64,000 nt of DNA from Temperatibacter marinus (lineage in GTDB: Bacteria; Pseudomonadota; Alphaproteobacteria; Sphingomonadales; Kordiimonadaceae): the NCBI RefSeq assembly GCF_031598375.1, contig NZ_CP123872.1, positions 2,538,501-2,602,500 on the forward strand, in the 5' to 3' direction. This document shows, piece after piece, positions 1 to 64,000 of this stretch; positions within the stretch are counted from its first letter, which is position 1, and each line of letters opens with the position of its first letter. The notes under the pieces are model-generated. The model searched no databases and was not told the origin of the DNA. It saw nothing but the letters and a program-made list of their open reading frames with translations. Both the position numbers and the translations under genes were made by a program.

Positions 1-2202
1 GATATTATCCGTATTGCGACCAATGATAACTTTTGGTCTATGGGCGATACAGGTCCATGTGGTCCTTGTTCCGAGATTTTCTATGATCACGGCGATCATA
101 TCTGGGGAGACCGTCCTGGCACACCTGATGAAGACGGCGATCGTTTTGTAGAGATTTGGAATTTGGTTTTCATGCAATTCGAACAAATGGCTGATGGTAC
201 AAGAATAGACCTTCCAAAGCCGTCTATCGATACAGGCATGGGACTCGAGCGGATCTCAGCTTTGATGCAAGGGACGCATAATAATTATGAAACAGATCAG
301 TTTAAGCGTCTCATCGATTCAGCGGAAACAGCAATTGGCAAGAGAGCCAATGAAGAAACGATCGCTTCGTACCGTGTAATCGCTGACCATCTTAGATCTT
401 GCAGCTTCTTAATTACTGATGGTGTTTTACCTGCGAATGAAGGCCGAGGCTATGTTCTCAGAAGAATTATGCGCCGGGCTATGCGTCATGCGCATATGCT
501 AGGGGCAAATGACCTTGTCATGCATCAAGTTGTCCCTGCACTCGTATCAGAGATGGGAGCTGCATATCCAGACCTTAATCGTGCTGAGGCGTTGATTACC
601 GAAACATTAAAGCTGGAAGAGACACGCTTTAAATCTATGCTGGGTAAAGGGCTTAAACTTCTCGATGAAGAGATGAGTAAAATATCTACAGAGTCTGCCT
701 TACCTGGGGATGTTGCATTTAAGCTTTATGATACATATGGTTTCCCGCTTGATCTTACCCAGGATGCATTACGGTCTCAGAACAGAGTCGTCGATGTTGA
801 CGGCTTTAATAAATCTATGGATGAGCAAAGAGCAAAAGCCCGCGCTGCTTGGTCAGGTTCTGGGGACGCAGGGACTGATAAATTATGGTTTGATCTAAAA
901 GATGAGTTAGGGGCAACTGAATTCTTGGGCTATTCCGCTACTGAGGCTGAAGGTTTTGTACAGGCTCTTGTAGTAGACGGGGAACGCGTGCAAAAAGCAG
1001 CAGCTAACAATGAGGTTCTTGTGTTGGTGAATCAAACACCATTTTATGCAGAATCTGGCGGTCAAATGGGCGATGTTGGTACGCTTATCGGCGATGGAGT
1101 AGAAATTACTGTTACAGACACCAGAAAACTTGTTGGAGATCTTCATGTTCATGTAGGGACCGTAGAGAAGGGGACCCTGTGTGAAGGGACGACACTTGAG
1201 CTGAAGGTGAATGAAGACAGACGTAATAAATTGCGCGCCAATCACTCGGCCACTCACATACTGCATGAGGTGCTTAGGCGTCATTTAGGGGATCATGTCA
1301 CACAAAAGGGCTCCCTAGTGGCTGAAGACCGTCTCAGGTTTGATATTGCACACCCTAAAGCGATTGAATCAGAGGAATTGAATGCAGTTGAGCGTGATGT
1401 TAATGAAATTATTCGTGGAAATAGCCCAGTAGGTACAAGTTTGATGACTTATGATGAGGCTGTAGACGCCGGAGCTATGGCCTTATTTGGTGAAAAATAC
1501 GGCGACGAAGTTCGTGTTGTTTCTATGGGCGCGGTTGAATTAAATGGTCAATCCTTTTCTGTGGAACTGTGTGGGGGCACCCATGTAAAGCGTCTTGGAG
1601 ATATCGGGCTATTTGTTATTGTCTCAGAAAGCGCCGTTTCTTCTGGTGTACGTCGGATTGAGGCCTTAACGGGTGAAGCTGCACGTCAATATTACGATGA
1701 CTATCTTCAGACTGTTCGTGCAACTTCAGCTTTACTCAAAACGTCACCGGCAGAGCTGAAGGATCGTGTTGCTGCGCTTCAAACGGAAAGAAAAAACCTT
1801 GAGCGGGAATTAGCTGAAGCCAAAAAACAACTGGCATTAGGCGGAGGCGGCGCAAAGGGACCAGATATTAAAGAAATTAATGGCACAAAATTCCTTGGTC
1901 AAATATTAGAGGGTGTGAATCCTAAAGATCTTCGTGGCCTTGTTGATGAAGCGAAAGCTACCGTTGGATCTGGTATTATTGCTTATGTCGCTACAAACGA
2001 TGGAAAAGCAGCGCTTGTTGTCGGCGTTACAGAAGATGTTGTTGGTAATTTTAGTGCTGTTGATCTTATTCGCGCCGCGGTGCCAGCTGTTGGCGGCAAG
2101 GGCGGTGGAGGCCGGCCTGACATGGCTCAAGCTGGTGGTCCAGATGCCTCAGGGGCTCAAGCAGCTATAGAAGCCATTGAAACAATGATTACTAAGTCAT
2201 AA
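1..2202 (+). CDS. alaS: Alanyl-tRNA synthetase, 5' end outside the window
   Basis: Charges tRNA-Ala with alanine and edits mischarged Ser/Gly. The reading frame is open from base 1, so the gene enters from the left edge; about 733 residues are present of a usual ~880, meaning roughly 150 N-terminal catalytic residues are missing. The visible start reads [19 protein letters not shown], a class II AlaRS core signature. The editing-domain zinc motif is intact: HSATH at window residues 415-419 and CGGTH at 524-528. A coiled-coil stretch ([17 protein letters not shown]) and a glycine-rich DHHA1/C-Ala tail ([10 protein letters not shown]) follow. An internal ATG at base 40 is not the start. The next gene begins 15 bases downstream, so they may be cotranscribed. 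Identification is certain. Confidence 0.98.
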
Positions 2203-2217
2203 CAGAGGTAGGTTACG

Positions 2218-3066
2218 ATGCGCGGTGTAGCTTTCATACTTGGTATTATCGGTATCTATTTTGCTAGCCTTCTGTTTATTACAGAAGAGGAAGTCGTGAG
2301 GCCACCCTCTATATCGGGAAAGGTTGTGACAAAAGAGGTGACCTTTCCCAATTTTGAAGATCCAAGGTTTCTTCGGATCTATTTACCTGCTGATTATGAA
2401 ACGTCAGATAAAGAGTATCCTGTAATATATATGCATGACGGGCAAAATTTATTTGATGATGCTACTTCCTATGGTGGAGAATGGGGCATAGATGAAACGC
2501 TTCTTTCTCTAGAAAAATCTGGATTCTCAGGTGCCATTGTTGTGGGAATTGATAATTCGGGAATTGGACGTATGTCAGAATATGCTCCGTGGAGCTTCTC
2601 TTTAAAGAAATTCAATTACAGAGGTTTGGGGGCAGCGTATCTTAACCATGTAGCAGATGTCATCAAACCGGATATCGATGAAACCTATCGGACAAAAATA
2701 GGCCCAGAACATACTGTGTTAGCGGGCAGTTCGATGGGGGGATTAATCTCTCTCTATGGTGGGCTAACACGTGCGGACACGTTTGGTAAAGTCATGGCTC
2801 TTTCGTCAACTTTGATAGAAGATGTTGTTGGGGATAATTTTATCAATATGATTAAATTCCCACGGGCAACTTCTCCTTCTCTGATCTACTTGGATATCGG
2901 TGATCTAGAGGCGGATAGTCGATTAATAAATCGGACACAGATGATCGCAACTGCCATAAGAAATGAAGGTATTGAGGTGAAGTTTGAAGTGATCCAGGGT
3001 GGTCTGCATAAGGAAAGTGCTTGGCGAGATCGATTTGCAGATATTTTAGAGAAAATGGATCTATAA
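2218..3066 (+). CDS. Membrane-anchored or secreted esterase (alpha/beta hydrolase, PF00756-like)
   Basis: 282 residues. Residues 4-22 (VAFILGIIGIYFASLLFIT) form an N-terminal membrane anchor or uncleaved signal, followed by an alpha/beta-hydrolase domain. YPVIYMHDGQNLF near residue 78 is typical of the esterase D / enterochelin-esterase-like family (oxyanion region), and the nucleophile elbow GSSMGG places the catalytic serine at residue 172. HKES near the C terminus is the probable catalytic histidine region. A ribosome site (AGAGG) precedes the ATG at good distance. It sits directly after alaS and 17 bases before tag. Substrate is unknown; related proteins act on siderophore esters, glycerophospholipids or carbohydrate esters, and nothing here decides between them. 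Confidence 0.8.
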   Translation: MRGVAFILGIIGIYFASLLFITEEEVVRPPSISGKVVTKEVTFPNFEDPRFLRIYLPADYETSDKEYPVIYMHDGQNLFDDATSYGGEWGIDETLLSLEKSGFSGAIVVGIDNSGIGRMSEYAPWSFSLKKFNYRGLGAAYLNHVADVIKPDIDETYRTKIGPEHTVLAGSSMGGLISLYGGLTRADTFGKVMALSSTLIEDVVGDNFINMIKFPRATSPSLIYLDIGDLEADSRLINRTQMIATAIRNEGIEVKFEVIQGGLHKESAWRDRFADILEKMDL

Positions 3067-3083
3067 CTTTATCGGAGGGGGTC

Positions 3084-3641
3084 ATGACAAGAATTATGCG
3101 ATGTGACTGGGCCAACAGTCATGAACTATTTTATGACTATCACGATAAAGAGTGGGGGATACCTGAGTATAATGATCAAAAACTTTTTGAGATACTCACA
3201 CTCGAATCTGCTCAATCTGGTTTAAGCTGGCTGACCATTTTAAAAAAACGTTCTGGCTATAGAAAAGCTTTCTTAGATTTCGATATTCAAACAGTCGCCT
3301 CATTTGGTCAAGACAAGGTGGAAGCATTACTTTTGAATGCTGAAATCGTGCGACACCGCCAAAAAATAGAATCGACGATAAACAATGCTAAAATTATCCT
3401 ATCCATGCAATCAAATGGACAGTCTTTTTCTAAACTTGTCTGGTCTTATGTTAACGGCACGCCCATGAGAGATGGAACGCAGCCTAGTAAAACGGCTCTG
3501 AGTGATAAGATGAGTAAAGAATTGAAGAAGCTTGGATTTAAATTTGTTGGATCAACAACCTGTTATTCATTTTTACAAGCTGCAGGTCTAGTTAACGATC
3601 ATCAACCCCACTGTTTCATGTGTAAAGATATTTCTGAGTAA
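3084..3641 (+). CDS. tag: DNA-3-methyladenine glycosylase I
   Basis: Removes 3-methyladenine from alkylated DNA, starting base excision repair. The 185-residue product has the family's zinc-snap ligands with E. coli Tag spacing: Cys7, His20, His176 and Cys180. Other family hallmarks are the N-terminal CDW...YHDKEWG block, the FEILTLESAQSGLSW block and the tail HQPHCFMC. The start was set at ATG 3084 because a strong GGAGGGGG ribosome site lies just upstream; an open frame continues 21 codons further up but has no such site and lies within the esterase gene. It is convergent with icd across a shared hairpin terminator. No LexA-like box was seen upstream, so SOS control is not indicated. Confidence 0.97.
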   Translation: MTRIMRCDWANSHELFYDYHDKEWGIPEYNDQKLFEILTLESAQSGLSWLTILKKRSGYRKAFLDFDIQTVASFGQDKVEALLLNAEIVRHRQKIESTINNAKIILSMQSNGQSFSKLVWSYVNGTPMRDGTQPSKTALSDKMSKELKKLGFKFVGSTTCYSFLQAAGLVNDHQPHCFMCKDISE

Positions 3642-3654
3642 CTGGCTATTAGCT

Positions 3655-3692
3655 TATAAAAAAAGCGGCCTCGTAGGAGACCGCTTTCTTCA
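3655..3692. terminator. Bidirectional hairpin terminator between tag and icd
   Basis: AAAGCGG (3662-3668) pairs with CCGCTTT (3681-3687), with an inner CTC/GAG pairing. A-rich sequence on the left and T-rich on the right let it stop transcription from both sides. Confidence 0.75.
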
Positions 3693-3708
3693 AATTATCT
3701 GAAGAGTG

Positions 3709-4932
3709 TTAGGCGTTATAGCCAAGCTCTTTTTGTAGGTTTTCATCAACTTTGTCGAAGAATTGACTTGTTGTCATCCATGATTGGTTTGGCCCAATAA
3801 GAAGCGCCAAGTCTTTTGTCATGTGACCACTTTCAACAGTTTGTACACAAACTTGTTCAAGTTTCTCAGCAAAATCAACAACTTCTGGTGTCTCATCCAT
3901 TTTACCGCGGAATTTAAGACCCCGTGTCCATGCAAAGATAGAAGCAATCGGATTTGTTGATGTTTCTTTACCTTCTTGGTGTTGTCTGTAGTGACGCGTT
4001 ACAGTACCATGTGCCGCTTCGGCTTCGACAGTTTTCCCATCTGGTGTCATCAACACAGATGTCATAAGACCGAGTGAGCCAAAACCTTGGGCAACAGTAT
4101 CACTTTGAACGTCACCATCATAGTTCTTACAAGCCCAAACAAATTTACCAGACCATTTCATTGCGCATGCAACCATATCGTCGATAAGGCGGTGCTCATA
4201 GTGAATACCAGCTGCTTTGAATTTGTCTGCAAATTCAGCATCATATACTTCTTCAAATAAATCTTTGAAACGACCATCATAGGCTTTCATGATTGTATTT
4301 TTTGTCGATAGATAGACAGGCCAGCCACGCTCTAAGCCATAGTTCATACAAGCCCGAGCAAAGTCTCTGATAGATGCATCAAGATTGTACATGCCCATGG
4401 CTACACCAGCTTCTGGGAATTGAAAGATTTCACGTTCAATTGGCTCGCCGCCATCTTCAGGAGTGAAAGTCATTGTCAATTTACCAGCGCCAGGAACTAG
4501 AAAGTCTGTAGCACGGTATTGGTCACCAAAAGCGTGACGACCAATAACAATCGGAGACGTCCATCCAGGAACTAGACGAGGAACATTTTGCATAATGATA
4601 GGCTCACGGAAGACTGTACCACCGAGAATGTTTCGGATGGTCCCATTCGGCGAACGCCACATTTGTTTTAGATCAAATTCTTCAACACGTTGTTCATCAG
4701 GTGTAATTGTTGCACATTTCACACCGACACCATGTTTTTTAATAGCTTCAGCGGCATCCACAGTGATCTGATCATCTGTTTCATCCCGTTTCTCTACGCT
4801 TAGATCATAATATTTAAGATCTACATCTAGATAGCGAAGAATTAATCTTTCACGGATCCATTGCCAGATAATGCGTGTCATTTCGTCACCGTCGATTTCA
4901 ACGATAGGATTTTTTACTTTAATTTTTTCCAT
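3709..4932 (-). CDS. icd: NADP-dependent isocitrate dehydrogenase (homodimeric, animal-type)
   Basis: Oxidative decarboxylation of isocitrate to 2-oxoglutarate, producing NADPH in the TCA cycle. The 407-residue protein aligns position-for-position with human IDH1 at its substrate site: Ser94, Asn96, Arg100, Arg109 and Arg132 all fall at those numbers ([13 protein letters not shown] and GRHAF). Later blocks [11 protein letters not shown] and NYDGDVQSD carry the metal-binding aspartates, and [13 protein letters not shown] the NADP-specificity loop. This type is usual in alphaproteobacteria, unlike the E. coli form. It is a single-gene unit, with about 190 bases upstream in which I could not recognise a clear promoter. 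Confidence 0.98.
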
Positions 4933-5121
4933 AGTACCCTCAATACAGTGAGACTGTTAATCCAGAGTTGAATATATCTTCAACCAATGAAAAGTTAGAT
5001 TTTTAGCTTCTAATGGAAACTAAATTCTTTGAAATTTGGGCGCACCCTATCAAAATGACTCTGAAGAAGAAAGGAGAAAGATGCCCAAAAAGTGAAAAAA
5101 AGCACCTTTAGATATAATTCT

Positions 5122-5715
5122 TTACATAAATTTACTTTTTGACTGAAAGACTTCTTCATAGCCAGCTTCTATAAGAGGCGCTAATTCTTCTATTGAAGAG
5201 ACAACAGTGAATAGATTTTTATTTTGTTTATCAGCAAATCCAGCATCTATTAAGTGATCAAGAAATGATAGTAAAGGATTCCAATAGCCATTCACGTTAA
5301 AAAGATAAATGGGCTTACAGTGTAAGCGCAGCTGTGCCCACGTTAGCATTTCAAAAAATTCATCCATTGATCCAAGACCGCCAGGTAAGACAATGAAGGC
5401 ATCACTTTTTTCAAACATATGGTTTTTACGTTCATGCATATTTTTTGTGATGATAGTTTCATCCATTCCAGCTTGGGTGATCTCAATAGAATTTAGATGT
5501 TCTGGGATAATCCCAATCACGGGACCGCCTGCTGCCATAGTCGAGCGCGCTACAACGCCCATCAATCCGATACTTCCAGCACCGTAAACCAATGTTTTGC
5601 CGTTTTCTCCAAGCCATGTCCCTAGGTCGACAGCAGTCTTTTCATAGAAGGAGTGGTCACCCATTCTTGAGCCACAGTATACACATATAGAATTGATTTT
5701 TTTATGTTGAGCCAT
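5122..5715 (-). CDS. LOG-family nucleoside-5'-monophosphate phosphoribohydrolase (TIGR00730)
   Basis: 197 residues of the Rossmann-fold 'lysine decarboxylase-like' family, now known as cytokinin-riboside monophosphate phosphoribohydrolases that hydrolyse N-glycosidic bonds of AMP-type nucleotides. The signature pair is present: MHERK at 93-97 and PGGLGSMDE at 111-119. The usual motif is PGGxGTxxE, so the Thr is a conservative Ser here. VYCGSRMGD near residue 12 and VYGAGSIGLMG near 43 form the nucleotide-binding core. The start was taken at 5715 (ATG behind CGAGGA) rather than 20 codons further up, where no ribosome site is seen. Bacterial function of the family is often nucleotide housekeeping; a cytokinin role cannot be inferred. 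Confidence 0.88.
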   Translation of the reverse strand: MAQHKKINSICVYCGSRMGDHSFYEKTAVDLGTWLGENGKTLVYGAGSIGLMGVVARSTMAAGGPVIGIIPEHLNSIEITQAGMDETIITKNMHERKNHMFEKSDAFIVLPGGLGSMDEFFEMLTWAQLRLHCKPIYLFNVNGYWNPLLSFLDHLIDAGFADKQNKNLFTVVSSIEELAPLIEAGYEEVFQSKSKFM

Positions 5716-5943
5716 CAAACAGTCCTCGATTGTCACTTTCTGTGTAAATTTATGAAAATGCCCTAGTTTTGTCAAAGTTTTACAATAGATCTTACTGAGT
5801 ATGATAACAGAGGTGTTTATTGTGTAAAGCTGTGCCTCATTATTAATTGTTCAGCTTTTATAGACAGATACACCTTTTCTAGCTTATAAGAGTAAAAGGA
5901 CTCTTTGGGTAAAAGTCTTTAACTACAGATATTGGGTTGCTCT

Positions 5944-6957
5944 ATGAATTCACCGATGAATTCCACACAAAAGAAAGTTGCTTTGGCTGCTGGATTAAGT
6001 CTGGTTGTTGTGGCGGGCTATTTTCTCTTTTCAGGTGATCCTGAACAGCCTCACTCAACCCCGAACGTTCAGAAGCCTATCTCTGCTGAAGGTCCCTCAG
6101 AAAGTGCGATTCCTGCTATAAAGAAGCCTACTTTTGACTTGGTTCGAATTTCACAGAGAGGCACAGGTGTTGTTGCTGGAAATAGTGAAGCAGGGGCTTT
6201 AGTATCCCTTTATGGAGATGGCTTATTGCTGTCTACTGTGAAAGCAGAAGATACTGGAGACTGGGTTGTCATTCTTCAAGAACCTTTGAAACCTGGGGCT
6301 CTTAAGTTTACAATTACTTCTGAAATACCAGGATCTGCAATCATTAAATCCGACGACGAAGTGCTTGTATCTGTGCCGACAAGGGAAGAAAATAAATTTC
6401 TCAAGGATAAAAAGTCTGGTGTTCTCGCTCTTCTTTCAAAAAAGGATGGGACTGGACCTTCTAAGGTTCTTCAAAAGCCAGGAGGTGCTGTCTTCTCGGA
6501 AGTTGGGGATTCTCTCTCAATTGATACAATTGAATACGGTGGGGGTAAAGGCTTTATCAATGGGCAATCTCTACCGCGAGTAGAAGTCCGTGTCTATCTT
6601 GATGATAAATTTCTTGGCAATGAAAAAGCGAATGATAAAGGTCAGTGGTCCCTGCAGATCTCTAATTTTAATTTATCAATGGGCCAGCACGTCATACGTG
6701 TGGATCAGACCATTAATGAAGGGGATGTAAAGCTGCGCATAGAACAGCCCTTCGAGACTGGAATTCCGCTTGACCCATCACAAGCCAAAAATGGGGTTAT
6801 TGTAAAGCCCGGGAATACACTTTGGCATATTGCACGGAAACTTTATGGATCTGGCGTTCAATATACGATGATTTTTCAAGAAAATAGTGAGAAGATTGCC
6901 AATCCAGATCTGATTTATCCTGGTCAAATATTTGAATTGCCAAATAGAAATAAATAA
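5944..6957 (+). CDS. Membrane-anchored LysM protein with Ig-like repeats
   Basis: About 337 residues. One membrane segment near the N terminus (VALAAGLSLVVVAGYFLF) is followed by a low-complexity Pro/Glu linker. Two bacterial Ig-like modules come next; their hallmark strands are GNSEAGALVSLYGDG...AEDTGDWVV (about 75-110) and NGQSLPRVEVRVYLDD...NDKGQWSLQ (about 205-245). A C-terminal LysM domain (VIVKPGNTLWHIARKLYGSG...NPDLIYPGQIFELPN) should bind peptidoglycan. The protein likely sits in the inner membrane and reaches into the murein layer. Start choice is uncertain: TTG 5932, ATG 5944 and ATG 5956 share the frame and none has a strong ribosome site. It converges with the next gene at 13 bases. 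Confidence 0.85.
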   Translation: MNSPMNSTQKKVALAAGLSLVVVAGYFLFSGDPEQPHSTPNVQKPISAEGPSESAIPAIKKPTFDLVRISQRGTGVVAGNSEAGALVSLYGDGLLLSTVKAEDTGDWVVILQEPLKPGALKFTITSEIPGSAIIKSDDEVLVSVPTREENKFLKDKKSGVLALLSKKDGTGPSKVLQKPGGAVFSEVGDSLSIDTIEYGGGKGFINGQSLPRVEVRVYLDDKFLGNEKANDKGQWSLQISNFNLSMGQHVIRVDQTINEGDVKLRIEQPFETGIPLDPSQAKNGVIVKPGNTLWHIARKLYGSGVQYTMIFQENSEKIANPDLIYPGQIFELPNRNK

Positions 6958-6970
6958 CTAAATCAGTTAG

Positions 6971-7384
6971 TTAATTGATTGACTTCAAGTTTGATGAAAA
7001 CTCCAATAAGCCATTCTCAAGTGCTAGTAAGATATATGTCACTGCAGAAATAACTCCTACGTGATCAAGCTTATTTCTTGAGATTGTTTTCTCTTTAAAA
7101 TGAATCTCATGCTTATTAACCAAATTATAGGGGCGGTGTTTGCTTCTACGGCTCATATAATACTGTGAAAGTGCGGATTTGCGCTTTGCTGCATTTTCAG
7201 CTGTGTAATAAATACGCCCTAAAGTGCCCGTCAGCGTAATTTCTGTAGAGGCTTTCCCATTTTCCACATAAGCCGTAAACGGAATGCCTTTCCACGAGAA
7301 ATCTAGGCGATCCAAATCCTGAGATTCGATCATTTCTAAGTGAGATATTATTTTATCTACAGATTTATGTAGCTGTGAAGGCAC
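6971..7384 (-). CDS. Conserved-looking hypothetical protein, 137 residues
   Basis: I do not recognise the family. The product is basic in the middle (ENAAKRKSALSQYYMSRRSKHRP) and ends in a hydrophobic helix-like stretch (HVGVISAVTYILLALENGLLEF). It has no signal peptide and no known catalytic motif. The start was chosen as GTG 7384 because GAGG lies six bases before it; a TTG four codons upstream would overlap that ribosome site. It stands alone on the minus strand between a LysM gene (convergent) and psd (divergent). The well-placed ribosome site and ordinary codon use favour a real gene. Confidence 0.6.
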   Translation of the reverse strand: MPSQLHKSVDKIISHLEMIESQDLDRLDFSWKGIPFTAYVENGKASTEITLTGTLGRIYYTAENAAKRKSALSQYYMSRRSKHRPYNLVNKHEIHFKEKTISRNKLDHVGVISAVTYILLALENGLLEFSSNLKSIN

Positions 7385-7538
7385 TTTGATCCTCAACTCT
7401 TATACAAATTAATGCGCAGTCGTCCTTAATTTCTTAGCGTCTTTAAACAAATCATACAAATAGAAAAGCCTCATACCCCAATAAAATTTCGAAAACTGTA
7501 ATTTTTTATGGTGGTTAGAGATATTTTACCGTAAAAGA

Positions 7539-7576
7539 GGGGCATATGCCCCACATCAAGTTTTTTGTGTTGGGGA
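7539..7576 (+). promoter_or_regulatory. Candidate leader of psd with two mutually exclusive hairpins
   Basis: A perfect palindrome GGGGCATATGCCCC (7539-7552) can fold on itself. Its CCCC half continues as CCCCACA (7549-7555) and can instead pair with TGTTGGGG (7568-7575, one bulge) across an intervening T6 run. Both structures cannot form at once, a layout seen in attenuators. The psd start lies 26 bases downstream. No promoter was identified and regulation is inference. Confidence 0.35.
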
Positions 7577-7601
7577 TAAGACAAATAAAGAGAGTATACC
7601 T

Positions 7602-8264
7602 ATGAAGTCTTATGAAGTTGTCATGACTCCTATTCACCAAGAAGGGCATCGTTGGATCGCCATATTTGCTGCTGTATCCGCTTTACTTTTCCTCGTTGGT
7701 CCTACCCTTGGTTGGATTGGACTAATTCTGACCCTTTGGTGTGTCTATTTTTTCCGTGACCCAAATCGTGTCGTTCCCAAACAAGAGGGCATCCTAGTAA
7801 GCCCGGCAGATGGGACTGTTTGTGCAATAACTGAAGCCATTCCACCAAAGGAACTTGATCTTGGTGACGAGCCAATGATGCGAATCTCAGTTTTTCTGTC
7901 TGTCTTTAATGTTCATGTTAACAGAGTGCCAGCTGCAGGAACAATTAAGAAGGTTGTTCATATCAATGGCCACTATTTAGATGCAGCTGTACCTGAAGCC
8001 AGTGAAATTAATGAGCGTGTTGTCGTAAGCATGGAAACTGAAGATGGAGCGACAATCGTCTTTAATCAGGTGGCAGGTTTAGTTGCACGTCGTATTCTTT
8101 GTGATTTAGAAGACGGGGATAAAGTCGAGCGGGGCGACCGTTTTGGACTGATACGATTTGGAAGCCGTAATGATATCTATTTAGATAAAAAATACGCACC
8201 TCTCGTTGAAATTGGCCAGACTATGGTTGGCGGGGAAACTGTTATCGCTGCAATTCAGTCCTAA
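7602..8264 (+). CDS. psd: Phosphatidylserine decarboxylase proenzyme, short form
   Basis: Makes phosphatidylethanolamine from phosphatidylserine at the inner membrane. The 220-residue length is that of the short bacterial class (PSD-A). Two hydrophobic segments occupy residues about 18-50. VSPADGTV (about 67) and FLSVFNVHVNRVP (about 103-115) are family blocks. The self-cleavage site is RFGSR: the chain breaks between Gly187 and Ser188, and Ser188 becomes the pyruvoyl group. The next gene, pssA, makes its substrate and begins 19 bases later, so this is the classical psd-pssA operon. The leader upstream holds alternative hairpins. Confidence 0.97.
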   Translation: MKSYEVVMTPIHQEGHRWIAIFAAVSALLFLVGPTLGWIGLILTLWCVYFFRDPNRVVPKQEGILVSPADGTVCAITEAIPPKELDLGDEPMMRISVFLSVFNVHVNRVPAAGTIKKVVHINGHYLDAAVPEASEINERVVVSMETEDGATIVFNQVAGLVARRILCDLEDGDKVERGDRFGLIRFGSRNDIYLDKKYAPLVEIGQTMVGGETVIAAIQS

Positions 8265-8283
8265 GGGAATTTGAGCTCTATTT

Positions 8284-9042
8284 ATGACGGCAAAACCTAA
8301 ACTTTTAAAGAATATTTCCATGCGCGCAATTGCCCCTAGTGTTGTTACACTTATGGCCTTTTGCCTAGGCATTACGTCTATCCGATTTGCCCTTGCAGGG
8401 CAGTGGGAAATGGCAATCGCTGCAATATTCCTAGCCGGTATTTTTGATGGCTTAGATGGCACAGTAGCCAGATTACTTAAAAGTACATCCCGCTTTGGGG
8501 CTGAACTTGATAGTCTCTCTGATATTGTCTCTTTTGGGGTGTCGCCGGCTGTGGTTCTTTACTTATGGACCCTTCAGTCCCTTGATAAGCTTGGATGGGC
8601 AATTGCTTTGGTCTATGCAGCTGGCATGGCTTTGAGACTGGCACGCTTTAATGCGCATATAGATGAGGACGATGAACCAAAGAAAAAGATGGGGTTCCTG
8701 ACAGGGGTTCCTGCTCCCATGGGGGCTGGCTTGTTGGCCATGCCCATGCTTGTTGATTTTATCTTAATGACAGACTTTGCTCAAAGCTCGCCTTACATCG
8801 TAGCAGTCTATGTTGTTTTTGTTACCCTCTTAATGGTGTCATCTTTGCCTACACCGTCGCTAAAAGGCCTAAAAATAGCTAAAGATGCTTTCATTCCAAC
8901 CATGCTCTTTATTGTAGTGCTGATTGGAACGCTTTTTGTTTATCCATGGCCTGCACTCTTTGCAATTGGGGTAATTTACTATGCATTTCTTCCTGTGTGT
9001 ATTGTAAAATATAGGAAAATTGTCAAAGCACGAAATTCTTAG
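8284..9042 (+). CDS. pssA: CDP-diacylglycerol-serine O-phosphatidyltransferase
   Basis: Joins serine to CDP-diacylglycerol, giving phosphatidylserine for the preceding Psd. The 252-residue integral membrane protein carries the complete CDP-alcohol phosphotransferase signature at residues 55-80: D55-G-x-D58-G-x2-A62-R63, Gly72, Asp76 and Asp80. At least six hydrophobic helices follow. The start ATG 8284 lies 19 bases after psd. It ends before a strong hairpin terminator, closing the two-gene operon. Confidence 0.96.
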   Translation: MTAKPKLLKNISMRAIAPSVVTLMAFCLGITSIRFALAGQWEMAIAAIFLAGIFDGLDGTVARLLKSTSRFGAELDSLSDIVSFGVSPAVVLYLWTLQSLDKLGWAIALVYAAGMALRLARFNAHIDEDDEPKKKMGFLTGVPAPMGAGLLAMPMLVDFILMTDFAQSSPYIVAVYVVFVTLLMVSSLPTPSLKGLKIAKDAFIPTMLFIVVLIGTLFVYPWPALFAIGVIYYAFLPVCIVKYRKIVKARNS

Positions 9043-9070
9043 CCTCTAAATAATCCATGTGTAGTTAATC

Positions 9071-9099
9071 AAAAGCCTCCTTTTCTAGGGGGCTTTTTT
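9071..9099 (+). terminator. Rho-independent terminator after pssA
   Basis: AAAAGCCTCC and GGGGGCTTTT flank a short TTTTCTA loop, followed by T6. It ends the psd-pssA unit. Confidence 0.85.
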
Positions 9100-9194
9100 G
9101 ATATGTGCGATTGTACAGTCATCATTTGGCACCAAAATTGCTTATTAGTGAGGTGAAATTAGGAAGAACAGCAACTGAGCTAAAAGGAATTGTT

Positions 9195-9932
9195 ATGACT
9201 GTAAAATCATCGAATTCAATTGTGGATGTATCCGGTCTTGGGAAATTATTCGTTATTACGGGTGTTTTATTGCTTTTGTCAGCTTGTGGTGCTCAAGACC
9301 TTTGGCAAGGCGGTGATGTAAAAACGCGCGCTTCCTCAGAAAGAAATACATTAGAGATCGCATATAATAAAGATCAAGATCGAGAGATGACCGATCGCCT
9401 AAATGCTCTTGAGGGGCTTTATATCGATCTCATGCGCGAGGTTAAAACTCAAAACGAAGCAGTTGCGACTATGACTCGTCTAATGGAAACACAAAAGCAA
9501 CAATCAATAGACGCCGATGAATTAGGACGTGTTTCAAATGCTATTCGTGTGCTTGATGGTAAAATGAATCAAGCTCTAAATCGTATTTCAAAAACTGAAA
9601 TGTTCTTGGGTAAATCATCTAGCCGTCAACAGCAGAATGCGACACCTCAAATGATAGGGGACGGCAATCAATTTGCTGCACGGATTGGTAATTATAGAAG
9701 CGAAGCTCAAGTAAAAGCTGCTTGGGATAAGCTTAAATCACGATATTCTAATGAATTGTCTGGTCTTACGCCCATTACATCAACAATTGAAGACCCAACA
9801 ATAGGAAAACTTATTAACCTTATGGTTGGTCCATTTGCCTCCAGCTCAGATGCAAATGCTTTGTGTAACAGTTTAAAAGCAAAGGGAGAGCCTGCATGTA
9901 GTGTTGCTAAATATCAAGGGAAAGCTATCTAG
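9195..9932 (+). CDS. Lipoprotein with C-terminal SPOR domain
   Basis: 245 residues. The start ATG 9195 follows AAAGGA; the open frame reaches back to 9105 but without a ribosome site. A hydrophobic segment ends in a lipobox, LLSAC, with the lipidated cysteine at residue 31. Residues about 60-140 are charged and heptad-like (EMTDRLNALEGLYIDLMREV...RVSNAIRVLDGKMNQALNRI), suggesting a coiled coil. Residues about 165-240 fit a SPOR fold (FAARIGNYRSEAQVKAAWDKLKSRY...LMVGPFASSSDANALCNSLKA). SPOR domains bind denuded glycan at division septa, so a cell-division or murein role is likely. The long 31-residue leader before the Cys is unusual for a lipoprotein but the lipobox is clear. Confidence 0.85.
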   Translation: MTVKSSNSIVDVSGLGKLFVITGVLLLLSACGAQDLWQGGDVKTRASSERNTLEIAYNKDQDREMTDRLNALEGLYIDLMREVKTQNEAVATMTRLMETQKQQSIDADELGRVSNAIRVLDGKMNQALNRISKTEMFLGKSSSRQQQNATPQMIGDGNQFAARIGNYRSEAQVKAAWDKLKSRYSNELSGLTPITSTIEDPTIGKLINLMVGPFASSSDANALCNSLKAKGEPACSVAKYQGKAI

Positions 9933-9968
9933 CAGCATAGGATGACATTTGAAGAGCCTAACAAGAAA

Positions 9969-9995
9969 ACACCTGAGGTTGCCTGAGGTGTTTTT
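9969..9995. terminator. Hairpin terminator between the SPOR gene and the small membrane gene
   Basis: ACACCT pairs with AGGTGT around an inner AGG/CCT helix, followed by TTTTT on the plus strand; the left side is A-rich (AAGAAA), so it may also act on the convergent minus-strand gene. Confidence 0.75.
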
Positions 9996-10013
9996 GCCTT
10001 TATAAGGAAAATC

Positions 10014-10196
10014 CTAATGACGGGTGATAGAAGACTGTACAGGTAGGAGTGATCTTAATTCTAATTCCGATAGAGCAACAACCTTTGGAAAGCGCGGGAA
10101 TGTCACAAATGATTTAAGAGTTTGAAAGATGGCGTAAATGGCAACGGCACCAATTACCAAAAAGATTGATAATGCTATTATATGTGCGAAAGTCAT
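10014..10196 (-). CDS. Small single-pass membrane protein, probably SOS-induced
   Basis: 60 residues; family not recognised. Residues 5-27 (HIIALSIFLVIGAVAIYAIFQTL) are one membrane helix. The remaining ~33 residues (KSFVTFPRFPKVVALSELELRSLLPVQSSITRH) are basic and amphipathic, likely cytoplasmic if the N terminus is outside. AGGAG sits seven bases before the ATG, strong support for translation. Its promoter (TTGACA, 17 bases, TAGAAC) is bracketed by two GTTC-N7-GTTC LexA boxes, so expression should be repressed until DNA damage. By analogy with Caulobacter SidA and DidA (small SOS- or damage-induced inner-membrane division inhibitors) a checkpoint role is plausible, but I see no sequence similarity that proves it. 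A membrane-active toxin is an alternative. Confidence 0.72.
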   Translation of the reverse strand: MTFAHIIALSIFLVIGAVAIYAIFQTLKSFVTFPRFPKVVALSELELRSLLPVQSSITRH

Positions 10197-10222
10197 TTAC
10201 TATCTCCTTATGATCACCTTAT

Positions 10223-10237
10223 GTTCTTTCTATGTTC
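10223..10237. promoter_or_regulatory. LexA box 1 (GTTC-N7-GTTC)
   Basis: GTTC at 10223-10226 and 10234-10237 with exactly seven bases between, the direct-repeat LexA operator known from alphaproteobacteria. It overlaps the minus-strand -10 (10234-10239) and the expected transcription start, an ideal repressor position. Confidence 0.75.
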
Positions 10238-10262
10238 TATTATAAATCAGCCTTTCTGTCAA
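10234..10262 (-). promoter_or_regulatory. Sigma-70-type promoter of the small membrane gene
   Basis: Read on the minus strand: TTGACA (10262-10257), 17-base spacer, TAGAAC (10239-10234). The -35 is a perfect consensus and abuts LexA box 2; the -10 matches four of six and lies in LexA box 1. Predicted leader is about 30 bases to the ATG at 10196. Confidence 0.7.
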
Positions 10263-10277
10263 GAACATTATGAGAAC
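10263..10277. promoter_or_regulatory. LexA box 2 (GAAC-N7-GAAC, the same motif on the other strand)
   Basis: GAAC at 10263-10266 and 10274-10277, seven bases apart, which is GTTC-N7-GTTC on the minus strand. It directly abuts the minus-strand -35. Centres of the two boxes are 40 bases apart, close to four helical turns. Confidence 0.75.
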
Positions 10278-10384
10278 ATAGTGAAATTCCAACTATTTGT
10301 TTTCTTAAACAATAAAATAATGTACTACTCGAATTAAGTGAGCAGCACGTTTGTGGACTGCGATTAAAAAGATAGTGGTAAATT

Positions 10385-11695
10385 ATGTCAGCTAACACCA
10401 AGGGTGACACACGCGCATCCAAAGCCAAGACCTCTGATGGAAGGTCCAGTAACGAAAGCCAATTAGATTCTAATCTAGGGAAATCTGCTTCGTCAAAAAG
10501 GCGCAATACTTCTGGGCAAAAAAGCTCTAATTCCAAACATAGACGTAGAAATAACGGTTTCAAAGGCATTCAAACTCGTAAAGATCAGTTTGGGAATAGC
10601 AGAAAAGCCATTTATTCCGCCATTGACCTTGGTACAAATAATTGTCGTCTCTTAATTGCAAAACCAACAGCGAATGGATTCAGAGTAATAGATGCCTTCT
10701 CCAGAATTGTTCGATTAGGGGAGGGATTAGAATCTTCAGGAATGCTGTCAGAGGCTGCAATGGATCGGACCATTGACGCGTTAAAAATATGTGCTGAGAA
10801 ACTTGCTCGTCGCGGTGTTACAACGATGCATCATGTGGCCACAGAGGCCTGTCGTGTCGCCAAAAATAGTGACGAATTTATCAAACGTGTTAAGCAGGAA
10901 ACAGGTATTAATATCGATGTCATCAGTGCAGCAGACGAGGCTCGTCTGGCAGTGATGGGGTGCCAATCCTTAATTTCACGTGGCAACCGCCATGCCTTGG
11001 TATTTGATATCGGCGGAGGCAGTACAGAACTGATATGGGTAAGCATCAGCCGGAACAATAAAACAGAGATAAAAGGCTGGACATCTGTCCCTTGGGGGGT
11101 TGTTAACCTCTCTGAGAAATATGGAACGGAAGCTGGGGATATTTCTGCCGAAGATTATCGAAGTATGGTCAATGTTGTCTATGATCATATTTTAGCCTTT
11201 GAAGAAGCGTATAAAATCAGAGATATCGTGAAGCGGAGTAAAGTTCAATTTCTGGGCACTAGCGGTACAGTGACGACATTAGCAAGTTTACATATGAATT
11301 TAGCAAGATACGATCGCAGCAAAGTAGACGGAGCATGGATGCAAGCTCGTGATATTAGAAGGCTCTCTAATGAAGTGGCGGCGATGACCTACGCCGAACG
11401 ATCTGCACAACCTTGCATTGGTGAAGAAAGAGCAGATCTTGTTGTCGCGGGCTGTGCTATCATTGAAGCGGTACTTGGCATGTGGCCTGTTAATAGTCTT
11501 CGTGTTGCAGACCGCGGCATTAGAGAGGGCATCTTGAGAAATCTCATGCAGCGAGATCAAGCGCCAAATCCACAATGGCGACAGAATAGAAATAATGCTA
11601 ATAGAAGTGGTGACTCTTCAAAGGATCGCAGCTACCGAAAGAAAAAGCATAGAAAAGGTTCAGCCTCTTCTCAGAGTGAGACAAAACATGACTAA
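10385..11695 (+). CDS. Ppx/GppA-family phosphatase with disordered basic tails
   Basis: 436 residues of the ASKHA exopolyphosphatase/guanosine pentaphosphatase family. Residues 1-75 are a polar, basic, Ser/Lys/Arg-rich extension. The core begins YSAIDLGTNNCRLLIAK (about 77, phosphate-1 loop), has FSRIVRLGEGL, and DIGGGSTELIW (about 210, phosphate-2 loop). The C-terminal ~40 residues are again basic and disordered (YRKKKHRKGSASSQSE). It lacks the C-terminal HD-type domain present in the second, longer Ppx at 31705. RlmE overlaps its stop, an arrangement that often recurs in alphaproteobacteria. Whether it cleaves polyphosphate or pppGpp cannot be told. LexA boxes lie 108-162 bases upstream and might also affect it. 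Confidence 0.88.
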   Translation: MSANTKGDTRASKAKTSDGRSSNESQLDSNLGKSASSKRRNTSGQKSSNSKHRRRNNGFKGIQTRKDQFGNSRKAIYSAIDLGTNNCRLLIAKPTANGFRVIDAFSRIVRLGEGLESSGMLSEAAMDRTIDALKICAEKLARRGVTTMHHVATEACRVAKNSDEFIKRVKQETGINIDVISAADEARLAVMGCQSLISRGNRHALVFDIGGGSTELIWVSISRNNKTEIKGWTSVPWGVVNLSEKYGTEAGDISAEDYRSMVNVVYDHILAFEEAYKIRDIVKRSKVQFLGTSGTVTTLASLHMNLARYDRSKVDGAWMQARDIRRLSNEVAAMTYAERSAQPCIGEERADLVVAGCAIIEAVLGMWPVNSLRVADRGIREGILRNLMQRDQAPNPQWRQNRNNANRSGDSSKDRSYRKKKHRKGSASSQSETKHD

Positions 11696-12452
11696 AAAAA
11701 GTTGGAGCAGCCGTCAAGGAAATGAGAGAACACGTGTTTCATCTCAAACAGAATCTAGTGCGCTTGGGGATACGAGAAGCCGTGCGCGCGGTGAGAATAA
11801 GGTACGTGTGAAGACAGCAAGGGGACGGACAACTTCATCTCAGCGATGGTTACAGCGTCAATTAAACGATCCCTATGTAGCTGAAGCAAACCGGCTAGGC
11901 TATCGCTCTCGCGCGGCTTTTAAATTGAAAGAAATCGATGATAAATATGATATTTTATCAGGGGCTCGCCGGATTGTAGACTTGGGTTGTGCTCCAGGAG
12001 GCTGGACACAGTATATATGTGAAAAGCTTGCCGGGAAGGCTCAGATTATTGGCATTGATTTACAAGAAGTTGAACCAATTCAAGGGGCAAAAATGTGGGT
12101 GAAGGATTTTATGGATCCAGATGCTGAACATGAACTTATGGCTGAGCTAGAAGGCCCCGCGGATGTTGTTCTTTCAGATATGGCAAATGCGAGTACAGGT
12201 CACAAGCAAACAGATCACTTGAAAACCATCGCGCTTGCCGAAGCAGCTCTTGATTTTGCAATAAAAGTTTTGGTGAAGGACGGTCATTTTGCAGCTAAAA
12301 TTCTACAAGGGGGGTCTGACAAGGTCGTCGTAGACAAACTTAATCAACATTTTCATAAGGTGAGGCATTTTAAACCCCCAAGCAGTCGTCAAGGATCCAC
12401 GGAATGGTTTGTTGTCGCTCAGGGGTTTAAGGGCAGGAAAGATCCAAAGTAG
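11688..12452 (+). CDS. rlmE: 23S rRNA (uridine-2552-2'-O)-methyltransferase
   Basis: Methylates the ribose of U2552 in the 23S A-loop, a late step in large-subunit assembly. 254 residues from ATG 11688, which overlaps the preceding stop by eight bases; the frame is open further up but inside ppx. After a ~45-residue basic extension come all family marks: YRSRAAFKLKEID (catalytic Lys), DLGCAPGGWTQ (SAM loop), VLSDMANAS (catalytic Asp), AKILQGG (second Lys) and GSTEWFVVAQGF (Glu), completing the K-D-K-E tetrad. Translation is probably coupled to ppx upstream and to the next gene, whose GTG overlaps its stop. Confidence 0.96.
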   Translation: MTKKSWSSRQGNERTRVSSQTESSALGDTRSRARGENKVRVKTARGRTTSSQRWLQRQLNDPYVAEANRLGYRSRAAFKLKEIDDKYDILSGARRIVDLGCAPGGWTQYICEKLAGKAQIIGIDLQEVEPIQGAKMWVKDFMDPDAEHELMAELEGPADVVLSDMANASTGHKQTDHLKTIALAEAALDFAIKVLVKDGHFAAKILQGGSDKVVVDKLNQHFHKVRHFKPPSSRQGSTEWFVVAQGFKGRKDPK

Positions 12453-13231
12453 TGAAGGCTTGTCTGAACAAGCAAAGCTATCTCCGTAATGGATACCTTC
12501 ACCTAAAAGGTTTTTTGGACAGTTCTGAGATTAAGCAGGTTTTGCCGCTTCTCATTACACATCACTCAAATTGGTGTGATGACAACAGAATATTTTATGA
12601 AGATAAAGCTATAAATAGCTATAATCTAACAGGTTTTGATTATCTTACCGAAAAAGAAAAAGACCGATTATTCTCTTTTATTTGTCAAGAAAAAGTGACT
12701 GCAATGGTACAAGAGCTTCTTGGTTATGAAGCTTATTTTCTGGGCACTCAATTATTCTTTGATCCTTATGATGAAAAACAAAACAATTATTGGCACCGTG
12801 ATATTCAATATGGTGAACTTTCTCTTCAAGATCAGAAAAGCATCCTGGGTGCATATAATCCCCTACATTTTAGATTTGCCATGCGAGATGAGAGAGGTAT
12901 CGAACTTGTTCCGGGTTCTCATACAAGGTGGGATACACCAGAAGAAATGAAAGTAAGATTAGAACAAGAAGGGCACCTTTCACATGAACCGTTAAAAACG
13001 GGCCAAGTCATAGAATTAAAAAGGGGTGATCTGCTTATATTTTCTGCATTTATGATCCATAGAGGCCTATACGGCGATGATCGTCTATCTCTTGATCTAC
13101 TCTATAGTGATTGGTCACCGGATGTGTCAAATTTTCTACAAAATAATTGCCTCCCCAAAAAAGCGAACCTTACGAAGTTTGAAGCCCCTGACATGCTGAT
13201 AAATAGCTATTCCCTGCAAGAGCAGAAATAA
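12452..13231 (+). CDS. Phytanoyl-CoA dioxygenase (PhyH)-like Fe(II)/2-oxoglutarate oxygenase
   Basis: 259 residues starting at GTG, which shares a base with the rlmE stop (TAGTG), so translation is almost surely coupled. The iron triad is visible: His and Asp in YWHRDIQYGE (about 112-116) and a distal His in FMIHRGLYGDDRLSLDLLY (about 200), with the following Arg placed to hold 2-oxoglutarate. ELVPGSHTRWDTPEEM (about 150-165) is a typical PhyH block. It should hydroxylate a small or lipid substrate; the substrate is unknown. Coupling to an rRNA methyltransferase hints at, but does not prove, a link to translation or RNA/protein hydroxylation. Confidence 0.82.
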   Translation: MKACLNKQSYLRNGYLHLKGFLDSSEIKQVLPLLITHHSNWCDDNRIFYEDKAINSYNLTGFDYLTEKEKDRLFSFICQEKVTAMVQELLGYEAYFLGTQLFFDPYDEKQNNYWHRDIQYGELSLQDQKSILGAYNPLHFRFAMRDERGIELVPGSHTRWDTPEEMKVRLEQEGHLSHEPLKTGQVIELKRGDLLIFSAFMIHRGLYGDDRLSLDLLYSDWSPDVSNFLQNNCLPKKANLTKFEAPDMLINSYSLQEQK

Positions 13232-13287
13232 ATTGGCTCTCATGATACTTTTCCATTGCCTTTAGTATAAGTTCAGAGTACATGAGG

Positions 13288-13405
13288 GCGAACATCTTTT
13301 CCCCGATTATTATCGGAAAGTGTTACCTATGCATGGGCATGGGGCCAGATTTCTGGTTAGGTTAAAGCGACTTATAAAGTCCCAACTACCGATAGGTGTT
13401 CGCAA
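13288..13405 (+). promoter_or_regulatory. Structured RNA leader of guaB sequestering the ribosome site
   Basis: Helix P1: GCGAACATCT (13288-13297) pairs over ten positions (one G-T) with AGGTGTTCGC (13394-13403), ending two bases before the guaB ATG, so the AGG ribosome site (13394-13396) lies inside the helix. Enclosed hairpins: P2 CCGAT/ATCGG (13303-13307/13312-13316, extendable by TTT/AAA across a two-C bulge); P3 ACCTA/TAGGT (13325-13329/13358-13362) containing CCAGA/TCTGG (13345-13356); P4 GACTT/AAGTC (13369-13373/13377-13381). A multi-way junction of this kind resembles a translational riboswitch or autoregulatory leader. It does not match the purine riboswitch core that I know. Confidence 0.55.
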
Positions 13406-14878
13406 ATGAATATACGACTTGGTCTTACTTTTGATGATGTTCTTCTTGTCCCTGCTGCTTCTGATGTGATGCCAGCTCAAGTGGATGTGAGAACACAACT
13501 TACTCAATCTATTCAATTAAATATTCCTCTTCTGTCTGCAGCCATGGATACTGTTACAGAAGCTAAAATGGCTATTGGTATGGCTCGTGATGGTGGTATC
13601 GGTGTTATTCACCGCAATATGACTGACGAAGAACAAGCGACAATGGTACGCCAAGTTAAAAAATATGAATCTGGTATGGTGGTTAATCCTGTAACGATGT
13701 ACCCAGACCAGACCTTGGCTGATGCTCTTGATTTAATGAAGCGCCATAAAATTTCAGGCATACCAGTGGTAGAACGAGTGGACGGAAATATACCGAGTAA
13801 GTTGGTCGGCATTGTAACACACAGAGATGTGAGATTTGCAAGCCAGATGGCGACACCCATATCAGAATTGATGACCCGCGATGTTATTACAGTCAAAGAA
13901 GGCGTTTCTTCTGAAGAAGCCAAAAAGCTTTTCCACACACATCGGATAGAAAAATTAATTGTTGTGAATGATAACTATCATTGTGTTGGCCTCGTCACTG
14001 TCAAAGATATGGAAAAAGCAGTTGCACATCCAAACGCTGCTAAAGATACGCAAGGTCGCTTAAGAGTAGCTGCCGCCTCGACAGTAGGGGACAAAGGCTA
14101 TGAGCGGGCACTTGCATTAATTGATGCGGAGGTCGATCTGCTCGTTTTAGACACAGCGCATGGACATTCAAGTCATGTTGTGTCTCAGGTTGAACGCATT
14201 AAGAAGGAATTTTCCCATGTACAAGTGGTGGCAGGTAATATAGCAACGGCTGCCGCCGCCGAAGCTCTTATTGGGGCTGGAGCTGATTGTCTCAAAGTCG
14301 GTATTGGCCCGGGATCTATCTGTACAACACGTGTTGTCGCTGGAGTGGGCGTTCCTCAATTAACAGCTGTTTCTGATGTTTCTGAAGTGGCCATTAAATC
14401 AAATATTCCTGTCATTGCGGATGGCGGCCTTCGTACATCGGGTGATATTGCTAAAGCTATGGCGGCTGGAGCGAGTGCTTGTATGGTTGGTTCGCTCCTA
14501 GCTGGTACAGAGGAAGCCCCTGGGGAAACATATTTATACCAAGGCCGCTCCTATAAAGCTTATCGCGGTATGGGCTCTGTTGGTGCCATGGCTCAAGGCT
14601 CTGCAGATCGATATTTCCAAGGCGAAATCAAAGATACACTCAAACTTGTGCCAGAAGGTATCGAAGGTCAAGTTCCTTACAAAGGGCCTGCTGGAACAAT
14701 GGTTCATCAACTTGTCGGTGGTCTTCGTGCTGGTATGGGCTATACGGGCTGCCAGACTATTCCTGAAATGTGGGAAAAAGCTGAATTCGTTCGCATCACA
14801 AACTCTGGGCTCAAAGAAAGCCATGTCCACGATGTGACCATCACACGGGAATCCCCTAACTATCCGGCGGGTAAATAA
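13406..14878 (+). CDS. guaB: Inosine-5'-monophosphate dehydrogenase
   Basis: Converts IMP to XMP with NAD, the committed step to GMP. 490 residues: start of the barrel ([17 protein letters not shown]), two CBS domains at about 95-205, then the catalytic half. The active-site loop GPGSICTTR puts the nucleophilic cysteine at residue 306. [18 protein letters not shown] and the flap [10 protein letters not shown] follow as expected. The CBS pair suggests allosteric control by purine nucleotides. The ATG 13406 comes immediately after the structured leader. An RNA methyltransferase gene begins one base after its stop. GuaA, the next enzyme in the pathway, is in the window at 36462 rather than adjacent. 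Confidence 0.98.
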
Positions 14879-14879
14879 A

Positions 14880-16187
14880 ATGAGGCCCGAAGCACGCATT
14901 GCAGCAACGATAGAATTGCTTGATGAATGGTTGACATCTTTAAAGATGAGCCGACAACCAGCAGATATCCTTGTGAGTAATTTCTTCCGCGCTAGGCGCT
15001 ATGCAGGGTCTAAAGACAGGCGCGCGATCACAGGTTCTTTTTATGCCATATTAAGAAACTTTGCGTCACTTGCTCACCAATGGGACCGTGAGGCCCTCAC
15101 TGGGCGACAGTTGGTTCTGTCTTATTATTATGAGACAGACACTGAATCGTTGGACCTTTTTAACATTGAGAGTGATTATGCTCCTCAAAATCTGACTGCT
15201 GAAGAGAAAAAGGCGTTAGAAGATAATTCTGGAAAAGACAAAGATGAGCATATCACTTTGAATTGTCCAGAAGTCTATGCCACAGCCTTTAAAAAGCGTT
15301 TTGGCGACGACTTTAAGACAGAAATTGAAGCACTAAATGTCCCTGCAATGCTCTCTGTTCGTGTGAATCCATTGAAAGGTGATCGTCACCAAATTTTTGG
15401 AAAACTTGTAGGCCAAGGCATCCGCCTTAAAAGAACAGAATATTCTCCCTATGGCTTTATTTTTGAAGAAAAAACACCTCTTGGAAATTTAGACCTATAT
15501 AAAACAGGTGTGATTGAAGTTCAGGATGAAGCTGCACAGATAGCGTCCATGCTCATAGACGCTCAAGAAGAAGACACTGTTATAGATCTCTGTGCTGGCG
15601 CTGGTGGAAAATCTCTTTTGGCAGCAGCTATTGGTCCAAAGAAAGCAAACTTCATTGCTTTTGACATCGATAACAGACGCTTAAATGATCTCAATAAAAG
15701 GGCGGAAAGAGCAGGGGTCAATATCCATGCTATAAAGCTGCCCTATACGGGCACTCGCCGGGGGAGCAAATTAACGCCTTATGTTGAAAAAGCTGATCAA
15801 GTGATTGTTGATGTGCCTTGCAGTGGAACAGGGACATGGCGTCGTAACCCAGATTTGAGAGTACGCATGGAAGCAGAAGATCTGAATCGTCTGACTGCTC
15901 AACAAACCGGTTTACTTAAAGAAGGGTCACAGCTTGTCAGACCTGGGGGATATCTCTTCTATATGACGTGCAGCCTTTTACCCCAAGAAAATGAAGATAT
16001 TGTTGACCAATTCCTAGCAAAAAATACTGATTTCACTAGAATTGATGCACGCGATCGACTGAATGAAATTGAACCGTCAATTGATTTAAAATGCCCATAT
16101 AGTTTGAATGAGGATGATATCTTATTGTCGCCAAACTCTCATGGCACAGATGGGTTCTATATTTCGATCCTGCAGCGTCTTGCCTGA
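14880..16187 (+). CDS. RsmB/NOP-family RNA (cytosine-5)-methyltransferase
   Basis: 435 residues. The N-terminal ~140 residues resemble the NusB-like RNA-binding region of RsmB. The catalytic domain holds the SAM motif DLCAGAGGKSLLAAA (about 238), motif IV VDVPCSGTGTWRRNPD (about 310) and motif VI YMTCSLLPQENEDI (about 362). The two cysteines of motifs IV and VI are those of m5C methyltransferases: the one in TCS is the nucleophile, the one in PCS aids release. Likely target is 16S rRNA (C967-type), but the exact base cannot be read from sequence. It starts one base after guaB and is probably translated from the same message. Confidence 0.9.
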   Translation: MRPEARIAATIELLDEWLTSLKMSRQPADILVSNFFRARRYAGSKDRRAITGSFYAILRNFASLAHQWDREALTGRQLVLSYYYETDTESLDLFNIESDYAPQNLTAEEKKALEDNSGKDKDEHITLNCPEVYATAFKKRFGDDFKTEIEALNVPAMLSVRVNPLKGDRHQIFGKLVGQGIRLKRTEYSPYGFIFEEKTPLGNLDLYKTGVIEVQDEAAQIASMLIDAQEEDTVIDLCAGAGGKSLLAAAIGPKKANFIAFDIDNRRLNDLNKRAERAGVNIHAIKLPYTGTRRGSKLTPYVEKADQVIVDVPCSGTGTWRRNPDLRVRMEAEDLNRLTAQQTGLLKEGSQLVRPGGYLFYMTCSLLPQENEDIVDQFLAKNTDFTRIDARDRLNEIEPSIDLKCPYSLNEDDILLSPNSHGTDGFYISILQRLA

Positions 16188-16258
16188 TCTTTATTTGTGA
16201 TTGGACAAATATCTGTGATCGCATTAGTTTAATGATGAGTTTGTAAGGAGACTGTATA

Positions 16259-16756
16259 ATGAAGTTAACTGTTGTTTCTATTATCGTAGCATCGATGATT
16301 GCGAGCCCCGCACTGGCCACGGATAAAAAATTACAATCAATCTCCTCAAAATTTATTCTTGAAGCTAAAAGCTTAAAAGCTAATGGAAAACTAACCGAGG
16401 CACAATTTGCATTGGAGAAAGCGCTTGTCGCTGATCCTCAGAATGCTTCTATCCTGGTTGCCCTAGGTGAAATTCACGAAGCTCAGGGCCATGTGGGCAA
16501 AGGGTTGAAATACTATAGAAATGCACTCTATGTTGACCCTGCGTCTAAGCATGCACTCAAAAATCAGGCACTCGCTTTTCTTAAAAAAGAATTGGTCACA
16601 AAGGCAGAGATCACACGCGAGAAATTACACGCAATCTGTAAAGGGACCTGTGAAGAATTGTCTTTTGTGCAGCAAGCTATTACTGCCTATAAAGAAAAGA
16701 AAACAGCTGAACTGACAGCAGAGATTGAAAAGTCAGAAGAAACTGAAAAACAATAA
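16259..16756 (+). CDS. Periplasmic TPR protein
   Basis: 165 residues. A cleavable signal peptide (cut expected after ALA, residue 20) is followed by two TPR-like units: LKANGKLTEAQFALEKALVADPQ and ASILVALGEIHEAQGHVGKGLKYYRNALYVDPASKHALKN. A Lys/Glu-rich tail ends the protein. It has two cysteines close together (CKGTCEE, about 123-127), which could form a disulfide in the periplasm. AAGGAG precedes the ATG. It stands in its own unit, closed by a strong terminator. Partner and function are unknown; TPRs usually serve as scaffolds. Confidence 0.8.
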   Translation: MKLTVVSIIVASMIASPALATDKKLQSISSKFILEAKSLKANGKLTEAQFALEKALVADPQNASILVALGEIHEAQGHVGKGLKYYRNALYVDPASKHALKNQALAFLKKELVTKAEITREKLHAICKGTCEELSFVQQAITAYKEKKTAELTAEIEKSEETEKQ

Positions 16757-16785
16757 GACACATATATCTGAAGTTTTAATTGTAT

Positions 16786-16816
16786 AAAAGCCCCGGAGAA
16801 TATCCGGGGCTTTTTT
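16786..16816. terminator. Strong terminator after the TPR gene, shared with the M28 peptidase
   Basis: AAAAGCCCCGGA pairs with TCCGGGGCTTTT around GAATA; T6 on the right and an A run on the left make it usable from both strands. Confidence 0.88.
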
Positions 16817-16836
16817 GTTTAATTATGCAGATATAT

Positions 16837-18240
16837 TTATTTGAACGTACCAGGCCATTCAGCTGCAATATAGGCAAAAACAGTCCATACAGCCATATTT
16901 TGACGCATCATTTTAGGGTCAACCTTATCGAGTGTATCATCTGGTGTATGATGAAGATCAAAATAATCTTCTCCATTTTGCATGAGGCCTACAGAAGGAA
17001 TACCCAAAGCGTGAAGGGGGATCATATCTGGTCCTCCCATAGTCCCTCCTGAGCGACGTGTAACACCCAGCGGCCCCATGAGGCCAGCCATTGTATCAAT
17101 GACATGAATGGCTTTCGGGGCCACATGCTCAGATGATTTAAGACCGTAGACTGGACCAGCGCCGAAATCTGATTCAGAGCCGATAATATGGTCCTTTAAG
17201 GTCCCATCCTCTTGACGAGCCTTCGCATAGGCCCGCGCTCCTATCAATCCAAGCTCTTCTGCTCCCCATAAGATCACACGAATAGTCCGACGAGGCCGCT
17301 CTTTGACTGTATTTTTAATAAAGTTAGCGGCAGCCATTGTAATGGCAACACCTGCACCATCATCCACGGCGCCTGTACCAAGATCCCAGCTGTCTAAGTG
17401 ACCGCCAATGACAACAATTTCATTTGGCTTCTCACGGCCTGTGATTTCACCAATTACATTTTTCGTGACAATTGGACCCAAATCTTTCGTTTTGATGTTT
17501 AACTTAACTTTTGGGGTATGCCCAAGGGCAAACAATCGTTCAAGTTGATCTGCATCAGGGTTTGATAACGCTGCAACAGGAATTGAAGTGACCCCTTTAA
17601 AGATATTGGTGCCGCCTGTATGGGGATTCCGGTGGTCATCGGTGCCAATTGAGCGAATTAATAAGGCAGAAGCACCTGCTTTTGCGGCTGCCATATATCC
17701 TTTTGTTCGGGCAATGTTTGCTGGCCCATAGCCTGCACCATCGATTTTTCGCTCCATACGATTGCTAATAAAGGCTATCTTTCCTTGAAGACTGCCTTGC
17801 GCTGCTTTATCCAGGTCTGCATATGTTTCAAATTCGACGATGTCACCTTTCAGTCCTCCCTCAGGCGTTGACGAAGAGCGACCAAGAGCAGAAATAACAA
17901 GTTTTTGATAATAGGGGGCCATGACTTCTGCTGTTTCAGAAACTCTTACCCAACCATTCATCTGAACATCTTCTGTCCAAACTTTATCAAAACCTAGCTT
18001 CTTAAATGTACGAACACCCCAATCAATGCCGTTTTTCTCACCAGGTGTTCCCGGATGACGGGCACCTACTTCTGTCGTTAATGATGAAAGAATTTCATAG
18101 GCACTGTTGTTTTTTAATGCAGAATCTCTGAGCAGTGCTGCTGTTTTCTTTGTCTTTTCACTCACCGGGATCAGTTGATCATTCGCTAAAATAATTGTCG
18201 GCGATACAAGTAGTAAAAGTGATGTTATAAAAATCCGCAT
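16837..18240 (-). CDS. Secreted M28-family zinc aminopeptidase/carboxypeptidase with PA domain
   Basis: 467 residues with an N-terminal signal peptide (cut near ANA, about residue 19). The region about 115-255 (YADLDKAAQGSLQGKIAFI...AGASALLIRS) fits a protease-associated insert. The zinc site follows M28 order: His281 and Asp283 in HLDSWDLG, the bridging Asp in GAVDDGAG (about 293), GAEELGLIGA with catalytic and liganding Glu, ESDFGAGP, and a C-terminal His in DLHHTPDDT. It probably degrades peptides in the periplasm. TrmFO lies directly upstream on the same strand (11-base gap), although the functions look unrelated. Confidence 0.9.
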   Translation of the reverse strand: MRIFITSLLLLVSPTIILANDQLIPVSEKTKKTAALLRDSALKNNSAYEILSSLTTEVGARHPGTPGEKNGIDWGVRTFKKLGFDKVWTEDVQMNGWVRVSETAEVMAPYYQKLVISALGRSSSTPEGGLKGDIVEFETYADLDKAAQGSLQGKIAFISNRMERKIDGAGYGPANIARTKGYMAAAKAGASALLIRSIGTDDHRNPHTGGTNIFKGVTSIPVAALSNPDADQLERLFALGHTPKVKLNIKTKDLGPIVTKNVIGEITGREKPNEIVVIGGHLDSWDLGTGAVDDGAGVAITMAAANFIKNTVKERPRRTIRVILWGAEELGLIGARAYAKARQEDGTLKDHIIGSESDFGAGPVYGLKSSEHVAPKAIHVIDTMAGLMGPLGVTRRSGGTMGGPDMIPLHALGIPSVGLMQNGEDYFDLHHTPDDTLDKVDPKMMRQNMAVWTVFAYIAAEWPGTFK

Positions 18241-18251
18241 TAGTGTCCCCT

Positions 18252-19622
18252 CTAGTGGATCTGTGTTAAATCATTATCTTGGAGCCATTTCATTAGAGCT
18301 TCTTTTGCTCTTACTGTCTTGGCGACTTTCCGTTCCGCTTTTTTATATTTACGCCCAGTTTCTGGATTTTTGCCAATAATATCGGGCATTAGGCCAAAAT
18401 TAATATTCATAGGTTGGAATGTTTTAGCATCGGCCCCACCAGTAATATGATGCATTAGAGCGCCAAAGGCAGTTTCTATAGGCGGAATAGAAAGTGTCTT
18501 TGAATTTCTTTCAGCTGCTGCAAACCGACCCGCAAGAAGTCCCATAGCAGCACTTTCAACATAGCCTTCAACTCCCGTAATTTGCCCAGCAAACCTAATT
18601 GACTCTTTCGACTTTAGTTTCAGAGTCGCGTCTAAAAGCTTTGGACTATTGATAAAAGTATTTCGATGCAGTCCACCGAGTCTAGCAAATTCAGCCTTTT
18701 CTAGGCCTGGGATTTTTCTAAAGACTTCTTTCTGCGCGCCCCATTTCATTTTTGTTTGAAAGCCTACAATGTTATAGAGCGTTCCAAGAGCATTATCCTG
18801 TCTAAGCTGAACAACGGCGTGCGGTTGATCCTCACTATGAGGATTAGTAAGGCCAACAGGTTTCATTGGACCAAATCTTAATGTTTCATGACCGCGCTCT
18901 GCCATGACCTCTACTGGCATACATCCATCAAAATAGGGGGTGTCTTTCTCCCATTCTTTATAATCCGCTTTTTCACTATCCGTCAGGTCAGCAATTAAAG
19001 CATCATACTGGGCTTCATTCAGTGGGAGATTAATATAATCTTTTCCGTCTCCCTTATCATAGCGACTTTGAAACCAAGCTTTTTCAAAATCGATGGTTTC
19101 TTTATAGATGATTGGGGCAATGGCATCGAAGAAAGCCAATTTGTCTTCTCCCGTCGCTTTCAAAATAGACTGAGAGAGAGCATCAGAGGTCAGGGGACCT
19201 GTGGCAATGATCACATTATCCCATTCCTCAGCAGACGGGAGATGTTCAATCTCTTCACGGCAAATGGTAATAAGGGGATGATCCTCAAGGCTTTTTTGTA
19301 CATCTTCAGAAAATGCTTCGCGGGCTACTGCGAGCGCAGACCCTGCAGGGATCCGGTTTCTTTCTGCTGCATCCATAATGAGACTGTTTAACGCTCGCAT
19401 TTCATAATGTAACAGCCCCACAGCATTGTTTTCATGATCATCAGAACGGAAACTATTGGAACAAACTAATTCTGCAAGCCCTTCTGTTATATGAGCATCG
19501 GTTTTTTTTACACCCCGCATTTCATGTAAGACAACCGGAATACCCTGATTGGCAATTTGCCAGGCTGCCTCTGACCCAGCGAGGCCACCGCCTACAACGT
19601 GAATTTCTTTAATATCGCTCAT
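18252..19622 (-). CDS. trmFO: Methylenetetrahydrofolate-tRNA-(uracil-5-)-methyltransferase
   Basis: Makes m5U54 (ribothymidine) in the tRNA T-loop using methylene-THF and FAD, in place of the SAM-dependent TrmA of E. coli. 456 residues. The FAD-binding start is [19 protein letters not shown] with the downstream [12 protein letters not shown] block (conserved cysteine), [22 protein letters not shown], and the [17 protein letters not shown]-terminal FAD block, all family signatures. The gene is divergent from the M28-like gene on its right and probably cotranscribed with the M28 peptidase on its left. Confidence 0.97.
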
Positions 19623-19723
19623 TATATACTCTCACATGGATGGTCATTTCATAAACTTTAACTTGCGGCTTGTTTACAGAATTTCTGCCGACTATGGTAG
19701 GGAAAAATACAAGGGTTTCTGGA

Positions 19724-20890
19724 ATGGCTGTCAAAGCAAAGGATATTATATCGCTTTTATCACTTTATGCACACCGGGGGTGTGGCAGTGAAGAAGAAAT
19801 GTATGCCAGAGAGGAACTTTTGGCTATTTTAGAAGGCGAACCTGGTGTCACGGTCAAAGAAGAAGGCTTTTATGCACCCAGCAGCTATCTTCCATTTTTT
19901 TGGATTATATTTTCCGGTGTGATCCTAGGTATCTTGATTACACCATACAGTCCCCTTGTATCCCTCATATTAACACTCTGTCTTAGCGGGAGTTTTCTTC
20001 TTTTTATGGACTGGCGATATAGCCCCTTAATCCAAGTGACTGAGCATAAAATTACAGCAAATTTAGTAGCAACAAAAACAACAGGCTATCCCTTAGATCC
20101 CTTAATCATCCTCATGGCCCATTTAGACAGCGCACCTGCTTCTTTTGCTTATAGAAAAGAACAAATATCATTCTTTAAAATAACGCTCTATTGCACAGCA
20201 GTTATTATGATTTTTTCATCTGCATTCCCACTTATGCATTTCGGAAATTACTTCATCCCAGACTATGTTCGATTTATGTATTCAACGATCTTATTTCTAA
20301 TCATTTTCATAACGTCTATTGATTACTGGCGCTATGGTTATACGCCGGGTGCCAATGATAACCTCTCTGGTGTGACGGCAGCGACAACGATTGCAAGACG
20401 CTGCTTTAGAGATATGCCCGAAAATGCTGAAGTGAGATTAGTGATTACCTCAGCCGAAGAAGCTGGCATGTTAGGTGCTAAGCAATATTTAGGCTTGCAC
20501 GACGAAGAGTTGATGAGCCGTCCAACCTATGTTTTAAATATTGATTCTGTAGGGGCAGGGAAGCTGTGTTATGTCAGTCATTCAGGGACTTTTTCTGAGA
20601 CTCACTATAAGGGACCAGTGATAGAAACAGCTTTTAGACTTTCAAGAGACCATGATAAATTTTCACACATTCGGTCTATGAAACATCATGTTGGGGATTT
20701 TGATACTATCTGGTTCATGCGAGCTGGTATACCTTCACTCACATTAGCGGCTTATGATGAAGAAGGTGCCATGCCCCATATTCATACGCCAGAAGATACA
20801 GTGAAGCAGCTAGATCATGCGCTTATTGAAGAAGCTATTGATTACGGCGAAGCCATAGTTAGGCGACTAGCGATAAAGGAAATGACATGA
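19724..20890 (+). CDS. Membrane-embedded M28-family peptidase
   Basis: About 388 residues. An M28 fold is split by membrane helices: two at about 55-95 (LPFFWIIFSGVILGILI, LVSLILTLCLSGSFLLFM) and two at about 155-205. Zinc-site pieces remain in order: HLDS, GANDNLSG (bridging Asp), SAEEAGMLGA (catalytic Glu pair), NIDSVGAG, and IHTPEDT (final His). All ligands seem intact, so an active enzyme is likely. Start is uncertain: ATG 19724 has AAGGG upstream, but ATG 19694 and TTG 19670 share the frame. The stop overlaps the next start (ATGA), so DUF924 is translationally coupled. Substrate unknown. Confidence 0.82.
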   Translation: MAVKAKDIISLLSLYAHRGCGSEEEMYAREELLAILEGEPGVTVKEEGFYAPSSYLPFFWIIFSGVILGILITPYSPLVSLILTLCLSGSFLLFMDWRYSPLIQVTEHKITANLVATKTTGYPLDPLIILMAHLDSAPASFAYRKEQISFFKITLYCTAVIMIFSSAFPLMHFGNYFIPDYVRFMYSTILFLIIFITSIDYWRYGYTPGANDNLSGVTAATTIARRCFRDMPENAEVRLVITSAEEAGMLGAKQYLGLHDEELMSRPTYVLNIDSVGAGKLCYVSHSGTFSETHYKGPVIETAFRLSRDHDKFSHIRSMKHHVGDFDTIWFMRAGIPSLTLAAYDEEGAMPHIHTPEDTVKQLDHALIEEAIDYGEAIVRRLAIKEMT

Positions 20891-21441
20891 CACAAGAGAA
20901 CGATAAGCAGTGGAATACTATTCTTCATTTTTGGTATGACGAGTGCAGTCCTGCAGATTGGTTTAAAAAAAGTGATGCTTTTGACACGCTTCTTACCGAA
21001 CGGTTTGGTAGACTTCATCAAGAGGTTCTTGAGGGTGTGCACAGTGATTGGCGTCGTAGCCCCCAAGGTAGGGTTGCAGAAATTATCCTTCTTGATCAAT
21101 TTAGCCGCAATATGTTTAGAGATACACCGCAAGCCTTTGCTTCAGATTATCTCTCTCTGTCCTTATCCCAAGAGCTCATCAGTCAAGGTCTTGATGTAAA
21201 TCTTGAAAGCAAATATCGTAAATTTGCCTATATGCCCTTCATGCATTCTGAAAATCTAGAAATACAAAAAAGAGGTATCAAACTTTTTAAAAAACTAGGC
21301 ATTGAGGATACGTTGAACTATATGATCGCTCATCATGATGTGATCGCTAGATTTGGACGATTTCCTCATAGAAATGCAATTTTGGGCCGTGAAAATAGTT
21401 GGGAAGAGCTTTTGTATTTAGAGGAAAATGGCGGCTTTTAG
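20887..21441 (+). CDS. DUF924-family protein
   Basis: 184 residues matching the DUF924 pattern: HFWYDECSPADWFKKSDAFD at the start, RVAEIILLDQFSRNMFRDTPQAFASD in the centre, and KFAYMPFMHSENLEIQKRGI and HHDVIARFGRFPHRNAILGRE toward the end. The family is an all-helical, TPR-like fold of unknown biochemical role. Its ATG overlaps the M28 peptidase stop by four bases. It converges with the ABC-F gene, the two stop codons overlapping. Confidence 0.9.
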   Translation: MTQENDKQWNTILHFWYDECSPADWFKKSDAFDTLLTERFGRLHQEVLEGVHSDWRRSPQGRVAEIILLDQFSRNMFRDTPQAFASDYLSLSLSQELISQGLDVNLESKYRKFAYMPFMHSENLEIQKRGIKLFKKLGIEDTLNYMIAHHDVIARFGRFPHRNAILGRENSWEELLYLEENGGF

Positions 21442-23333
21442 TCTGTAACCTCAGCCAGCTTCTCTTCCGCCTCCATCCAGGCAATTTCTGCGTCTTCTAT
21501 AGCAACAGTGAGTTCACCGGCTTGTTTATTTAATTTGATAATTAACGGGCCAGCTCGGGGATCCTCGCTTTCATATAGCTTAGGGTCAGCCAACTTGCTT
21601 TCAACACGGCGCTTTTCTTTCTCAAGTTTATCAAGAGCTGCCTCAGCAACTTTGACTGCTTTTCTGAGTGGGGCGATAGCTGCCCGTGCTTGGGCACCTG
21701 ATATACGGTCTTGCTTTTTAAGATCGTCTTTTTTATCTTTTCGCCTTTCTCCAGAACGCTCAGACAGTAGAAGCTTTTTATAATCCTCTAGATCTCCGTC
21801 ATAAGGGGCCACATCTCCTTCTTTAACAATCCAAAGTCTATCGGCGCAGGCTTCTACCAAATGTCTATCGTGAGAGATTAAAACCACGGCACCATCGTAA
21901 TCATTAAGGGCAAGTGCTAGAGCTTCACGACTATCCACATCCAAATGGTTCGTTGGTTCATCAAGAATAAGCAGTTGAGGCTTATCAAATGTACATACGG
22001 CAAACATCAAGCGGGCCTTTTCTCCTCCAGAAAGACTTTCAACTTTACGGTCGGCCTTATCAATTCCAAATCCAAACGATCCTAGTCTGGCCCTTATCTG
22101 TGCTTCAGTGGCTTCTTCCGGCATTAACCTTTGCATAATATGTAACGGTGTATCGCTGGGATTAATCTCGTCTAATTGATGCTGCGCAAAATAACCTATT
22201 TTTAATTTGCGAGGCCGTCTATAGCGACCGCCTTCCTCAAAATTTAGAGGCTTCAATTTTTCACACAACAGTTTGGCAAATGTAGATTTTCCATTACCAT
22301 TTGCCCCTAATAGGGCAATTCTGTCGTCCATATCGATCCTGAGATTGAGTTTATTCAAAATTACTGTCTCAGGGTCATAACCGACTGACACATTTTCAAG
22401 CGCAATGAGAGGAGAAGAAAGTGGCTCAGGATGCGGGAATTGGAAAGGAATAGTATGTTCCTCGACTATGCTGGCTATGGGTTTCATACGCTCTAGCATT
22501 TTCACGCGACTTTGGGCTTGTTTGGCTTTGGAAGCCTTTGCTTTAAATCGATCTACAAAGCTTTGAATGTGCCGTCTCTCGGCCTCCTGTTTAGTCTTTA
22601 AGGCCATTTGTTGTTCAATTTTTAAACGACGCATTTCTTCAAATCGATCGTAGCCACCCGTGTAAAAATTAAGTTTTCCTTGTTCCAGATGGACGATTGA
22701 GTTTACGGCTTTGTTTAATAGATCTCTATCATGCGAAATGATTATGACAGTATAAGGGTAGGATTTTAAGAAGTTCTCTAGCCAGATAACACCCTCAATA
22801 TCAAGATAGTTTGTCGGCTCATCAAGAAGAAGAAGGTCTGGTTCTTGAAATAACATACAAGCCAGTGCCACCCGCATGCGCCAACCACCAGAATAACTTT
22901 CACACGATCTCAGTTGTGCTACTTCATCGAAACCTAAACCAGATAAAATCTTAGCCGCTCGGGCTTCCGCAGAATGATACCCCAGATCTGTGAGGCGTGC
23001 ATGAATTTCAGCAATGCGTTCTCCTTGCTCGGTCTGGGAGAGTTCCACTTTTAGGTCTGCCATTTCTCGGTGAGAGTTAAGCACAGTCTCAAGTAAAGAT
23101 TGAGGGCCACCTGGTGCTTCTTGACCGACATGACCTACAATTGCGTTAGATCTAACCTTAATGGCTCCAGATTCTGGTCCAAATTCATCAAGAATCATTC
23201 TAAACAAAGTGGATTTTCCAGCGCCGTTTTTACCGACAAAGCCAACTTTATGGCCCACCGGAATGCGCACAGTTGCTTGATCAAAGAGCAATCGATCACC
23301 AATTCTATAGGTTATGTCTGTAATATGAAGCAT
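21438..23333 (-). CDS. ABC-F family ATPase (YheS/Uup-like)
   Basis: 631 residues with two ATP-binding cassettes and no membrane part. Cassette 1: Walker A GKNGAGKST (34-42), signature YSGGWRMR, Walker B LLLLDEPTNYLD. Cassette 2: Walker A GANGNGKST, signature LSGGEKAR, LLILDEPTNHLD. A charged linker (KTKQEAERRHIQSFVDRFKAKASKAKQ) lies between, and a C-terminal coiled coil (KAVKVAEAALDKLEKEKRRVES...) closes it. ABC-F proteins act on ribosomes, rescuing or modulating elongation. The layout fits YheS/Uup rather than antibiotic-resistance types. The start was placed at ATG 23333 by homology of the first strand; an open frame continues 37 codons further. Confidence 0.92.
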   Translation of the reverse strand: MLHITDITYRIGDRLLFDQATVRIPVGHKVGFVGKNGAGKSTLFRMILDEFGPESGAIKVRSNAIVGHVGQEAPGGPQSLLETVLNSHREMADLKVELSQTEQGERIAEIHARLTDLGYHSAEARAAKILSGLGFDEVAQLRSCESYSGGWRMRVALACMLFQEPDLLLLDEPTNYLDIEGVIWLENFLKSYPYTVIIISHDRDLLNKAVNSIVHLEQGKLNFYTGGYDRFEEMRRLKIEQQMALKTKQEAERRHIQSFVDRFKAKASKAKQAQSRVKMLERMKPIASIVEEHTIPFQFPHPEPLSSPLIALENVSVGYDPETVILNKLNLRIDMDDRIALLGANGNGKSTFAKLLCEKLKPLNFEEGGRYRRPRKLKIGYFAQHQLDEINPSDTPLHIMQRLMPEEATEAQIRARLGSFGFGIDKADRKVESLSGGEKARLMFAVCTFDKPQLLILDEPTNHLDVDSREALALALNDYDGAVVLISHDRHLVEACADRLWIVKEGDVAPYDGDLEDYKKLLLSERSGERRKDKKDDLKKQDRISGAQARAAIAPLRKAVKVAEAALDKLEKEKRRVESKLADPKLYESEDPRAGPLIIKLNKQAGELTVAIEDAEIAWMEAEEKLAEVTD

Positions 23334-23409
23334 AGATATCCATAAGCGTTGAACGGCAGAAAATTTTGTCATGCCTTTAGCATGGATAGATTCAAATGTG
23401 AATGCGGGC

Positions 23410-23438
23410 TTGGCTTTTTTTGTGAACTTCGTTATATA
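23410..23438 (+). promoter_or_regulatory. Probable ndk promoter
   Basis: TTGGCT (23410-23415), 17-base spacer, TATATA (23433-23438). The predicted start near 23445 would give a leader of about 60 bases containing the following hairpin. Confidence 0.5.
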
Positions 23439-23459
23439 GCGCACACGAATCGAATTTTT

Positions 23460-23484
23460 AGACTGCGGGGTGGTCCCGCGGTCT
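23460..23484 (+). promoter_or_regulatory. Stable hairpin in the ndk leader
   Basis: Ten pairs (one T-G) link AGACTGCGGG and CCCGCGGTCT around a five-base loop. There is no T run after it, so it is not a terminator; it may stabilise the message or serve a regulator. The ndk ribosome site AAGGAA lies about ten bases further on. Confidence 0.5.
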
Positions 23485-23506
23485 CAACACATAAGGAATT
23501 AAGATA

Positions 23507-23929
23507 ATGGCTATTCAACGTACATTCTCTATTATCAAGCCAGACGCAACAAATCGTAACCTAACTGGCGCTATCAATGCAATTTTTGAAAAAGCAGGTC
23601 TTCGCATCGTTGGCCAAAAGCGTATTCAAATGACACAAGCTCAAGCAGAAACATTTTATGCTGTACATTCTGAGCGTCCTTTCTTCGGTGAACTTGTTGA
23701 GTTCATGACTTCTGCACCTGTGGTTGTTCAGGTTCTAGAAGGCGAGAACGCAGTACTTGCGCACCGTGAAGTCATGGGAGCTACTAACCCAGCTGAAGCT
23801 GCTGAAGGTACTGTTCGTAAAGAATATGCACTTTCAATTGGCGAAAACTCTGTTCACGGTTCAGATTCTGAAGAAAATGCTGCTCTAGAAATTGCACAGT
23901 TCTTCTCAGGTAACGAAATCGTTGGCTAA
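23507..23929 (+). CDS. ndk: Nucleoside diphosphate kinase
   Basis: Equilibrates nucleoside di- and triphosphates through a phosphohistidine. 140 residues, the normal bacterial length. The active-site His117 lies in [16 protein letters not shown], and [16 protein letters not shown] is the canonical N terminus. Codon use is strongly biased toward a few codons, as in other highly expressed genes here (rplM, rpsI). It is a single-gene unit with its own promoter and terminator. Confidence 0.98.
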
Positions 23930-23956
23930 TTCTACGCTGTAGAATGAAATCATTTA

Positions 23957-23988
23957 GGTCTCTACTTATTTGGTAGAGGCCTTTTTTT
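23957..23988 (+). terminator. Rho-independent terminator after ndk
   Basis: GGTCTCTAC pairs with GTAGAGGCC (one G-T) across TTATTTG, followed by T7. Confidence 0.85.
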
Positions 23989-24021
23989 ATGGTAGGGTCC
24001 TTCAACTCTGGAGGATCAACT

Positions 24022-24474
24022 ATGAAAATTACACCTTTATTTTTATCTTTAGGGCTTATGTCCCTTCTAGGCATGCCTTTAACTGCTGACGATAAAGCGG
24101 ATGTTCAAGCTGCTATCAAAGGATATGTGCACGGCTTTTATTTGGGCGATGCATCGTTATTGGAAAAGCATGTTCATACAAGCATGCGAAAAATTGGTTG
24201 GTATCGCGGGGCCGGTGATAAAGCGTACAAAGGGCCTTATTCTATGACTCAAAAATCTGCCATGGAATTTGCACCAGGGTGGGGATCAAAATTTGACCCT
24301 GGTAAAGACGGGCATATGGTCATCACCATCTTTGAAATTATGGATAAAGTTGCCTCCGCAAAGGTTGAAGCTCATTGGGGAGTTGATTTTTTCCATTTGG
24401 CGAAATCAGAAGAGGGCCAGTGGCAAATATATAATATTATCTGGCAAAGTCATTCTGACGGAAAACTTAAATAA
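24022..24474 (+). CDS. Secreted NTF2-like (putative lumazine-binding) protein
   Basis: 150 residues. ATG 24022 follows GGAGGATCAACT, which sets the start. The signal peptide runs to about residue 22 (LGMPLTA). The rest resembles the DUF4440/lumazine-binding-like NTF2 fold: DVQAAIKGYVHGFYLGDASLLEKHVHTSMRKIGW near the start and KVEAHWGVDFFHLAKSEEGQWQIYNIIWQSH at the end. Such proteins occur as small periplasmic domains, often without known ligand. It converges with purN at a gap of three bases, with no clear terminator in between. Confidence 0.78.
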   Translation: MKITPLFLSLGLMSLLGMPLTADDKADVQAAIKGYVHGFYLGDASLLEKHVHTSMRKIGWYRGAGDKAYKGPYSMTQKSAMEFAPGWGSKFDPGKDGHMVITIFEIMDKVASAKVEAHWGVDFFHLAKSEEGQWQIYNIIWQSHSDGKLK

Positions 24475-24477
24475 GCT

Positions 24478-25128
24478 TTATACAGCAGGGTTTATGACCC
24501 CATTGATAGGATCCTCATACCCTTTGATATGAACCACATTGTTTATCAGATTTATGCGCTTCTCAGCTATGAGTTTTACAGCGTACGGATACAGTTTATG
24601 TTCATAAGGTAGGACCTTATCGGCTAGGGTTTCATTGGTATCGTCCATACTGATAGGGATGGCGGCTTGAGAAATGATAGGGCCACTATCAAGGTCAGGC
24701 ACAACATAGTGCACAGTACACCCTGTAAAACGACATCCATCCTCTAAAGCCCGTTTGTGCGTATTTAACCCTTTATACGCAGGTAAAAGAGAAGGATGAA
24801 TGTTGATCATGTGATCTATCCAGCCCTTGACAAAATCCGAACCAAGAATTCGCATATAGCCTGCAAGACAGACTAATTCTACACCCATATCTCTAAGTTC
24901 AGCATCAATTGATTGTTCGTAAGCCTCTTTACTTGAATGTTTTTTTTGGGAAAAGCTAACAGCTTTAATTCCTGCCATACGTGCACGTTCTAGGCCATAA
25001 GCATCTGCTTTGTTAGAGATTACGACAACGATTTCAGCAGGAAATCCTGGATCGGCACAAGCATCGATAAGCGCTTGCAGATTAGATCCTCTTCCTGATA
25101 TCATCACACCCAGTTTAAGATTTGACAT
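24478..25128 (-). CDS. purN: Phosphoribosylglycinamide formyltransferase
   Basis: Third step of de novo purine synthesis: formylates GAR with 10-formyl-THF. 216 residues. GVMISGRGSNLQALIDA binds phosphate, INIHPSLLPAYKG carries the catalytic Asn-His pair, and VPDLDSGPIISQA the catalytic Asp. AAGG precedes the ATG. Lies 21 bases after purM on the same strand, forming the common purMN operon. Confidence 0.97.
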   Translation of the reverse strand: MSNLKLGVMISGRGSNLQALIDACADPGFPAEIVVVISNKADAYGLERARMAGIKAVSFSQKKHSSKEAYEQSIDAELRDMGVELVCLAGYMRILGSDFVKGWIDHMINIHPSLLPAYKGLNTHKRALEDGCRFTGCTVHYVVPDLDSGPIISQAAIPISMDDTNETLADKVLPYEHKLYPYAVKLIAEKRINLINNVVHIKGYEDPINGVINPAV

Positions 25129-25149
25129 TATTCAAGACCTTCAGTGGAA

Positions 25150-26244
25150 TTATGTCTCAGAAACCCAATCAACATCGCTTCCCCATGTACCAGCACCTCC
25201 AGAGACGCGGCAAATAGGCTTGCCTGCTCCTGCTTTTATGGTGCCAAGATTATAAACATCTTCGCCTTCACTAGAAAGAAGTGCGGAAACTTCCTCTGCT
25301 TTATCAGAAGAGACGACCAAGACCATCCCCATGCCGCAGTTAAAGGTGCGTGCCATTTCTCTAGTATCAATATTGCCTTCTTCCCTTAGGAAATTGAAAA
25401 TAGCGGGCAATTCCCATATGGAAGAATCAATTTCAGCCACTGTATCTTTGGGCATGACACGCGGAACATTTTCAAGAAACCCCCCACCTGTAATGTGTGA
25501 AAGGGCTTTTACATGGCCTGTTTTAACCGCTTTTAAACAGCTCTTAACATAAATTTTTGTGGGAGCAAGAAAAGCCTCACCAACTGTTTTCCCTGAAGCA
25601 AAAGGAGCAGGGTCACTGTATTTATATCCCTTGTCTTCAATAATACGGCGGACTAACGAGTATCCATTGGAATGAATGCCTGAAGACGCAAGACCAAGGA
25701 GCACATCACCTTCAGAAACTTTAGAGCCATCTAAAAGCGTACCGCGTTCAGCAGCACCAACACTAAAGCCAGCAAGGTCATAATCATTCCCCTTATACAT
25801 GCCAGGCATTTCTGCAGTTTCGCCGCCAATAAGAACTGATCCACTCTGGCGGCAACCCTCAGCTATCCCAGAGACAACGTCGGCCATCTGATCAACATCT
25901 AAATGACCAGTTGCCATGTAATCCAAAAACAACAACGGTTCTGCGCCTTGGACGACAAGATCATTGACACACATGGCTACTAAGTCAATCCCGACTGTAT
26001 CATGAATACCAGCCTCTAGTGCGACCTTCAGTTTCGTCCCGACCCCATCAGTTGCTGCCACTAGAATAGGATCTTCATAGCCAGCAGCCTTTAGATCAAA
26101 AAGACCACCAAATCCCCCAAGGTCAGCATCAGCACCTGGGCGCTTTGTGCTTGCTGCCATTGGTTTAATGCGATCCACGAGAGCTTCTCCTGCATCAATA
26201 TCAACGCCTGCATCTTTGTAAGTATAGGATTTGTTTTCGGTCAT
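25150..26244 (-). CDS. purM: Phosphoribosylformylglycinamidine cyclo-ligase (AIR synthetase)
   Basis: Fifth step of purine synthesis, ATP-dependent ring closure to AIR. 364 residues. [20 protein letters not shown] is the canonical start; [26 protein letters not shown] and [20 protein letters not shown] are the ATP/substrate loops, and [16 protein letters not shown] is a late family block. First gene of the purMN unit; divergent from the DUF2066 gene, a layout typical for alphaproteobacteria. Confidence 0.98.
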
Positions 26245-26385
26245 TGGTTTTCACCCCAGATAAAAGAATTTTTCATAGCTGGTCACATTTAACTTGCCAT
26301 AGAGTTGTCGTAAATGGTCTATATAGCAAGAATGAATAATCAGCAAATTTTGACTGCTTATATAGATAAATGATGAGCGTTTGAA

Positions 26386-27567
26386 GTGTCTAAGTTTCAA
26401 TATATGAAAAAAAATATGCCATTTTATTGGTTTTTGATGGTTTTCCTTACTTTTAAGGCTTCTTTTAGCGCCTCAGGAGGCAGCTTACATGCACAAGATT
26501 TTATCAGATCGACTGAAGCGCTTGATATTCTGTTCACTATTAGGGAAATAAAAATTGATCGCTCGGACCGTTCTTCACTTATCGCTAGGGAAAAAGGACT
26601 GCAAGAGGCTCAGGAACATGCTTTTAACTCGTTGCTTAGAAAAATTGTCTCGAATGAAGATTTAGATCGTGTCCCTCAAATATCATTCAGAGAAAAAGTT
26701 TCTATGATCCGTGGTATTGAATATGTCTCTGAGCGACGATCAGGAAAACGCTATTTAGCCACTATAAATATTGGTTTTGAACCCGTGAAGCTTGCAAGCT
26801 TCTTATCGGAAAATGGAATTCCCCATGTATTGGGTGCTGGAACAGGGGTGCTCATTGTTCATACGCATAGTCACAATGGCCTTGATTATATGTGGGAAGA
26901 AACAAATCCCGCCCTTGCTGCTTGGAATAATGTGGATAGTCTTAACCGTCTTAGAAGCTATAAATCACTGGAAGACAGCCTCTCAATTCGGGCTACCATT
27001 GGCGCTGAAACAGTAAAGGGGGCTTTGCTCAGCGATAAGGAAGGGGGGGCTGCCTTCTTCCAGAAACTTGCAAAAGAAAATGGTATGGATGAAGCTGTCT
27101 TAATGCATACTAACTATAATGAATTCACTCAAACTGTTGATTTTATGTATAAACTCACGGCGACAGGGTTGAGCGGTCAAGGCACTATTCAAAAGGATAT
27201 TGCTTTTACACTGCGTGATAATTCTGAAAGTAACGCTGTCAATAAATTGTCGTTTGCCCTTGATCAAATTCTTGCTGAGGTTGATGATAGTTGGCGGTCT
27301 AGGTTGTTGATAAACAGCAGTGTTGTCGGGGAAATCTCATTAATCATTCCAACGAATAGCCTTTCAGACTTGGCCACAGTCCAACGAGCCATAGATAGCT
27401 TAAGCCTAGTTCAAGAGTGGAAAGTTCTAGAGATTGGAATCCCTGTGTCTAAAGCTTTCTTGAAATATCGAGGACGAGAGGACCAATTAACGTTAGCGCT
27501 TAAGCTTGCGGGATTGAAAATCGAAGCTTATGGTGAAGAATGGCTCCTGAAACCTCTAAACCAATAG
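26386..27567 (+). CDS. DUF2066-domain protein, exported
   Basis: 393 residues from GTG 26386 (a purine-rich GATGAG lies eight bases upstream); ATG 26404 would give a cleaner signal peptide (KKNMPFYWFLMVFLTFKASFSA) and is a real alternative. Beyond the signal the sequence matches DUF2066: EKGLQEAQEHAFNSLLRKIV, VSMIRGIEYVSERRSGKRYLATINIGFEP and PHVLGAGTGVLIVHTH. Function of the family is unknown. Its fixed position between purMN and the AI-2E permease/hda genes is a recurrent feature of this class. Confidence 0.82.
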   Translation: MSKFQYMKKNMPFYWFLMVFLTFKASFSASGGSLHAQDFIRSTEALDILFTIREIKIDRSDRSSLIAREKGLQEAQEHAFNSLLRKIVSNEDLDRVPQISFREKVSMIRGIEYVSERRSGKRYLATINIGFEPVKLASFLSENGIPHVLGAGTGVLIVHTHSHNGLDYMWEETNPALAAWNNVDSLNRLRSYKSLEDSLSIRATIGAETVKGALLSDKEGGAAFFQKLAKENGMDEAVLMHTNYNEFTQTVDFMYKLTATGLSGQGTIQKDIAFTLRDNSESNAVNKLSFALDQILAEVDDSWRSRLLINSSVVGEISLIIPTNSLSDLATVQRAIDSLSLVQEWKVLEIGIPVSKAFLKYRGREDQLTLALKLAGLKIEAYGEEWLLKPLNQ

Positions 27568-27579
27568 GGTAGAATTCTT

Positions 27580-28683
27580 ATGAATAAATGGGTACTTGCG
27601 GGTATATGCATCTTTATATCCATGATTGTATATGTCTCGAAAGCTGTCTTATTGCCCTTTTTGGCTGGACTAGCGATTGCATATTTTCTTGACCCGCTTG
27701 CCGATAAGCTGGAAGAGAGAAAATTACCGAGAGGGGGAGCTGCGGCTATTGTTCTGCTCGTTTTCTTCCTTGCCTTAGGAGGCGTTGTATTTGCCTTCTG
27801 GCCTATTATTAAGGCCCAATTGGCATCAGTAAGTACAATTTTACCTAAGACTATTTCTAGTTTAGGGCCTTGGTTCGATGAATTAACAAAATCATTACAT
27901 ACAAATTTCGGGATTGATATTAATCAAAATGCTGAAAGTGTAATTGCAAGTGCAGCCGATAAGGCTCTCGGCAGTTTAAATCAGGCAATTTCAAGCATTT
28001 TACGAAATGGAGCTGCGGTCCTTAATTTGTTGATGTTGCTATTAATTTCGCCTGTAGTTGCCTTTTATCTACTCAGGGATTGGGACCTAATTGTTGCTCG
28101 AGTCAATGGGCTTCTTCCACCCAAAAAAGCAGCTGATATACGATCCATAATGATTAATATCGATAAGGCTTTAGCGGGCTTTGTACGCGGCCAAATGATC
28201 GTTGCTATGATTATGGGGGTGTTATACGCCGTCGGGTGGTCTCTTGCGGGATTGAATTTTTCAGTTCTATTAGGCGTTCTAGCTGGTGTTTTGGCTTTCA
28301 TCCCGTTTGTCGGTGCAATCTTTGCAGCGCTGCTCGCCACCTTGGTAGCAGTCGGGCAATTTGGCTTTGACGGCGGTGCAATCGGCCTAGTGCTTCTTGT
28401 TTATGCTGTCGTTCAAATTGTTGAAGGGGCATTTCTTACGCCAAAGCTTGTTGGTGATAAAGTAGGTTTACATCCCGTCTGGGTTTTGTTTGCGATTTTT
28501 GCAGGATCAGAAGCTATGGGATTTGTGGGTGTCCTTATTTCTGTTCCTTTTGCTGCGGCTATAGCGGTCTTGGCCAGATTTTGGATTAAAGAATATGAAA
28601 CCCACTATGACCTTGGAACACAAGCGCCTGTGGAAAGTACTACGACTTCAAATCAAGAAGAAATTGAGAGTCATAAAGCGTAG
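27580..28683 (+). CDS. AI-2E/PerM-family permease
   Basis: 367 residues, about eight membrane segments: two at the N terminus (about 3-35), one at 55-80, then a soluble stretch rich in coiled-coil character (about 85-145), and five more to residue 345. LLISPVVAFYLLRDWD, ALAGFVRGQMIVAMIMGVLYAVGW, and LAFIPFVGAIFAALLA with LTPKLVGDKVGLHPVWVLFAIFAG are family blocks. Members have been tied to autoinducer-2 export or Na+/H+ antiport, so the substrate cannot be named. Starts 12 bases after the DUF2066 gene and is likely cotranscribed with it. Confidence 0.9.
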   Translation: MNKWVLAGICIFISMIVYVSKAVLLPFLAGLAIAYFLDPLADKLEERKLPRGGAAAIVLLVFFLALGGVVFAFWPIIKAQLASVSTILPKTISSLGPWFDELTKSLHTNFGIDINQNAESVIASAADKALGSLNQAISSILRNGAAVLNLLMLLLISPVVAFYLLRDWDLIVARVNGLLPPKKAADIRSIMINIDKALAGFVRGQMIVAMIMGVLYAVGWSLAGLNFSVLLGVLAGVLAFIPFVGAIFAALLATLVAVGQFGFDGGAIGLVLLVYAVVQIVEGAFLTPKLVGDKVGLHPVWVLFAIFAGSEAMGFVGVLISVPFAAAIAVLARFWIKEYETHYDLGTQAPVESTTTSNQEEIESHKA

Positions 28684-28733
28684 GTGCAGAAGGCAGTCTT
28701 GCTTTTCTAAAGGCGTTGTAATTGGATAGAAAA

Positions 28734-29390
28734 ATGAATAATCGTTCTTCGAAACAATATCCCTTGGACTGGGATTACACACCGTCTCATTCTTTAGAGG
28801 ACTATTTATTGTCTTCTTCTAATGAGCTGGCTTATGCTGCCATTAAGGATCAAAAAAGTTGGGCATCTCATGCGCTTTGTATTTACGGGCCTGCAAGTTC
28901 AGGGAAAACCCATTTGGCCTACAGTTTCAGTGAGTTAACATCTTCTTTTCATGTAAAAGGTAATGAAGAGTTATCTGACATAGAAGCGCATAATTCTTTT
29001 GTCGTGGAAGATGTTGATCAAAACATTTATGACGAACATTTGCTTTTCCATCTCTTTAACTGGTCTAAGGAAAATGGTGGGTATCTATTGCTGACTGCTC
29101 GGTCAGCCCCCTCCAAATGGAACTTTGAATTACCGGATTTGAAGTCACGTATCGGGTTAATGGATGTGAAAGAGATTGCAGAGCCAGACGATGATCTACT
29201 GGAAAAGATTTACTATAAACTTTTTTCAGACAGGCAAATCTCCATTGATCCCTCGCTTATTAAATTCTTACTTGTTCATGTAGAAAGATCATTTGAAGCC
29301 GCAGAAAATATTGTGGTTAGACTTGATCAAGAAGCTCTCTCAAAAAAATGTAAAGTTTCAAGACAATTAGCAGCTAGCCTCCTGAAATAA
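28734..29390 (+). CDS. hdaA: DnaA-related regulatory-inactivation ATPase (Hda/HdaA)
   Basis: 218 residues. With the DNA sliding clamp, Hda stimulates ATP hydrolysis on DnaA and so limits initiation. The N terminus carries QYPLDW (residues 8-13), which fits a clamp-binding QxxLxF/W motif. Walker A is GPASSGKTHL (about 50-59) and a Walker B-like strand reads SFVVEDVDQ; the region ends in a sensor-II-like helix, with no DNA-binding domain IV. ATG 28734 was preferred to TTG 28722 because GGA lies at proper distance. The context (AI-2E upstream, ppk1 downstream) is the usual one in this class. Confidence 0.85.
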   Translation: MNNRSSKQYPLDWDYTPSHSLEDYLLSSSNELAYAAIKDQKSWASHALCIYGPASSGKTHLAYSFSELTSSFHVKGNEELSDIEAHNSFVVEDVDQNIYDEHLLFHLFNWSKENGGYLLLTARSAPSKWNFELPDLKSRIGLMDVKEIAEPDDDLLEKIYYKLFSDRQISIDPSLIKFLLVHVERSFEAAENIVVRLDQEALSKKCKVSRQLAASLLK

Positions 29391-29483
29391 AGCATCTTTT
29401 CATTAAATTGTCATAGTAAGCCTGTTTATTCAGTGCTAAAAGATAGCCTCTTGTTGTTTGCCCAGAACAGGAGCGATCATATC

Positions 29484-31688
29484 ATGAGAAGTAGGCATAC
29501 TTCTTTGATGAGTACAAATACCACGGAAAGCGAGAGAAAAGTGTCTCATAAGAAGCGCATAAAGCAAATTCCAGGTTCGGAAAAATATTTAAATCGAGAG
29601 CTGAGCTGGCTTCGTTTTAATATGCGTGTCCTTGAAGAGTCGACTAATCCAAGGCATCCACTCCTAGAGCGTTTACATTTTCTTTCTATTTCAGGTAACA
29701 ACCTTGATGAATTCTATATGGTCCGTGTTGCAGGTCTGCGTGGCCAGATTGATAGTGGCGTTAAAGTTTTATCTGATGATCAATTATCAGCTTCAGAACA
29801 ACTAAATCAAATCAACAACCTTGCTGATGAACTTATGTCAGAACAACAGAAGATTTGGTTGAATATGGTTAATGAACTGAAGGACGAGGGTATTAACGTT
29901 CTAAAACCTAAAGATGTTTCTGATGATGAAAAAGATTGGCTACAGGACTATTTTCTAGAATATATCTTTCCTCTACTGACACCTATTGCAGTTGATCCTG
30001 CCCATCCTTTTCCTTTTATTCCAAATCTCGGCTTTACTATGGCTTTGTCTTTGAGCCATCAATCGAAAAAAAGAGAAATGGTTGCCTTGCTGCCGATCCC
30101 TCATCAAGTTGATCGTTTTATAAGACTACCTGGGGAGGGTGTTCGATTTATATCTGTAGAACATTTACTACAGTTATTTACGGAACAATTATTCCCTGAC
30201 TACTCATTGAATGGCTGCGGCGTATTCAGAATAATCAGAGATAGTGACTTAGACATTGAAGACGAAGCTGAAGACCTTGTCAGGGTTTTTGAAAGTGCGC
30301 TAAAACGACGACGGCACGGGAAAGTCATACGCTTAAAAATGGATTCTGACATGCCTGATGATTTGAAACAACTCATCATCAAATATATGGATGCTAAAGA
30401 AGAAAGTGTTGTTCTCGTGAATGGCATTCTTGGTATAAATCAACTTTCTGAACTCATTGTTGATGATTATCCTGATTTAAAATTTACCCCTTACACCCCT
30501 CGGTATCCCGAGCGCGTAAAAGATTTTGGAGGTGATATTTTTAAAGCTATAGAAGCAAAGGATTTTGTCGTTCATCACCCGTATGAAAGCTTTGATGTTG
30601 TAATCGAATTTTTGCGTCAAGCTGCCCGCGACCCGGGTGTGGTAGCAATTAAACAAACGTTGTACCGTGCAGGTCCTCAGTCAATGATTATCAAAGCGCT
30701 CAAAGAGGCAGCAGAAAACGGTAAGAATGTTACAGCTGTCTTAGAATTAAAAGCACGGTTTGATGAGGAACAAAACATAAAATGGGCCCGAGAGCTCGAA
30801 AGAGCTGGGGTTCATGTGGTTTATGGCTTTATTGATTTAAAAACACACGCCAAAGTCTCTACAGTGATTAAACGCATGCCCAATAATAAATTAAAAACAT
30901 TTTGTCATTTTGGGACAGGAAATTATCATCCGATTACTGCGAAAATCTATGCAGATTTATCCTATTTTACAGATAATGAAGCTTTGGGGCGTGACGTCAA
31001 TCGCCTCTTCAATTATTTAACAGGCTATGTAGAGCCTCAAAATCTTGAAAAATTAGGCATGTCTCCATTCTCGGTTCAAAGCAAACTCTTGGAAGATATT
31101 GACCAGGAAATCAAGAATGCCCGCGCGGAAAAACCGGCTGCTGTATGGGCAAAAATGAATTCCCTTTTGGATCCTGTCATTATTGACAAGCTGTATGAAG
31201 CTTCCTGCGAAGGGGTTCAGATTGATTTGGTTGTCAGGGGCATTTGTACATTACGACCAGGTGTGCCAGGGCTCAGTGAAAATATCAGAGTTAAATCAAT
31301 TGTAGGGCGCTTTCTAGAACACAGCAGGGTCGTCTGCTTTGGTAATGGGCGAGCACTTCCCTCTAAGAAATCAAAAGTTTACATCTCTAGCGCAGACTGG
31401 ATGCCGCGCAACTTTTACCGACGAGTGGAAGCTTTGGTTCCTATTGAGAATAATACAGTTCATGATCAAATCGTAGGGCAGATCATGGCCGCAAATCTAA
31501 GAGATAATGCACAAAGCTGGCATCAGAAATCTGATGGCTCCTATGAACGCGTTAAGATGGATGATAGCGAAGCAACCTTCATTGCTCATGATTATTTTAT
31601 GACAAACCCCTCAATGTCAGGACGCGGGAAAGCTTTAAGAAAAGCGGCTCCAGAAGACTTAATGACATATGTGACGGACGATAATTAA
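29484..31688 (+). CDS. ppk1: Polyphosphate kinase 1
   Basis: Reversibly polymerises the gamma phosphate of ATP into polyphosphate. 734 residues from ATG 29484 behind AGGAG; GTG 29433 is an alternative lacking a ribosome site. Blocks: YLNRELSWLRFNMRVLEE, SGNNLDEFYMVRVAGL, TPIAVDPAHPFPFIPNL, and catalytic-domain KQTLYRAG and DLKTHAKVS with the phosphorylated His455. FGTGNYHPITAKIYADLSYFT and the second-half RGICTLRPGVPGLSENI complete the PLD-like fold. Followed 16 bases later by ppx, the classical ppk-ppx pair for polyphosphate synthesis and breakdown. Confidence 0.98.
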   Translation: MRSRHTSLMSTNTTESERKVSHKKRIKQIPGSEKYLNRELSWLRFNMRVLEESTNPRHPLLERLHFLSISGNNLDEFYMVRVAGLRGQIDSGVKVLSDDQLSASEQLNQINNLADELMSEQQKIWLNMVNELKDEGINVLKPKDVSDDEKDWLQDYFLEYIFPLLTPIAVDPAHPFPFIPNLGFTMALSLSHQSKKREMVALLPIPHQVDRFIRLPGEGVRFISVEHLLQLFTEQLFPDYSLNGCGVFRIIRDSDLDIEDEAEDLVRVFESALKRRRHGKVIRLKMDSDMPDDLKQLIIKYMDAKEESVVLVNGILGINQLSELIVDDYPDLKFTPYTPRYPERVKDFGGDIFKAIEAKDFVVHHPYESFDVVIEFLRQAARDPGVVAIKQTLYRAGPQSMIIKALKEAAENGKNVTAVLELKARFDEEQNIKWARELERAGVHVVYGFIDLKTHAKVSTVIKRMPNNKLKTFCHFGTGNYHPITAKIYADLSYFTDNEALGRDVNRLFNYLTGYVEPQNLEKLGMSPFSVQSKLLEDIDQEIKNARAEKPAAVWAKMNSLLDPVIIDKLYEASCEGVQIDLVVRGICTLRPGVPGLSENIRVKSIVGRFLEHSRVVCFGNGRALPSKKSKVYISSADWMPRNFYRRVEALVPIENNTVHDQIVGQIMAANLRDNAQSWHQKSDGSYERVKMDDSEATFIAHDYFMTNPSMSGRGKALRKAAPEDLMTYVTDDN

Positions 31689-31704
31689 TAGGGTTAAGAA
31701 TAGT

Positions 31705-33234
31705 ATGGAACTCAAGACCGCAAAAACCAGTGCAGATAATGCCATCAATGGAAAAACATATTTTGCTATCATTGATATTGGATCAAACTCGGTCCGATTG
31801 GTCACCTACTCAGGCCTTAAAAGGGTTCCCGAGATCGTTTTCAATGAGAAAGTATTATGTGGTCTTGGGGAAGAAGTAGGACGCACAGGGAAACTGTCGA
31901 AAAAAGCGATGAATTTGGCTTATTCTACGCTGAAACGCTTTAGTGTTTTGTGTAAACATGCTGGAATTAAGGAAATATATCCCTTGGCCACAGCAGCCAT
32001 TCGAGATGCTTCGAATGGTCCAGACTTTGTACAAAAAATAAAAGAAGAAATAGGACTGAATATTTCTATAATTGATGGCAAAGAAGAAGGTCGATTATCT
32101 GGTTTAGGTGTCATCAGCTCTGAAGGCTCTGCCCATGGCTTAATGGGTGATCTAGGTGGGGGCTCCTTAGAGCTGGCAATCCTTAATGGCCGTGATGTTT
32201 CTGAGCGAGTAAGTTTACCGATTGGTCCTCTTAGATTAATCGCAGAATTTGGAGATGATACCAAAGCGATGAAGGCTTACCTCAAGGAAACACTTTCACG
32301 CTTAGATCTGAAGAAAAAGCTTGGCCATCCTAATTTTTATATGGTTGGCGGGGCATGGCGGAACATCATGAAGATGATGATCGCCGAAAGATCAACGCCG
32401 ATCCCTTTGCTACAAGGGTTTCGAACTAATGCTAAGAATATGAACAGCTATTGCCGCCGCCTAATATCGTCAAAACCATCTGACTTACCCTATAGGCATT
32501 TAATTTCCGGCAGGCGCCTAGAGCTCATGCCTGTTGCGGCTCTGATACTCAAAGAAGTCTTAAAAGCTTTCAAAATAAAAGATTGCAAAGCTTCGACATA
32601 TGGACTTCGAGAAGGCTATGTATTTGATAATTTGACAGAAGCAATGAAATCTAAAGATCCCTTCCTTTCTGTTTGTAAAGAACTCGCTAGAGAAAGAAGC
32701 CGGTTCGCGGAGCATTCAAGATTGCTCTATGACTGGACGTCAGGCTTGTTTAAGGGCGGTAAGTTTGACATTAGAAATCAAGAGGACCGTCTTCATCTTG
32801 CGATTTGTTATTTAAGCGATATAGCATGGCGCGGCCATCCAGATTATAGGTCTGTAACGGCAGTTGAGCAAATTCTACAAGGTAACTTTGTAGGTCTCAC
32901 TCATGAAGATAGGGCCTATGTTGCAATTGCAGTCAATGAAGCTTACGGTGCGCCCATTAATAGTGACCCTATTCGCCAAGTCATTCAAATGCTTCCTATG
33001 AAGCAGATCGTAAAGGCACGCATTGTAGGTGCAGGTTTAAGGCTTGCACATAGACTTTCTGGAGGGACATCCCACATGCTTCAGGAAAGTTCGATTTCAG
33101 TGACAAAATCTGAGATCACACTCAGACTGAGGAAAGATCATCAAGACCTTGCCAATAATGTCGTTCGTAAAAGATTAGCAAATTTATCGCAATTGATGGC
33201 GAAGACGGCAGACATCACTTATACAGAAAATTAG
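31705..33234 (+). CDS. ppx: Exopolyphosphatase (Ppx/GppA family) with C-terminal HD-type domain
   Basis: 509 residues. N-terminal ASKHA half: IIDIGSNSVRLVTYSG (about 24), LATAAIRDASNG, and GDLGGGSLELAIL (about 150). The C-terminal ~190 residues (about 320-509) form the helical region of long Ppx proteins; SRFAEHSRLLYDWT and LAICYLSDIAWRGHPDYR sit where the HD-like fold lies. Together with Ppk1 it sets polyphosphate level. It is the second Ppx/GppA protein in the window and differs from the one at 10385 by having this C-terminal domain. Its stop overlaps that of rnd on the other strand. Confidence 0.93.
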   Translation: MELKTAKTSADNAINGKTYFAIIDIGSNSVRLVTYSGLKRVPEIVFNEKVLCGLGEEVGRTGKLSKKAMNLAYSTLKRFSVLCKHAGIKEIYPLATAAIRDASNGPDFVQKIKEEIGLNISIIDGKEEGRLSGLGVISSEGSAHGLMGDLGGGSLELAILNGRDVSERVSLPIGPLRLIAEFGDDTKAMKAYLKETLSRLDLKKKLGHPNFYMVGGAWRNIMKMMIAERSTPIPLLQGFRTNAKNMNSYCRRLISSKPSDLPYRHLISGRRLELMPVAALILKEVLKAFKIKDCKASTYGLREGYVFDNLTEAMKSKDPFLSVCKELARERSRFAEHSRLLYDWTSGLFKGGKFDIRNQEDRLHLAICYLSDIAWRGHPDYRSVTAVEQILQGNFVGLTHEDRAYVAIAVNEAYGAPINSDPIRQVIQMLPMKQIVKARIVGAGLRLAHRLSGGTSHMLQESSISVTKSEITLRLRKDHQDLANNVVRKRLANLSQLMAKTADITYTEN

Positions 33235-34379
33235 TCAACTTCCACAACGGTGATTTGACCGTCCCGTGCCGTCAGAGCCATCTTGCCATTTATCATGGCA
33301 AGAGCATCTTTACCAAAGACGTCCATACGCCATCCTTGAACGGGGCGAATATCGGCTTCTGGATTTGTAGCCAGAGTTTCAATTTCTGCGGCAGACGCGA
33401 CAAGACGTGGGGCAACACCGACTTCATTGCATCTGATTTTGAGCAGCACCTTGAGAAGATCTACCATGGGAGGTGGTTGCTTACGTGGTTTATTACGGTC
33501 AAGCTTTGGCAGGTCTTCATCAGACACCTCAAGGGCGGCATCAATATAGGTTTTTAGAGTTTGGCCAGCTTTTGAGCGACTAAAACCTTTTGAAAGCCCA
33601 CGGATTTTGTCTAGATCTTCTGCTACTTTTGGCGGGTGAGCACAGATTTCAAGTAACACATCATCTTTACACACTCTATTCCTAGGAATATTCCGATCTA
33701 TGGCTTGACGTTCGCGCCATTCAGCTATTTTTATTAGGATCCCCAAAAATCGAGGGTTATTGGTTCTGACTTTAACTCTTTGCCATACTTTGGTTGGATC
33801 AATATCATAGGTCTCTACACTTGTGAGAATACCAAGTTCATCCTGCATCCAGTCACTTCTTTCGCGTTCTGTAATACGCTTATCTAAGAAGCGATAGACT
33901 TTTCTCAGATGCGTCACGTCACCAATCGCATAATCCAATTGCTTATCGGTTAAAGGGCGCCGCGACCAGTCCGTATAACGAGATGATTTGTCGATTGATT
34001 TCTTTGCGATCTTATTCACAAGGGTTTCATAGCCAACAGAATCACCAAATCCACAAACACTGGCAGCAACTTGTGTATCAAAGATTGGTTTTGGAAGGGA
34101 TTGCATCTCATTAAAAAAGATTTCCATGTCCTGACGGCACGCGTGCATCACTTTGATGACTTTTTCATTCCGCATCAATTCCCAAAAAGCCGATAGATCA
34201 ATGCCATCCGCCAAAGGATCAATTGCATGAGCATCCTGATCATCAGCAACTTGAATTAAGCACAGCTTTGGATAATAAGTATTGTCTCTCAAAAATTCCG
34301 TATCAACAGTGACAAAGTCAGAGTCAGATAGTCTTTTACAAACAAGTTCTACGTCAGAAGAATGGGTAATATATTTCAT
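33231..34379 (-). CDS. rnd: Ribonuclease D
   Basis: 3'-5' exoribonuclease trimming tRNA and stable RNA precursors. 382 residues. DEDDy residues: Asp and Glu in FVTVDTEFLRD (Exo I), Asp in MHACRQDMEIF (Exo II), Tyr and Asp in LDYAIGDVTHL (Exo III). One or two HRDC-like helical regions occupy about 205-382 (IAEWRERQAIDRNIPRNRV). ATG 34379 was picked because the conserved MKYITHSSDVELVC start begins there; the frame is open for 19 more codons. Convergent with ppx, divergent from aspS. Confidence 0.95.
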   Translation of the reverse strand: MKYITHSSDVELVCKRLSDSDFVTVDTEFLRDNTYYPKLCLIQVADDQDAHAIDPLADGIDLSAFWELMRNEKVIKVMHACRQDMEIFFNEMQSLPKPIFDTQVAASVCGFGDSVGYETLVNKIAKKSIDKSSRYTDWSRRPLTDKQLDYAIGDVTHLRKVYRFLDKRITERERSDWMQDELGILTSVETYDIDPTKVWQRVKVRTNNPRFLGILIKIAEWRERQAIDRNIPRNRVCKDDVLLEICAHPPKVAEDLDKIRGLSKGFSRSKAGQTLKTYIDAALEVSDEDLPKLDRNKPRKQPPPMVDLLKVLLKIRCNEVGVAPRLVASAAEIETLATNPEADIRPVQGWRMDVFGKDALAMINGKMALTARDGQITVVEVD

Positions 34380-34576
34380 AATTGATGCAAGCTTAGTATT
34401 GAGATTGGTTTGCTTTAATTTCTTTCTGTCATACACAGAAATTAGAAGATCGTCACCTTTTCTATGTAAGAAAGTGAAAAAACTTTAAATTATATGTGCT
34501 AATGCTTGACTTTCACCCCCAAAATGGGGCATTTCCGCATCAATGAATTATAGTTTATTTTATAGGGTAAAATATT

Positions 34577-36358
34577 ATGCACGCTTTTCGTTCGCATACC
34601 TGTGATGACCTCCGCATCGACGCGGTTGGAGAAACAGTAAAACTTTCTGGCTGGGTTCACCGTAAACGAGACCATGGTGGTGTTCTGTTTATTGACCTCA
34701 GAGACAATTATGGCTTTACACAATGTGTCCTTGATACGGACAGTAAAGCCTTTGAGGCATGTGATGCTGTGAGAGCTGAAAGCGTTATCACAATCATTGG
34801 CCGGGTAAAGGCGCGCAGTGAAGAAACAATTAATTCTTCAATGAATACAGGCGACATCGAAGTTTACGTGGATGAGATGGAAGTTCAGGGCGCTGCTCAA
34901 GAACTCCCAATGCCAGTTTTTGGTGATGTAGAATATCCTGAAGATGTGCGTCTTAAGTATCGTTTCTTAGATCTGCGCCGTGAACGCTTGCATAAGAACA
35001 TCTTATTACGATCTAATGTGATTAGCTCAATTCGTCGTCGCATGACAGAGATGAACTTCACAGAGTTTCAAACGCCTATTCTGACAGCCTCTAGCCCAGA
35101 AGGTGCACGTGATTTCCTTGTGCCAGCACGTCAGCATCCTGGAAAATTTTATGCTTTGCCACAAGCACCGCAACAGTTCAAACAGCTGCTTATGGTGTCT
35201 GGGTTTGATAAATATTTCCAAATCGCCCCTTGTTTCCGTGATGAAGATGCTCGTGCGGATAGATCCCCGGGTGAATTTTATCAGCTTGATATTGAAATGA
35301 GCTTTGTAACGCAGGATGATGTCTTCAATGCAATAGAACCAGTTCTTGTTGGTATTTTCGAAGAATTCTCAGATAAGAAAGTTACTCAAGCTCCATTCCC
35401 GCGTATTCCATACAAAGAATCAATGCTTAAATACGGCAATGATAAGCCTGATCTTAGAAACCCTATCCTTATTGAAGATGTCACTGAGCAATTCCGTGGT
35501 TCTGGATTTACAATCTTTGCCAATATGATTGAAAATGGGTCAGTAGTCAGGGCAGTTCCTGCGCCAGGTGCTGGTGCCAAATCACGTAAATTCTTTGATT
35601 CAATGAATGATTGGGCACGTAAAGAAGGCTATGCAGGCCTTGGATACATTAAAATTACCAATGGTGTAGCTGGTGGTCCTATCGCTAAAAACTTAGGTGA
35701 AGAGCGAACCCAAGCCATAATCGATCAACTTGGACTAGGTGAGAACGACGGTGTCTTCTTTGCTTGTGACAAAGAATCTGGCGCTGCTAAACTTGCGGGC
35801 GTTGCGAGAACCAAAGTCGGAGAAGATCTCGAGCTTATCCCTAATGACCGCTATGATTTCTGCTGGATTGTGGATTATCCAATGTTTGAATATGATGAAG
35901 ACAATAAGAAAATTGACTTCTCTCATAATCCGTTTTCAATGCCTCAAGGCGGTATGGAAGCTCTAGAAACTCAAGACCCTCTTGATGTTCTTGCTTACCA
36001 ATATGATATTGTTGTTAATGGCATCGAACTTTCTTCAGGCGCTATTCGTAATCACCAACCAGAAGTCATGATTAAAGCTTTTGGTATTGCTGGATACGGC
36101 GAAGACGTTGTTGAGGAAGAGTTTGGCGGTATGTTGAACGCCTTTAAATACGGAGCACCACCACACGGTGGCCTAGCCCCAGGTGTTGACCGAATGGTTA
36201 TGCTTTTAGCTGATGAACCAAATATTCGAGAAGTCATCGTCTTTCCAATGAATCAGAAGGCTGAGGATTTAATGATGAATGCCCCGTCTACTGTGGAACC
36301 AAAACAACTTCGAGAGCTCCACATCAGAACTGTGGAACCGGTTAAAGAAGAAGAATAA
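34577..36358 (+). CDS. aspS: Aspartyl-tRNA synthetase
   Basis: Class II synthetase, 593 residues, bacterial type with a GAD insert. N-terminal OB fold ([26 protein letters not shown]) recognises the anticodon; motif 2 is [24 protein letters not shown] (about 220-243); motif 3 is [14 protein letters not shown] near 533. Whether it also charges tRNA-Asn depends on whether the genome has gatCAB rather than asnS, which this window does not show. The leader holds a small CCCCA-AAA-TGGGG hairpin (34516-34528). A strong terminator follows. Confidence 0.98.
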
Positions 36359-36365
36359 ATTTATG

Positions 36366-36392
36366 GGCAGGGTGATAAACCCTGCCTTTTTT
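36366..36392 (+). terminator. Rho-independent terminator after aspS
   Basis: GGCAGGGT pairs perfectly with ACCCTGCC around GATAA, followed by T6. Confidence 0.9.
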
Positions 36393-36398
36393 GCCCCT

Positions 36399-36442
36399 TA
36401 GCAACTTTGTTGCTATTCATTTCCCAAGCGGCTTTTAAAGCC
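36399..36442 (+). promoter_or_regulatory. Two hairpins in the region before guaA
   Basis: TAGCAAC/GTTGCTA with a TTT loop (36399-36415) and GGCTT/AAGCC with a TTA loop (36430-36442), the second ending about 20 bases before the ATG. They differ from the guaB leader, and I see no shared motif. Regulatory meaning is unproven. Confidence 0.35.
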
Positions 36443-36461
36443 CCAAGTGAAAGTACATGAT

Positions 36462-38027
36462 ATGACATCTCTAATTGATACACATGAAAAAATACTTGTT
36501 TTAGATTTTGGTTCTCAAGTCACTCAGCTTATTGCACGCCGTGTGCGAGAAGCAGGCGTTTATTGTGAGATCGTGCCCTTTAATCTTGCTGCCGATATTA
36601 TCGATAGTTTCAATCCAACAGGTATCATCCTTTCCGGTGGTCCTGCTTCTGTGACCCATAGCGATACTCCAAGAGCACCAGAGAAGGTCTTTACCCTTGG
36701 AGTTCCGGTGCTCGGCATTTGCTATGGACAGCAAACGATGGTGCAACAACTGGGTGGCAATGTAACCACATCAGACCACCAAGAATTTGGGCATGCTGAC
36801 ATTGAAATTAAAGAAGAATGCCAACTATTTGATGGTATTGGTACTGTTGGAGATCGCAAAGTAGTATGGATGAGCCACGGTGATCATGTTGATGCGCTTC
36901 CAGCTGGCTTTAAAACTATTGCAGCCTCTGAAGGTGCGCCTTATGCAGCCATTTCCGATGAAGATCGTCAATTTTACGGCGTTCAATTCCACCCGGAAGT
37001 TGCGCACACAACAATAGGTACGGCCCTAATCGGAAATTTTATCAAGAAAATTTGTGCCTGCAAAGGGGACTGGACGATGGCCAGTTTCAGAGAAGAAAAA
37101 ATCAAAGAAATTCGCGAACAAGTTGGTGATAAAAAAGTAATTTGCGGTCTGTCTGGTGGTGTTGACAGCTCTGTTGTTGCCGTCTTAATTCATGAAGCAA
37201 TCGGGGATCAGCTCACCTGTGTTTATGTGGATCACGGCCTTATGCGGGCAGGGGAAAGTGATCAAGTCGTTAGCCTGTTTAGAGAACACTATAATATTAA
37301 TTTAGTTCATAAAGATGCATCAGATTTGTTCCTCGGCGAATTAGCAGGCGTAACAGATCCTGAGAAAAAACGGAAAATCATTGGAAAATTGTTTATTGAT
37401 GTCTTTGAAGAAGAAGCTCAAGCCGTTGGTGGTGCAGACTTCTTAGCGCAAGGAACATTATACCCTGATGTAATCGAATCAGTATCTTTTATCGGCGGTC
37501 CTTCTGTTACAATCAAATCTCATCACAATGTGGGCGGATTGCCAGAGCGTATGAATATGCAACTTGTCGAACCTTTAAGAGAACTTTTTAAAGACGAAGT
37601 CAGAGCGTTAGGGCGAGAGCTAGGCCTTCACGAAGATTTTGTTGGTCGCCATCCCTTCCCAGGACCAGGCTTGGCTATTCGTATACCTGGTGAGATTACA
37701 CGGGAGAAGGCAGATATTTTGCGCAAAGCAGATGCAATCTATCTGGAAGAAATCCGTAAAGCCGGATTATACGATGATATCTGGCAAGCATTTGCTGTCT
37801 TGCTGCCTGTTAAAACAGTTGGTGTTATGGGAGATAGCCGTACCTATGATCATGTTTGTGCGATCAGAGCTGTGAATTCAACGGACGGTATGACCGCTAA
37901 TTATTATCCTTATCCACATGATTTCTTAGGGCGTGTTGCAACACGGATCATAAATGAAGTTCGAGGCATTAACAGGGTCGTCTATGATATTACATCAAAA
38001 CCTCCTGGCACCATTGAGTGGGAATAA
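36462..38027 (+). CDS. guaA: GMP synthase (glutamine-hydrolysing)
   Basis: Aminates XMP to GMP with glutamine and ATP. 521 residues from ATG 36462, whose N terminus aligns with E. coli GuaA; a GTG five codons earlier is possible. Glutaminase domain: [17 protein letters not shown], nucleophile Cys87 in LGICYGQQ, and the His-Glu pair in [13 protein letters not shown]-pyrophosphatase P-loop: [15 protein letters not shown] (about 229). The dimerisation domain ends [26 protein letters not shown]-like, as in the family. It stands alone between two terminators, unlinked to guaB. Confidence 0.98.
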
Positions 38028-38042
38028 GCATACTTTCAGACT

Positions 38043-38069
38043 AGGCCTGTGAACAATCACAGGCCTTTT
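38043..38069 (+). terminator. Rho-independent terminator after guaA
   Basis: AGGCCTGTGA and TCACAGGCCT form a perfect ten-pair stem around ACAA, followed by TTTT. Confidence 0.88.
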
Positions 38070-38151
38070 CTATATATAATTCATCAACTTAAGAGACTCG
38101 CTTTCATAGAGTCTGCAAATGTGCTTTACTTTTGTATCAGGAGGGAAGGCC

Positions 38152-39009
38152 ATGACGTCTATCATGAAATACATAAAAGCATTCTTCAGAATTCATTATG
38201 AATTGATGCGGGCACCTCTTAACGCACTAGAGCGGTCTCGATTTAATAGAGTTGGCCTTCTTATTAGAAACTTAAAATCCTTGTTAAAAGGAAAATACCA
38301 CCGTTTTGGATATGCCTCTGAACTAGAGTGCTTCTATATAGAAGAAAAAGGGGAGCGCTATTATTTTTCGAATTTAGTCAGAGGAATTAATTTATACAGT
38401 GAAGGATTGTCTGTTAGAAGAGATGAAATTGTCTCTTCTTATTTTATAGACCAAATAGATTTTGCTCCAGGAGACATTGTCATTGATTGTGGTGCTAATT
38501 ATGGAGATTTATGGCTTTATCTTAAAACCCAGATAAATGAAAATACCTATATTCCTTTTGAACCCGGCATAGAAGAATATAAAGCCTTATCTTTGAATGC
38601 ACCAAAATCACTCAAGAATAACCTTGGCTTGGGTTATGAAAACAATAAGAAAAAATTTTTTGTTAATAATAAAGATGCCGATTCAAGTTTTATTCAACCT
38701 TCAGAATATAGCGATATTATATATGTAGAAACGATGCGCCTCGACGATTTTGTCAAACAAAATAATATTGGTGAGATTAAATTGTTTAAATGCGAAGCTG
38801 AAGGATTTGAGCCCGAAGTGTTTAACGGTGTTGGATCAATTTTAGATCAAATTCACTATATAGCCGTCGACGGTGGGTATGAGAGAGGGTTCAAAAAAGA
38901 AGAAACTTTCTCTCATCAAACTAATTTGTTAATCGCTCAGGGATTTTCTATGGTGGCTATTAATTTTCAGTTAGGAAGAGCGTTGTTTCGAAATAAGAAA
39001 TATATATAA
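38152..39009 (+). CDS. FkbM-family SAM-dependent methyltransferase
   Basis: 285 residues from ATG 38152, placed by a near-perfect AGGAGGG; the frame is open 11 codons further up. The SAM loop is VIDCGANYGDLWLYL (about 120-134), and VETMRLDDFVKQNNIGEIKLFKCEAEGFEPEVFNG (about 198-232) is the FkbM strand region. FkbM enzymes O-methylate sugars or polyketides; here a surface glycan is a reasonable guess. The gene is clearly more AT-rich (many AAT, ATA, AAA codons) than its neighbours, suggesting transfer or an accessory locus. The following TPR-methyltransferase gene shares that bias. Confidence 0.87.
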   Translation: MTSIMKYIKAFFRIHYELMRAPLNALERSRFNRVGLLIRNLKSLLKGKYHRFGYASELECFYIEEKGERYYFSNLVRGINLYSEGLSVRRDEIVSSYFIDQIDFAPGDIVIDCGANYGDLWLYLKTQINENTYIPFEPGIEEYKALSLNAPKSLKNNLGLGYENNKKKFFVNNKDADSSFIQPSEYSDIIYVETMRLDDFVKQNNIGEIKLFKCEAEGFEPEVFNGVGSILDQIHYIAVDGGYERGFKKEETFSHQTNLLIAQGFSMVAINFQLGRALFRNKKYI

Positions 39010-39072
39010 TATCTTTTAGAGAATATTTTATTAAATCTTTCTTCAAGAAAAATAACTGATTGAAATTAGACT

Positions 39073-40428
39073 ATGGAACTCACGATTAAAGAAGCAATGC
39101 AGCGCGGCGTTATAGCGTATAAAGAAGGCCAGCTTCACACCGCTGAGAAGTACTTTAAAATTATCTTAAAAGAACGGCCTTTTCATCCTGGTGCAAACCA
39201 TAAACTAGGCATGCTCGCTCTCTCTGCGAATAAAATTAGTACTGCGCTGATTTATTTTGAGAAAGCAGTTCATTTAAAACCATCAAAGGGACTGTTTTGG
39301 GTTAGTTATATCGATACCCTTTTAAAAGCTAAAAAGCATACTCTTGCTCAGAAAATCCTTCTAAAAGGCAAACAATATCTTTCAGATGCGGAATCTCATG
39401 CGTATGAAGAGAGTCTGAATGCACAGACTTCTCCTAGAAATATTAAACGGTCAACCCCTTCGAAGCAACAGGTGAAGAGCCTGTTAGATTTGTATAATCT
39501 TGAGCGATATAGTGATGCTGAAAAATATGCAAAATCCCTTACAAATCTTTTCCCTAATAATAATTTTGGCTGGAAAATTCTGGCCGCCGTATTTAAAAAG
39601 ACTAATCGGCATTCTGCAGCAGTAGAGGCAGGGAGGAAAGCAATTGAAATTTCTCCAAATGATACTGAAGCCCACTGTAATCTAGGGAATACACTCTTAG
39701 ACATAGGGCATCGGGAAGAAGCAATGAAATCTTATTTGACCGTCACTAAATTAGACCCAAATCACGCTGCAAAACATTTAGTTGCGTCGATGTCTGGTGA
39801 AAATACAAAGGGGGCTTCAAAAGATTATGTAAAGTGGCTTTTTGATGGATATGCTGAGAATTTTGAGCAGTCTTTAGTAGATACGCTCGATTATAGCGTA
39901 CCTCATGTTTTAGCTGATCTCATATTTAAAGAAAATGAGGGGAAACCACTAGGCAAAGTTCTTGATTTAGGCTGCGGTACGGGATTATTTGGGCAGGAAA
40001 TATTAAATCAGTATACCTATTTAGAAGGCATTGATTTATCAGTGAATATGCTCAATAAGGCTGCCGAAAAAGAAATATACGATACATTAGTGTCTCGAGA
40101 TATTCTTGAATATTTAAGCCAGAAAGAGCTGTGTTATGATTATTTTATAGCAGCAGATGTTTTTGTATATATTGGGGATTTATCAGAAATATTTAAACAG
40201 ATTAAAAAGCGAAATAAAAAAGGAGCTCGGCTTGCATTTTCAACAGAAGAACTTTCTGGCGACAGCTATAGACTACAGCCCTCAGGACGCTACGCTCACT
40301 CAAAAGACTATATACAAAAATTATGTAAGCAGTTTGACTATAAAATTCTTAAACATCATGAAATGGGGATAAGGAAGGATGAAAATGTAGGATATATTCC
40401 GGGAGCTTTATATTTGTTAGGCTTTTAG
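39073..40428 (+). CDS. TPR-repeat protein fused to a SAM-dependent methyltransferase
   Basis: 451 residues. The N-terminal ~225 residues hold several TPR units, e.g. RGVIAYKEGQLHTAEKYFKIILKERP, ALIYFEKAVHLKPSKGLFW and SAAVEAGRKAIEISPNDTEAHCNLGNTLLDIGHREEAMKSYL. The class I methyltransferase domain follows: KDYVKWLFDGYAENFEQSLVDTLDYSVP leads into VLDLGCGTGLFGQEIL (about 296-311), with YFIAADVFVYIGDL as motif IV-like region. Such fusions are common in alphaproteobacteria, but the acceptor is unknown. AT-rich like the FkbM gene 63 bases upstream; the two probably form one accessory unit. Confidence 0.85.
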   Translation: MELTIKEAMQRGVIAYKEGQLHTAEKYFKIILKERPFHPGANHKLGMLALSANKISTALIYFEKAVHLKPSKGLFWVSYIDTLLKAKKHTLAQKILLKGKQYLSDAESHAYEESLNAQTSPRNIKRSTPSKQQVKSLLDLYNLERYSDAEKYAKSLTNLFPNNNFGWKILAAVFKKTNRHSAAVEAGRKAIEISPNDTEAHCNLGNTLLDIGHREEAMKSYLTVTKLDPNHAAKHLVASMSGENTKGASKDYVKWLFDGYAENFEQSLVDTLDYSVPHVLADLIFKENEGKPLGKVLDLGCGTGLFGQEILNQYTYLEGIDLSVNMLNKAAEKEIYDTLVSRDILEYLSQKELCYDYFIAADVFVYIGDLSEIFKQIKKRNKKGARLAFSTEELSGDSYRLQPSGRYAHSKDYIQKLCKQFDYKILKHHEMGIRKDENVGYIPGALYLLGF

Positions 40429-40519
40429 CACAGAAATTACTACAGTGGCTAAGCATACTTGTATTCCTTATTTAAAATACCCACATAAGGATTATAATAA
40501 TAAGACAGGGAGAACTATT

Positions 40520-40786
40520 ATGACAGATTATATCCAACGACCCGGCGAGAAAAACGCAATTATAGCATTGCTATTGTGCTTTTTTCTATTTTGGCTGGGC
40601 GCTCACAATTGGTATTTAGGTAGAAGTTTTAGAGCAATTTTACAGATTGGTTTAGCCGTTGTCGGGCTCATTCCTTTCCTTGGCTGGCCATTTGGCGCCT
40701 TGCTTGCTGTATGGGCTTTCATAGAATTTATAATGATCCTGATAGGCAATGGAAGAGATGGTCAAGGAAGACCAGTCACTCTTTAA
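40520..40786 (+). CDS. TM2-domain membrane protein
   Basis: 88 residues from ATG 40520 behind AGGGAG. Two membrane helices (about 14-31 and 41-75) joined by the TM2 hallmark FLFWLGAHNWYLGRSFRAILQIGL; the C terminus is polar (GNGRDGQGRPVTL). TM2 proteins are widespread with no agreed function. It converges with glgA at three bases; a weak CTTTA/TAAAG inverted repeat spans the junction (40780-40796). Confidence 0.88.
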   Translation: MTDYIQRPGEKNAIIALLLCFFLFWLGAHNWYLGRSFRAILQIGLAVVGLIPFLGWPFGALLAVWAFIEFIMILIGNGRDGQGRPVTL

Positions 40787-40789
40787 GCA

Positions 40790-42226
40790 TTATAAAGAAT
40801 ATAGATCATTATAGGCCTGAGCAGGAGACTTCCAGCTCAGGTCTTGTTTCATACCATTCTTGCGTATTTTGTTTGTGAGCTTTTTTGAATGAAAAAGTCC
40901 CAAACTGCGATCCAGGCTTTCAATAAGTGCATTCTCCGTCACATCATTCAAATGTATACCAGTCCCTAACCCTAGTTTTAGAGCGCTTTCATTACAATCG
41001 ATAACAGTATCATTCAGACCACCCACCCGTGTGACCACCGGAATTGTACCGTATCTCATGGCGCAAAGTTGTGTTAGTCCACAAGGTTCAAACCGGGAAG
41101 GGATAAGGATAAAGTCTGCGCCAGCCTGTACCTGATGAGCTAAAACTTCATTATACCCAATATAAGTAGAAACACTGCCTTTATACTTATCAGCGGCTTC
41201 TAAATAACGATGTTCTAAGTCATGATCACCACTACCTAGTATCGCTATTTGAGCGCCGTTTTTGAGAAGGTGAGGGATTGCTTTCAAGACGAGGTCCAAT
41301 CCTTTTTGGGTGGTCAGTCGACTAATTACACAGAAGAGTGGTTTTTTCACAGAGCGTGTCAATCCCATCTTCTCTTGAAGCGCTTTTTTGCAAAGCGCTT
41401 TCCCAGCCAAAGATTGCGCAGAATAGGAAGCTGTGATTTGTGGATCGCTTTCAGGGTCCCAAATTCCCTGATCTATACCATTTGTAATCCCGGAAACCCT
41501 ATCTTTGATGGCATTTAGTAGTCCTCCAAAGCCCATTCCAAGTTCCTCAGTTTTAATTTCTGCGGCATAGGTTGGGCTCACGGTGGTCACATGATCACTG
41601 AAGACAACACCGGCTTTTAAATAGCTGACTTGCCCCCAATATTCCAATTGGTTCGAGCTGAACATGCTGGATGGTAGTCTTAGCTGAGCAAATATTTCTT
41701 TAGGGAAAAGACCTTGAAATGCAAGATTATGAATGGTTAAAATACGTTTTGGGCCCTTGGGTAAATTCTCAGCTTCTAGGTATGCAAAAGTTAACCCCGC
41801 TTGCCAGTCGTGAGCATGGACGCAATCAAAAGTATAGAGATCCGCAAGTTTTCCTATGGACAGGTCGCTGGCTGCCTTTGAAAAAGCTGCATAACGAATA
41901 TGATTGCCGGCTCTATCATGCCCCTGCATATCCACATAAGGATTGCCTTCTAAGTCGAAGAGGTGAGGGGCGATCATGACAATCACATTAAGCCCTGTTG
42001 ACGACGTTCCTTTGACAAGAGAGGATTTTCCTCCGGCGAGATCAGTAAATTCAGCAATTTTCTGAGTGTTTTTGATGTTTTTCAACACATCAGGAAAACC
42101 AGGAAGAAAAACTGTGGTATTTGTTATGGAAGGATCAAAAGCAAGGGGAAGGGCACCAACTACATCAGCCAATCCTCCGGTCTTTATTAAAGGGTAACAC
42201 TCTGAAGATACAAAAAGTATATTCAT
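40790..42226 (-). CDS. glgA: Glycogen synthase
   Basis: Extends alpha-1,4-glucan from ADP-glucose (GT5). 478 residues. The N-terminal donor loop KTGGLADVVGALP (about 15-27) is diagnostic, HAHDWQAGL and ILTIHNLAFQGLFP are domain-1 blocks, and CVISRLTTQKGLDL, PSRFEPCGLTQLCAMRYGTIPVV hold the GT-B nucleotide site with catalytic Glu. Follows glgC by 28 bases on the same strand, so it is cotranscribed with the enzyme that makes its substrate. No branching enzyme or phosphorylase is in the window. Confidence 0.97.
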   Translation of the reverse strand: MNILFVSSECYPLIKTGGLADVVGALPLAFDPSITNTTVFLPGFPDVLKNIKNTQKIAEFTDLAGGKSSLVKGTSSTGLNVIVMIAPHLFDLEGNPYVDMQGHDRAGNHIRYAAFSKAASDLSIGKLADLYTFDCVHAHDWQAGLTFAYLEAENLPKGPKRILTIHNLAFQGLFPKEIFAQLRLPSSMFSSNQLEYWGQVSYLKAGVVFSDHVTTVSPTYAAEIKTEELGMGFGGLLNAIKDRVSGITNGIDQGIWDPESDPQITASYSAQSLAGKALCKKALQEKMGLTRSVKKPLFCVISRLTTQKGLDLVLKAIPHLLKNGAQIAILGSGDHDLEHRYLEAADKYKGSVSTYIGYNEVLAHQVQAGADFILIPSRFEPCGLTQLCAMRYGTIPVVTRVGGLNDTVIDCNESALKLGLGTGIHLNDVTENALIESLDRSLGLFHSKKLTNKIRKNGMKQDLSWKSPAQAYNDLYSL

Positions 42227-42254
42227 TTCAGATCCTTACTTCTTTTTTCTGGAG

Positions 42255-43514
42255 TTACAGGTTATCTATCATTTTCTGAGTGATAAGACAAATACCATTC
42301 TCACTTCTATAAAATCGTCTTGCATCTTCTTCTGCATTTTGTCCAACTACCAATCCTTCAGGGATTACGACATTGCCGTCGACGACAACATTTTTAAGTC
42401 GTGCATTACGATTGACAGTCACATGTGGCAGTAAGACTGAATTTTCAATAACAGCATAAGAATGAGTTCTCACGCCTGTAGAAAGTAGAGACTTGTAGAC
42501 TTGAGAACCTGAAACAATCACATCGCCGCCCACTAAAGAGCTGATTGCCTCACCGCGTCGCCCATCAGATTCGTGAATAAATTTTGCAGGCGGTGTAATT
42601 TCAGCATAGGTCCAAATCGGCCAATCACGGTCATAAAGATCAAGACCAGGGTTAAAGCTTGTTAAGTCAAGACTGGCTTTCCAGTAGGCATCAACAGTCC
42701 CCACATCTCTCCAGTAGGCTTCTTCTTCTACTTCTGATCTAACGCATGATTGTGTGTATCGATGCGCTTGGGCTTTCCCATTTTGCACAATATATGGAAT
42801 AAGGTCATTTCCGAAATCCCTTGTAGACCCTTCTGTCACAGCGTCTTTCTTTAATAGGTCAATGAGATACTCTGTATTAAAAACATAGATACCCATGGAC
42901 GCTAAACATCGGTCTGTTGTCCCTGGAATTGTTGGGGGATCAGAAGGTTTTTCAAGGAAATTTATAATTCCATCCTTGTCATCAACTCCCATAACACCAA
43001 ACCCTTTGGCTTCTTCTTGAGATACTTCCAAGCATCCAATCGTAACATCAGCCCCACTTTCTACATGTTGCTCAAGCATTAAGCGGTAATCCATTTTATA
43101 AATGTGATCTCCGGCAAGAATAATCATATATTTTGGATCATATGATTCAATGATATCAATATTTTGATAAACCGCGTCTGCTGTACCTTCATACCACTGG
43201 GTCTCTGAGACACGCTGAGATGCAGGTAGAATATCGAAACTTTCATTTCTCTCCGCTCGGAAAAAATTCCAACCTCTTTGCAAATGACGAATGAGGCTAT
43301 GAGCTTTATACTGTGTAGCAACGCCAATTCTTCTTATTCCTGAGTTAACAGCGTTTGAGAGTGCAAAATCAATGATTCTACTTTTACCACCAAAATATAC
43401 AGCTGGCTTAGCCCGACGATCAGTTAAATCTTTTAATCGACTGCCTCGACCTCCGGCAAGGACATAAGCCATTGTCTGTCGTGTCAAGCTTTCTCCAGAT
43501 ATACGTTTTTTCAT
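42255..43514 (-). CDS. glgC: Glucose-1-phosphate adenylyltransferase (ADP-glucose pyrophosphorylase)
   Basis: Makes ADP-glucose, the regulated step of glycogen synthesis. 419 residues. [37 protein letters not shown] is the nucleotide loop and allosteric N-terminal area; [12 protein letters not shown] and [11 protein letters not shown] (catalytic Asp) follow; the C-terminal third is a left-handed beta-helix ([29 protein letters not shown]). GAGGGG stands six bases before the ATG. A perfect LacI-type palindrome lies 99 bases upstream and may set carbon-dependent expression of glgC-glgA. Confidence 0.98.
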
Positions 43515-43612
43515 TGTTAACCCCTCTGTGTAATTCTATCCTTCTATTAGTAAGCAATAATTGAGCAATTGCAACGACTATATTTTTTTATGAAATTGAA
43601 TGTATATCTACG

Positions 43613-43626
43613 TGTAAGCGCTTACA
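43613..43626. promoter_or_regulatory. LacI/CcpA-type palindromic operator between glgC and panB
   Basis: TGTAAGCGCTTACA is a perfect 14-base palindrome with the central CG and flanking TG...CA typical of LacI-family operators. It is 99 bases from the glgC start and 77 from panB. On the minus strand it overlaps a weak possible -35 (TTGTAA) with TACATT 17 bases on. The cognate regulator is not in the window. Confidence 0.55.
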
Positions 43627-43702
43627 AATATTTTTTGATGACACCTATAGCACCATCCTTTATAACATCCGACAACGATATCAGCGCAGATAAGGATAGA
43701 CG

Positions 43703-44548
43703 ATGTCCACAACACCGAAAACAGAAAATGTAAAGTTATCACCAATGGTTCGACGTAGGACTGCGAAGGACATTGCTGCCAGAAAAAGTGGAGAGCCGAT
43801 TGTCTGTTTAACAGCATACATTACACCTATGGCTGCCCGGCTTGACGATTACTGTGATTTATTGTTGGTAGGTGACAGCTTGGGTATGGTGCTTTACGGC
43901 ATGGATAATACGCTAGGCGTTACACTAGATATGATGATTCAGCATGGACGTGCTGTCATGCGCGGTGCAAAGAAGGCCCTTGTGGTCATTGATATGCCTT
44001 TTGGGTCCTATGAAGAATCTAAAGAACAAGCCTTTAGAAACTGCGCCAAAGTCCTAAGTGAAACTGGGGCAGGAGCTGTTAAGCTAGAGGGCGGAATAGA
44101 AATGGCTGAAACCATAGCTTTTCTTGTGAAGCGCGGTATACCGGTTTTAGGTCACGTAGGTCTTATGCCACAAAGCGTTAACAGTTATGGAGGCTACGGC
44201 GCACATGGTAGAACGGAAAATGAATGGCAACCCATTCTTGATGATGCACAGGCTATTGCTGCAGCGGGTGCTTTTGCCACCGTATTAGAAGGCGTCGCTG
44301 CGCCTCTGGCTGATAAAATTACTGAAAAAACATCAAACCCAATAATTGGTATTGGGGCATCCAATAAATGTGACGGCCAAATCCTCGTTACAGAGGATAT
44401 GCTTGGTTTATTTAGTTTTAATCCTAAATTTGTTAAGAGATACATGGAATTAGGCACAGAAATCGTTGCATCTGTTGAGGCATATGCCTCAGAAGTTCGA
44501 GCTCGAACTTTTCCTTCGGACGAATATACTTACAAAATGAAAGACTAA
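43703..44548 (+). CDS. panB: 3-methyl-2-oxobutanoate hydroxymethyltransferase
   Basis: First committed step to pantothenate and CoA: transfers hydroxymethyl from methylene-THF to 2-oxoisovalerate. 281 residues. [33 protein letters not shown] carries the metal-binding Asp; [20 protein letters not shown] and [19 protein letters not shown] are family blocks, with [14 protein letters not shown] near the end. AAGGA precedes the ATG. Single gene; panC is not adjacent. Confidence 0.97.
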
Positions 44549-44719
44549 TTAGCAGGTCCGCCTAATTCTAGCCAAAATTTGCAGTGAATTAGATGGTTGC
44601 ATCTAAGTTATTTGTTGCTATTGTAGCGCAAAATTATACACACACTTTAGTGTGCCGGAATTAACCTTATTTTCAGGATGAATTTCTGAGAATAACAGGT
44701 AGTCAAGTAGGAGTTAAGC

Positions 44720-45409
44720 GTGGCGAAGTCACCTGAAGAAGAATTAGCAATGCAGGAAGTAGACGAAGCTCTACGCCGTGAACGTCTCGAGAAAGTTTGG
44801 GACAGCTACAAATATTGGATTATCGGTACAGCGGTGGCAATCGTTGGTCTAGTAGCGGGTAGAGAAATTTTTGTCTCACTTAAAACAAGTTCTGAAGAAG
44901 CCAGTTCGACTGCCTATGTAGAAGCATATAAAAAAGCATCATCTGAATCTGGCGAGACTAAAGCTGTTTGGGATTCTGCACTTCCTAACCTAAATGAGAC
45001 CTACAAAGGGTTTGCTCAAATTCACCTTGCAGCGGATTATGTCAAAAAAGGCAAAATTACAGAAGCATTGGATGTTTATAATTCAATCAATGCAACTGAG
45101 AGTGTCGATACTCGTATAAAGAACCTTGCTCTTTTTTCTTCGTCGCTTGTGATGATTGAAAATGCAGTTGATATTAGTGCCGCTCGATCAAATCTAAATT
45201 TACTTGCTTCTGGTGACAGCTTGTTCAAAAAAAATGCAACAGAGCAGCTGGCTCTTCTTGATTACCTTGACGGTAACTATATGGAAGCTCAGCAACGCCT
45301 CCAATCTCTCTCTACTGCAACGGATTTGACTAACGAAATGAGAACACGGGTAACAAAACTCTTATCAATGGTTGAGGTACACCTCGAAGAAAACAAGGGC
45401 GAAGAATGA
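44720..45409 (+). CDS. YfgM-like membrane-anchored TPR protein
   Basis: 229 residues from GTG 44720 behind AGGAG. A cytoplasmic N terminus (about 1-30) is followed by one membrane helix (YWIIGTAVAIVGLVAGREIF, about 34-53) and a periplasmic TPR-like region (TYKGFAQIHLAADYVKKGKITEALDVYNSI...). The domain order fits the YfgM/TPR_21 family, which helps SecYEG-periplasmic chaperone traffic. The order yfgM-bamB-der is that of E. coli, strengthening the call. Its stop overlaps the bamB start (ATGA). Confidence 0.87.
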   Translation: MAKSPEEELAMQEVDEALRRERLEKVWDSYKYWIIGTAVAIVGLVAGREIFVSLKTSSEEASSTAYVEAYKKASSESGETKAVWDSALPNLNETYKGFAQIHLAADYVKKGKITEALDVYNSINATESVDTRIKNLALFSSSLVMIENAVDISAARSNLNLLASGDSLFKKNATEQLALLDYLDGNYMEAQQRLQSLSTATDLTNEMRTRVTKLLSMVEVHLEENKGEE

Positions 45410-46737
45410 TTAAAACAACAAAACTTATTACCCTGACAGCGATTGCACTCTGTATTTCAGCCTGCTCCCTTTTTGAAGGTGGCAAAAAAAAGGTTAAATA
45501 TGACGACGGCGGAAAAGAGCGAATATCCATCTTAACCAATGTGACAGTTCTTGAAGCTGATAGTTCTATTGCTTCAGTCCCAGTTGTACTGCCAATTCCT
45601 TACAGAAATAAAAATTGGGCCCAATCAGGCGGTTCTCAATCACATGCCGTCCACCATTTGGAGACTGCGGATAGTTTATCTCGTGCATGGTCCGTGTCTA
45701 ATGGGGCAGGGAATAGTAAATACGAACGTGTCATTTCCACTCCTGTCTCTGCAGAAGGTAAAGTCTTTTCCGTTGATGCCAAAGGTACAGTAAATGCATT
45801 TTCCCTATCCAATGGTCGCAAACTATGGTCGCATGACATTAAAATAGATGAAAATGTAAAAATGGGCTATGGCGGCGGTGTTGCATATGACAATGGTACT
45901 GTCTATGCGACCTCTGGTTTTGGACTGATTGTTGCTCTAGACGCGTCCTCAGGTCGCCGTGAGTGGACATATAAATATTCAGTCCCTCTTAGAGGGGCTC
46001 CAACCGTTGCTGAAGGTAAAGTCTTTGCAATCAGCCATGATAACCTTATGGTCGCTGTTGATGCCAAGTCTGGTAACTTCTTATGGGACCAAGTGGGTAT
46101 TATGGAATCAGCTGGTATGCTGGGTGCAGCCAGTGCTGCCTATGAAGACGGAGCTTTGGTCTTTGCACTTTCGTCTGGAGAATTGATTGCCCGAAGAGCA
46201 ACAAATGGACTGGTTCTGTGGCAGGATACTCTGCGTTCTTCTCGGAGACTGACACCGTTGGCAACCTTGACTGACATTGATGCAAATCCTGTGATTGACC
46301 GAGGTAAAGTCTATGGTCTATCCCACTCAGGCCGAATGGTTGCAATTGATATGCGATCTGGTGAGCGCTCTTGGGAAGCAGACATTGCTGGTGTAAATAC
46401 GCCTTGGATTGCGGGCAATTTTGCATATGTGGTTACTGTTGACTCTCAAGTATTATGTATTTCACTTGCAGATGGTCGTATCCGCTGGGTTGAACAGCTT
46501 CAACGATTTGAAGATCAGGAAAAACGTCGTGATCTTATTAAATGGAATGGTCCTTTGCTTGCGGGCAATCGCTTATTCCTGACGTCCTCACATGGATATA
46601 TGCTCACACTGTCTCCCTATACAGGAGATGTATTAAGCGGTGTGAATGTTGGCTCTGGTATGACAACAAATCCTATTATGGTGGATGGTACCTTAATAAC
46701 CCTTACAGACGACGGAAAATTGATCGCTTATCGATGA
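45406..46737 (+). CDS. bamB: Outer-membrane protein assembly factor BamB
   Basis: Lipoprotein subunit of the BAM complex that inserts beta-barrel proteins. 443 residues; lipobox LCISAC places the lipidated cysteine at residue 20. The rest is a PQQ-type eight-bladed propeller with repeated motifs such as VFSVDAKGTVNAFSLSNGRKLWSHDI, VYATSGFGLIVALDASSGRREWTYKY and VFAISHDNLMVAVDAKSGNFLWDQ. Four-base overlap with the YfgM-like gene suggests coupled translation; der follows 34 bases later. Confidence 0.95.
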   Translation: MIKTTKLITLTAIALCISACSLFEGGKKKVKYDDGGKERISILTNVTVLEADSSIASVPVVLPIPYRNKNWAQSGGSQSHAVHHLETADSLSRAWSVSNGAGNSKYERVISTPVSAEGKVFSVDAKGTVNAFSLSNGRKLWSHDIKIDENVKMGYGGGVAYDNGTVYATSGFGLIVALDASSGRREWTYKYSVPLRGAPTVAEGKVFAISHDNLMVAVDAKSGNFLWDQVGIMESAGMLGAASAAYEDGALVFALSSGELIARRATNGLVLWQDTLRSSRRLTPLATLTDIDANPVIDRGKVYGLSHSGRMVAIDMRSGERSWEADIAGVNTPWIAGNFAYVVTVDSQVLCISLADGRIRWVEQLQRFEDQEKRRDLIKWNGPLLAGNRLFLTSSHGYMLTLSPYTGDVLSGVNVGSGMTTNPIMVDGTLITLTDDGKLIAYR

Positions 46738-46771
46738 TCTAAGTCTGTCTTTACAGTTTAGGAGTAAAGCC

Positions 46772-48268
46772 GTGAATTTTACACTGGCTATCCTCGGTCG
46801 CCCTAATGTGGGTAAATCGACGCTTTTCAATCGACTGGTTGGGAAGCGTTTGGCTATTGTTGATGACACCCCTGGCGTTACGAGAGATCGTCGTGCGGGA
46901 GAGGCATCTCTGTCTGACCTGAGGTTTAATTTATTTGATACCGCAGGCCTTGAAGAAGGCGCAGAGGGTACTCTTGAAGACCGCATGCGACAGCAAACTC
47001 AAGCTGCGCTAGACGATAGTGATATTTGCATCATGTTGTATGACGCCCGTCAAGGCGTTACGCCAATGGATGAGCATTTTGCTGCATGGCTACGCCGTGC
47101 TGAAAAGCCAGTGGTTCTTGTCGCAAATAAATGTGAAAGCCATAAAGCTCAAGATGGAATTTATGAAGCTTATGGTCTTGGTCTCGGTGAGCCTATTGCT
47201 CTGTCTGCAGAGCATGGTCAAGGCTTAGCTGAGTTATATCGGGCACTTGTGGATACCCTCCAAGAAAATGGCATAGATCCCTATGCACATGAAAAAGAAG
47301 AAGAGGAAAAACGCCGCCGCAACAAAGAAGCTGAAGATGCTTTTGAAATTGAGGAAGGCGATATGGACTATGAGTTCCATGATGCAGAAATGGACTCTGA
47401 AGACGAAAAACCGCTTCGGCTAGCCATTGTCGGTCGCCCAAATGCAGGCAAGTCAACCTTAATCAATTATCTTACGCAACAAGATCGATTAATTACAGGA
47501 CCTGAAGCCGGTCTGACAAGAGATAGTATCTCTGTGGAGTGGGAATGGGAAGGACTACCAGTTCGCTTATTCGATACTGCAGGTCTTCGTAAGAAAGCAA
47601 AAATTACAGATAAGCTAGAGCGTTTATCTGCCAATGATACACTGCGGGCCATTCAATTTGCTGAAGCTGTTGTTCTTCTTCTAGATGCAGAGCGAGGCAT
47701 TGAAAAACAGGACTTAAAAATTGCCGAACATATCGTCAATGAAGGACGTGCTATGATTATTGCCCTCAATAAATGGGACGCAGTAGATGACCGCCTTGGC
47801 ACCAAAAAACGGCTGCTTGACATATTAACACGTTCTTTCCCACAGCTTAAAGGGGTTAAGGTCGTGCAATTCTCTGCTCTCACAGGCAAAGGCGTACAAT
47901 TTATGATGCCTGCCATTGAAGAAGCCTATGATTTGTGGAATTCACGAATTTCAACCGCACGATTTAATGAATGGCTAACAGATACTCTTGAAAAACATTC
48001 TATGCCATCTGTGAATGGCCGTCGTGCAAAAGTTAGGTTTGGGGCACAGATTAAAACGAGACCTCCAACATTCTTAATGTTCTCAAATCGACCTGATGAT
48101 ATTCCAGAAAGCTATAAACGCTATATGGAAAATGAATTGGTGCGAGACTTTGGATTGCCAGGGACACCCATAAGATTTGTCTTTAAGAAAAAAGATAATC
48201 CTTATGAAGGTCGGCGACGTGAGAAAAAAGAAAGTAAACGAGGTAAGCGTTGGAAAACAGGTAAATAG
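46772..48268 (+). CDS. der: Double-Era-like GTPase Der (EngA)
   Basis: Essential GTPase for 50S ribosome assembly. 498 residues with two G domains and a KH-like C terminus. G1 of domain 1: GRPNVGKST (9-17), G3 DTAGLEEG, G4 NKCE. Domain 2: GRPNAGKST (about 215), DTAGLRKKA, NKWDAVD. An acidic linker rich in Glu/Asp (about 170-210) separates the two and is longer than in E. coli. The C terminus is very basic (RRREKKESKRGKRWKTGK), probably rRNA-binding. Confidence 0.98.
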   Translation: MNFTLAILGRPNVGKSTLFNRLVGKRLAIVDDTPGVTRDRRAGEASLSDLRFNLFDTAGLEEGAEGTLEDRMRQQTQAALDDSDICIMLYDARQGVTPMDEHFAAWLRRAEKPVVLVANKCESHKAQDGIYEAYGLGLGEPIALSAEHGQGLAELYRALVDTLQENGIDPYAHEKEEEEKRRRNKEAEDAFEIEEGDMDYEFHDAEMDSEDEKPLRLAIVGRPNAGKSTLINYLTQQDRLITGPEAGLTRDSISVEWEWEGLPVRLFDTAGLRKKAKITDKLERLSANDTLRAIQFAEAVVLLLDAERGIEKQDLKIAEHIVNEGRAMIIALNKWDAVDDRLGTKKRLLDILTRSFPQLKGVKVVQFSALTGKGVQFMMPAIEEAYDLWNSRISTARFNEWLTDTLEKHSMPSVNGRRAKVRFGAQIKTRPPTFLMFSNRPDDIPESYKRYMENELVRDFGLPGTPIRFVFKKKDNPYEGRRREKKESKRGKRWKTGK

Positions 48269-48270
48269 AG

Positions 48271-48293
48271 AAAGGGGCTTTTGCCCCTTTTTT
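48271..48293 (+). terminator. Rho-independent terminator after der
   Basis: AAAGGGGC pairs perfectly with GCCCCTTT around TTTT, followed by a T run. Confidence 0.9.
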
Positions 48294-48391
48294 AATTCCT
48301 TAAATCTCGAATAGACTGATGGTTCGCTCTTGAAAGCTTTACATGATCGGACTAAATATCAGGCAGATTTAGACGAAGGATGACACGCACT

Positions 48392-49429
48392 ATGATGGTA
48401 ATTCAAACCCAGGACAAAGACAGAAGAGCAATAGGGTATTGGCTGCTTTTTATGGCTTTTATGGTTTTTTTAATGGTCGTGGTTGGCGGGGCAACTCGGT
48501 TGACGGAATCAGGTCTTTCTATGACAACCTGGAAACCTATTACTGGTATTCTTCCTCCTCTGTCGGTTACTGAGTGGGAAGCAGAATTTTCGCTCTATAA
48601 AAATAGCCCAGAATTTAAGCTGAAGAATTATACGATGACTGTGGAAGAGTTTAAGTCTATCTTCTACTGGGAATGGGGTCACAGAGTGCTCGGTCGATTA
48701 ATTGGCCTTTGTTTTGCACTGCCCCTTGCTTACTTTTGGGTTAGAAAGCGCATTCCAGAAGGGTATAAATCTACACTACTCTTTCTATTCTTTCTGGGCG
48801 GATCTCAAGGATTGCTGGGTTGGTATATGGTTCAATCGGGACTTGTGAATGAACCTGCTGTGAGCCACTATCGATTAACTGCGCACTTATCTTTAGCACT
48901 GGTCATCATGTCGGCACTGATCTGGAATGCTCTCAATTTATTGAACCCAGCCCCGAGCGAAACACGAAAACCAGTCAAAATACTCACCCATTGTCTTATG
49001 GCTCTTCTAGTCCTGCAAATCCTGATGGGAGGACTTGTTGCAGGTCTGAAGGCAGGCCATATTTTCAATAGTTTCCCACTGATGAATGATCAGTTTGTTC
49101 CCGATGGACTATTTAGTATGGAACCTTTCCACTCCAATTTTTTTGACAATGCGATTACAGTACAATTTGATCATCGGATAGGGGCTTACGTTCTCATCCT
49201 TCTTGTGGCATTTCTTTTTTGGAAGTCACGAACCGGTGTTTCTAAGAATGTGAAGCAGGGAATAACTTTATTGAGCTGCCTTTTAATTGCTCAGTTTATC
49301 ATAGGTGTTGTCATGCTTCTAAAGCACATCCCAGTAGATTGGGGAACAGCCCATCAGGGTGGCGGTGCTGTTGTTCTTGCTTTTACGGTCTATTTAATGC
49401 ACCTTCAACGTAGGTCAATTTCTAAATGA
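48392..49429 (+). CDS. ctaA: Heme A synthase
   Basis: Oxidises heme O to heme A for cytochrome aa3 oxidase. 345 residues, eight membrane helices. Conserved histidines appear in WEWGHRVLGRLIG, SHYRLTAHLSLA, FDHRIGAYVLIL and GTAHQGGGAVVLA; GATRLTESGLSMTTWKPITG is the family's first loop. The start ATG 48392 was chosen since AAGGA overlaps the earlier ATG 48380. CutA starts 12 bases after its stop, so both may share a message. Confidence 0.96.
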   Translation: MMVIQTQDKDRRAIGYWLLFMAFMVFLMVVVGGATRLTESGLSMTTWKPITGILPPLSVTEWEAEFSLYKNSPEFKLKNYTMTVEEFKSIFYWEWGHRVLGRLIGLCFALPLAYFWVRKRIPEGYKSTLLFLFFLGGSQGLLGWYMVQSGLVNEPAVSHYRLTAHLSLALVIMSALIWNALNLLNPAPSETRKPVKILTHCLMALLVLQILMGGLVAGLKAGHIFNSFPLMNDQFVPDGLFSMEPFHSNFFDNAITVQFDHRIGAYVLILLVAFLFWKSRTGVSKNVKQGITLLSCLLIAQFIIGVVMLLKHIPVDWGTAHQGGGAVVLAFTVYLMHLQRRSISK

Positions 49430-49441
49430 GGGTAGGGGATA

Positions 49442-49765
49442 ATGGAAGACTTGGTAACACTTTATGTGACATTTCCAAATCATGATGATGCTTCTCGTAT
49501 TTGTACGCACCTTGTATCGAAAGATATCATTGCCTGTGCAAACTTGATTGAAGGTGGTCAGAGCTTATATAAATATGATGGCGTTGTTAATTTTGAAGAC
49601 GAGGTTGTGGCTTTTATGAAAACTCACAAATTCAGAGTTCAAGATGCCATAGATATGATCACAGAACTTCATAGCTATAAAGTACCTTGTATCACGCAGC
49701 TTGATATTCAAGGTGGACACCCTGATTATTTAAAATGGGTTTCTAGTAGTGTTTCACTTCAATAA
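49442..49765 (+). CDS. cutA: CutA-family divalent-cation tolerance protein
   Basis: 107 residues, the normal size of this trimeric ferredoxin-like protein. YVTFPNHDDASRICTHLVSKDIIACANLI and FMKTHKFRVQDAIDMITELHSYKVPCI match family blocks. Named from copper-sensitivity phenotypes, but its biochemical role is unsettled. A terminator begins at its stop codon. Confidence 0.94.
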   Translation: MEDLVTLYVTFPNHDDASRICTHLVSKDIIACANLIEGGQSLYKYDGVVNFEDEVVAFMKTHKFRVQDAIDMITELHSYKVPCITQLDIQGGHPDYLKWVSSSVSLQ

Positions 49766-49793
49766 AAAAAGGCGGTTTCAGAACCGCCTTTTT
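49765..49793. terminator. Bidirectional terminator between cutA and the oxidoreductase
   Basis: GGCGGTT pairs with AACCGCC around TCAG; A7 on the left and T5 on the right serve both convergent genes. Confidence 0.88.
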
Positions 49794-49813
49794 CATTATA
49801 AGATCTAGTTACT

Positions 49814-50824
49814 TTAAACTAATTTTACGACCTGTTTTCCAAAATTCTTGCCAGCCATCATATCCATAAAGGCTTGGGGCGCATTCTCTAGTCCCTCAGC
49901 AACAGATTCACGGTATTTAAGCTTCCCTTCAGTAATCCACTGACTGCCTTGTTGAATCCATTCAATACATTCTTTCGTATGATTGGAAACAATAAACCCT
50001 TGCATCTTGATCTCACGTCCAATGATAATAGGGAGGTTTCTAGGGCTTGTGGAAACGTCACTCGCACTGGCAGCGTCATAGTCAGCAATCATACCACAAG
50101 CTGCAATACGACCGTTAAAACGCATATTATTTAAAACAGCTTCCAGCATTGGTCCTCCGACATTTTCAAAATATACATCAATGCCTTTAGGGTTTGCAGT
50201 TGCGATGGCTTTATTCAAATCACCACAAGTTTTGTAATTAAAGGCCTGATCAAAGCCAAGTTCTTTCAAATAGGCCACCTTATCATCAGATCCCGCTGAG
50301 CCAGAAACATGACATCCCATTTGCTTAGCAATCTGACCAACAACTTGTCCAACGGCACCAGATGCTGCAGAGACATAGACATTGTCTCCTTCTTTACAGG
50401 CACCAATTTTTGTCAGGCCGACCCAGGCAGTCATTCCAGGCATGCCCAAAATACCAAGGAAATAGGAAAGTGGTGCTGGTCCAGAAGGCACTTGATTATA
50501 GCCTTCACCGTCCGTCACCGTATAATTCGCCCAATTACCCATACCAGATACATAACAGCCAACAGGGAATTTATCGTGATTACTTTCTACAACTTCTCCT
50601 ACGATGCCTGCTTGTAATGGCTTACCAAGTTCAAAGGGAGGAATATAACTTTTTACATTTGTCATCCGCGATCTCATATAAGGATCCACTGACATATAAT
50701 GTGCTTGAACCACAAATTGGCCATCACCTGCTGAAGGAATTGCCGTTTCAGCAAGTTCAAAAGTATCATCTGTTACAGGACCAACAGGGGGTTTCTTAAA
50801 TAGAATTTCTTTATTTTTTGTCAT
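49814..50824 (-). CDS. Zinc-free MDR-family NADP-dependent oxidoreductase (CurA/YncB-like)
   Basis: 336 residues from ATG 50824 behind GAGGAGT. The N-terminal YMSVDPYMRSRMTN is typical of the leukotriene B4 dehydrogenase/CurA group; the Rossmann loop is VSAASGAVGQVVGQIAKQMG (about 150-170), followed by YFENVGGPMLEAVLNNMRFNGRIAACG. No structural or catalytic zinc cysteines are present. Such enzymes reduce alpha,beta-unsaturated ketones or aldehydes with NADPH; the physiological substrate is not apparent. Confidence 0.9.
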   Translation of the reverse strand: MTKNKEILFKKPPVGPVTDDTFELAETAIPSAGDGQFVVQAHYMSVDPYMRSRMTNVKSYIPPFELGKPLQAGIVGEVVESNHDKFPVGCYVSGMGNWANYTVTDGEGYNQVPSGPAPLSYFLGILGMPGMTAWVGLTKIGACKEGDNVYVSAASGAVGQVVGQIAKQMGCHVSGSAGSDDKVAYLKELGFDQAFNYKTCGDLNKAIATANPKGIDVYFENVGGPMLEAVLNNMRFNGRIAACGMIADYDAASASDVSTSPRNLPIIIGREIKMQGFIVSNHTKECIEWIQQGSQWITEGKLKYRESVAEGLENAPQAFMDMMAGKNFGKQVVKLV

Positions 50825-50912
50825 TAGTTTACTCCTCAATTTTCACTACCTAATCATAAATGGTCCATCCTTGGCAAAAGAAAAGAGACTCCCCTCTATA
50901 TATTTCTTCAAT

Positions 50913-50941
50913 TTGACGCATACCGCATGGGGTACTATAAT
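50913..50941 (+). promoter_or_regulatory. Strong upstream promoter of rplM-rpsI
   Basis: TTGACG (50913-50918), 17-base spacer, TATAAT (50936-50941). The -10 is a perfect consensus and sits in an inverted repeat GGGTA-N6-TACCC (50930-50945). Confidence 0.7.
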
Positions 50942-51002
50942 ACCCAATAACTAAGCTACTGTATTTAATTGGAAATTTAGCAATGCTAATGTATAAAATG
51001 GA

Positions 51003-51030
51003 TTGACAAGCGGTCAAATATGTCTATAAC
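51003..51030 (+). promoter_or_regulatory. Second, proximal promoter of rplM-rpsI with flanking inverted repeat
   Basis: TTGACA (51003-51008), 16-base spacer, TATAAC (51025-51030). GCGGTC (51010-51015) and GACCGC (51031-51036), centres 21 bases apart (two turns), flank the -10 and could be half-sites of a regulator or form an early hairpin. Confidence 0.65.
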
Positions 51031-51100
51031 GACCGCAGAACTGATTACGGCACTAATTCTATATGTCTTGGGGCCAAACTCACTTTTATAGGATAAAGTA

Positions 51101-51559
51101 ATGAAAACATATTCAGCAAAACCCGCTGATATTAGCAAAGAGTGGATCCTTATCGACGCAGAAGGTCTTGTCCTTGGTCGTATGGCTGCGATTGTTGCTA
51201 ACATTCTACGCGGTAAAAACAAAGTGACATACACACCACATATGGATTGTGGCGACAATGTTATCATCATCAATGCAGACAAAGTAAAACTGACAGGCAA
51301 AAAACGGTCTGACAAAGTTTACTACCGTCACACAGGTCACCCAGGTGGTATTAAATCACAAACTGCTGGTGAAATCCTTGACGGTCGCTTTCCTGAGCGT
51401 GTTATTGAAAAAGCTGTTCAGCGTATGATCCCATCAGGCCCACTTGGCCGTCAGCAAATGCGTAACCTACGCGTTTATGCGGGTGCAGAGCACAAACAAG
51501 AAGCACAGAACCCTAAAGTTCTAGACGTTGCTTCTATGAACTCTAAGAATGCGAGGTAG
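51101..51559 (+). CDS. rplM: 50S ribosomal protein L13
   Basis: 152 residues; early-assembling large-subunit protein. [28 protein letters not shown] and [31 protein letters not shown] are invariant blocks. Codon use is strongly biased (highly expressed). Two promoters lie within 190 bases upstream. rpsI begins five bases after its stop, the universal rplM-rpsI operon. Confidence 0.98.
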
Positions 51560-51564
51560 GACCA

Positions 51565-52044
51565 ATGGCTGATCTACAAGACCTTAAAGAAATCACAGGC
51601 GAAACAACAGAAGCTGTTGAAGTCGCTGTTGAAGACCGTAAACCTGTTGTTGACGAGCTTGGCCGTACATATGCAACTGGTAAGCGTAAAGACGCTGTTG
51701 CACGTGTTTGGATTAAGCCTGGTACAGGTACAATCACTGTAAACGGTCGTGACCAAGAAGTTTACTTCGCACGTCCAACACTTCGTTTGGTTGTCGGACA
51801 ACCTTTCGACGTCACTGAGCGTGTTGGTCAATACGATGTTGTTTGTACTGTTAAAGGCGGTGGCCTATCTGGACAAGCTGGTGCGGTTAAACATGGTATC
51901 TCAAAAGCACTTCAGCTTGCTGAGCCTGAGCTACGCGGCGTTCTTAAAGCTGCTGGCTTCCTGACACGGGATGCACGTGTTGTTGAGCGTAAGAAATTCG
52001 GTCGCGCAAAAGCTCGTCGTTCTTTCCAGTTCTCAAAGCGTTAA
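51565..52044 (+). CDS. rpsI: 30S ribosomal protein S9
   Basis: 159 residues with an acidic N-terminal extension (about 1-28) ahead of the conserved core, as in other alphaproteobacteria. [38 protein letters not shown] and the invariant C terminus [17 protein letters not shown], which reaches the P-site tRNA, are all present. Starts behind a GAGGTAGGA site overlapping the end of rplM. Confidence 0.98.
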
Positions 52045-52070
52045 TATATATCGCTTCAAAGATTTTAAAG

Positions 52071-52095
52071 AAGGTCGCCTCTGGCGGCCTTTTTT
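52071..52095 (+). terminator. Rho-independent terminator after rpsI
   Basis: AAGGTCGCC pairs with GGCGGCCTT (one T-G) around TCT, followed by a T run. Confidence 0.88.
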
Positions 52096-52179
52096 GTTGT
52101 TTTAACACATTTGTGAGGTGTAGTTTATAGTATGGTGCAGTAAGAAGTGTGCACTCAATTCAAATATGGATCTTAAACT

Positions 52180-54249
52180 ATGCGCAAAGTTGTCGGTATA
52201 TTCTTTCTTCTTTTCTCTCTCTCAGGAGTCACTGAGGTCAAAGACGCTCATTCTGCTAGTCACACTTCAGTCCTTCTCCAAAGTGCTTATGAATCTGTTG
52301 AGCCAGGCCGCAGTTTCAATATCGCTTTTACAATCACTCCAAAAGAAGGATGGTATACTTACTGGGAAAATCCAGGAGATAGTGGCGCAAAGAATATCTT
52401 TGAATGGACAGTGCCAGAAGGGGTAACTGTCTCAGCTGCGGCATACGAAGCCCCTAAGCGTATACCCTATACAGGGTTAATGACCTATGGCTATAAACGA
52501 CCCAGCACTGTTCTTTTTACTGTTGATATTATGTCGAATTATACAGCCAAGTCTCTTCCTATCTCCTTAGAGGCAGAGTGGCTTGTCTGTGAAGAAGAAT
52601 GTATTCCTCAGTATGGTAGCTTTAAACTTAATATCCCTGTTGAGAAGGCTATCCCAAATGAAGCTGCAGCAGATACGATAGCGTCTTTTAGTACTCACCA
52701 ACCAGAAATTAGTTGGTGGGATAGTCGCCTTATAATCAATGATACATCATCGGCTTTAACCATTGAAATGAGTGAAGAAGAAATTAAGGACTATACAGAA
52801 GCCTATTTTTTTCCAAAAGAAGACGGTGTTTTCACCTATAGTGCTCCCCAAACTGTCGTTGGTATGGCTGAAGGCCTTGTCCTAAATGCAGAACGTAGCA
52901 ATAGTCTAAATAAACCTGAGCAGGTTACAGGCATTCTCTTTCTGAAAACGGCAAAGGGAGATCACCAGTATTTTTACTTAGCCCCCACGCTTGAAACGCC
53001 GACCATTCCAAAACTCTCGCAAATGGAAGATCCAATTGAAATGCAAAGCTTTCCCCTTTGGCAAGCCTTACTATTCGCTTTCCTGGGCGGCGCTCTTCTT
53101 AATCTTATGCCTTGCGTTTTTCCCGTTTTGTCTCTTAAAGCTTTTGCCTTTGTGTCAGCAGGCAGTTTATCAAAAGCAGACCGTCATAAAGAAGGGTGGG
53201 CCTATACAAGTGGAATTCTCGCTTCCTTCTTGGCTATCGCAGTGGTTCTTATCGCCCTTAGAAGCGGGGGCGATGCCCTCGGATGGGGTTTTCAGCTACA
53301 GGAGCCTCGTTTTGTTGGATTGATGGTAATTATTCTAACATTGGTTGCCATGTCACTGGCTGGAATATTTAATATACAGACTGGTTTTGAAGGAGCAGGG
53401 CAAACACTCACTCAAAAAAGCGGCGCTAAAGGTGCTTTCTTCACAGGCGTTTTAGCCACGCTCGTTGCTACACCCTGTACTGTGCCCCTGATGGCACCTG
53501 CCATAGGATATGCGCTGACCCAAGACAGCATTACTTTAACCATTACGCTGATGATGCTTGGCCTTGGACTCGCATCCCCTTTTCTTCTCTTATCCTATAG
53601 CGACACTCTTGCTAGCAAAATGCCACGCCCGGGTCCTTGGATGGAAAAGGTCAAACAAGGCCTGAGTTTCCCTATGATATTAACAGCCTTATGGCTGGCA
53701 ACAGTTTACGGTGACCAAACCGGTCAATTGGTTCATTTATTTGCCTTTGTCACTTTTGTTGCCTTTTTGATATGGCTAAGAGAGCAAATGAGTTCTCCTC
53801 TAAAACGCATACTAATTCTCGGTGTCACTCTAGCCTTTTCAGCTTGGTTCTTAGGGGTCTCAGAAAAAGCCCCTGACCGTGCTCTCAGTGATCAGCCATC
53901 CACTTCCAACGTATGGACTGAGCAAGCTGTATCTAATCTCAGAGCTGAAGGTAAGCCTGTTTTTGTCTATTTTACAGCAGACTGGTGCATTACCTGTAAA
54001 GTGAATGAAAAAGTAGCTCTACAGCGCACTGAAACAGAGGACATGTTTAAGCGGAATGCCATCGTTGTATTGAAATCTGACGAAACTGCTGGCTTTACAC
54101 CTGATACACTTAAGGTTCTAAAAAAATATGGACGGGCAGGGATTCCACTCTATCTTTACTATCCAAAAGATGGATCTGAAGCACGGTTACTCCCATCTGT
54201 AATTACAATTGATATATTGAAAGAATATATTGAGGGAAAAGGGGTTTAA
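52180..54249 (+). CDS. DsbD/ScsB-like protein-disulfide reductase
   Basis: Carries electrons from cytoplasmic thioredoxin to periplasmic thiol proteins. 689 residues: signal peptide (about 1-26), a large periplasmic N-terminal domain (about 27-280, with WLVCEEECIPQYG containing a Cys pair), eight membrane helices (about 288-560) with the redox cysteines in NLMPCVFPVLSLKAF and ATPCTVPLMAPAIG, and a C-terminal thioredoxin domain with FTADWCITCK (Cys603, Cys606). The long N-terminal domain and the adjacent redoxin fit the ScsB branch better than E. coli DsbD. The redoxin gene begins one base after its stop. Confidence 0.92.
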   Translation: MRKVVGIFFLLFSLSGVTEVKDAHSASHTSVLLQSAYESVEPGRSFNIAFTITPKEGWYTYWENPGDSGAKNIFEWTVPEGVTVSAAAYEAPKRIPYTGLMTYGYKRPSTVLFTVDIMSNYTAKSLPISLEAEWLVCEEECIPQYGSFKLNIPVEKAIPNEAAADTIASFSTHQPEISWWDSRLIINDTSSALTIEMSEEEIKDYTEAYFFPKEDGVFTYSAPQTVVGMAEGLVLNAERSNSLNKPEQVTGILFLKTAKGDHQYFYLAPTLETPTIPKLSQMEDPIEMQSFPLWQALLFAFLGGALLNLMPCVFPVLSLKAFAFVSAGSLSKADRHKEGWAYTSGILASFLAIAVVLIALRSGGDALGWGFQLQEPRFVGLMVIILTLVAMSLAGIFNIQTGFEGAGQTLTQKSGAKGAFFTGVLATLVATPCTVPLMAPAIGYALTQDSITLTITLMMLGLGLASPFLLLSYSDTLASKMPRPGPWMEKVKQGLSFPMILTALWLATVYGDQTGQLVHLFAFVTFVAFLIWLREQMSSPLKRILILGVTLAFSAWFLGVSEKAPDRALSDQPSTSNVWTEQAVSNLRAEGKPVFVYFTADWCITCKVNEKVALQRTETEDMFKRNAIVVLKSDETAGFTPDTLKVLKKYGRAGIPLYLYYPKDGSEARLLPSVITIDILKEYIEGKGV

Positions 54250-54250
54250 A

Positions 54251-54856
54251 ATGAATAAGCTACTCATAGCAGTATTTTTATTATTCGGTACATTCACAGT
54301 CAATGCCCTAGATGTAAAAGTGGGCAAAGAAGCGCCTGATTTTACTCTGAAATCTAGTATGGGCAAAACACTTACGCTCTCTAGTTTGCGCGGAAAGACT
54401 GTTATGCTTGAATGGACAAATCATGGTTGTCCCTATGTAAAGAAGCATTACAATTCTGGAAACATGCAAAAAACACAAAAAGCACTCACTGATGACGGTG
54501 TTGTTTGGCTATCCATTATTTCTTCAGCACCTGGCAAGCAGGGTTATGTATCGGCTGAAGAAGCGAATGATCTTTCATCTAGTAGAGGGGTTTATTCTAG
54601 TCATGTCTTACTTGATCCAACGGGTAAAGTGGGAAAGCTTTATAATGCAAAAACAACTCCAGAAATGTTCTTGATCGACCCTAAGGGGACTATTCAATAT
54701 ATGGGGGCAATTGATGACAAGCCTTCCGCCCGACCTTCCAGCTTAAAAGGGGCTACCAATTATGCTTTGAATGCATGGAAGTCCTTTAAGGAAGATAAGG
54801 AAATTTCACCAAATACAACAAAGCCTTATGGCTGTAGTGTAAAATACGCTGACTAA
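54251..54856 (+). CDS. Periplasmic thioredoxin-fold redoxin, likely partner of the DsbD-like protein
   Basis: 201 residues with a signal peptide (cut near VNA, about residue 18). APDFTLKSSMGKTLTLSSLRGKTVMLEWTNHGCPYVKKHY is an AhpC/TSA-like start with a single Cys in HGCPYV rather than CxxC; one more cysteine stands near the C terminus (PYGCSVKY). This is the pattern of peroxiredoxin-like envelope substrates of ScsB-type reductases described in Caulobacter. Translated together with the upstream gene, so it is probably kept reduced by it and detoxifies peroxides. Confidence 0.85.
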   Translation: MNKLLIAVFLLFGTFTVNALDVKVGKEAPDFTLKSSMGKTLTLSSLRGKTVMLEWTNHGCPYVKKHYNSGNMQKTQKALTDDGVVWLSIISSAPGKQGYVSAEEANDLSSSRGVYSSHVLLDPTGKVGKLYNAKTTPEMFLIDPKGTIQYMGAIDDKPSARPSSLKGATNYALNAWKSFKEDKEISPNTTKPYGCSVKYAD

Positions 54857-54927
54857 ATCTAAAGCCTTGCATGTTTACATCATTCTGCTAGTATCGAAGT
54901 AGTTTATAGCAATACAGGTAACGTTAA

Positions 54928-55797
54928 ATGTTTGTTATTATTGGTTTTGTAGTCGTTCTTGCAATGGTCTTTGGTGGTTTCATCTGGGCCGGTGGTAAAT
55001 TCGATATTATCCTAAAAGCTCTTCCTGCCGAAATGGTTATGATTCTTGGTGGTTCTATTGGCGGCCTTGTTATGTCTACCGATGGACGAGGTCTTGGTAA
55101 TATTGGTAAAGCATTAGGATCCGTTTTCAAAGGGCCGCACTGGAAGCCTGATGACTATAAAGATTTATTATGCTTAATGTTTCTATTAGTTAAGACGATA
55201 CGATCGAAAGGGGTTGTTGCTGTTGAAGCTCACATTGAAAACCCTGAAGAATCAAAGATATTTGGCCACTTTCCTAACATCCTAGCAGATCATCATGTTC
55301 TTGATTTCATTTGTGATTATATCCGAATGATGACAATGAACTTCGAAGATCCCATGCAGATGGAAGATGCCATGAACGCTGATATTGAGCGTCACCACAA
55401 AGAAGAGCATCTAACACATCATATGCTTTCTGAAATGGCTCAAGGTCTGCCTGCTGTTGGTATTGTTGCCGCTGTTCTTGGTATTGTTAAAACAATGTCC
55501 AAAATTAATGCGCCCGTTGAAGTCTTGGGGAGTATGATTGGTGGTGCTCTTGTCGGTACTTTCCTTGGGATTTTCTTGTCTTATCTCTTTATGGGACCGA
55601 TTGCACAGCGCTTTGACGCAATTCTTCAGGAAGATGCGCAATTCTACGAGATTATTAAACTGATTGTTGTTGCTAATTTGAATGGAAATGCGCCTCAGAT
55701 CTCTGTGGAGATAGGCCGACGAAACTGTCCTTCACATTGTATGCCGTCCTTCCTAGAATTGGAAGAGGCAATTGCAGAGCTTCCACCTGACTTATAA
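54928..55797 (+). CDS. motA: Flagellar motor stator protein MotA
   Basis: Proton-channel subunit of the stator that drives the flagellum. 289 residues with four membrane helices: two at the N terminus (about 2-20, 33-52) and two at about 180-205 and 215-240. AQGLPAVGIVAAVLGIVKTM and GSMIGGALVGTFLGIFLSYLFMGPIAQRF are MotA/TolQ/ExbB signatures; the cytoplasmic loop with charged residues (MTMNFEDPMQMEDAMNADIERHHKEEH) interacts with FliG. A hairpin terminator follows directly, so its usual partner motB is not downstream. In many alphaproteobacteria motA and motB are also apart. Confidence 0.95.
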   Translation: MFVIIGFVVVLAMVFGGFIWAGGKFDIILKALPAEMVMILGGSIGGLVMSTDGRGLGNIGKALGSVFKGPHWKPDDYKDLLCLMFLLVKTIRSKGVVAVEAHIENPEESKIFGHFPNILADHHVLDFICDYIRMMTMNFEDPMQMEDAMNADIERHHKEEHLTHHMLSEMAQGLPAVGIVAAVLGIVKTMSKINAPVEVLGSMIGGALVGTFLGIFLSYLFMGPIAQRFDAILQEDAQFYEIIKLIVVANLNGNAPQISVEIGRRNCPSHCMPSFLELEEAIAELPPDL

Positions 55798-55814
55798 GAA
55801 TATTACTTATTTAC

Positions 55815-55847
55815 AAGCCGCTCTAGACAATATGGGGCGGCTTTTTT
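55815..55847 (+). terminator. Rho-independent terminator after motA
   Basis: AAGCCGCT pairs with GGCGGCTT-type sequence across a long loop (CTAGACAATATGG), followed by T7. Confidence 0.75.
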
Positions 55848-55877
55848 TATGATGATGACCATGAATGGAGTCTTACT

Positions 55878-56951
55878 ATGACGAATAATAAAAAAATAAA
55901 GGTCGGAATATTAGGGGCCAGTGGATACACAGGTAGCGATCTGGTGCGATTATTGATTAATCACCCTAATGTAGACATTAAGCTGCTAACGGCAGAACGT
56001 AAAGCTGGTCAAACAATGGCGGATATCTTTCCTCACTTTATCGGGCATGACTTGCCTATTCTTAACAAAATTGGGGAGATAGACTGGGCCACCGTCGAGG
56101 TGGATGTTATTTTTTGCGCTCTGCCTCATGCTACCAGTCAAGAAATCATCAAGGGTATCTTTGAACAAACCAGTGGTAAGAAACAGATAAAAGTCATTGA
56201 TTTATCAGCAGACTTTAGATTGAGAGACCCAGATACATATAAACGATGGTACGGCAATGACCATACGGCTATAGCCCTACAGCCCCGCGCTATTTATGGT
56301 CTTACTGAATATTATCGTGAGAGCGTTAAGAGTGCCGATCTCGTTGCCTGTCCTGGATGTTATCCAACTGCTATATTACTTGCTTTAAAACCTTTGCTGA
56401 AACAAGATCTGATTAAATCTGAAGATATCATAATTGACGCTAAATCTGGCGTTACCGGTGCAGGAAGAAGCTTACGCGAAAGTAATCTCTTTACAGAAGT
56501 GAGCGAAGCGATGAACCCTTACGGCGTCGGTCATCACCGTCATATGCCAGAAATTGAGCAGGAATTGTCCGTTTCTGCAGAGTCTGCCGTTACGATGAGT
56601 TTCACCCCCCATCTTGTCCCTATGAATAGGGGGGAGCTTATTACTGCCTATGTAAAACTTGAAGAGAATAAAACCATAGAAGACCTAAGAAAAGGTCTTG
56701 CTGTCACATGCGATAAAGAACATTTCATGACACTCTTAAAGGAAGACCAAATGCCCGCAACACGGATGGTTAGAGGGTCTAACAATTTTGTTGTGAATGT
56801 CTATAAAGATCGCATTAAGGGACGTGCAATTGTCATTGCCGCTATAGATAACCTAGTCAAGGGTTCAAGTGGCCAAGCAATACAGAATATGAATGTCATG
56901 ATGGGGCTGGATGAAGAGTGTGGCTTGAAGCAAGTTGCATTGTTTCCATAA
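55878..56951 (+). CDS. argC: N-acetyl-gamma-glutamyl-phosphate reductase
   Basis: Third step of arginine synthesis, NADPH-dependent. 357 residues, long (type 1) form. GILGASGYTGSDLVRLL binds NADP; the catalytic Cys is in LVACPGCYPTAILLAL (about 155); HHRHMPEIEQELS carries the acid-base His. ATG 55878 follows GGAG. The gamma-carbonic anhydrase gene starts 16 bases later, apparently in the same transcript. Confidence 0.97.
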   Translation: MTNNKKIKVGILGASGYTGSDLVRLLINHPNVDIKLLTAERKAGQTMADIFPHFIGHDLPILNKIGEIDWATVEVDVIFCALPHATSQEIIKGIFEQTSGKKQIKVIDLSADFRLRDPDTYKRWYGNDHTAIALQPRAIYGLTEYYRESVKSADLVACPGCYPTAILLALKPLLKQDLIKSEDIIIDAKSGVTGAGRSLRESNLFTEVSEAMNPYGVGHHRHMPEIEQELSVSAESAVTMSFTPHLVPMNRGELITAYVKLEENKTIEDLRKGLAVTCDKEHFMTLLKEDQMPATRMVRGSNNFVVNVYKDRIKGRAIVIAAIDNLVKGSSGQAIQNMNVMMGLDEECGLKQVALFP

Positions 56952-56967
56952 ACATAGGAAGAAACGA

Positions 56968-57570
56968 ATGACGCCTCTAAAAAGAGAAACAGACCTTGGT
57001 GGTACTCTTACCCCTTTCCAATCGATATGGCCTGAAATTGAGCCCTCAGCTTATGTCTTTCACGGCGCTCAAGTTGTAGGAGATGTTCACATTAATGCTT
57101 TATCGAGTATCTGGCATAATGTCGTGATACGCGGTGATGTAAATTACATTAGAATTGGCAAACGGACGAACATTCAGGATGGTACGATCATTCATGTTTC
57201 GACGAACACTTATCCAACTCTCATTGGAGATGACGTCTTAATTGCCCATATGGCAATGCTTCATGGGTGTACACTTGAAAACAATAGCTTTGTCGGCATG
57301 GGTGCCATCGTCATGGACAATTGCATCATAGAAACAGATGGTATGCTCGCAGCAGGGGCGATGTTAACAGCCGGTAAAGTCATTAAGTCTGGTGAAATGT
57401 GGGCAGGCCGGCCTGCAAAATTTATGCGACTTCTCACACAGGATGAAATAGAGAAGAACCGATCTATGGCACACCACTATCAGCAATTGGCCGAACAACA
57501 TCGCGCTGATAGTAAAGGAGAAAAAGGGGATCAATATCCCCCTAAATCTATGAAATATGCTTGGACATAA
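56968..57570 (+). CDS. Gamma-carbonic-anhydrase-like hexapeptide-repeat protein
   Basis: 200 residues from ATG 56968 behind AGGAAG. A left-handed beta-helix (PSAYVFHGAQVVGDVHINALSSIWHNVVIRGDVNYIRIG) carries zinc ligands His in GTIIHVS and the pair in VLIAHMAMLHGC, as in CamH/YrdA proteins. Some members are active carbonic anhydrases, others bind acyl-CoA-like ligands; sequence alone does not decide. Cotranscribed with argC, perhaps because carbamoyl phosphate for arginine needs bicarbonate, though this is inference. Confidence 0.93.
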   Translation: MTPLKRETDLGGTLTPFQSIWPEIEPSAYVFHGAQVVGDVHINALSSIWHNVVIRGDVNYIRIGKRTNIQDGTIIHVSTNTYPTLIGDDVLIAHMAMLHGCTLENNSFVGMGAIVMDNCIIETDGMLAAGAMLTAGKVIKSGEMWAGRPAKFMRLLTQDEIEKNRSMAHHYQQLAEQHRADSKGEKGDQYPPKSMKYAWT

Positions 57571-57590
57571 ATCATAACACATCCATCTAT

Positions 57591-57621
57591 AAAAAAAGGC
57601 CTTCATTAAGAAGGCCTTTTT
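57591..57621. terminator. Bidirectional terminator between gamma-CA and PuuD-like genes
   Basis: AAAGGCCTTC pairs perfectly with GAAGGCCTTT around ATTAA; A run on the left, T run on the right. Confidence 0.9.
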
Positions 57622-57641
57622 GTCTAATTTTTGTATATCAC

Positions 57642-58202
57642 TTATGAAGACATACCAACCATGCAATACAGCATAGGGATAGAAAGCAGAGTATTCGTAC
57701 GACTAAAGAGCATTGCTGTACGAGCAGCAGCAGCTTTTGTATCTGCATCAGCTTCAACCATGCCTAAAGCTTTCTTTTGGTTTGGCCAAATAACGAACCA
57801 TACGTTAAACCACATGATAATTGCCATATACATGCCAACACCGATCAAACGGAAACCTTCTTCAAGCATGAAAGCTTCTTTCATATAGCCGCTCACCATT
57901 GCTACATAAAGACCTGTAACTAGTGTTGCCATAGCGCCCCAACGGAACCAGAACAAAGCTTCAGGAGCAATATGCTTCCCAACAGCTGGCTTTAGCTCAT
58001 CTGGAATAGAAGGCATTGTAGGTATTTGTACAAAGTTAAAATACCAAAGTAGACCAATCCACATTACTCCAGAAATTACATGTAAGTAACGACCGATGAA
58101 GTTAGATGATTGCCCATCGGCATCAAGACCGAATGATACAGCAAGCATCACAATGATGCCAACGATGACTGTATTGCGTAGTGACGATAAAATAGCGCCC
58201 AT
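57642..58202 (-). CDS. PuuD-like (DUF989) membrane protein without cytochrome domain
   Basis: 186 residues with four or five membrane helices. NFIGRYLHVISGVMWIGLLWYFNFVQIPTMPSIPDELKPAV is the signature start of urate hydroxylase PuuD-type membrane domains; FWFRWGAMATLVTGLYVAMVSG and MYMAIIMWFNVWFVIWPNQKKALG follow. True PuuD is much longer and ends in a cytochrome c domain that is absent here (no CxxCH). Conserved His in RYLHV suggests heme or quinone contact. GAGGGG precedes the ATG. Urate oxidation is therefore doubtful; a respiratory-chain accessory role is possible. Confidence 0.75.
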   Translation of the reverse strand: MGAILSSLRNTVIVGIIVMLAVSFGLDADGQSSNFIGRYLHVISGVMWIGLLWYFNFVQIPTMPSIPDELKPAVGKHIAPEALFWFRWGAMATLVTGLYVAMVSGYMKEAFMLEEGFRLIGVGMYMAIIMWFNVWFVIWPNQKKALGMVEADADTKAAAARTAMLFSRTNTLLSIPMLYCMVGMSS

Positions 58203-58343
58203 GATTATTCCCCTCAGTTGAATATTTGAGTGAGATGATTTTAACGATATTATACCTTTAGTACAAGCGAAGAATGCGCTTGACAGTATAGGTCAACTAA
58301 TTAACTCGTGATTTTTGTTGAATTTTTTTGTGTATCGTTCCAT

Positions 58344-59174
58344 ATGGACATCATGACGGATATTATTTTAGATACGGCAGATATTATACGCGACCTTGTA
58401 AAAAAGAATGACCCTGATCGCTATAAGTTAATTTTGCTCTGCTCTTTTCAGGAGCAAGCACGATTACTCGCGCTTACCGCTTTAAATTACGAACTTGCAC
58501 AATGTCTAACAGCGACGAATGAGCCGCTCTTAGCACAGATTAAGCTGCAGTGGTGGTACGAAGCTCTTGAAGAGGCAGCAAAGGGGGCTATTCGCAAGCA
58601 TCCGTTAATAGAAGAAATTGCTAAAGCCGATATTGAAATCTCCACCTTATTGGAACTTGTGACCGCTCGACAGGAAGAAAATGAGAGTGAAAGCCCTCCG
58701 ACCTTAGCGTCGACATTTGCCTATGCCGAAAAGACGGCTGGACAATTACACGTCTTTATGACTCGATCCAAGAATGCAGAGGCTATAGAAAAAGCATCCC
58801 TTATAGGCAGTGCCTGGGGATTAATTAGCCTTGTAAGAGGTATACTCTATCATGCTTCTGCTAGTGAAGGTCTCATTCCTACTGAGATACTCGCACAACA
58901 AAAATCACAAGGCGAAAAGCATTTTCAGGGTGATTTTGCAATCATAACATCGACGGCGGCTGAAAGTTTGCTGTCAGAGGCGACAGCACGTCTCTCCAAA
59001 GCGAAATCACTTAAGTGCAAGATGTCGAAAAATGAAAAAAAATTAATGAAACTGGGCTTAATAGCATCTCACTATAAGGCCATTATCCAAGATGCTGGCT
59101 ATAATCCAAACAAAATAAACATGGAAAAAGGCCAACTTGCACTCATGCTAAAGCTGGCCTTTAAATCTTTTTAA
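58344..59174 (+). CDS. Squalene/phytoene synthase-fold protein (NDUFAF6-like)
   Basis: About 276 residues. The trans-isoprenyl fold is recognisable: DRYKLILLCSFQEQARLLALTALNYELAQCL, IKLQWWYEALEEAAKG and LIGSAWGLISLVRGILYHASASEGLIPTEIL. The first Asp-rich DxxxD metal motif is replaced by NYELA, so prenyl-transfer activity is unlikely. This is the NDUFAF6 type, an assembly factor for respiratory complex I conserved in mitochondria and alphaproteobacteria. Start uncertain: ATG 58344 and ATG 58353 are both possible. Confidence 0.8.
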   Translation: MDIMTDIILDTADIIRDLVKKNDPDRYKLILLCSFQEQARLLALTALNYELAQCLTATNEPLLAQIKLQWWYEALEEAAKGAIRKHPLIEEIAKADIEISTLLELVTARQEENESESPPTLASTFAYAEKTAGQLHVFMTRSKNAEAIEKASLIGSAWGLISLVRGILYHASASEGLIPTEILAQQKSQGEKHFQGDFAIITSTAAESLLSEATARLSKAKSLKCKMSKNEKKLMKLGLIASHYKAIIQDAGYNPNKINMEKGQLALMLKLAFKSF

Positions 59175-59178
59175 TCTA

Positions 59179-59820
59179 TTATTTGCTTAAACGCTGATTA
59201 AGATAGGTATTCACAGATACCATCAACTTATCAAGGCAGCCTTCAAAGAAATGATTCGCCCCTGGCACAACCTGGTGATCAATTTCGATTGATTTCTGAG
59301 CTTGCAATTTTTCAACAAGTTTAACGACAGACGAATCTTGTACCACATCATCATGCTGAGCTTGAATGATAGAACCGCTTGATGGGCAAGGTGCTAAGAA
59401 TGAGAAATCATAAAGATTAGCTGGTGGAGCTACAGATATAAATCCATTAATTTCTGGTCGGCGCATTAAGAGCTGCATTCCTATCCATGCACCAAAAGAA
59501 AATCCAGCAATCCAACTACCTGTACTGTTTGGGTTTTGTGTCTGAAGCCAGTCCATCGCTGCTGCTGCATCAGAGAGCTCTCCAATGCCGTTATCAAATT
59601 CACCCTGTGATCGGCCCACACCTCTGAAGTTAAAACGAAGTGTTGCGAACCCTCTGTGTGCAAAGGCATGATACATATAGTAGACGACTTTATCGTCCAT
59701 CGTACCACCGTATTGTGGGTGAGGATGCAAAATCAAGGCAATAGGAGCATTGTCTGATTTTCCAGGTTGGTAATGACCTTCGACGCGTCCTGAAGGTCCA
59801 TTAAAAATAATTTCAGGCAT
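59179..59820 (-). CDS. Alpha/beta hydrolase (dienelactone hydrolase-like)
   Basis: 213 residues. HPHPQYGGTMDDKVV near residue 33 is the oxyanion area of a widespread small hydrolase group; TLRFNFRGVGRSQGEFD follows; the nucleophile elbow is GFSFGAW (about 104-110); the final His lies in PGANHFFEG. The start was put at ATG 59820 because the conserved MPEIIFNGPSGRVEGHY begins there. It is divergent from the cysteine desulfurase genes, a neighbour relation often seen in alphaproteobacteria. Substrate unknown. Confidence 0.88.
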   Translation of the reverse strand: MPEIIFNGPSGRVEGHYQPGKSDNAPIALILHPHPQYGGTMDDKVVYYMYHAFAHRGFATLRFNFRGVGRSQGEFDNGIGELSDAAAAMDWLQTQNPNSTGSWIAGFSFGAWIGMQLLMRRPEINGFISVAPPANLYDFSFLAPCPSSGSIIQAQHDDVVQDSSVVKLVEKLQAQKSIEIDHQVVPGANHFFEGCLDKLMVSVNTYLNQRLSK

Positions 59821-59949
59821 AATATTTTTTCTTTGTGCTTGCTGAATAACAATTGTTAACACGTTTTATATATGGCAAATAACCAAATACGCAAGAGAAG
59901 ATAACGCAAAAGGCTAATTTCTATAGATTATTAGCTATGAGAACATACT

Positions 59950-61074
59950 ATGACGTCAATATATCTGGACCATAACGCGACAACACCGTTAGCAGAGTCG
60001 GTAAAACAAGCCATGCTTGAAGCGATGACCCTAACGGGCAACCCTTCCTCAGTCCATAAAGCTGGACGGGAGGCAAAAAGAACCGTTGAAGAAGCACGGA
60101 CTCGTGTAGCCGCCCTTGTTGGAGCCAGAGCCCGAGATGTGGTCTTTACTTCAGGGGGGACAGAGGCCAACAATCTTGCCCTTAAGGGGGCCCCAGCTGC
60201 ATCCTACCTAATATCGCCTATAGAACATGAAGCGACAATGGCCGTAGCGAAAGAATTGGCGGGCCAAGGCAAAGAAGTCTCCTACCTCAAACTCCAGGAC
60301 AATGGCCAGATTGACCTTGAAGACCTAAAAAACCAATTATCACACTTGCCGAAACCCACCTTAATCAGTGTGATGTTGGTCAACAATGAAATTGGCCTTA
60401 TTCAAGACCTTAACCCTATCATTCATATCGCAAGAGAGTTTGAAGCTTTTGTGCATAGTGACTGCGTACAAGCTGCCGGTAAGATTCCTGTCAATATAGC
60501 AGAATTGGACCTTGATTATGCCAGTTTTTCTGCCCATAAAATCAATGGCCCTAAAGGGATCGGTGCTCTTGTCATCAAACCCACATCCCCAATGGCTGCA
60601 CAAATCAAAGGGGGAGGTCAGGAATTAGGCCGACGATCAGGCACAGAAAACCTTATCGGAATCGCTGGCTTTGGCGCAGCTGCATTAACTGCGATGGAAC
60701 AGCTCTTTGAGACTGATCGTATCAAAGCTCTCAGAGATCATTTAGAAGCAGGACTTCGCCAACATACCAATGACATCCTAATTATAGCAGATAAATTACA
60801 TAGAACTGCAAATGTTTCCTGTATCGCTATGGAGGGAACAAACGGCGAGACACAAGTGATGCATATGGATTTAATGGGGATCGCAATTTCCAGTGGCTCA
60901 GCTTGTTCTTCAGGCAAAGTAAAGACCTCTCATGTGCTCTCTGCTTTGGGGTATAATGAAGCCATTAGCAATTCATCGATCCGGGTATCCTTAGGGGGTC
61001 ACACGACGAAAGAGGAAGTAGACGCCTTCATCAAAGCCTGGTGCACACTTTACGATCGGAAGAAAGGCAACTAA
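59950..61074 (+). CDS. Cysteine desulfurase, NifS-like (first of two)
   Basis: 374-residue PLP enzyme releasing sulfur from cysteine. YLDHNATTPLAESVKQAM at the N terminus, SGGTEANNLALKG, catalytic Lys197 in SAHKINGPKG, and persulfide Cys319 in SSGSACSSGKV. All key residues are present. It is shorter and more divergent than IscS proper (next gene, one base apart) and may serve another acceptor such as tRNA thiolation or cofactor synthesis. Duplicate desulfurases in this order are known in alphaproteobacteria. Confidence 0.92.
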   Translation: MTSIYLDHNATTPLAESVKQAMLEAMTLTGNPSSVHKAGREAKRTVEEARTRVAALVGARARDVVFTSGGTEANNLALKGAPAASYLISPIEHEATMAVAKELAGQGKEVSYLKLQDNGQIDLEDLKNQLSHLPKPTLISVMLVNNEIGLIQDLNPIIHIAREFEAFVHSDCVQAAGKIPVNIAELDLDYASFSAHKINGPKGIGALVIKPTSPMAAQIKGGGQELGRRSGTENLIGIAGFGAAALTAMEQLFETDRIKALRDHLEAGLRQHTNDILIIADKLHRTANVSCIAMEGTNGETQVMHMDLMGIAISSGSACSSGKVKTSHVLSALGYNEAISNSSIRVSLGGHTTKEEVDAFIKAWCTLYDRKKGN

Positions 61075-61075
61075 T

Positions 61076-62221
61076 ATGGCCAATTCCATCTATCTCGATA
61101 ATCAAGCAACCACACCTCTTGATCCAGCTGTTCTTGAAGTCATGTTGCCTTTTTTGACATCAAAATTTGGCAACCCACACTCGGCTAGTCATGCTTATGG
61201 CTGGGAGACAGAAGCCGCAATTGATGTTGCTCGAGCACAAGTGTCCAGCCTAATCAAGGCACAAGAGCCAAATGAGATCTACTTTACCTCTGGGGCAACA
61301 GAAGCTAATAATCTAGCCATTAAAGGAACCATGCAAGCCTATGGACGAGAACGTCCCCACATGGTGACAGTTAACACCGAGCATAAGTGTGTATTAGAAA
61401 CGATGAGATATTGCGAGAGTATGGGCTTTTCTCTCACAGTTGTACCTGTTAATGCAAAGGGATTAGTAGAGATAGACTCACTAGAGAAAGCCATCACCAA
61501 TAAAACAGCAATCGTATCAGTGATGGCCGTACAAAATGAAATAGGCACGATCCAAGACATTAAGACTATTGCTACTCTTGCCCACTCTAAAGGGGCTCTC
61601 TTTCATACAGATGCAGCGCAAGGGTTTGGTAAAATCCCTCTTGATGTTCAGGACATGACTATAGACCTTATGAGCATCTCCGGCCATAAAATTTACGGAC
61701 CAAAGGGAGTAGGGGCTTTATACGTTAAAAAAGGGGTGAGACTTGTTTCTCAAATTCATGGAGGTACTCAAGAAGACGGCCTTAGGGCTGGGACGCAAGC
61801 CCCTGCTTTATGCGCCGGATTAGGAATGGCAGCCTCTCTCGCTGAGACCTCAATGATAACAGAGCATACGAGAATAAGACATTTACAAGAGACTCTGCTG
61901 AATGCACTAATAAACCTTTATCCTCCGCTTGTTGTTAATGGCTCGCTGGATGAAAGATGGGTTGGTAATCTGAACATAAGTTTTCCAGGTATTAATGGAG
62001 ACAGGCTAATCGCCAATTTAAGAGCTATCGCTCTTTCAAGTGGGTCCGCCTGTTCTTCAGGATCCGCGACAGGGTCATTTGTCCTTAAAGCTCTCGACTT
62101 ACCCAAAGAATTAATTAGCTCATCACTCCGGCTAGGCATAGGCAGATTTACAACAGAAGAAGATATTCAAATTGCAATTGAGCATTTTAAATCTGCCTTA
62201 GAAAAACTAGGTAAGTTATAG
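61076..62221 (+). CDS. iscS: Cysteine desulfurase IscS
   Basis: 381 residues. IYLDNQATTPLDPAVLEVMLPFL, HTDAAQGFGKIPLDVQ and catalytic Lys205 in SGHKIYGPKG match E. coli IscS spacing (Lys206); the active Cys326 lies in LSSGSACSSGSATGS (E. coli Cys328). Supplies sulfur for Fe-S clusters and tRNA thiolation. The ferredoxin gene starts two bases after its stop. No iscU, iscA, hscA or hscB follows, so the scaffold must come from elsewhere (for example a suf system). Confidence 0.94.
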   Translation: MANSIYLDNQATTPLDPAVLEVMLPFLTSKFGNPHSASHAYGWETEAAIDVARAQVSSLIKAQEPNEIYFTSGATEANNLAIKGTMQAYGRERPHMVTVNTEHKCVLETMRYCESMGFSLTVVPVNAKGLVEIDSLEKAITNKTAIVSVMAVQNEIGTIQDIKTIATLAHSKGALFHTDAAQGFGKIPLDVQDMTIDLMSISGHKIYGPKGVGALYVKKGVRLVSQIHGGTQEDGLRAGTQAPALCAGLGMAASLAETSMITEHTRIRHLQETLLNALINLYPPLVVNGSLDERWVGNLNISFPGINGDRLIANLRAIALSSGSACSSGSATGSFVLKALDLPKELISSSLRLGIGRFTTEEDIQIAIEHFKSALEKLGKL

Positions 62222-62223
62222 AT

Positions 62224-62550
62224 ATGAAAGTATTATTTCTTAATCACACAGGAGAATTTCAGGCCAAATGGGAAGGACCGTCTGGTCTTTCACTGCTCAC
62301 GATCGCTCATGAATGTGGTTTAGAGATGGAAGGGGCCTGTGAAGGTAATATGGCCTGTGCAACCTGTCATGTCATACTTGCAGAAGCAGACTTTAAAAGA
62401 GTACCTATGGCCAGTGATGATGAAGAGGAAATGCTCGATTTTGTGCCTTTTCTTACTTCAAGATCTCGCCTTGGGTGTCAAGTCATTGTCGAGGAGTGTG
62501 AAGACGAGATGATCGTCACTTTGCCAAAGGAAACTACTAGCTTTTTATAA
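62224..62550 (+). CDS. fdx: Adrenodoxin-type [2Fe-2S] ferredoxin
   Basis: 108 residues. Cluster ligands Cys39, Cys45, Cys48 (CEGNMACATC) and Cys85 (SRLGCQV) have vertebrate-type/Isc ferredoxin spacing. Likely gives electrons for Fe-S assembly on the scaffold, in line with its coupling to iscS (two-base gap). The last gene of the desulfurase operon; no terminator is evident after it. Confidence 0.95.
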   Translation: MKVLFLNHTGEFQAKWEGPSGLSLLTIAHECGLEMEGACEGNMACATCHVILAEADFKRVPMASDDEEEMLDFVPFLTSRSRLGCQVIVEECEDEMIVTLPKETTSFL

Positions 62551-62616
62551 TTTCTCTTTACTTATAAAATCTCTAATTTAGTGTAATTTTAGGGATAAAA
62601 TTTTAAGTAAGGCATC

Positions 62617-63267
62617 ATGTTTTCACATCTTCAAGAATTCTCACTTACAGTATTGATGAGTACATTAATATTCAGCACTATTGTCATCTATTTCTGTAAA
62701 GACTTATGTCGCGATAAATATTCTATCAAACATTGGCTCATTGCAACATTGTTACAAGCCTTAGGTTTAGTGATCTATGTTGTCGGCACATTTTCTGACA
62801 TTCAAGCATTATTTTTTATAGGTCAAACACTCCAGATCTGGGCCGCACTATACTTCATATCTATTGTCATAAAATCATTAAACATTCAATTTAATCATAC
62901 CCTTACAAGAGGCTACGGCTTATTATCCCTCATCCTTTTAATCTATTTAAATTTCTATTATGTGGGTCCGTATATCTTTAACCTAATCATTGTGACCATT
63001 CTCACAAATCTCTTTTTTCTTTATGTGCTCGTAACGAAAGGCTCAAGCTTCTGGCGAACAAATCTCTATGGTAAACTTTTCTTTATAGCCTTTCTTTATA
63101 CATGCAGCGTTGGGATCATTCGCCTTTTCATTCATTATGATTATGGACTTACGGATATTGCAAATTATGGAGATATATCTGCTGTATATTTATTATTCAT
63201 AATCCTATATTTTCTATTAATTACGGCAGCAATCCTAAGTTATACTTTCAGAAATCCATCGGATTAG
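62617..63267 (+). CDS. Seven-helix integral membrane protein of unknown function
   Basis: 216 residues, almost wholly hydrophobic, about seven membrane segments starting near residues 10, 38, 62, 93, 118, 148 and 190. The pattern resembles the membrane sensor part of diguanylate cyclases (KHWLIATLLQALGLVIYVVGTF and LFFIGQTLQIWAALYFIS), but the chain stops after the last helix (FRNPSD) with no GGDEF or kinase domain. The next gene starts two bases later. I do not recognise the family. Confidence 0.68.
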   Translation: MFSHLQEFSLTVLMSTLIFSTIVIYFCKDLCRDKYSIKHWLIATLLQALGLVIYVVGTFSDIQALFFIGQTLQIWAALYFISIVIKSLNIQFNHTLTRGYGLLSLILLIYLNFYYVGPYIFNLIIVTILTNLFFLYVLVTKGSSFWRTNLYGKLFFIAFLYTCSVGIIRLFIHYDYGLTDIANYGDISAVYLLFIILYFLLITAAILSYTFRNPSD

Positions 63268-63269
63268 GC

Positions 63270-64000
63270 ATGACATCACTTCTATCCATTCAAACTGACA
63301 GTAACGTTCTAGTGCCTCTTTATGAAAACACTATTGACCACGCCAGCGATGTTATTCTTATTTTGCCCGCCATGGGCGTTAGAGCCTCTTTCTACAAAGC
63401 CCTATCCAATAGTTTTAAGGAACATCAGATAGCCAATTACATCCTTGAACAGCGAGGGCAGGGTAGAAGTATAGAAAAGCCCTCCAGACATAGTTCTTTT
63501 GGCTATAAAGACTATATTCTTAATGACCTCATGGGGGCGATAGAGCATATTAAACATAAGCATCCCAAAGCAAAAATTCACTGCATTGGGCATAGTTTAG
63601 GGGGACATATGGCTTTGACCTTAAAAGCTCTAAAACCCTGTAACTTTGACAATCTGATATTATGCGCTTCGGGATCACCATACATAGGGGCGTTTAAAGG
63701 AAAGCAATATTATGGTGGTAAATTTTTATGCTTCATTGCCCCCATGCTAATATCTATTCTTGGCTATTTTCCTGGCCAGTTTGTTGGATTTGCGGGTAAG
63801 GAATATCCACAGTTATTCAGGGACTGGCTTAACCTTGCTCGTGACGATCATTTTAATTTCAAAGGCTTAAATGACAATATAGAAGCACAGTTTAAAAGAA
63901 TTGAAGGCAACATTTTGTGTTTTTCTTTTCAAGAAGATGACTTTGCACCAATAACAGCCTCCTTATGTTTCCTGGATCGACTCGATTTGATGGAAAAGAA
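63270..64000 (+). CDS. Alpha/beta hydrolase, 3' end outside the window
   Basis: 243 complete codons are visible from ATG 63270 with no stop before the right edge. LILPAMGVRASFYKALS (about 34-50), LEQRGQGRSIEKPS and the nucleophile elbow GHSLGGHMAL (about 109-118) match the COG4757-type predicted hydrolases (serine aminopeptidase S33-like). The start lies two bases after the stop of the preceding membrane-protein gene, so the two are probably coupled. Substrate unknown. Confidence 0.85.
   Translation, partial: MTSLLSIQTDSNVLVPLYENTIDHASDVILILPAMGVRASFYKALSNSFKEHQIANYILEQRGQGRSIEKPSRHSSFGYKDYILNDLMGAIEHIKHKHPKAKIHCIGHSLGGHMALTLKALKPCNFDNLILCASGSPYIGAFKGKQYYGGKFLCFIAPMLISILGYFPGQFVGFAGKEYPQLFRDWLNLARDDHFNFKGLNDNIEAQFKRIEGNILCFSFQEDDFAPITASLCFLDRLDLMEK

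Follow-up and report, generated by a model that had tools for sequence, protein, structure and literature searches.

A candidate clasp between the mRNA 5′ end and the ribosome site of guaB in Temperatibacter marinus and other Pseudomonadota

Is the leader of guaB in Temperatibacter marinus a regulatory RNA and, if so, of what kind? IMP dehydrogenase, the guaB product, catalyzes the branch-point step in the synthesis of guanine nucleotides and is essential in many pathogens (PMC10912719). The window, the whole 64,000-nucleotide stretch of T. marinus DNA analyzed here, contains a guaB that matches TIGR01302 with 635.8 bits (cut-off 481.5) and shows 82% identity to its best named match, the guaB of a Kordiimonadaceae MAG. 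The initial annotation described its leader as a multi-branched structure closed by a ten-pair helix (P1) over the ribosome site, and proposed that a ligand or a protein controls translation there.

The leader and promoter of guaB in the window

The segment from 13280 to 13410 folds with a minimum free energy of −44.6 kcal/mol against −31.2 ± 3.9 kcal/mol for shuffled versions (z = −3.42; 0 of 200 shuffles equal it), and this minimum-energy fold contains P1 as first drawn (Table 1). The 3′ strand covers the ribosome site AGG (13394–13396) and ends two nucleotides before the ATG at 13406, again as proposed. Of the interior hairpins, the first and the last form where they had been placed, and the one claimed at 13325–13362 is replaced by two smaller hairpins. 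When a longer stretch is folded (13232–13450, z = −2.57), the promoter region pairs with the 5′ side and outcompetes P1; the competitor is an imperfect inverted repeat, GCTCTCATGATACT/AGTACATGAGGGC at 13236–13289, which spans the guaB −35 and −10 boxes.

Table 1. Coordinates of guaB and of the features predicted upstream of it in the window.
Feature	Position	Strand	Basis
−35-like box TTGCCT	13256..13261	+	aligned, at the same distance, with the TTG-like −35 of family leaders
−10-like box TACATG, 17 nt from −35	13279..13284	+	aligned with TATTGA of relatives
P1 5′ arm	13288..13297	+	minimum-energy fold and complementarity; GAACAUCU (13290–13297) if from the predicted start
Predicted transcription start G, 5 nt after the −10 box	13290..13290	+	top site, score 7.5, profile leaving the window leader (L002) out
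Interior hairpin 1	13303..13316	+	minimum-energy fold; sequence not conserved
Interior hairpin 2	13326..13343	+	minimum-energy fold
Interior hairpin 3	13344..13357	+	minimum-energy fold
Interior hairpin 4	13369..13381	+	minimum-energy fold
P1 3′ arm AGGUGUUCGC, with Shine-Dalgarno AGG	13394..13403	+	minimum-energy fold; eight-pair core 13394–13401
guaB, IMP dehydrogenase	13406..14878	+	TIGR01302 match

None of the 166 other 14-base segments in the 220 nt upstream of the ATG equals the 5′ arm in pairing with the start region, none of 500 shufflings of the arm's own letters matches its pairing (p = 0.002), and comparison of the leader interior and the coding start as partners gives p = 0.003. 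The start region as such is not unusually closed: opening it costs 9.3 kcal/mol, and 12 of the 48 ORFs of the window (guaB included) need at least that much.

A PhyH-family gene (phytanoyl-CoA dioxygenase-like, PF05721) occupies 12452–13231, between rlmE and guaB; in several relatives the sequence directly upstream of guaB resembles, by eye, the end of rlmE. An upstream ORF of 26 codons at 13329–13409, which overlaps the guaB start as ATGA, was considered and dropped, as it has no common counterpart among the ATG ORFs of 26 other leaders.

The boxes upstream of P1 align with those of the relatives. Across 27 family leaders one T of the −35 column is invariant, the other T and the G are each present in a fraction of 0.74, and the second position of the −10 box is A in 27/27. 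A generic σ70 scan detected no promoter at this site in the window. A promoter profile was trained on 27 motif-picked class loci and 13 family leaders. With the Kordiimonadaceae left out of training, the profile places +1 at the bracketed G of GGC[G]AAYAUC in 22 of the 27 family leaders; the window is not among them, its −10 box being weak and outside the top five sites, and 13290 becomes its top site only with relatives in training. A start downstream of 13297, which the initial annotation had raised as evidence against its helix, is not what the profile predicts.

The predicted start does fall inside the 5′ arm, leaving a clasp of eight pairs, GAACAUCU/AGGUGUUC (13290–13297 with 13394–13401), whose stability depends sharply on the first nucleotide. 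For an RNA reaching to 13460 at 37°C, the probability of P1 is about 0.99 from 13288, 0.56 from 13290 and 0.09 from 13291; for one ended at codon position +50 it is 0.30 from 13290 and 0.06 from 13291. In a temperature series bearing on a possible RNA thermometer, the predicted value from 13290 is 0.86 at 15–20°C and 0.56 at 37°C, and the Shine-Dalgarno remains mostly paired at all these temperatures. In the family, an RNA begun 3 nt upstream of the predicted G has P1 at a probability of at least 0.5 in 19 of the 27 leaders, and one begun at the G itself in 8 of them. PMC5730371 describes starts as lying mostly 7 bp after the −10 element, with starts more than 1 bp upstream of that being rare; the predicted G start of guaB lies 6 bp after it. 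The helix is predicted to sequester the Shine-Dalgarno and start, in dependence on the start site, and in most Kordiimonadaceae the modeled helix is weak if transcription begins where the promoter predicts. The position of the predicted start relative to the arm is the weakest link of the argument for a clasp.

Pairing partners of the 5′ element in the Kordiimonadaceae

guaB was found in 26 of 29 genomes of the family; with one locus added (L039) and one dropped (L040, a duplicate of L113), 27 leaders were compared, that of the window being L002. Their shared layout is the consensus TTGTNTTT...TATTGA followed by ACGGCGAAYATC or a variant, 66–136 nt before the ATG, with T at −31 and A at −7 in all 27. 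Conservation peaks on the stretch after the −10 box (13286–13296 in the window; mean 1.77 bits, against 1.48 for the −10).

The best match of this 5′ element within the start region is the ATG with codons 2–5 in 24 of the 27 leaders, and the bases just ahead of the ATG in L002 and L025; L024 has none there, its 5′ end being held in a long local hairpin (L024:2945–3059) that ends 47 nt before the ATG. The start-region match passes a shuffle test at p ≤ 0.01 in 22/27, while other upstream segments pair equally well or better in 15/27 (up to 88 of 166 segments), and a C·A mismatch interrupts the pairing in 18 of the 24 leaders that use the coding start. When leader interior and coding start are compared as partners, the stronger one lies at or next to the ATG in 25/27. 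In L002, L024 and L025 the coding start has lost its pairing, and each of these three leaders has a replacement partner for the 5′ end (p = 0.003, 0.007 and 0.027), and an interior partner with p < 0.05 is present in 8/27. Leaders that pair well in the interior tend to pair poorly with the coding start (Spearman −0.71, p = 0.0015, over 17 hand-drawn groups; −0.50 over 27 leaders), an effect that is not significant over the 24 leaders other than these three.

The initial annotation had suggested covariation among related leaders as a check of P1, and the outcome is split: compensatory change that keeps the helix is weak within the family and, as far as sequence comparison with kinship ignored can tell, present at the class level. 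Double changes affect 1 of 31 pairs in seven aligned family leaders and 2 of 8 predicted pairs in a whole-family alignment. An alignment fitted to a model (24 of 26 loci matched), which leans to that model, has double changes in 15 of 34 pairs, but just one of the ten P1 pairs and one of the four pairs of the anti-Shine-Dalgarno helix are among them. A covariance model built from seven leaders (R1) gave 15 matches at E ≤ 1 over 24 loci and misses the window leader because the 3′ arm differs there.

Codon 3 is ATT in 25/27 (13.7 expected) and codon 4 CGC in 22/27 (12.5 expected); by synonymous conservation among 367 codons, codons 2–5 rank 97, 11, 24 and 2, and two codons that the helix does not include, 8 and 12, come in at 6 and 5. 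The mean cost of opening the start region falls from 11.0 to 8.3 kcal/mol once the first 3 nt are removed. An unanchored complementarity test is too weak alone (mean z of −1.08 in the family and −0.15 in other families, 40 of 74 used). Searching DNA across the order with a consensus-like promoter query returned good matches at guaB of the family and weak ones elsewhere (best E = 5.6e−4). A pattern of 5′ element...ATG was found in 1 of 385 genomes of the class, the sole family member sampled being the window genome, which is unable to match it.

Seven of the family leaders (L003, L005, L009, L012, L013, L017 and L020) have a common hairpin with the loop CCCACATAAG (CCCACAAAAG in L009). Several of these also contain a stretch like GTGGATTTCGCC, similar to the guaB coding start, and in such leaders the 5′ end may have two partners.

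Complementarity across the class and in other Pseudomonadota

In guaB leaders of other families the same layout recurs in other letters, with G[CT]CAAC[CT]C after the −10 and GG[AG]GTTG[GA]C abutting the ATG. A usable guaB start was available for 210 of 211 loci (L048 was dropped). Of 143 other genomes with a match, all but the 14 lowest-ranked (129 in total) entered the class sample, which 7 loci from the order brought to 136; some families occur twice in it, and the statistics are uncorrected for relatedness. Where the last 12 nt before the ATG contain TTGG, the arm is GCCAAY in 14 loci, GTCAAY in 2 and neither in 4; where they contain TTGA, it is GTCAAY in 6 and GCCAAY in 1. Sites lacking TTGR are accompanied by GCCAAY in 22/109 and by GTCAAY in 0/109 (no promoter required). 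With kinship ignored, this C/T exchange between the arms gives a Fisher p of 0.0017, and TTGR sites co-occur with GYCAAY arms in 23/27 loci against 22/109 (p = 5e−10). A first count, whose search interval missed short leaders, had given 6/16 against 11/120 (p = 0.006); because the interval was widened once short leaders had been seen, the 136-locus count is partly after the fact. Both parts are present in 61 of the remaining 74 loci, which are Rhizobiales-heavy. Leaders range from 22–25 nt with 8-nt loops (L202, L187) to more than 100 nt (L077, L102).

At 119 class loci outside the training set, a promoter-anchored test compared how well the predicted mRNA pairs, through its first 10 nt, with its own ribosome site and with sites swapped between loci. 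At a promoter score of at least 6, own sites pair at −6.14 kcal/mol and swapped sites at −4.80 (z = −6.1, p = 5e−5, n = 83); the values are −6.61 and −5.07 for n = 69 (z = −6.5, p = 5e−5), and −5.82 and −4.82 if no score cut is applied (z = −5.5, p = 5e−5, n = 119). A signal of this kind could also arise from base composition or, in short leaders, from arm and site overlapping, so the test was redone with matched swaps. Swaps within G+C quintiles give z = −5.3 (n = 83), and G+C-matched swaps confined to leaders of at least 28 nt give −4.6 (n = 56), or −3.3 with no score cut (n = 86); shuffling the letters of the own arm gives −5.7.

Control ORFs around guaB, spurious ones included, show no comparable own-site preference (z = −1.6, −0.2 and +0.9 for n = 313, 155 and 63; G+C-matched, +0.4 for n = 155 and +0.1 for n = 664), although 664 of them tested against shuffled arms give z = −2.8. 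For purA, with a match in 70 of 78 genomes (L281–L350), z is −2.3 with no cut and −1.4 at a score of at least 6 (n = 25), and this unmatched signal vanishes on G+C matching (z = −0.5, n = 25; z = −1.1, n = 60). Subsamples of 45 guaB loci range from −3.4 to −5.0.

The signal is clear on average, but most individual loci lack a long perfect stem: uninterrupted stems starting in the first three bases reach at least 6 pairs in 15 of 83 loci (8.1 swapped, p = 0.006) and at least 7 pairs in 6 (3.9 swapped, p = 0.18), counts that accept any loop length, so that some of these stems could not form as hairpins. Examples whose letters are unrelated between loci are GUCAUUCC/GGGAUGAC (L241), GCAAUUCC/GGAGUUGC (L214), GCCAUC/GAUGGC (L258) and GAACCU/AGGUUC (L173). 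A table of fixed-register pairs over 28 loci is mildly positive (Watson-Crick pairs against expectation: +3/−3, 18 vs 12.9; +7/−7, 13 vs 8.2; +4/−4, 7 vs 6.2). An unanchored stem search of the 210 leaders yielded 52 with at least 9 pairs against 32 for shuffled leaders, and 15 against 14 with at least 10 pairs. A MAFFT alignment of 50 short leaders was too poor in quality for pair counting.

Beyond the class, the test was applied to 40 of 83 guaB regions from non-alphaproteobacteria, with one or two taken from each family, and own sites again pair better than swapped ones (z = −3.7, p = 2e−4; at a score of at least 6, z = −4.1, G+C-matched −3.0, n = 27). The clasp is apparently present in Escherichia coli too. 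The K-12 guaB leader, ...TATAATGCCGC[GGCAATATTT]...AGATATTGCCC-ATG, can form 10 contiguous pairs, GGCAAUAUUU/AGAUAUUGCC, in a hairpin of −14.1 kcal/mol (z = −4.1; equaled by 0 of 200 shuffles), and a profile trained on alphaproteobacterial promoters only picks exactly the start at which this clasp begins, giving a leader of 38 nt. Folding of L359:300–365, a stretch that excludes the 5′ arm, shows no excess structure (z = +1.4).

Candidate mechanisms and known systems

With the fold in the window, its position and a class-wide complementarity with compensatory change in hand from computation, we favor, at a probability of roughly 0.6, a widespread clasp of the mRNA 5′ end with the ribosome site that brakes guaB translation. 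In this reading the 5′-terminal arm of the guaB mRNA would pair with the message's own start codon or with bases next to it; a clasp of about 6–10 pairs, around a loop of either about 8 nt or more than 100 nt with hairpins of its own, would shut the Shine-Dalgarno and start region and probably hold guaB translation low in cells until it is opened. Because the first nucleotides are paired, the 5′ end would probably be shielded from decay enzymes too. The regulated step would be the opening, which competing ribosomes, a protein (GuaB itself, for instance) or a shift in the start site may bring about; as the Bateman domain of IMPDH is said to associate with nucleic acids (PMC3517587), autoregulation by GuaB is a candidate worth testing.

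That a helix with the appearance of selection lies over the ribosome site of a purine gene makes translational control probable, and to that extent the initial proposal of control by a ligand or protein stands; its metabolite-riboswitch form is unsupported. An aptamer between the P1 arms could draw on the multi-branched interior of the window fold and on guaB being a purine gene, and we consider it very improbable. Rfam has no match in the window (nothing relevant even at E ≤ 10), none above the gathering score in 14 related loci, where one sub-threshold sRNA match was the only result, and none in the E. coli guaB leader; the purine riboswitch core had been noted as absent at the outset, and the relatives share no core. 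The interior differs in length (leaders of 66–136 nt in the family; 19–44 nt in 50 short leaders of other families) and also varies in sequence within the family, so no common aptamer core is seen, and a riboswitch core between the arms was discarded. The conserved feature is the position of the helix, not its interior. BjrC68, a Bradyrhizobiaceae sRNA family, gives 22.2 bits (gathering score 39) on the minus strand of L111:1314–1414, over the guaB upstream region.

The same helix might mainly bury the first nucleotides against decay (pyrophosphate removal, RNase E), the ribosome site being merely a convenient partner in a short leader. We think this unlikely: although the arm starts at the predicted +1 in the clearest cases, L024 uses its local hairpin, and family leaders with weak coding-start pairing pair more strongly elsewhere, the stronger partner is nearly always at or next to the ATG, and in some leaders it lies more than 100 nt away across several hairpins where a local hairpin would suffice. 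Since long leaders bridge such distances to reach the ATG, the ribosome site, and not only the 5′ end, appears to be the target. Alternatively, 13286–13296 might act as DNA, as a promoter discriminator and initially transcribed sequence (for example in stringent control), with its match to the ribosome site a coincidence or a result of shared ancestry. The stretch directly follows the conserved −10, is G+C-rich and holds the conservation peak, the predicted start cuts into the arm, and the synonymous conservation of codons 3–5 is equaled at codons 8 and 12 outside the helix. This reading is nonetheless doubtful, because it leads one to expect neither own-over-swapped complementarity nor the C-G/U-A exchange across families, and the distance between the arms can be as short as about 8 nt or exceed 100 nt. 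A regulon sharing the promoter element was sought in four genomes and given up, because the promoter-plus-element pattern, with two mismatches allowed, showed no clear excess over a reversed control (pattern/control counts of 317/276 for the window genome and of 234/243, 367/421 and 375/472 for the others).

More improbable still is a GTP sensor working by choice of start site, in which ample GTP would favor a start at G and a closed clasp, and low GTP a start at the next base, A, and an open one. The drop in P1 probability in the window from G13290 to A13291 is what it predicts, as is the behavior of 8 of 27 family members (at least 0.5 from G, at most 0.21 from the next base), and the dependence of start choice on −10 distance and initiating-substrate concentration is described as established generally (PMC5730371). 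Yet leaders of the GYCAAY type would probably lose only one pair per one-base shift, and a start at G itself already leaves P1 below 0.5 in 19 of 27 family members. It is comparably hard to credit that a guaB clasp of the Pseudomonadota, E. coli included, has the initiating G as its first paired base, so that start nucleotide and 5′-end state set GuaB translation; if true, it would amount to a guanine feedback loop lacking aptamer and repressor.

If the favored clasp is real, the opening nucleotides of the mRNA encode translational control of guaB throughout much of a phylum with no Rfam family, in an element defined by position (+1 to ATG) rather than sequence and therefore missed by motif searches; it would be directly testable in E. 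coli K-12. A fold-back kept with changed letters in relatives suggests an old, simple brake on guaB synthesis. Hairpins at ribosome sites are familiar as such, and Rfam, as far as tested, contains no guaB clasp that is defined by its position and spans the phylum. Among the literature matches listed (open-licence only), no alphaproteobacterial guaB leader is described, and older literature may possibly already mention the E. coli guaB hairpin.

Several known systems resemble parts of this picture. Purine (guanine/adenine) riboswitches also reside in leaders of purine genes, unlike the guaB leader in having an Rfam family and a shared core. The mRNAs of hok-type toxins fold back on themselves. 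In them, as in guaB, the ribosome site is sequestered within the mRNA, and guaB differs in being a metabolic gene whose partner sequence abuts the ATG. Hairpins that sequester the Shine-Dalgarno in toxin mRNAs are described in PMC6733600. The autogenous operators of ribosomal protein S15, as described in PMC4137082, likewise control their own gene through leader structure, with varied structures doing one job across bacteria. Unlike these operators, whose protein ligand is known, the guaB helix is anchored on the mRNA 5′ end. In the pyrC leader of enteric bacteria, the mRNA 5′ end pairs with the Shine-Dalgarno. guaB differs in serving the GTP pathway, in the long loops that are possible and in a partner that can lie in the coding start; start-site switching is a feature of pyrC, whereas for guaB its consequence for the fold alone has been computed. 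Common to both is an mRNA 5′ end that pairs with the Shine-Dalgarno of a nucleotide-synthesis gene.
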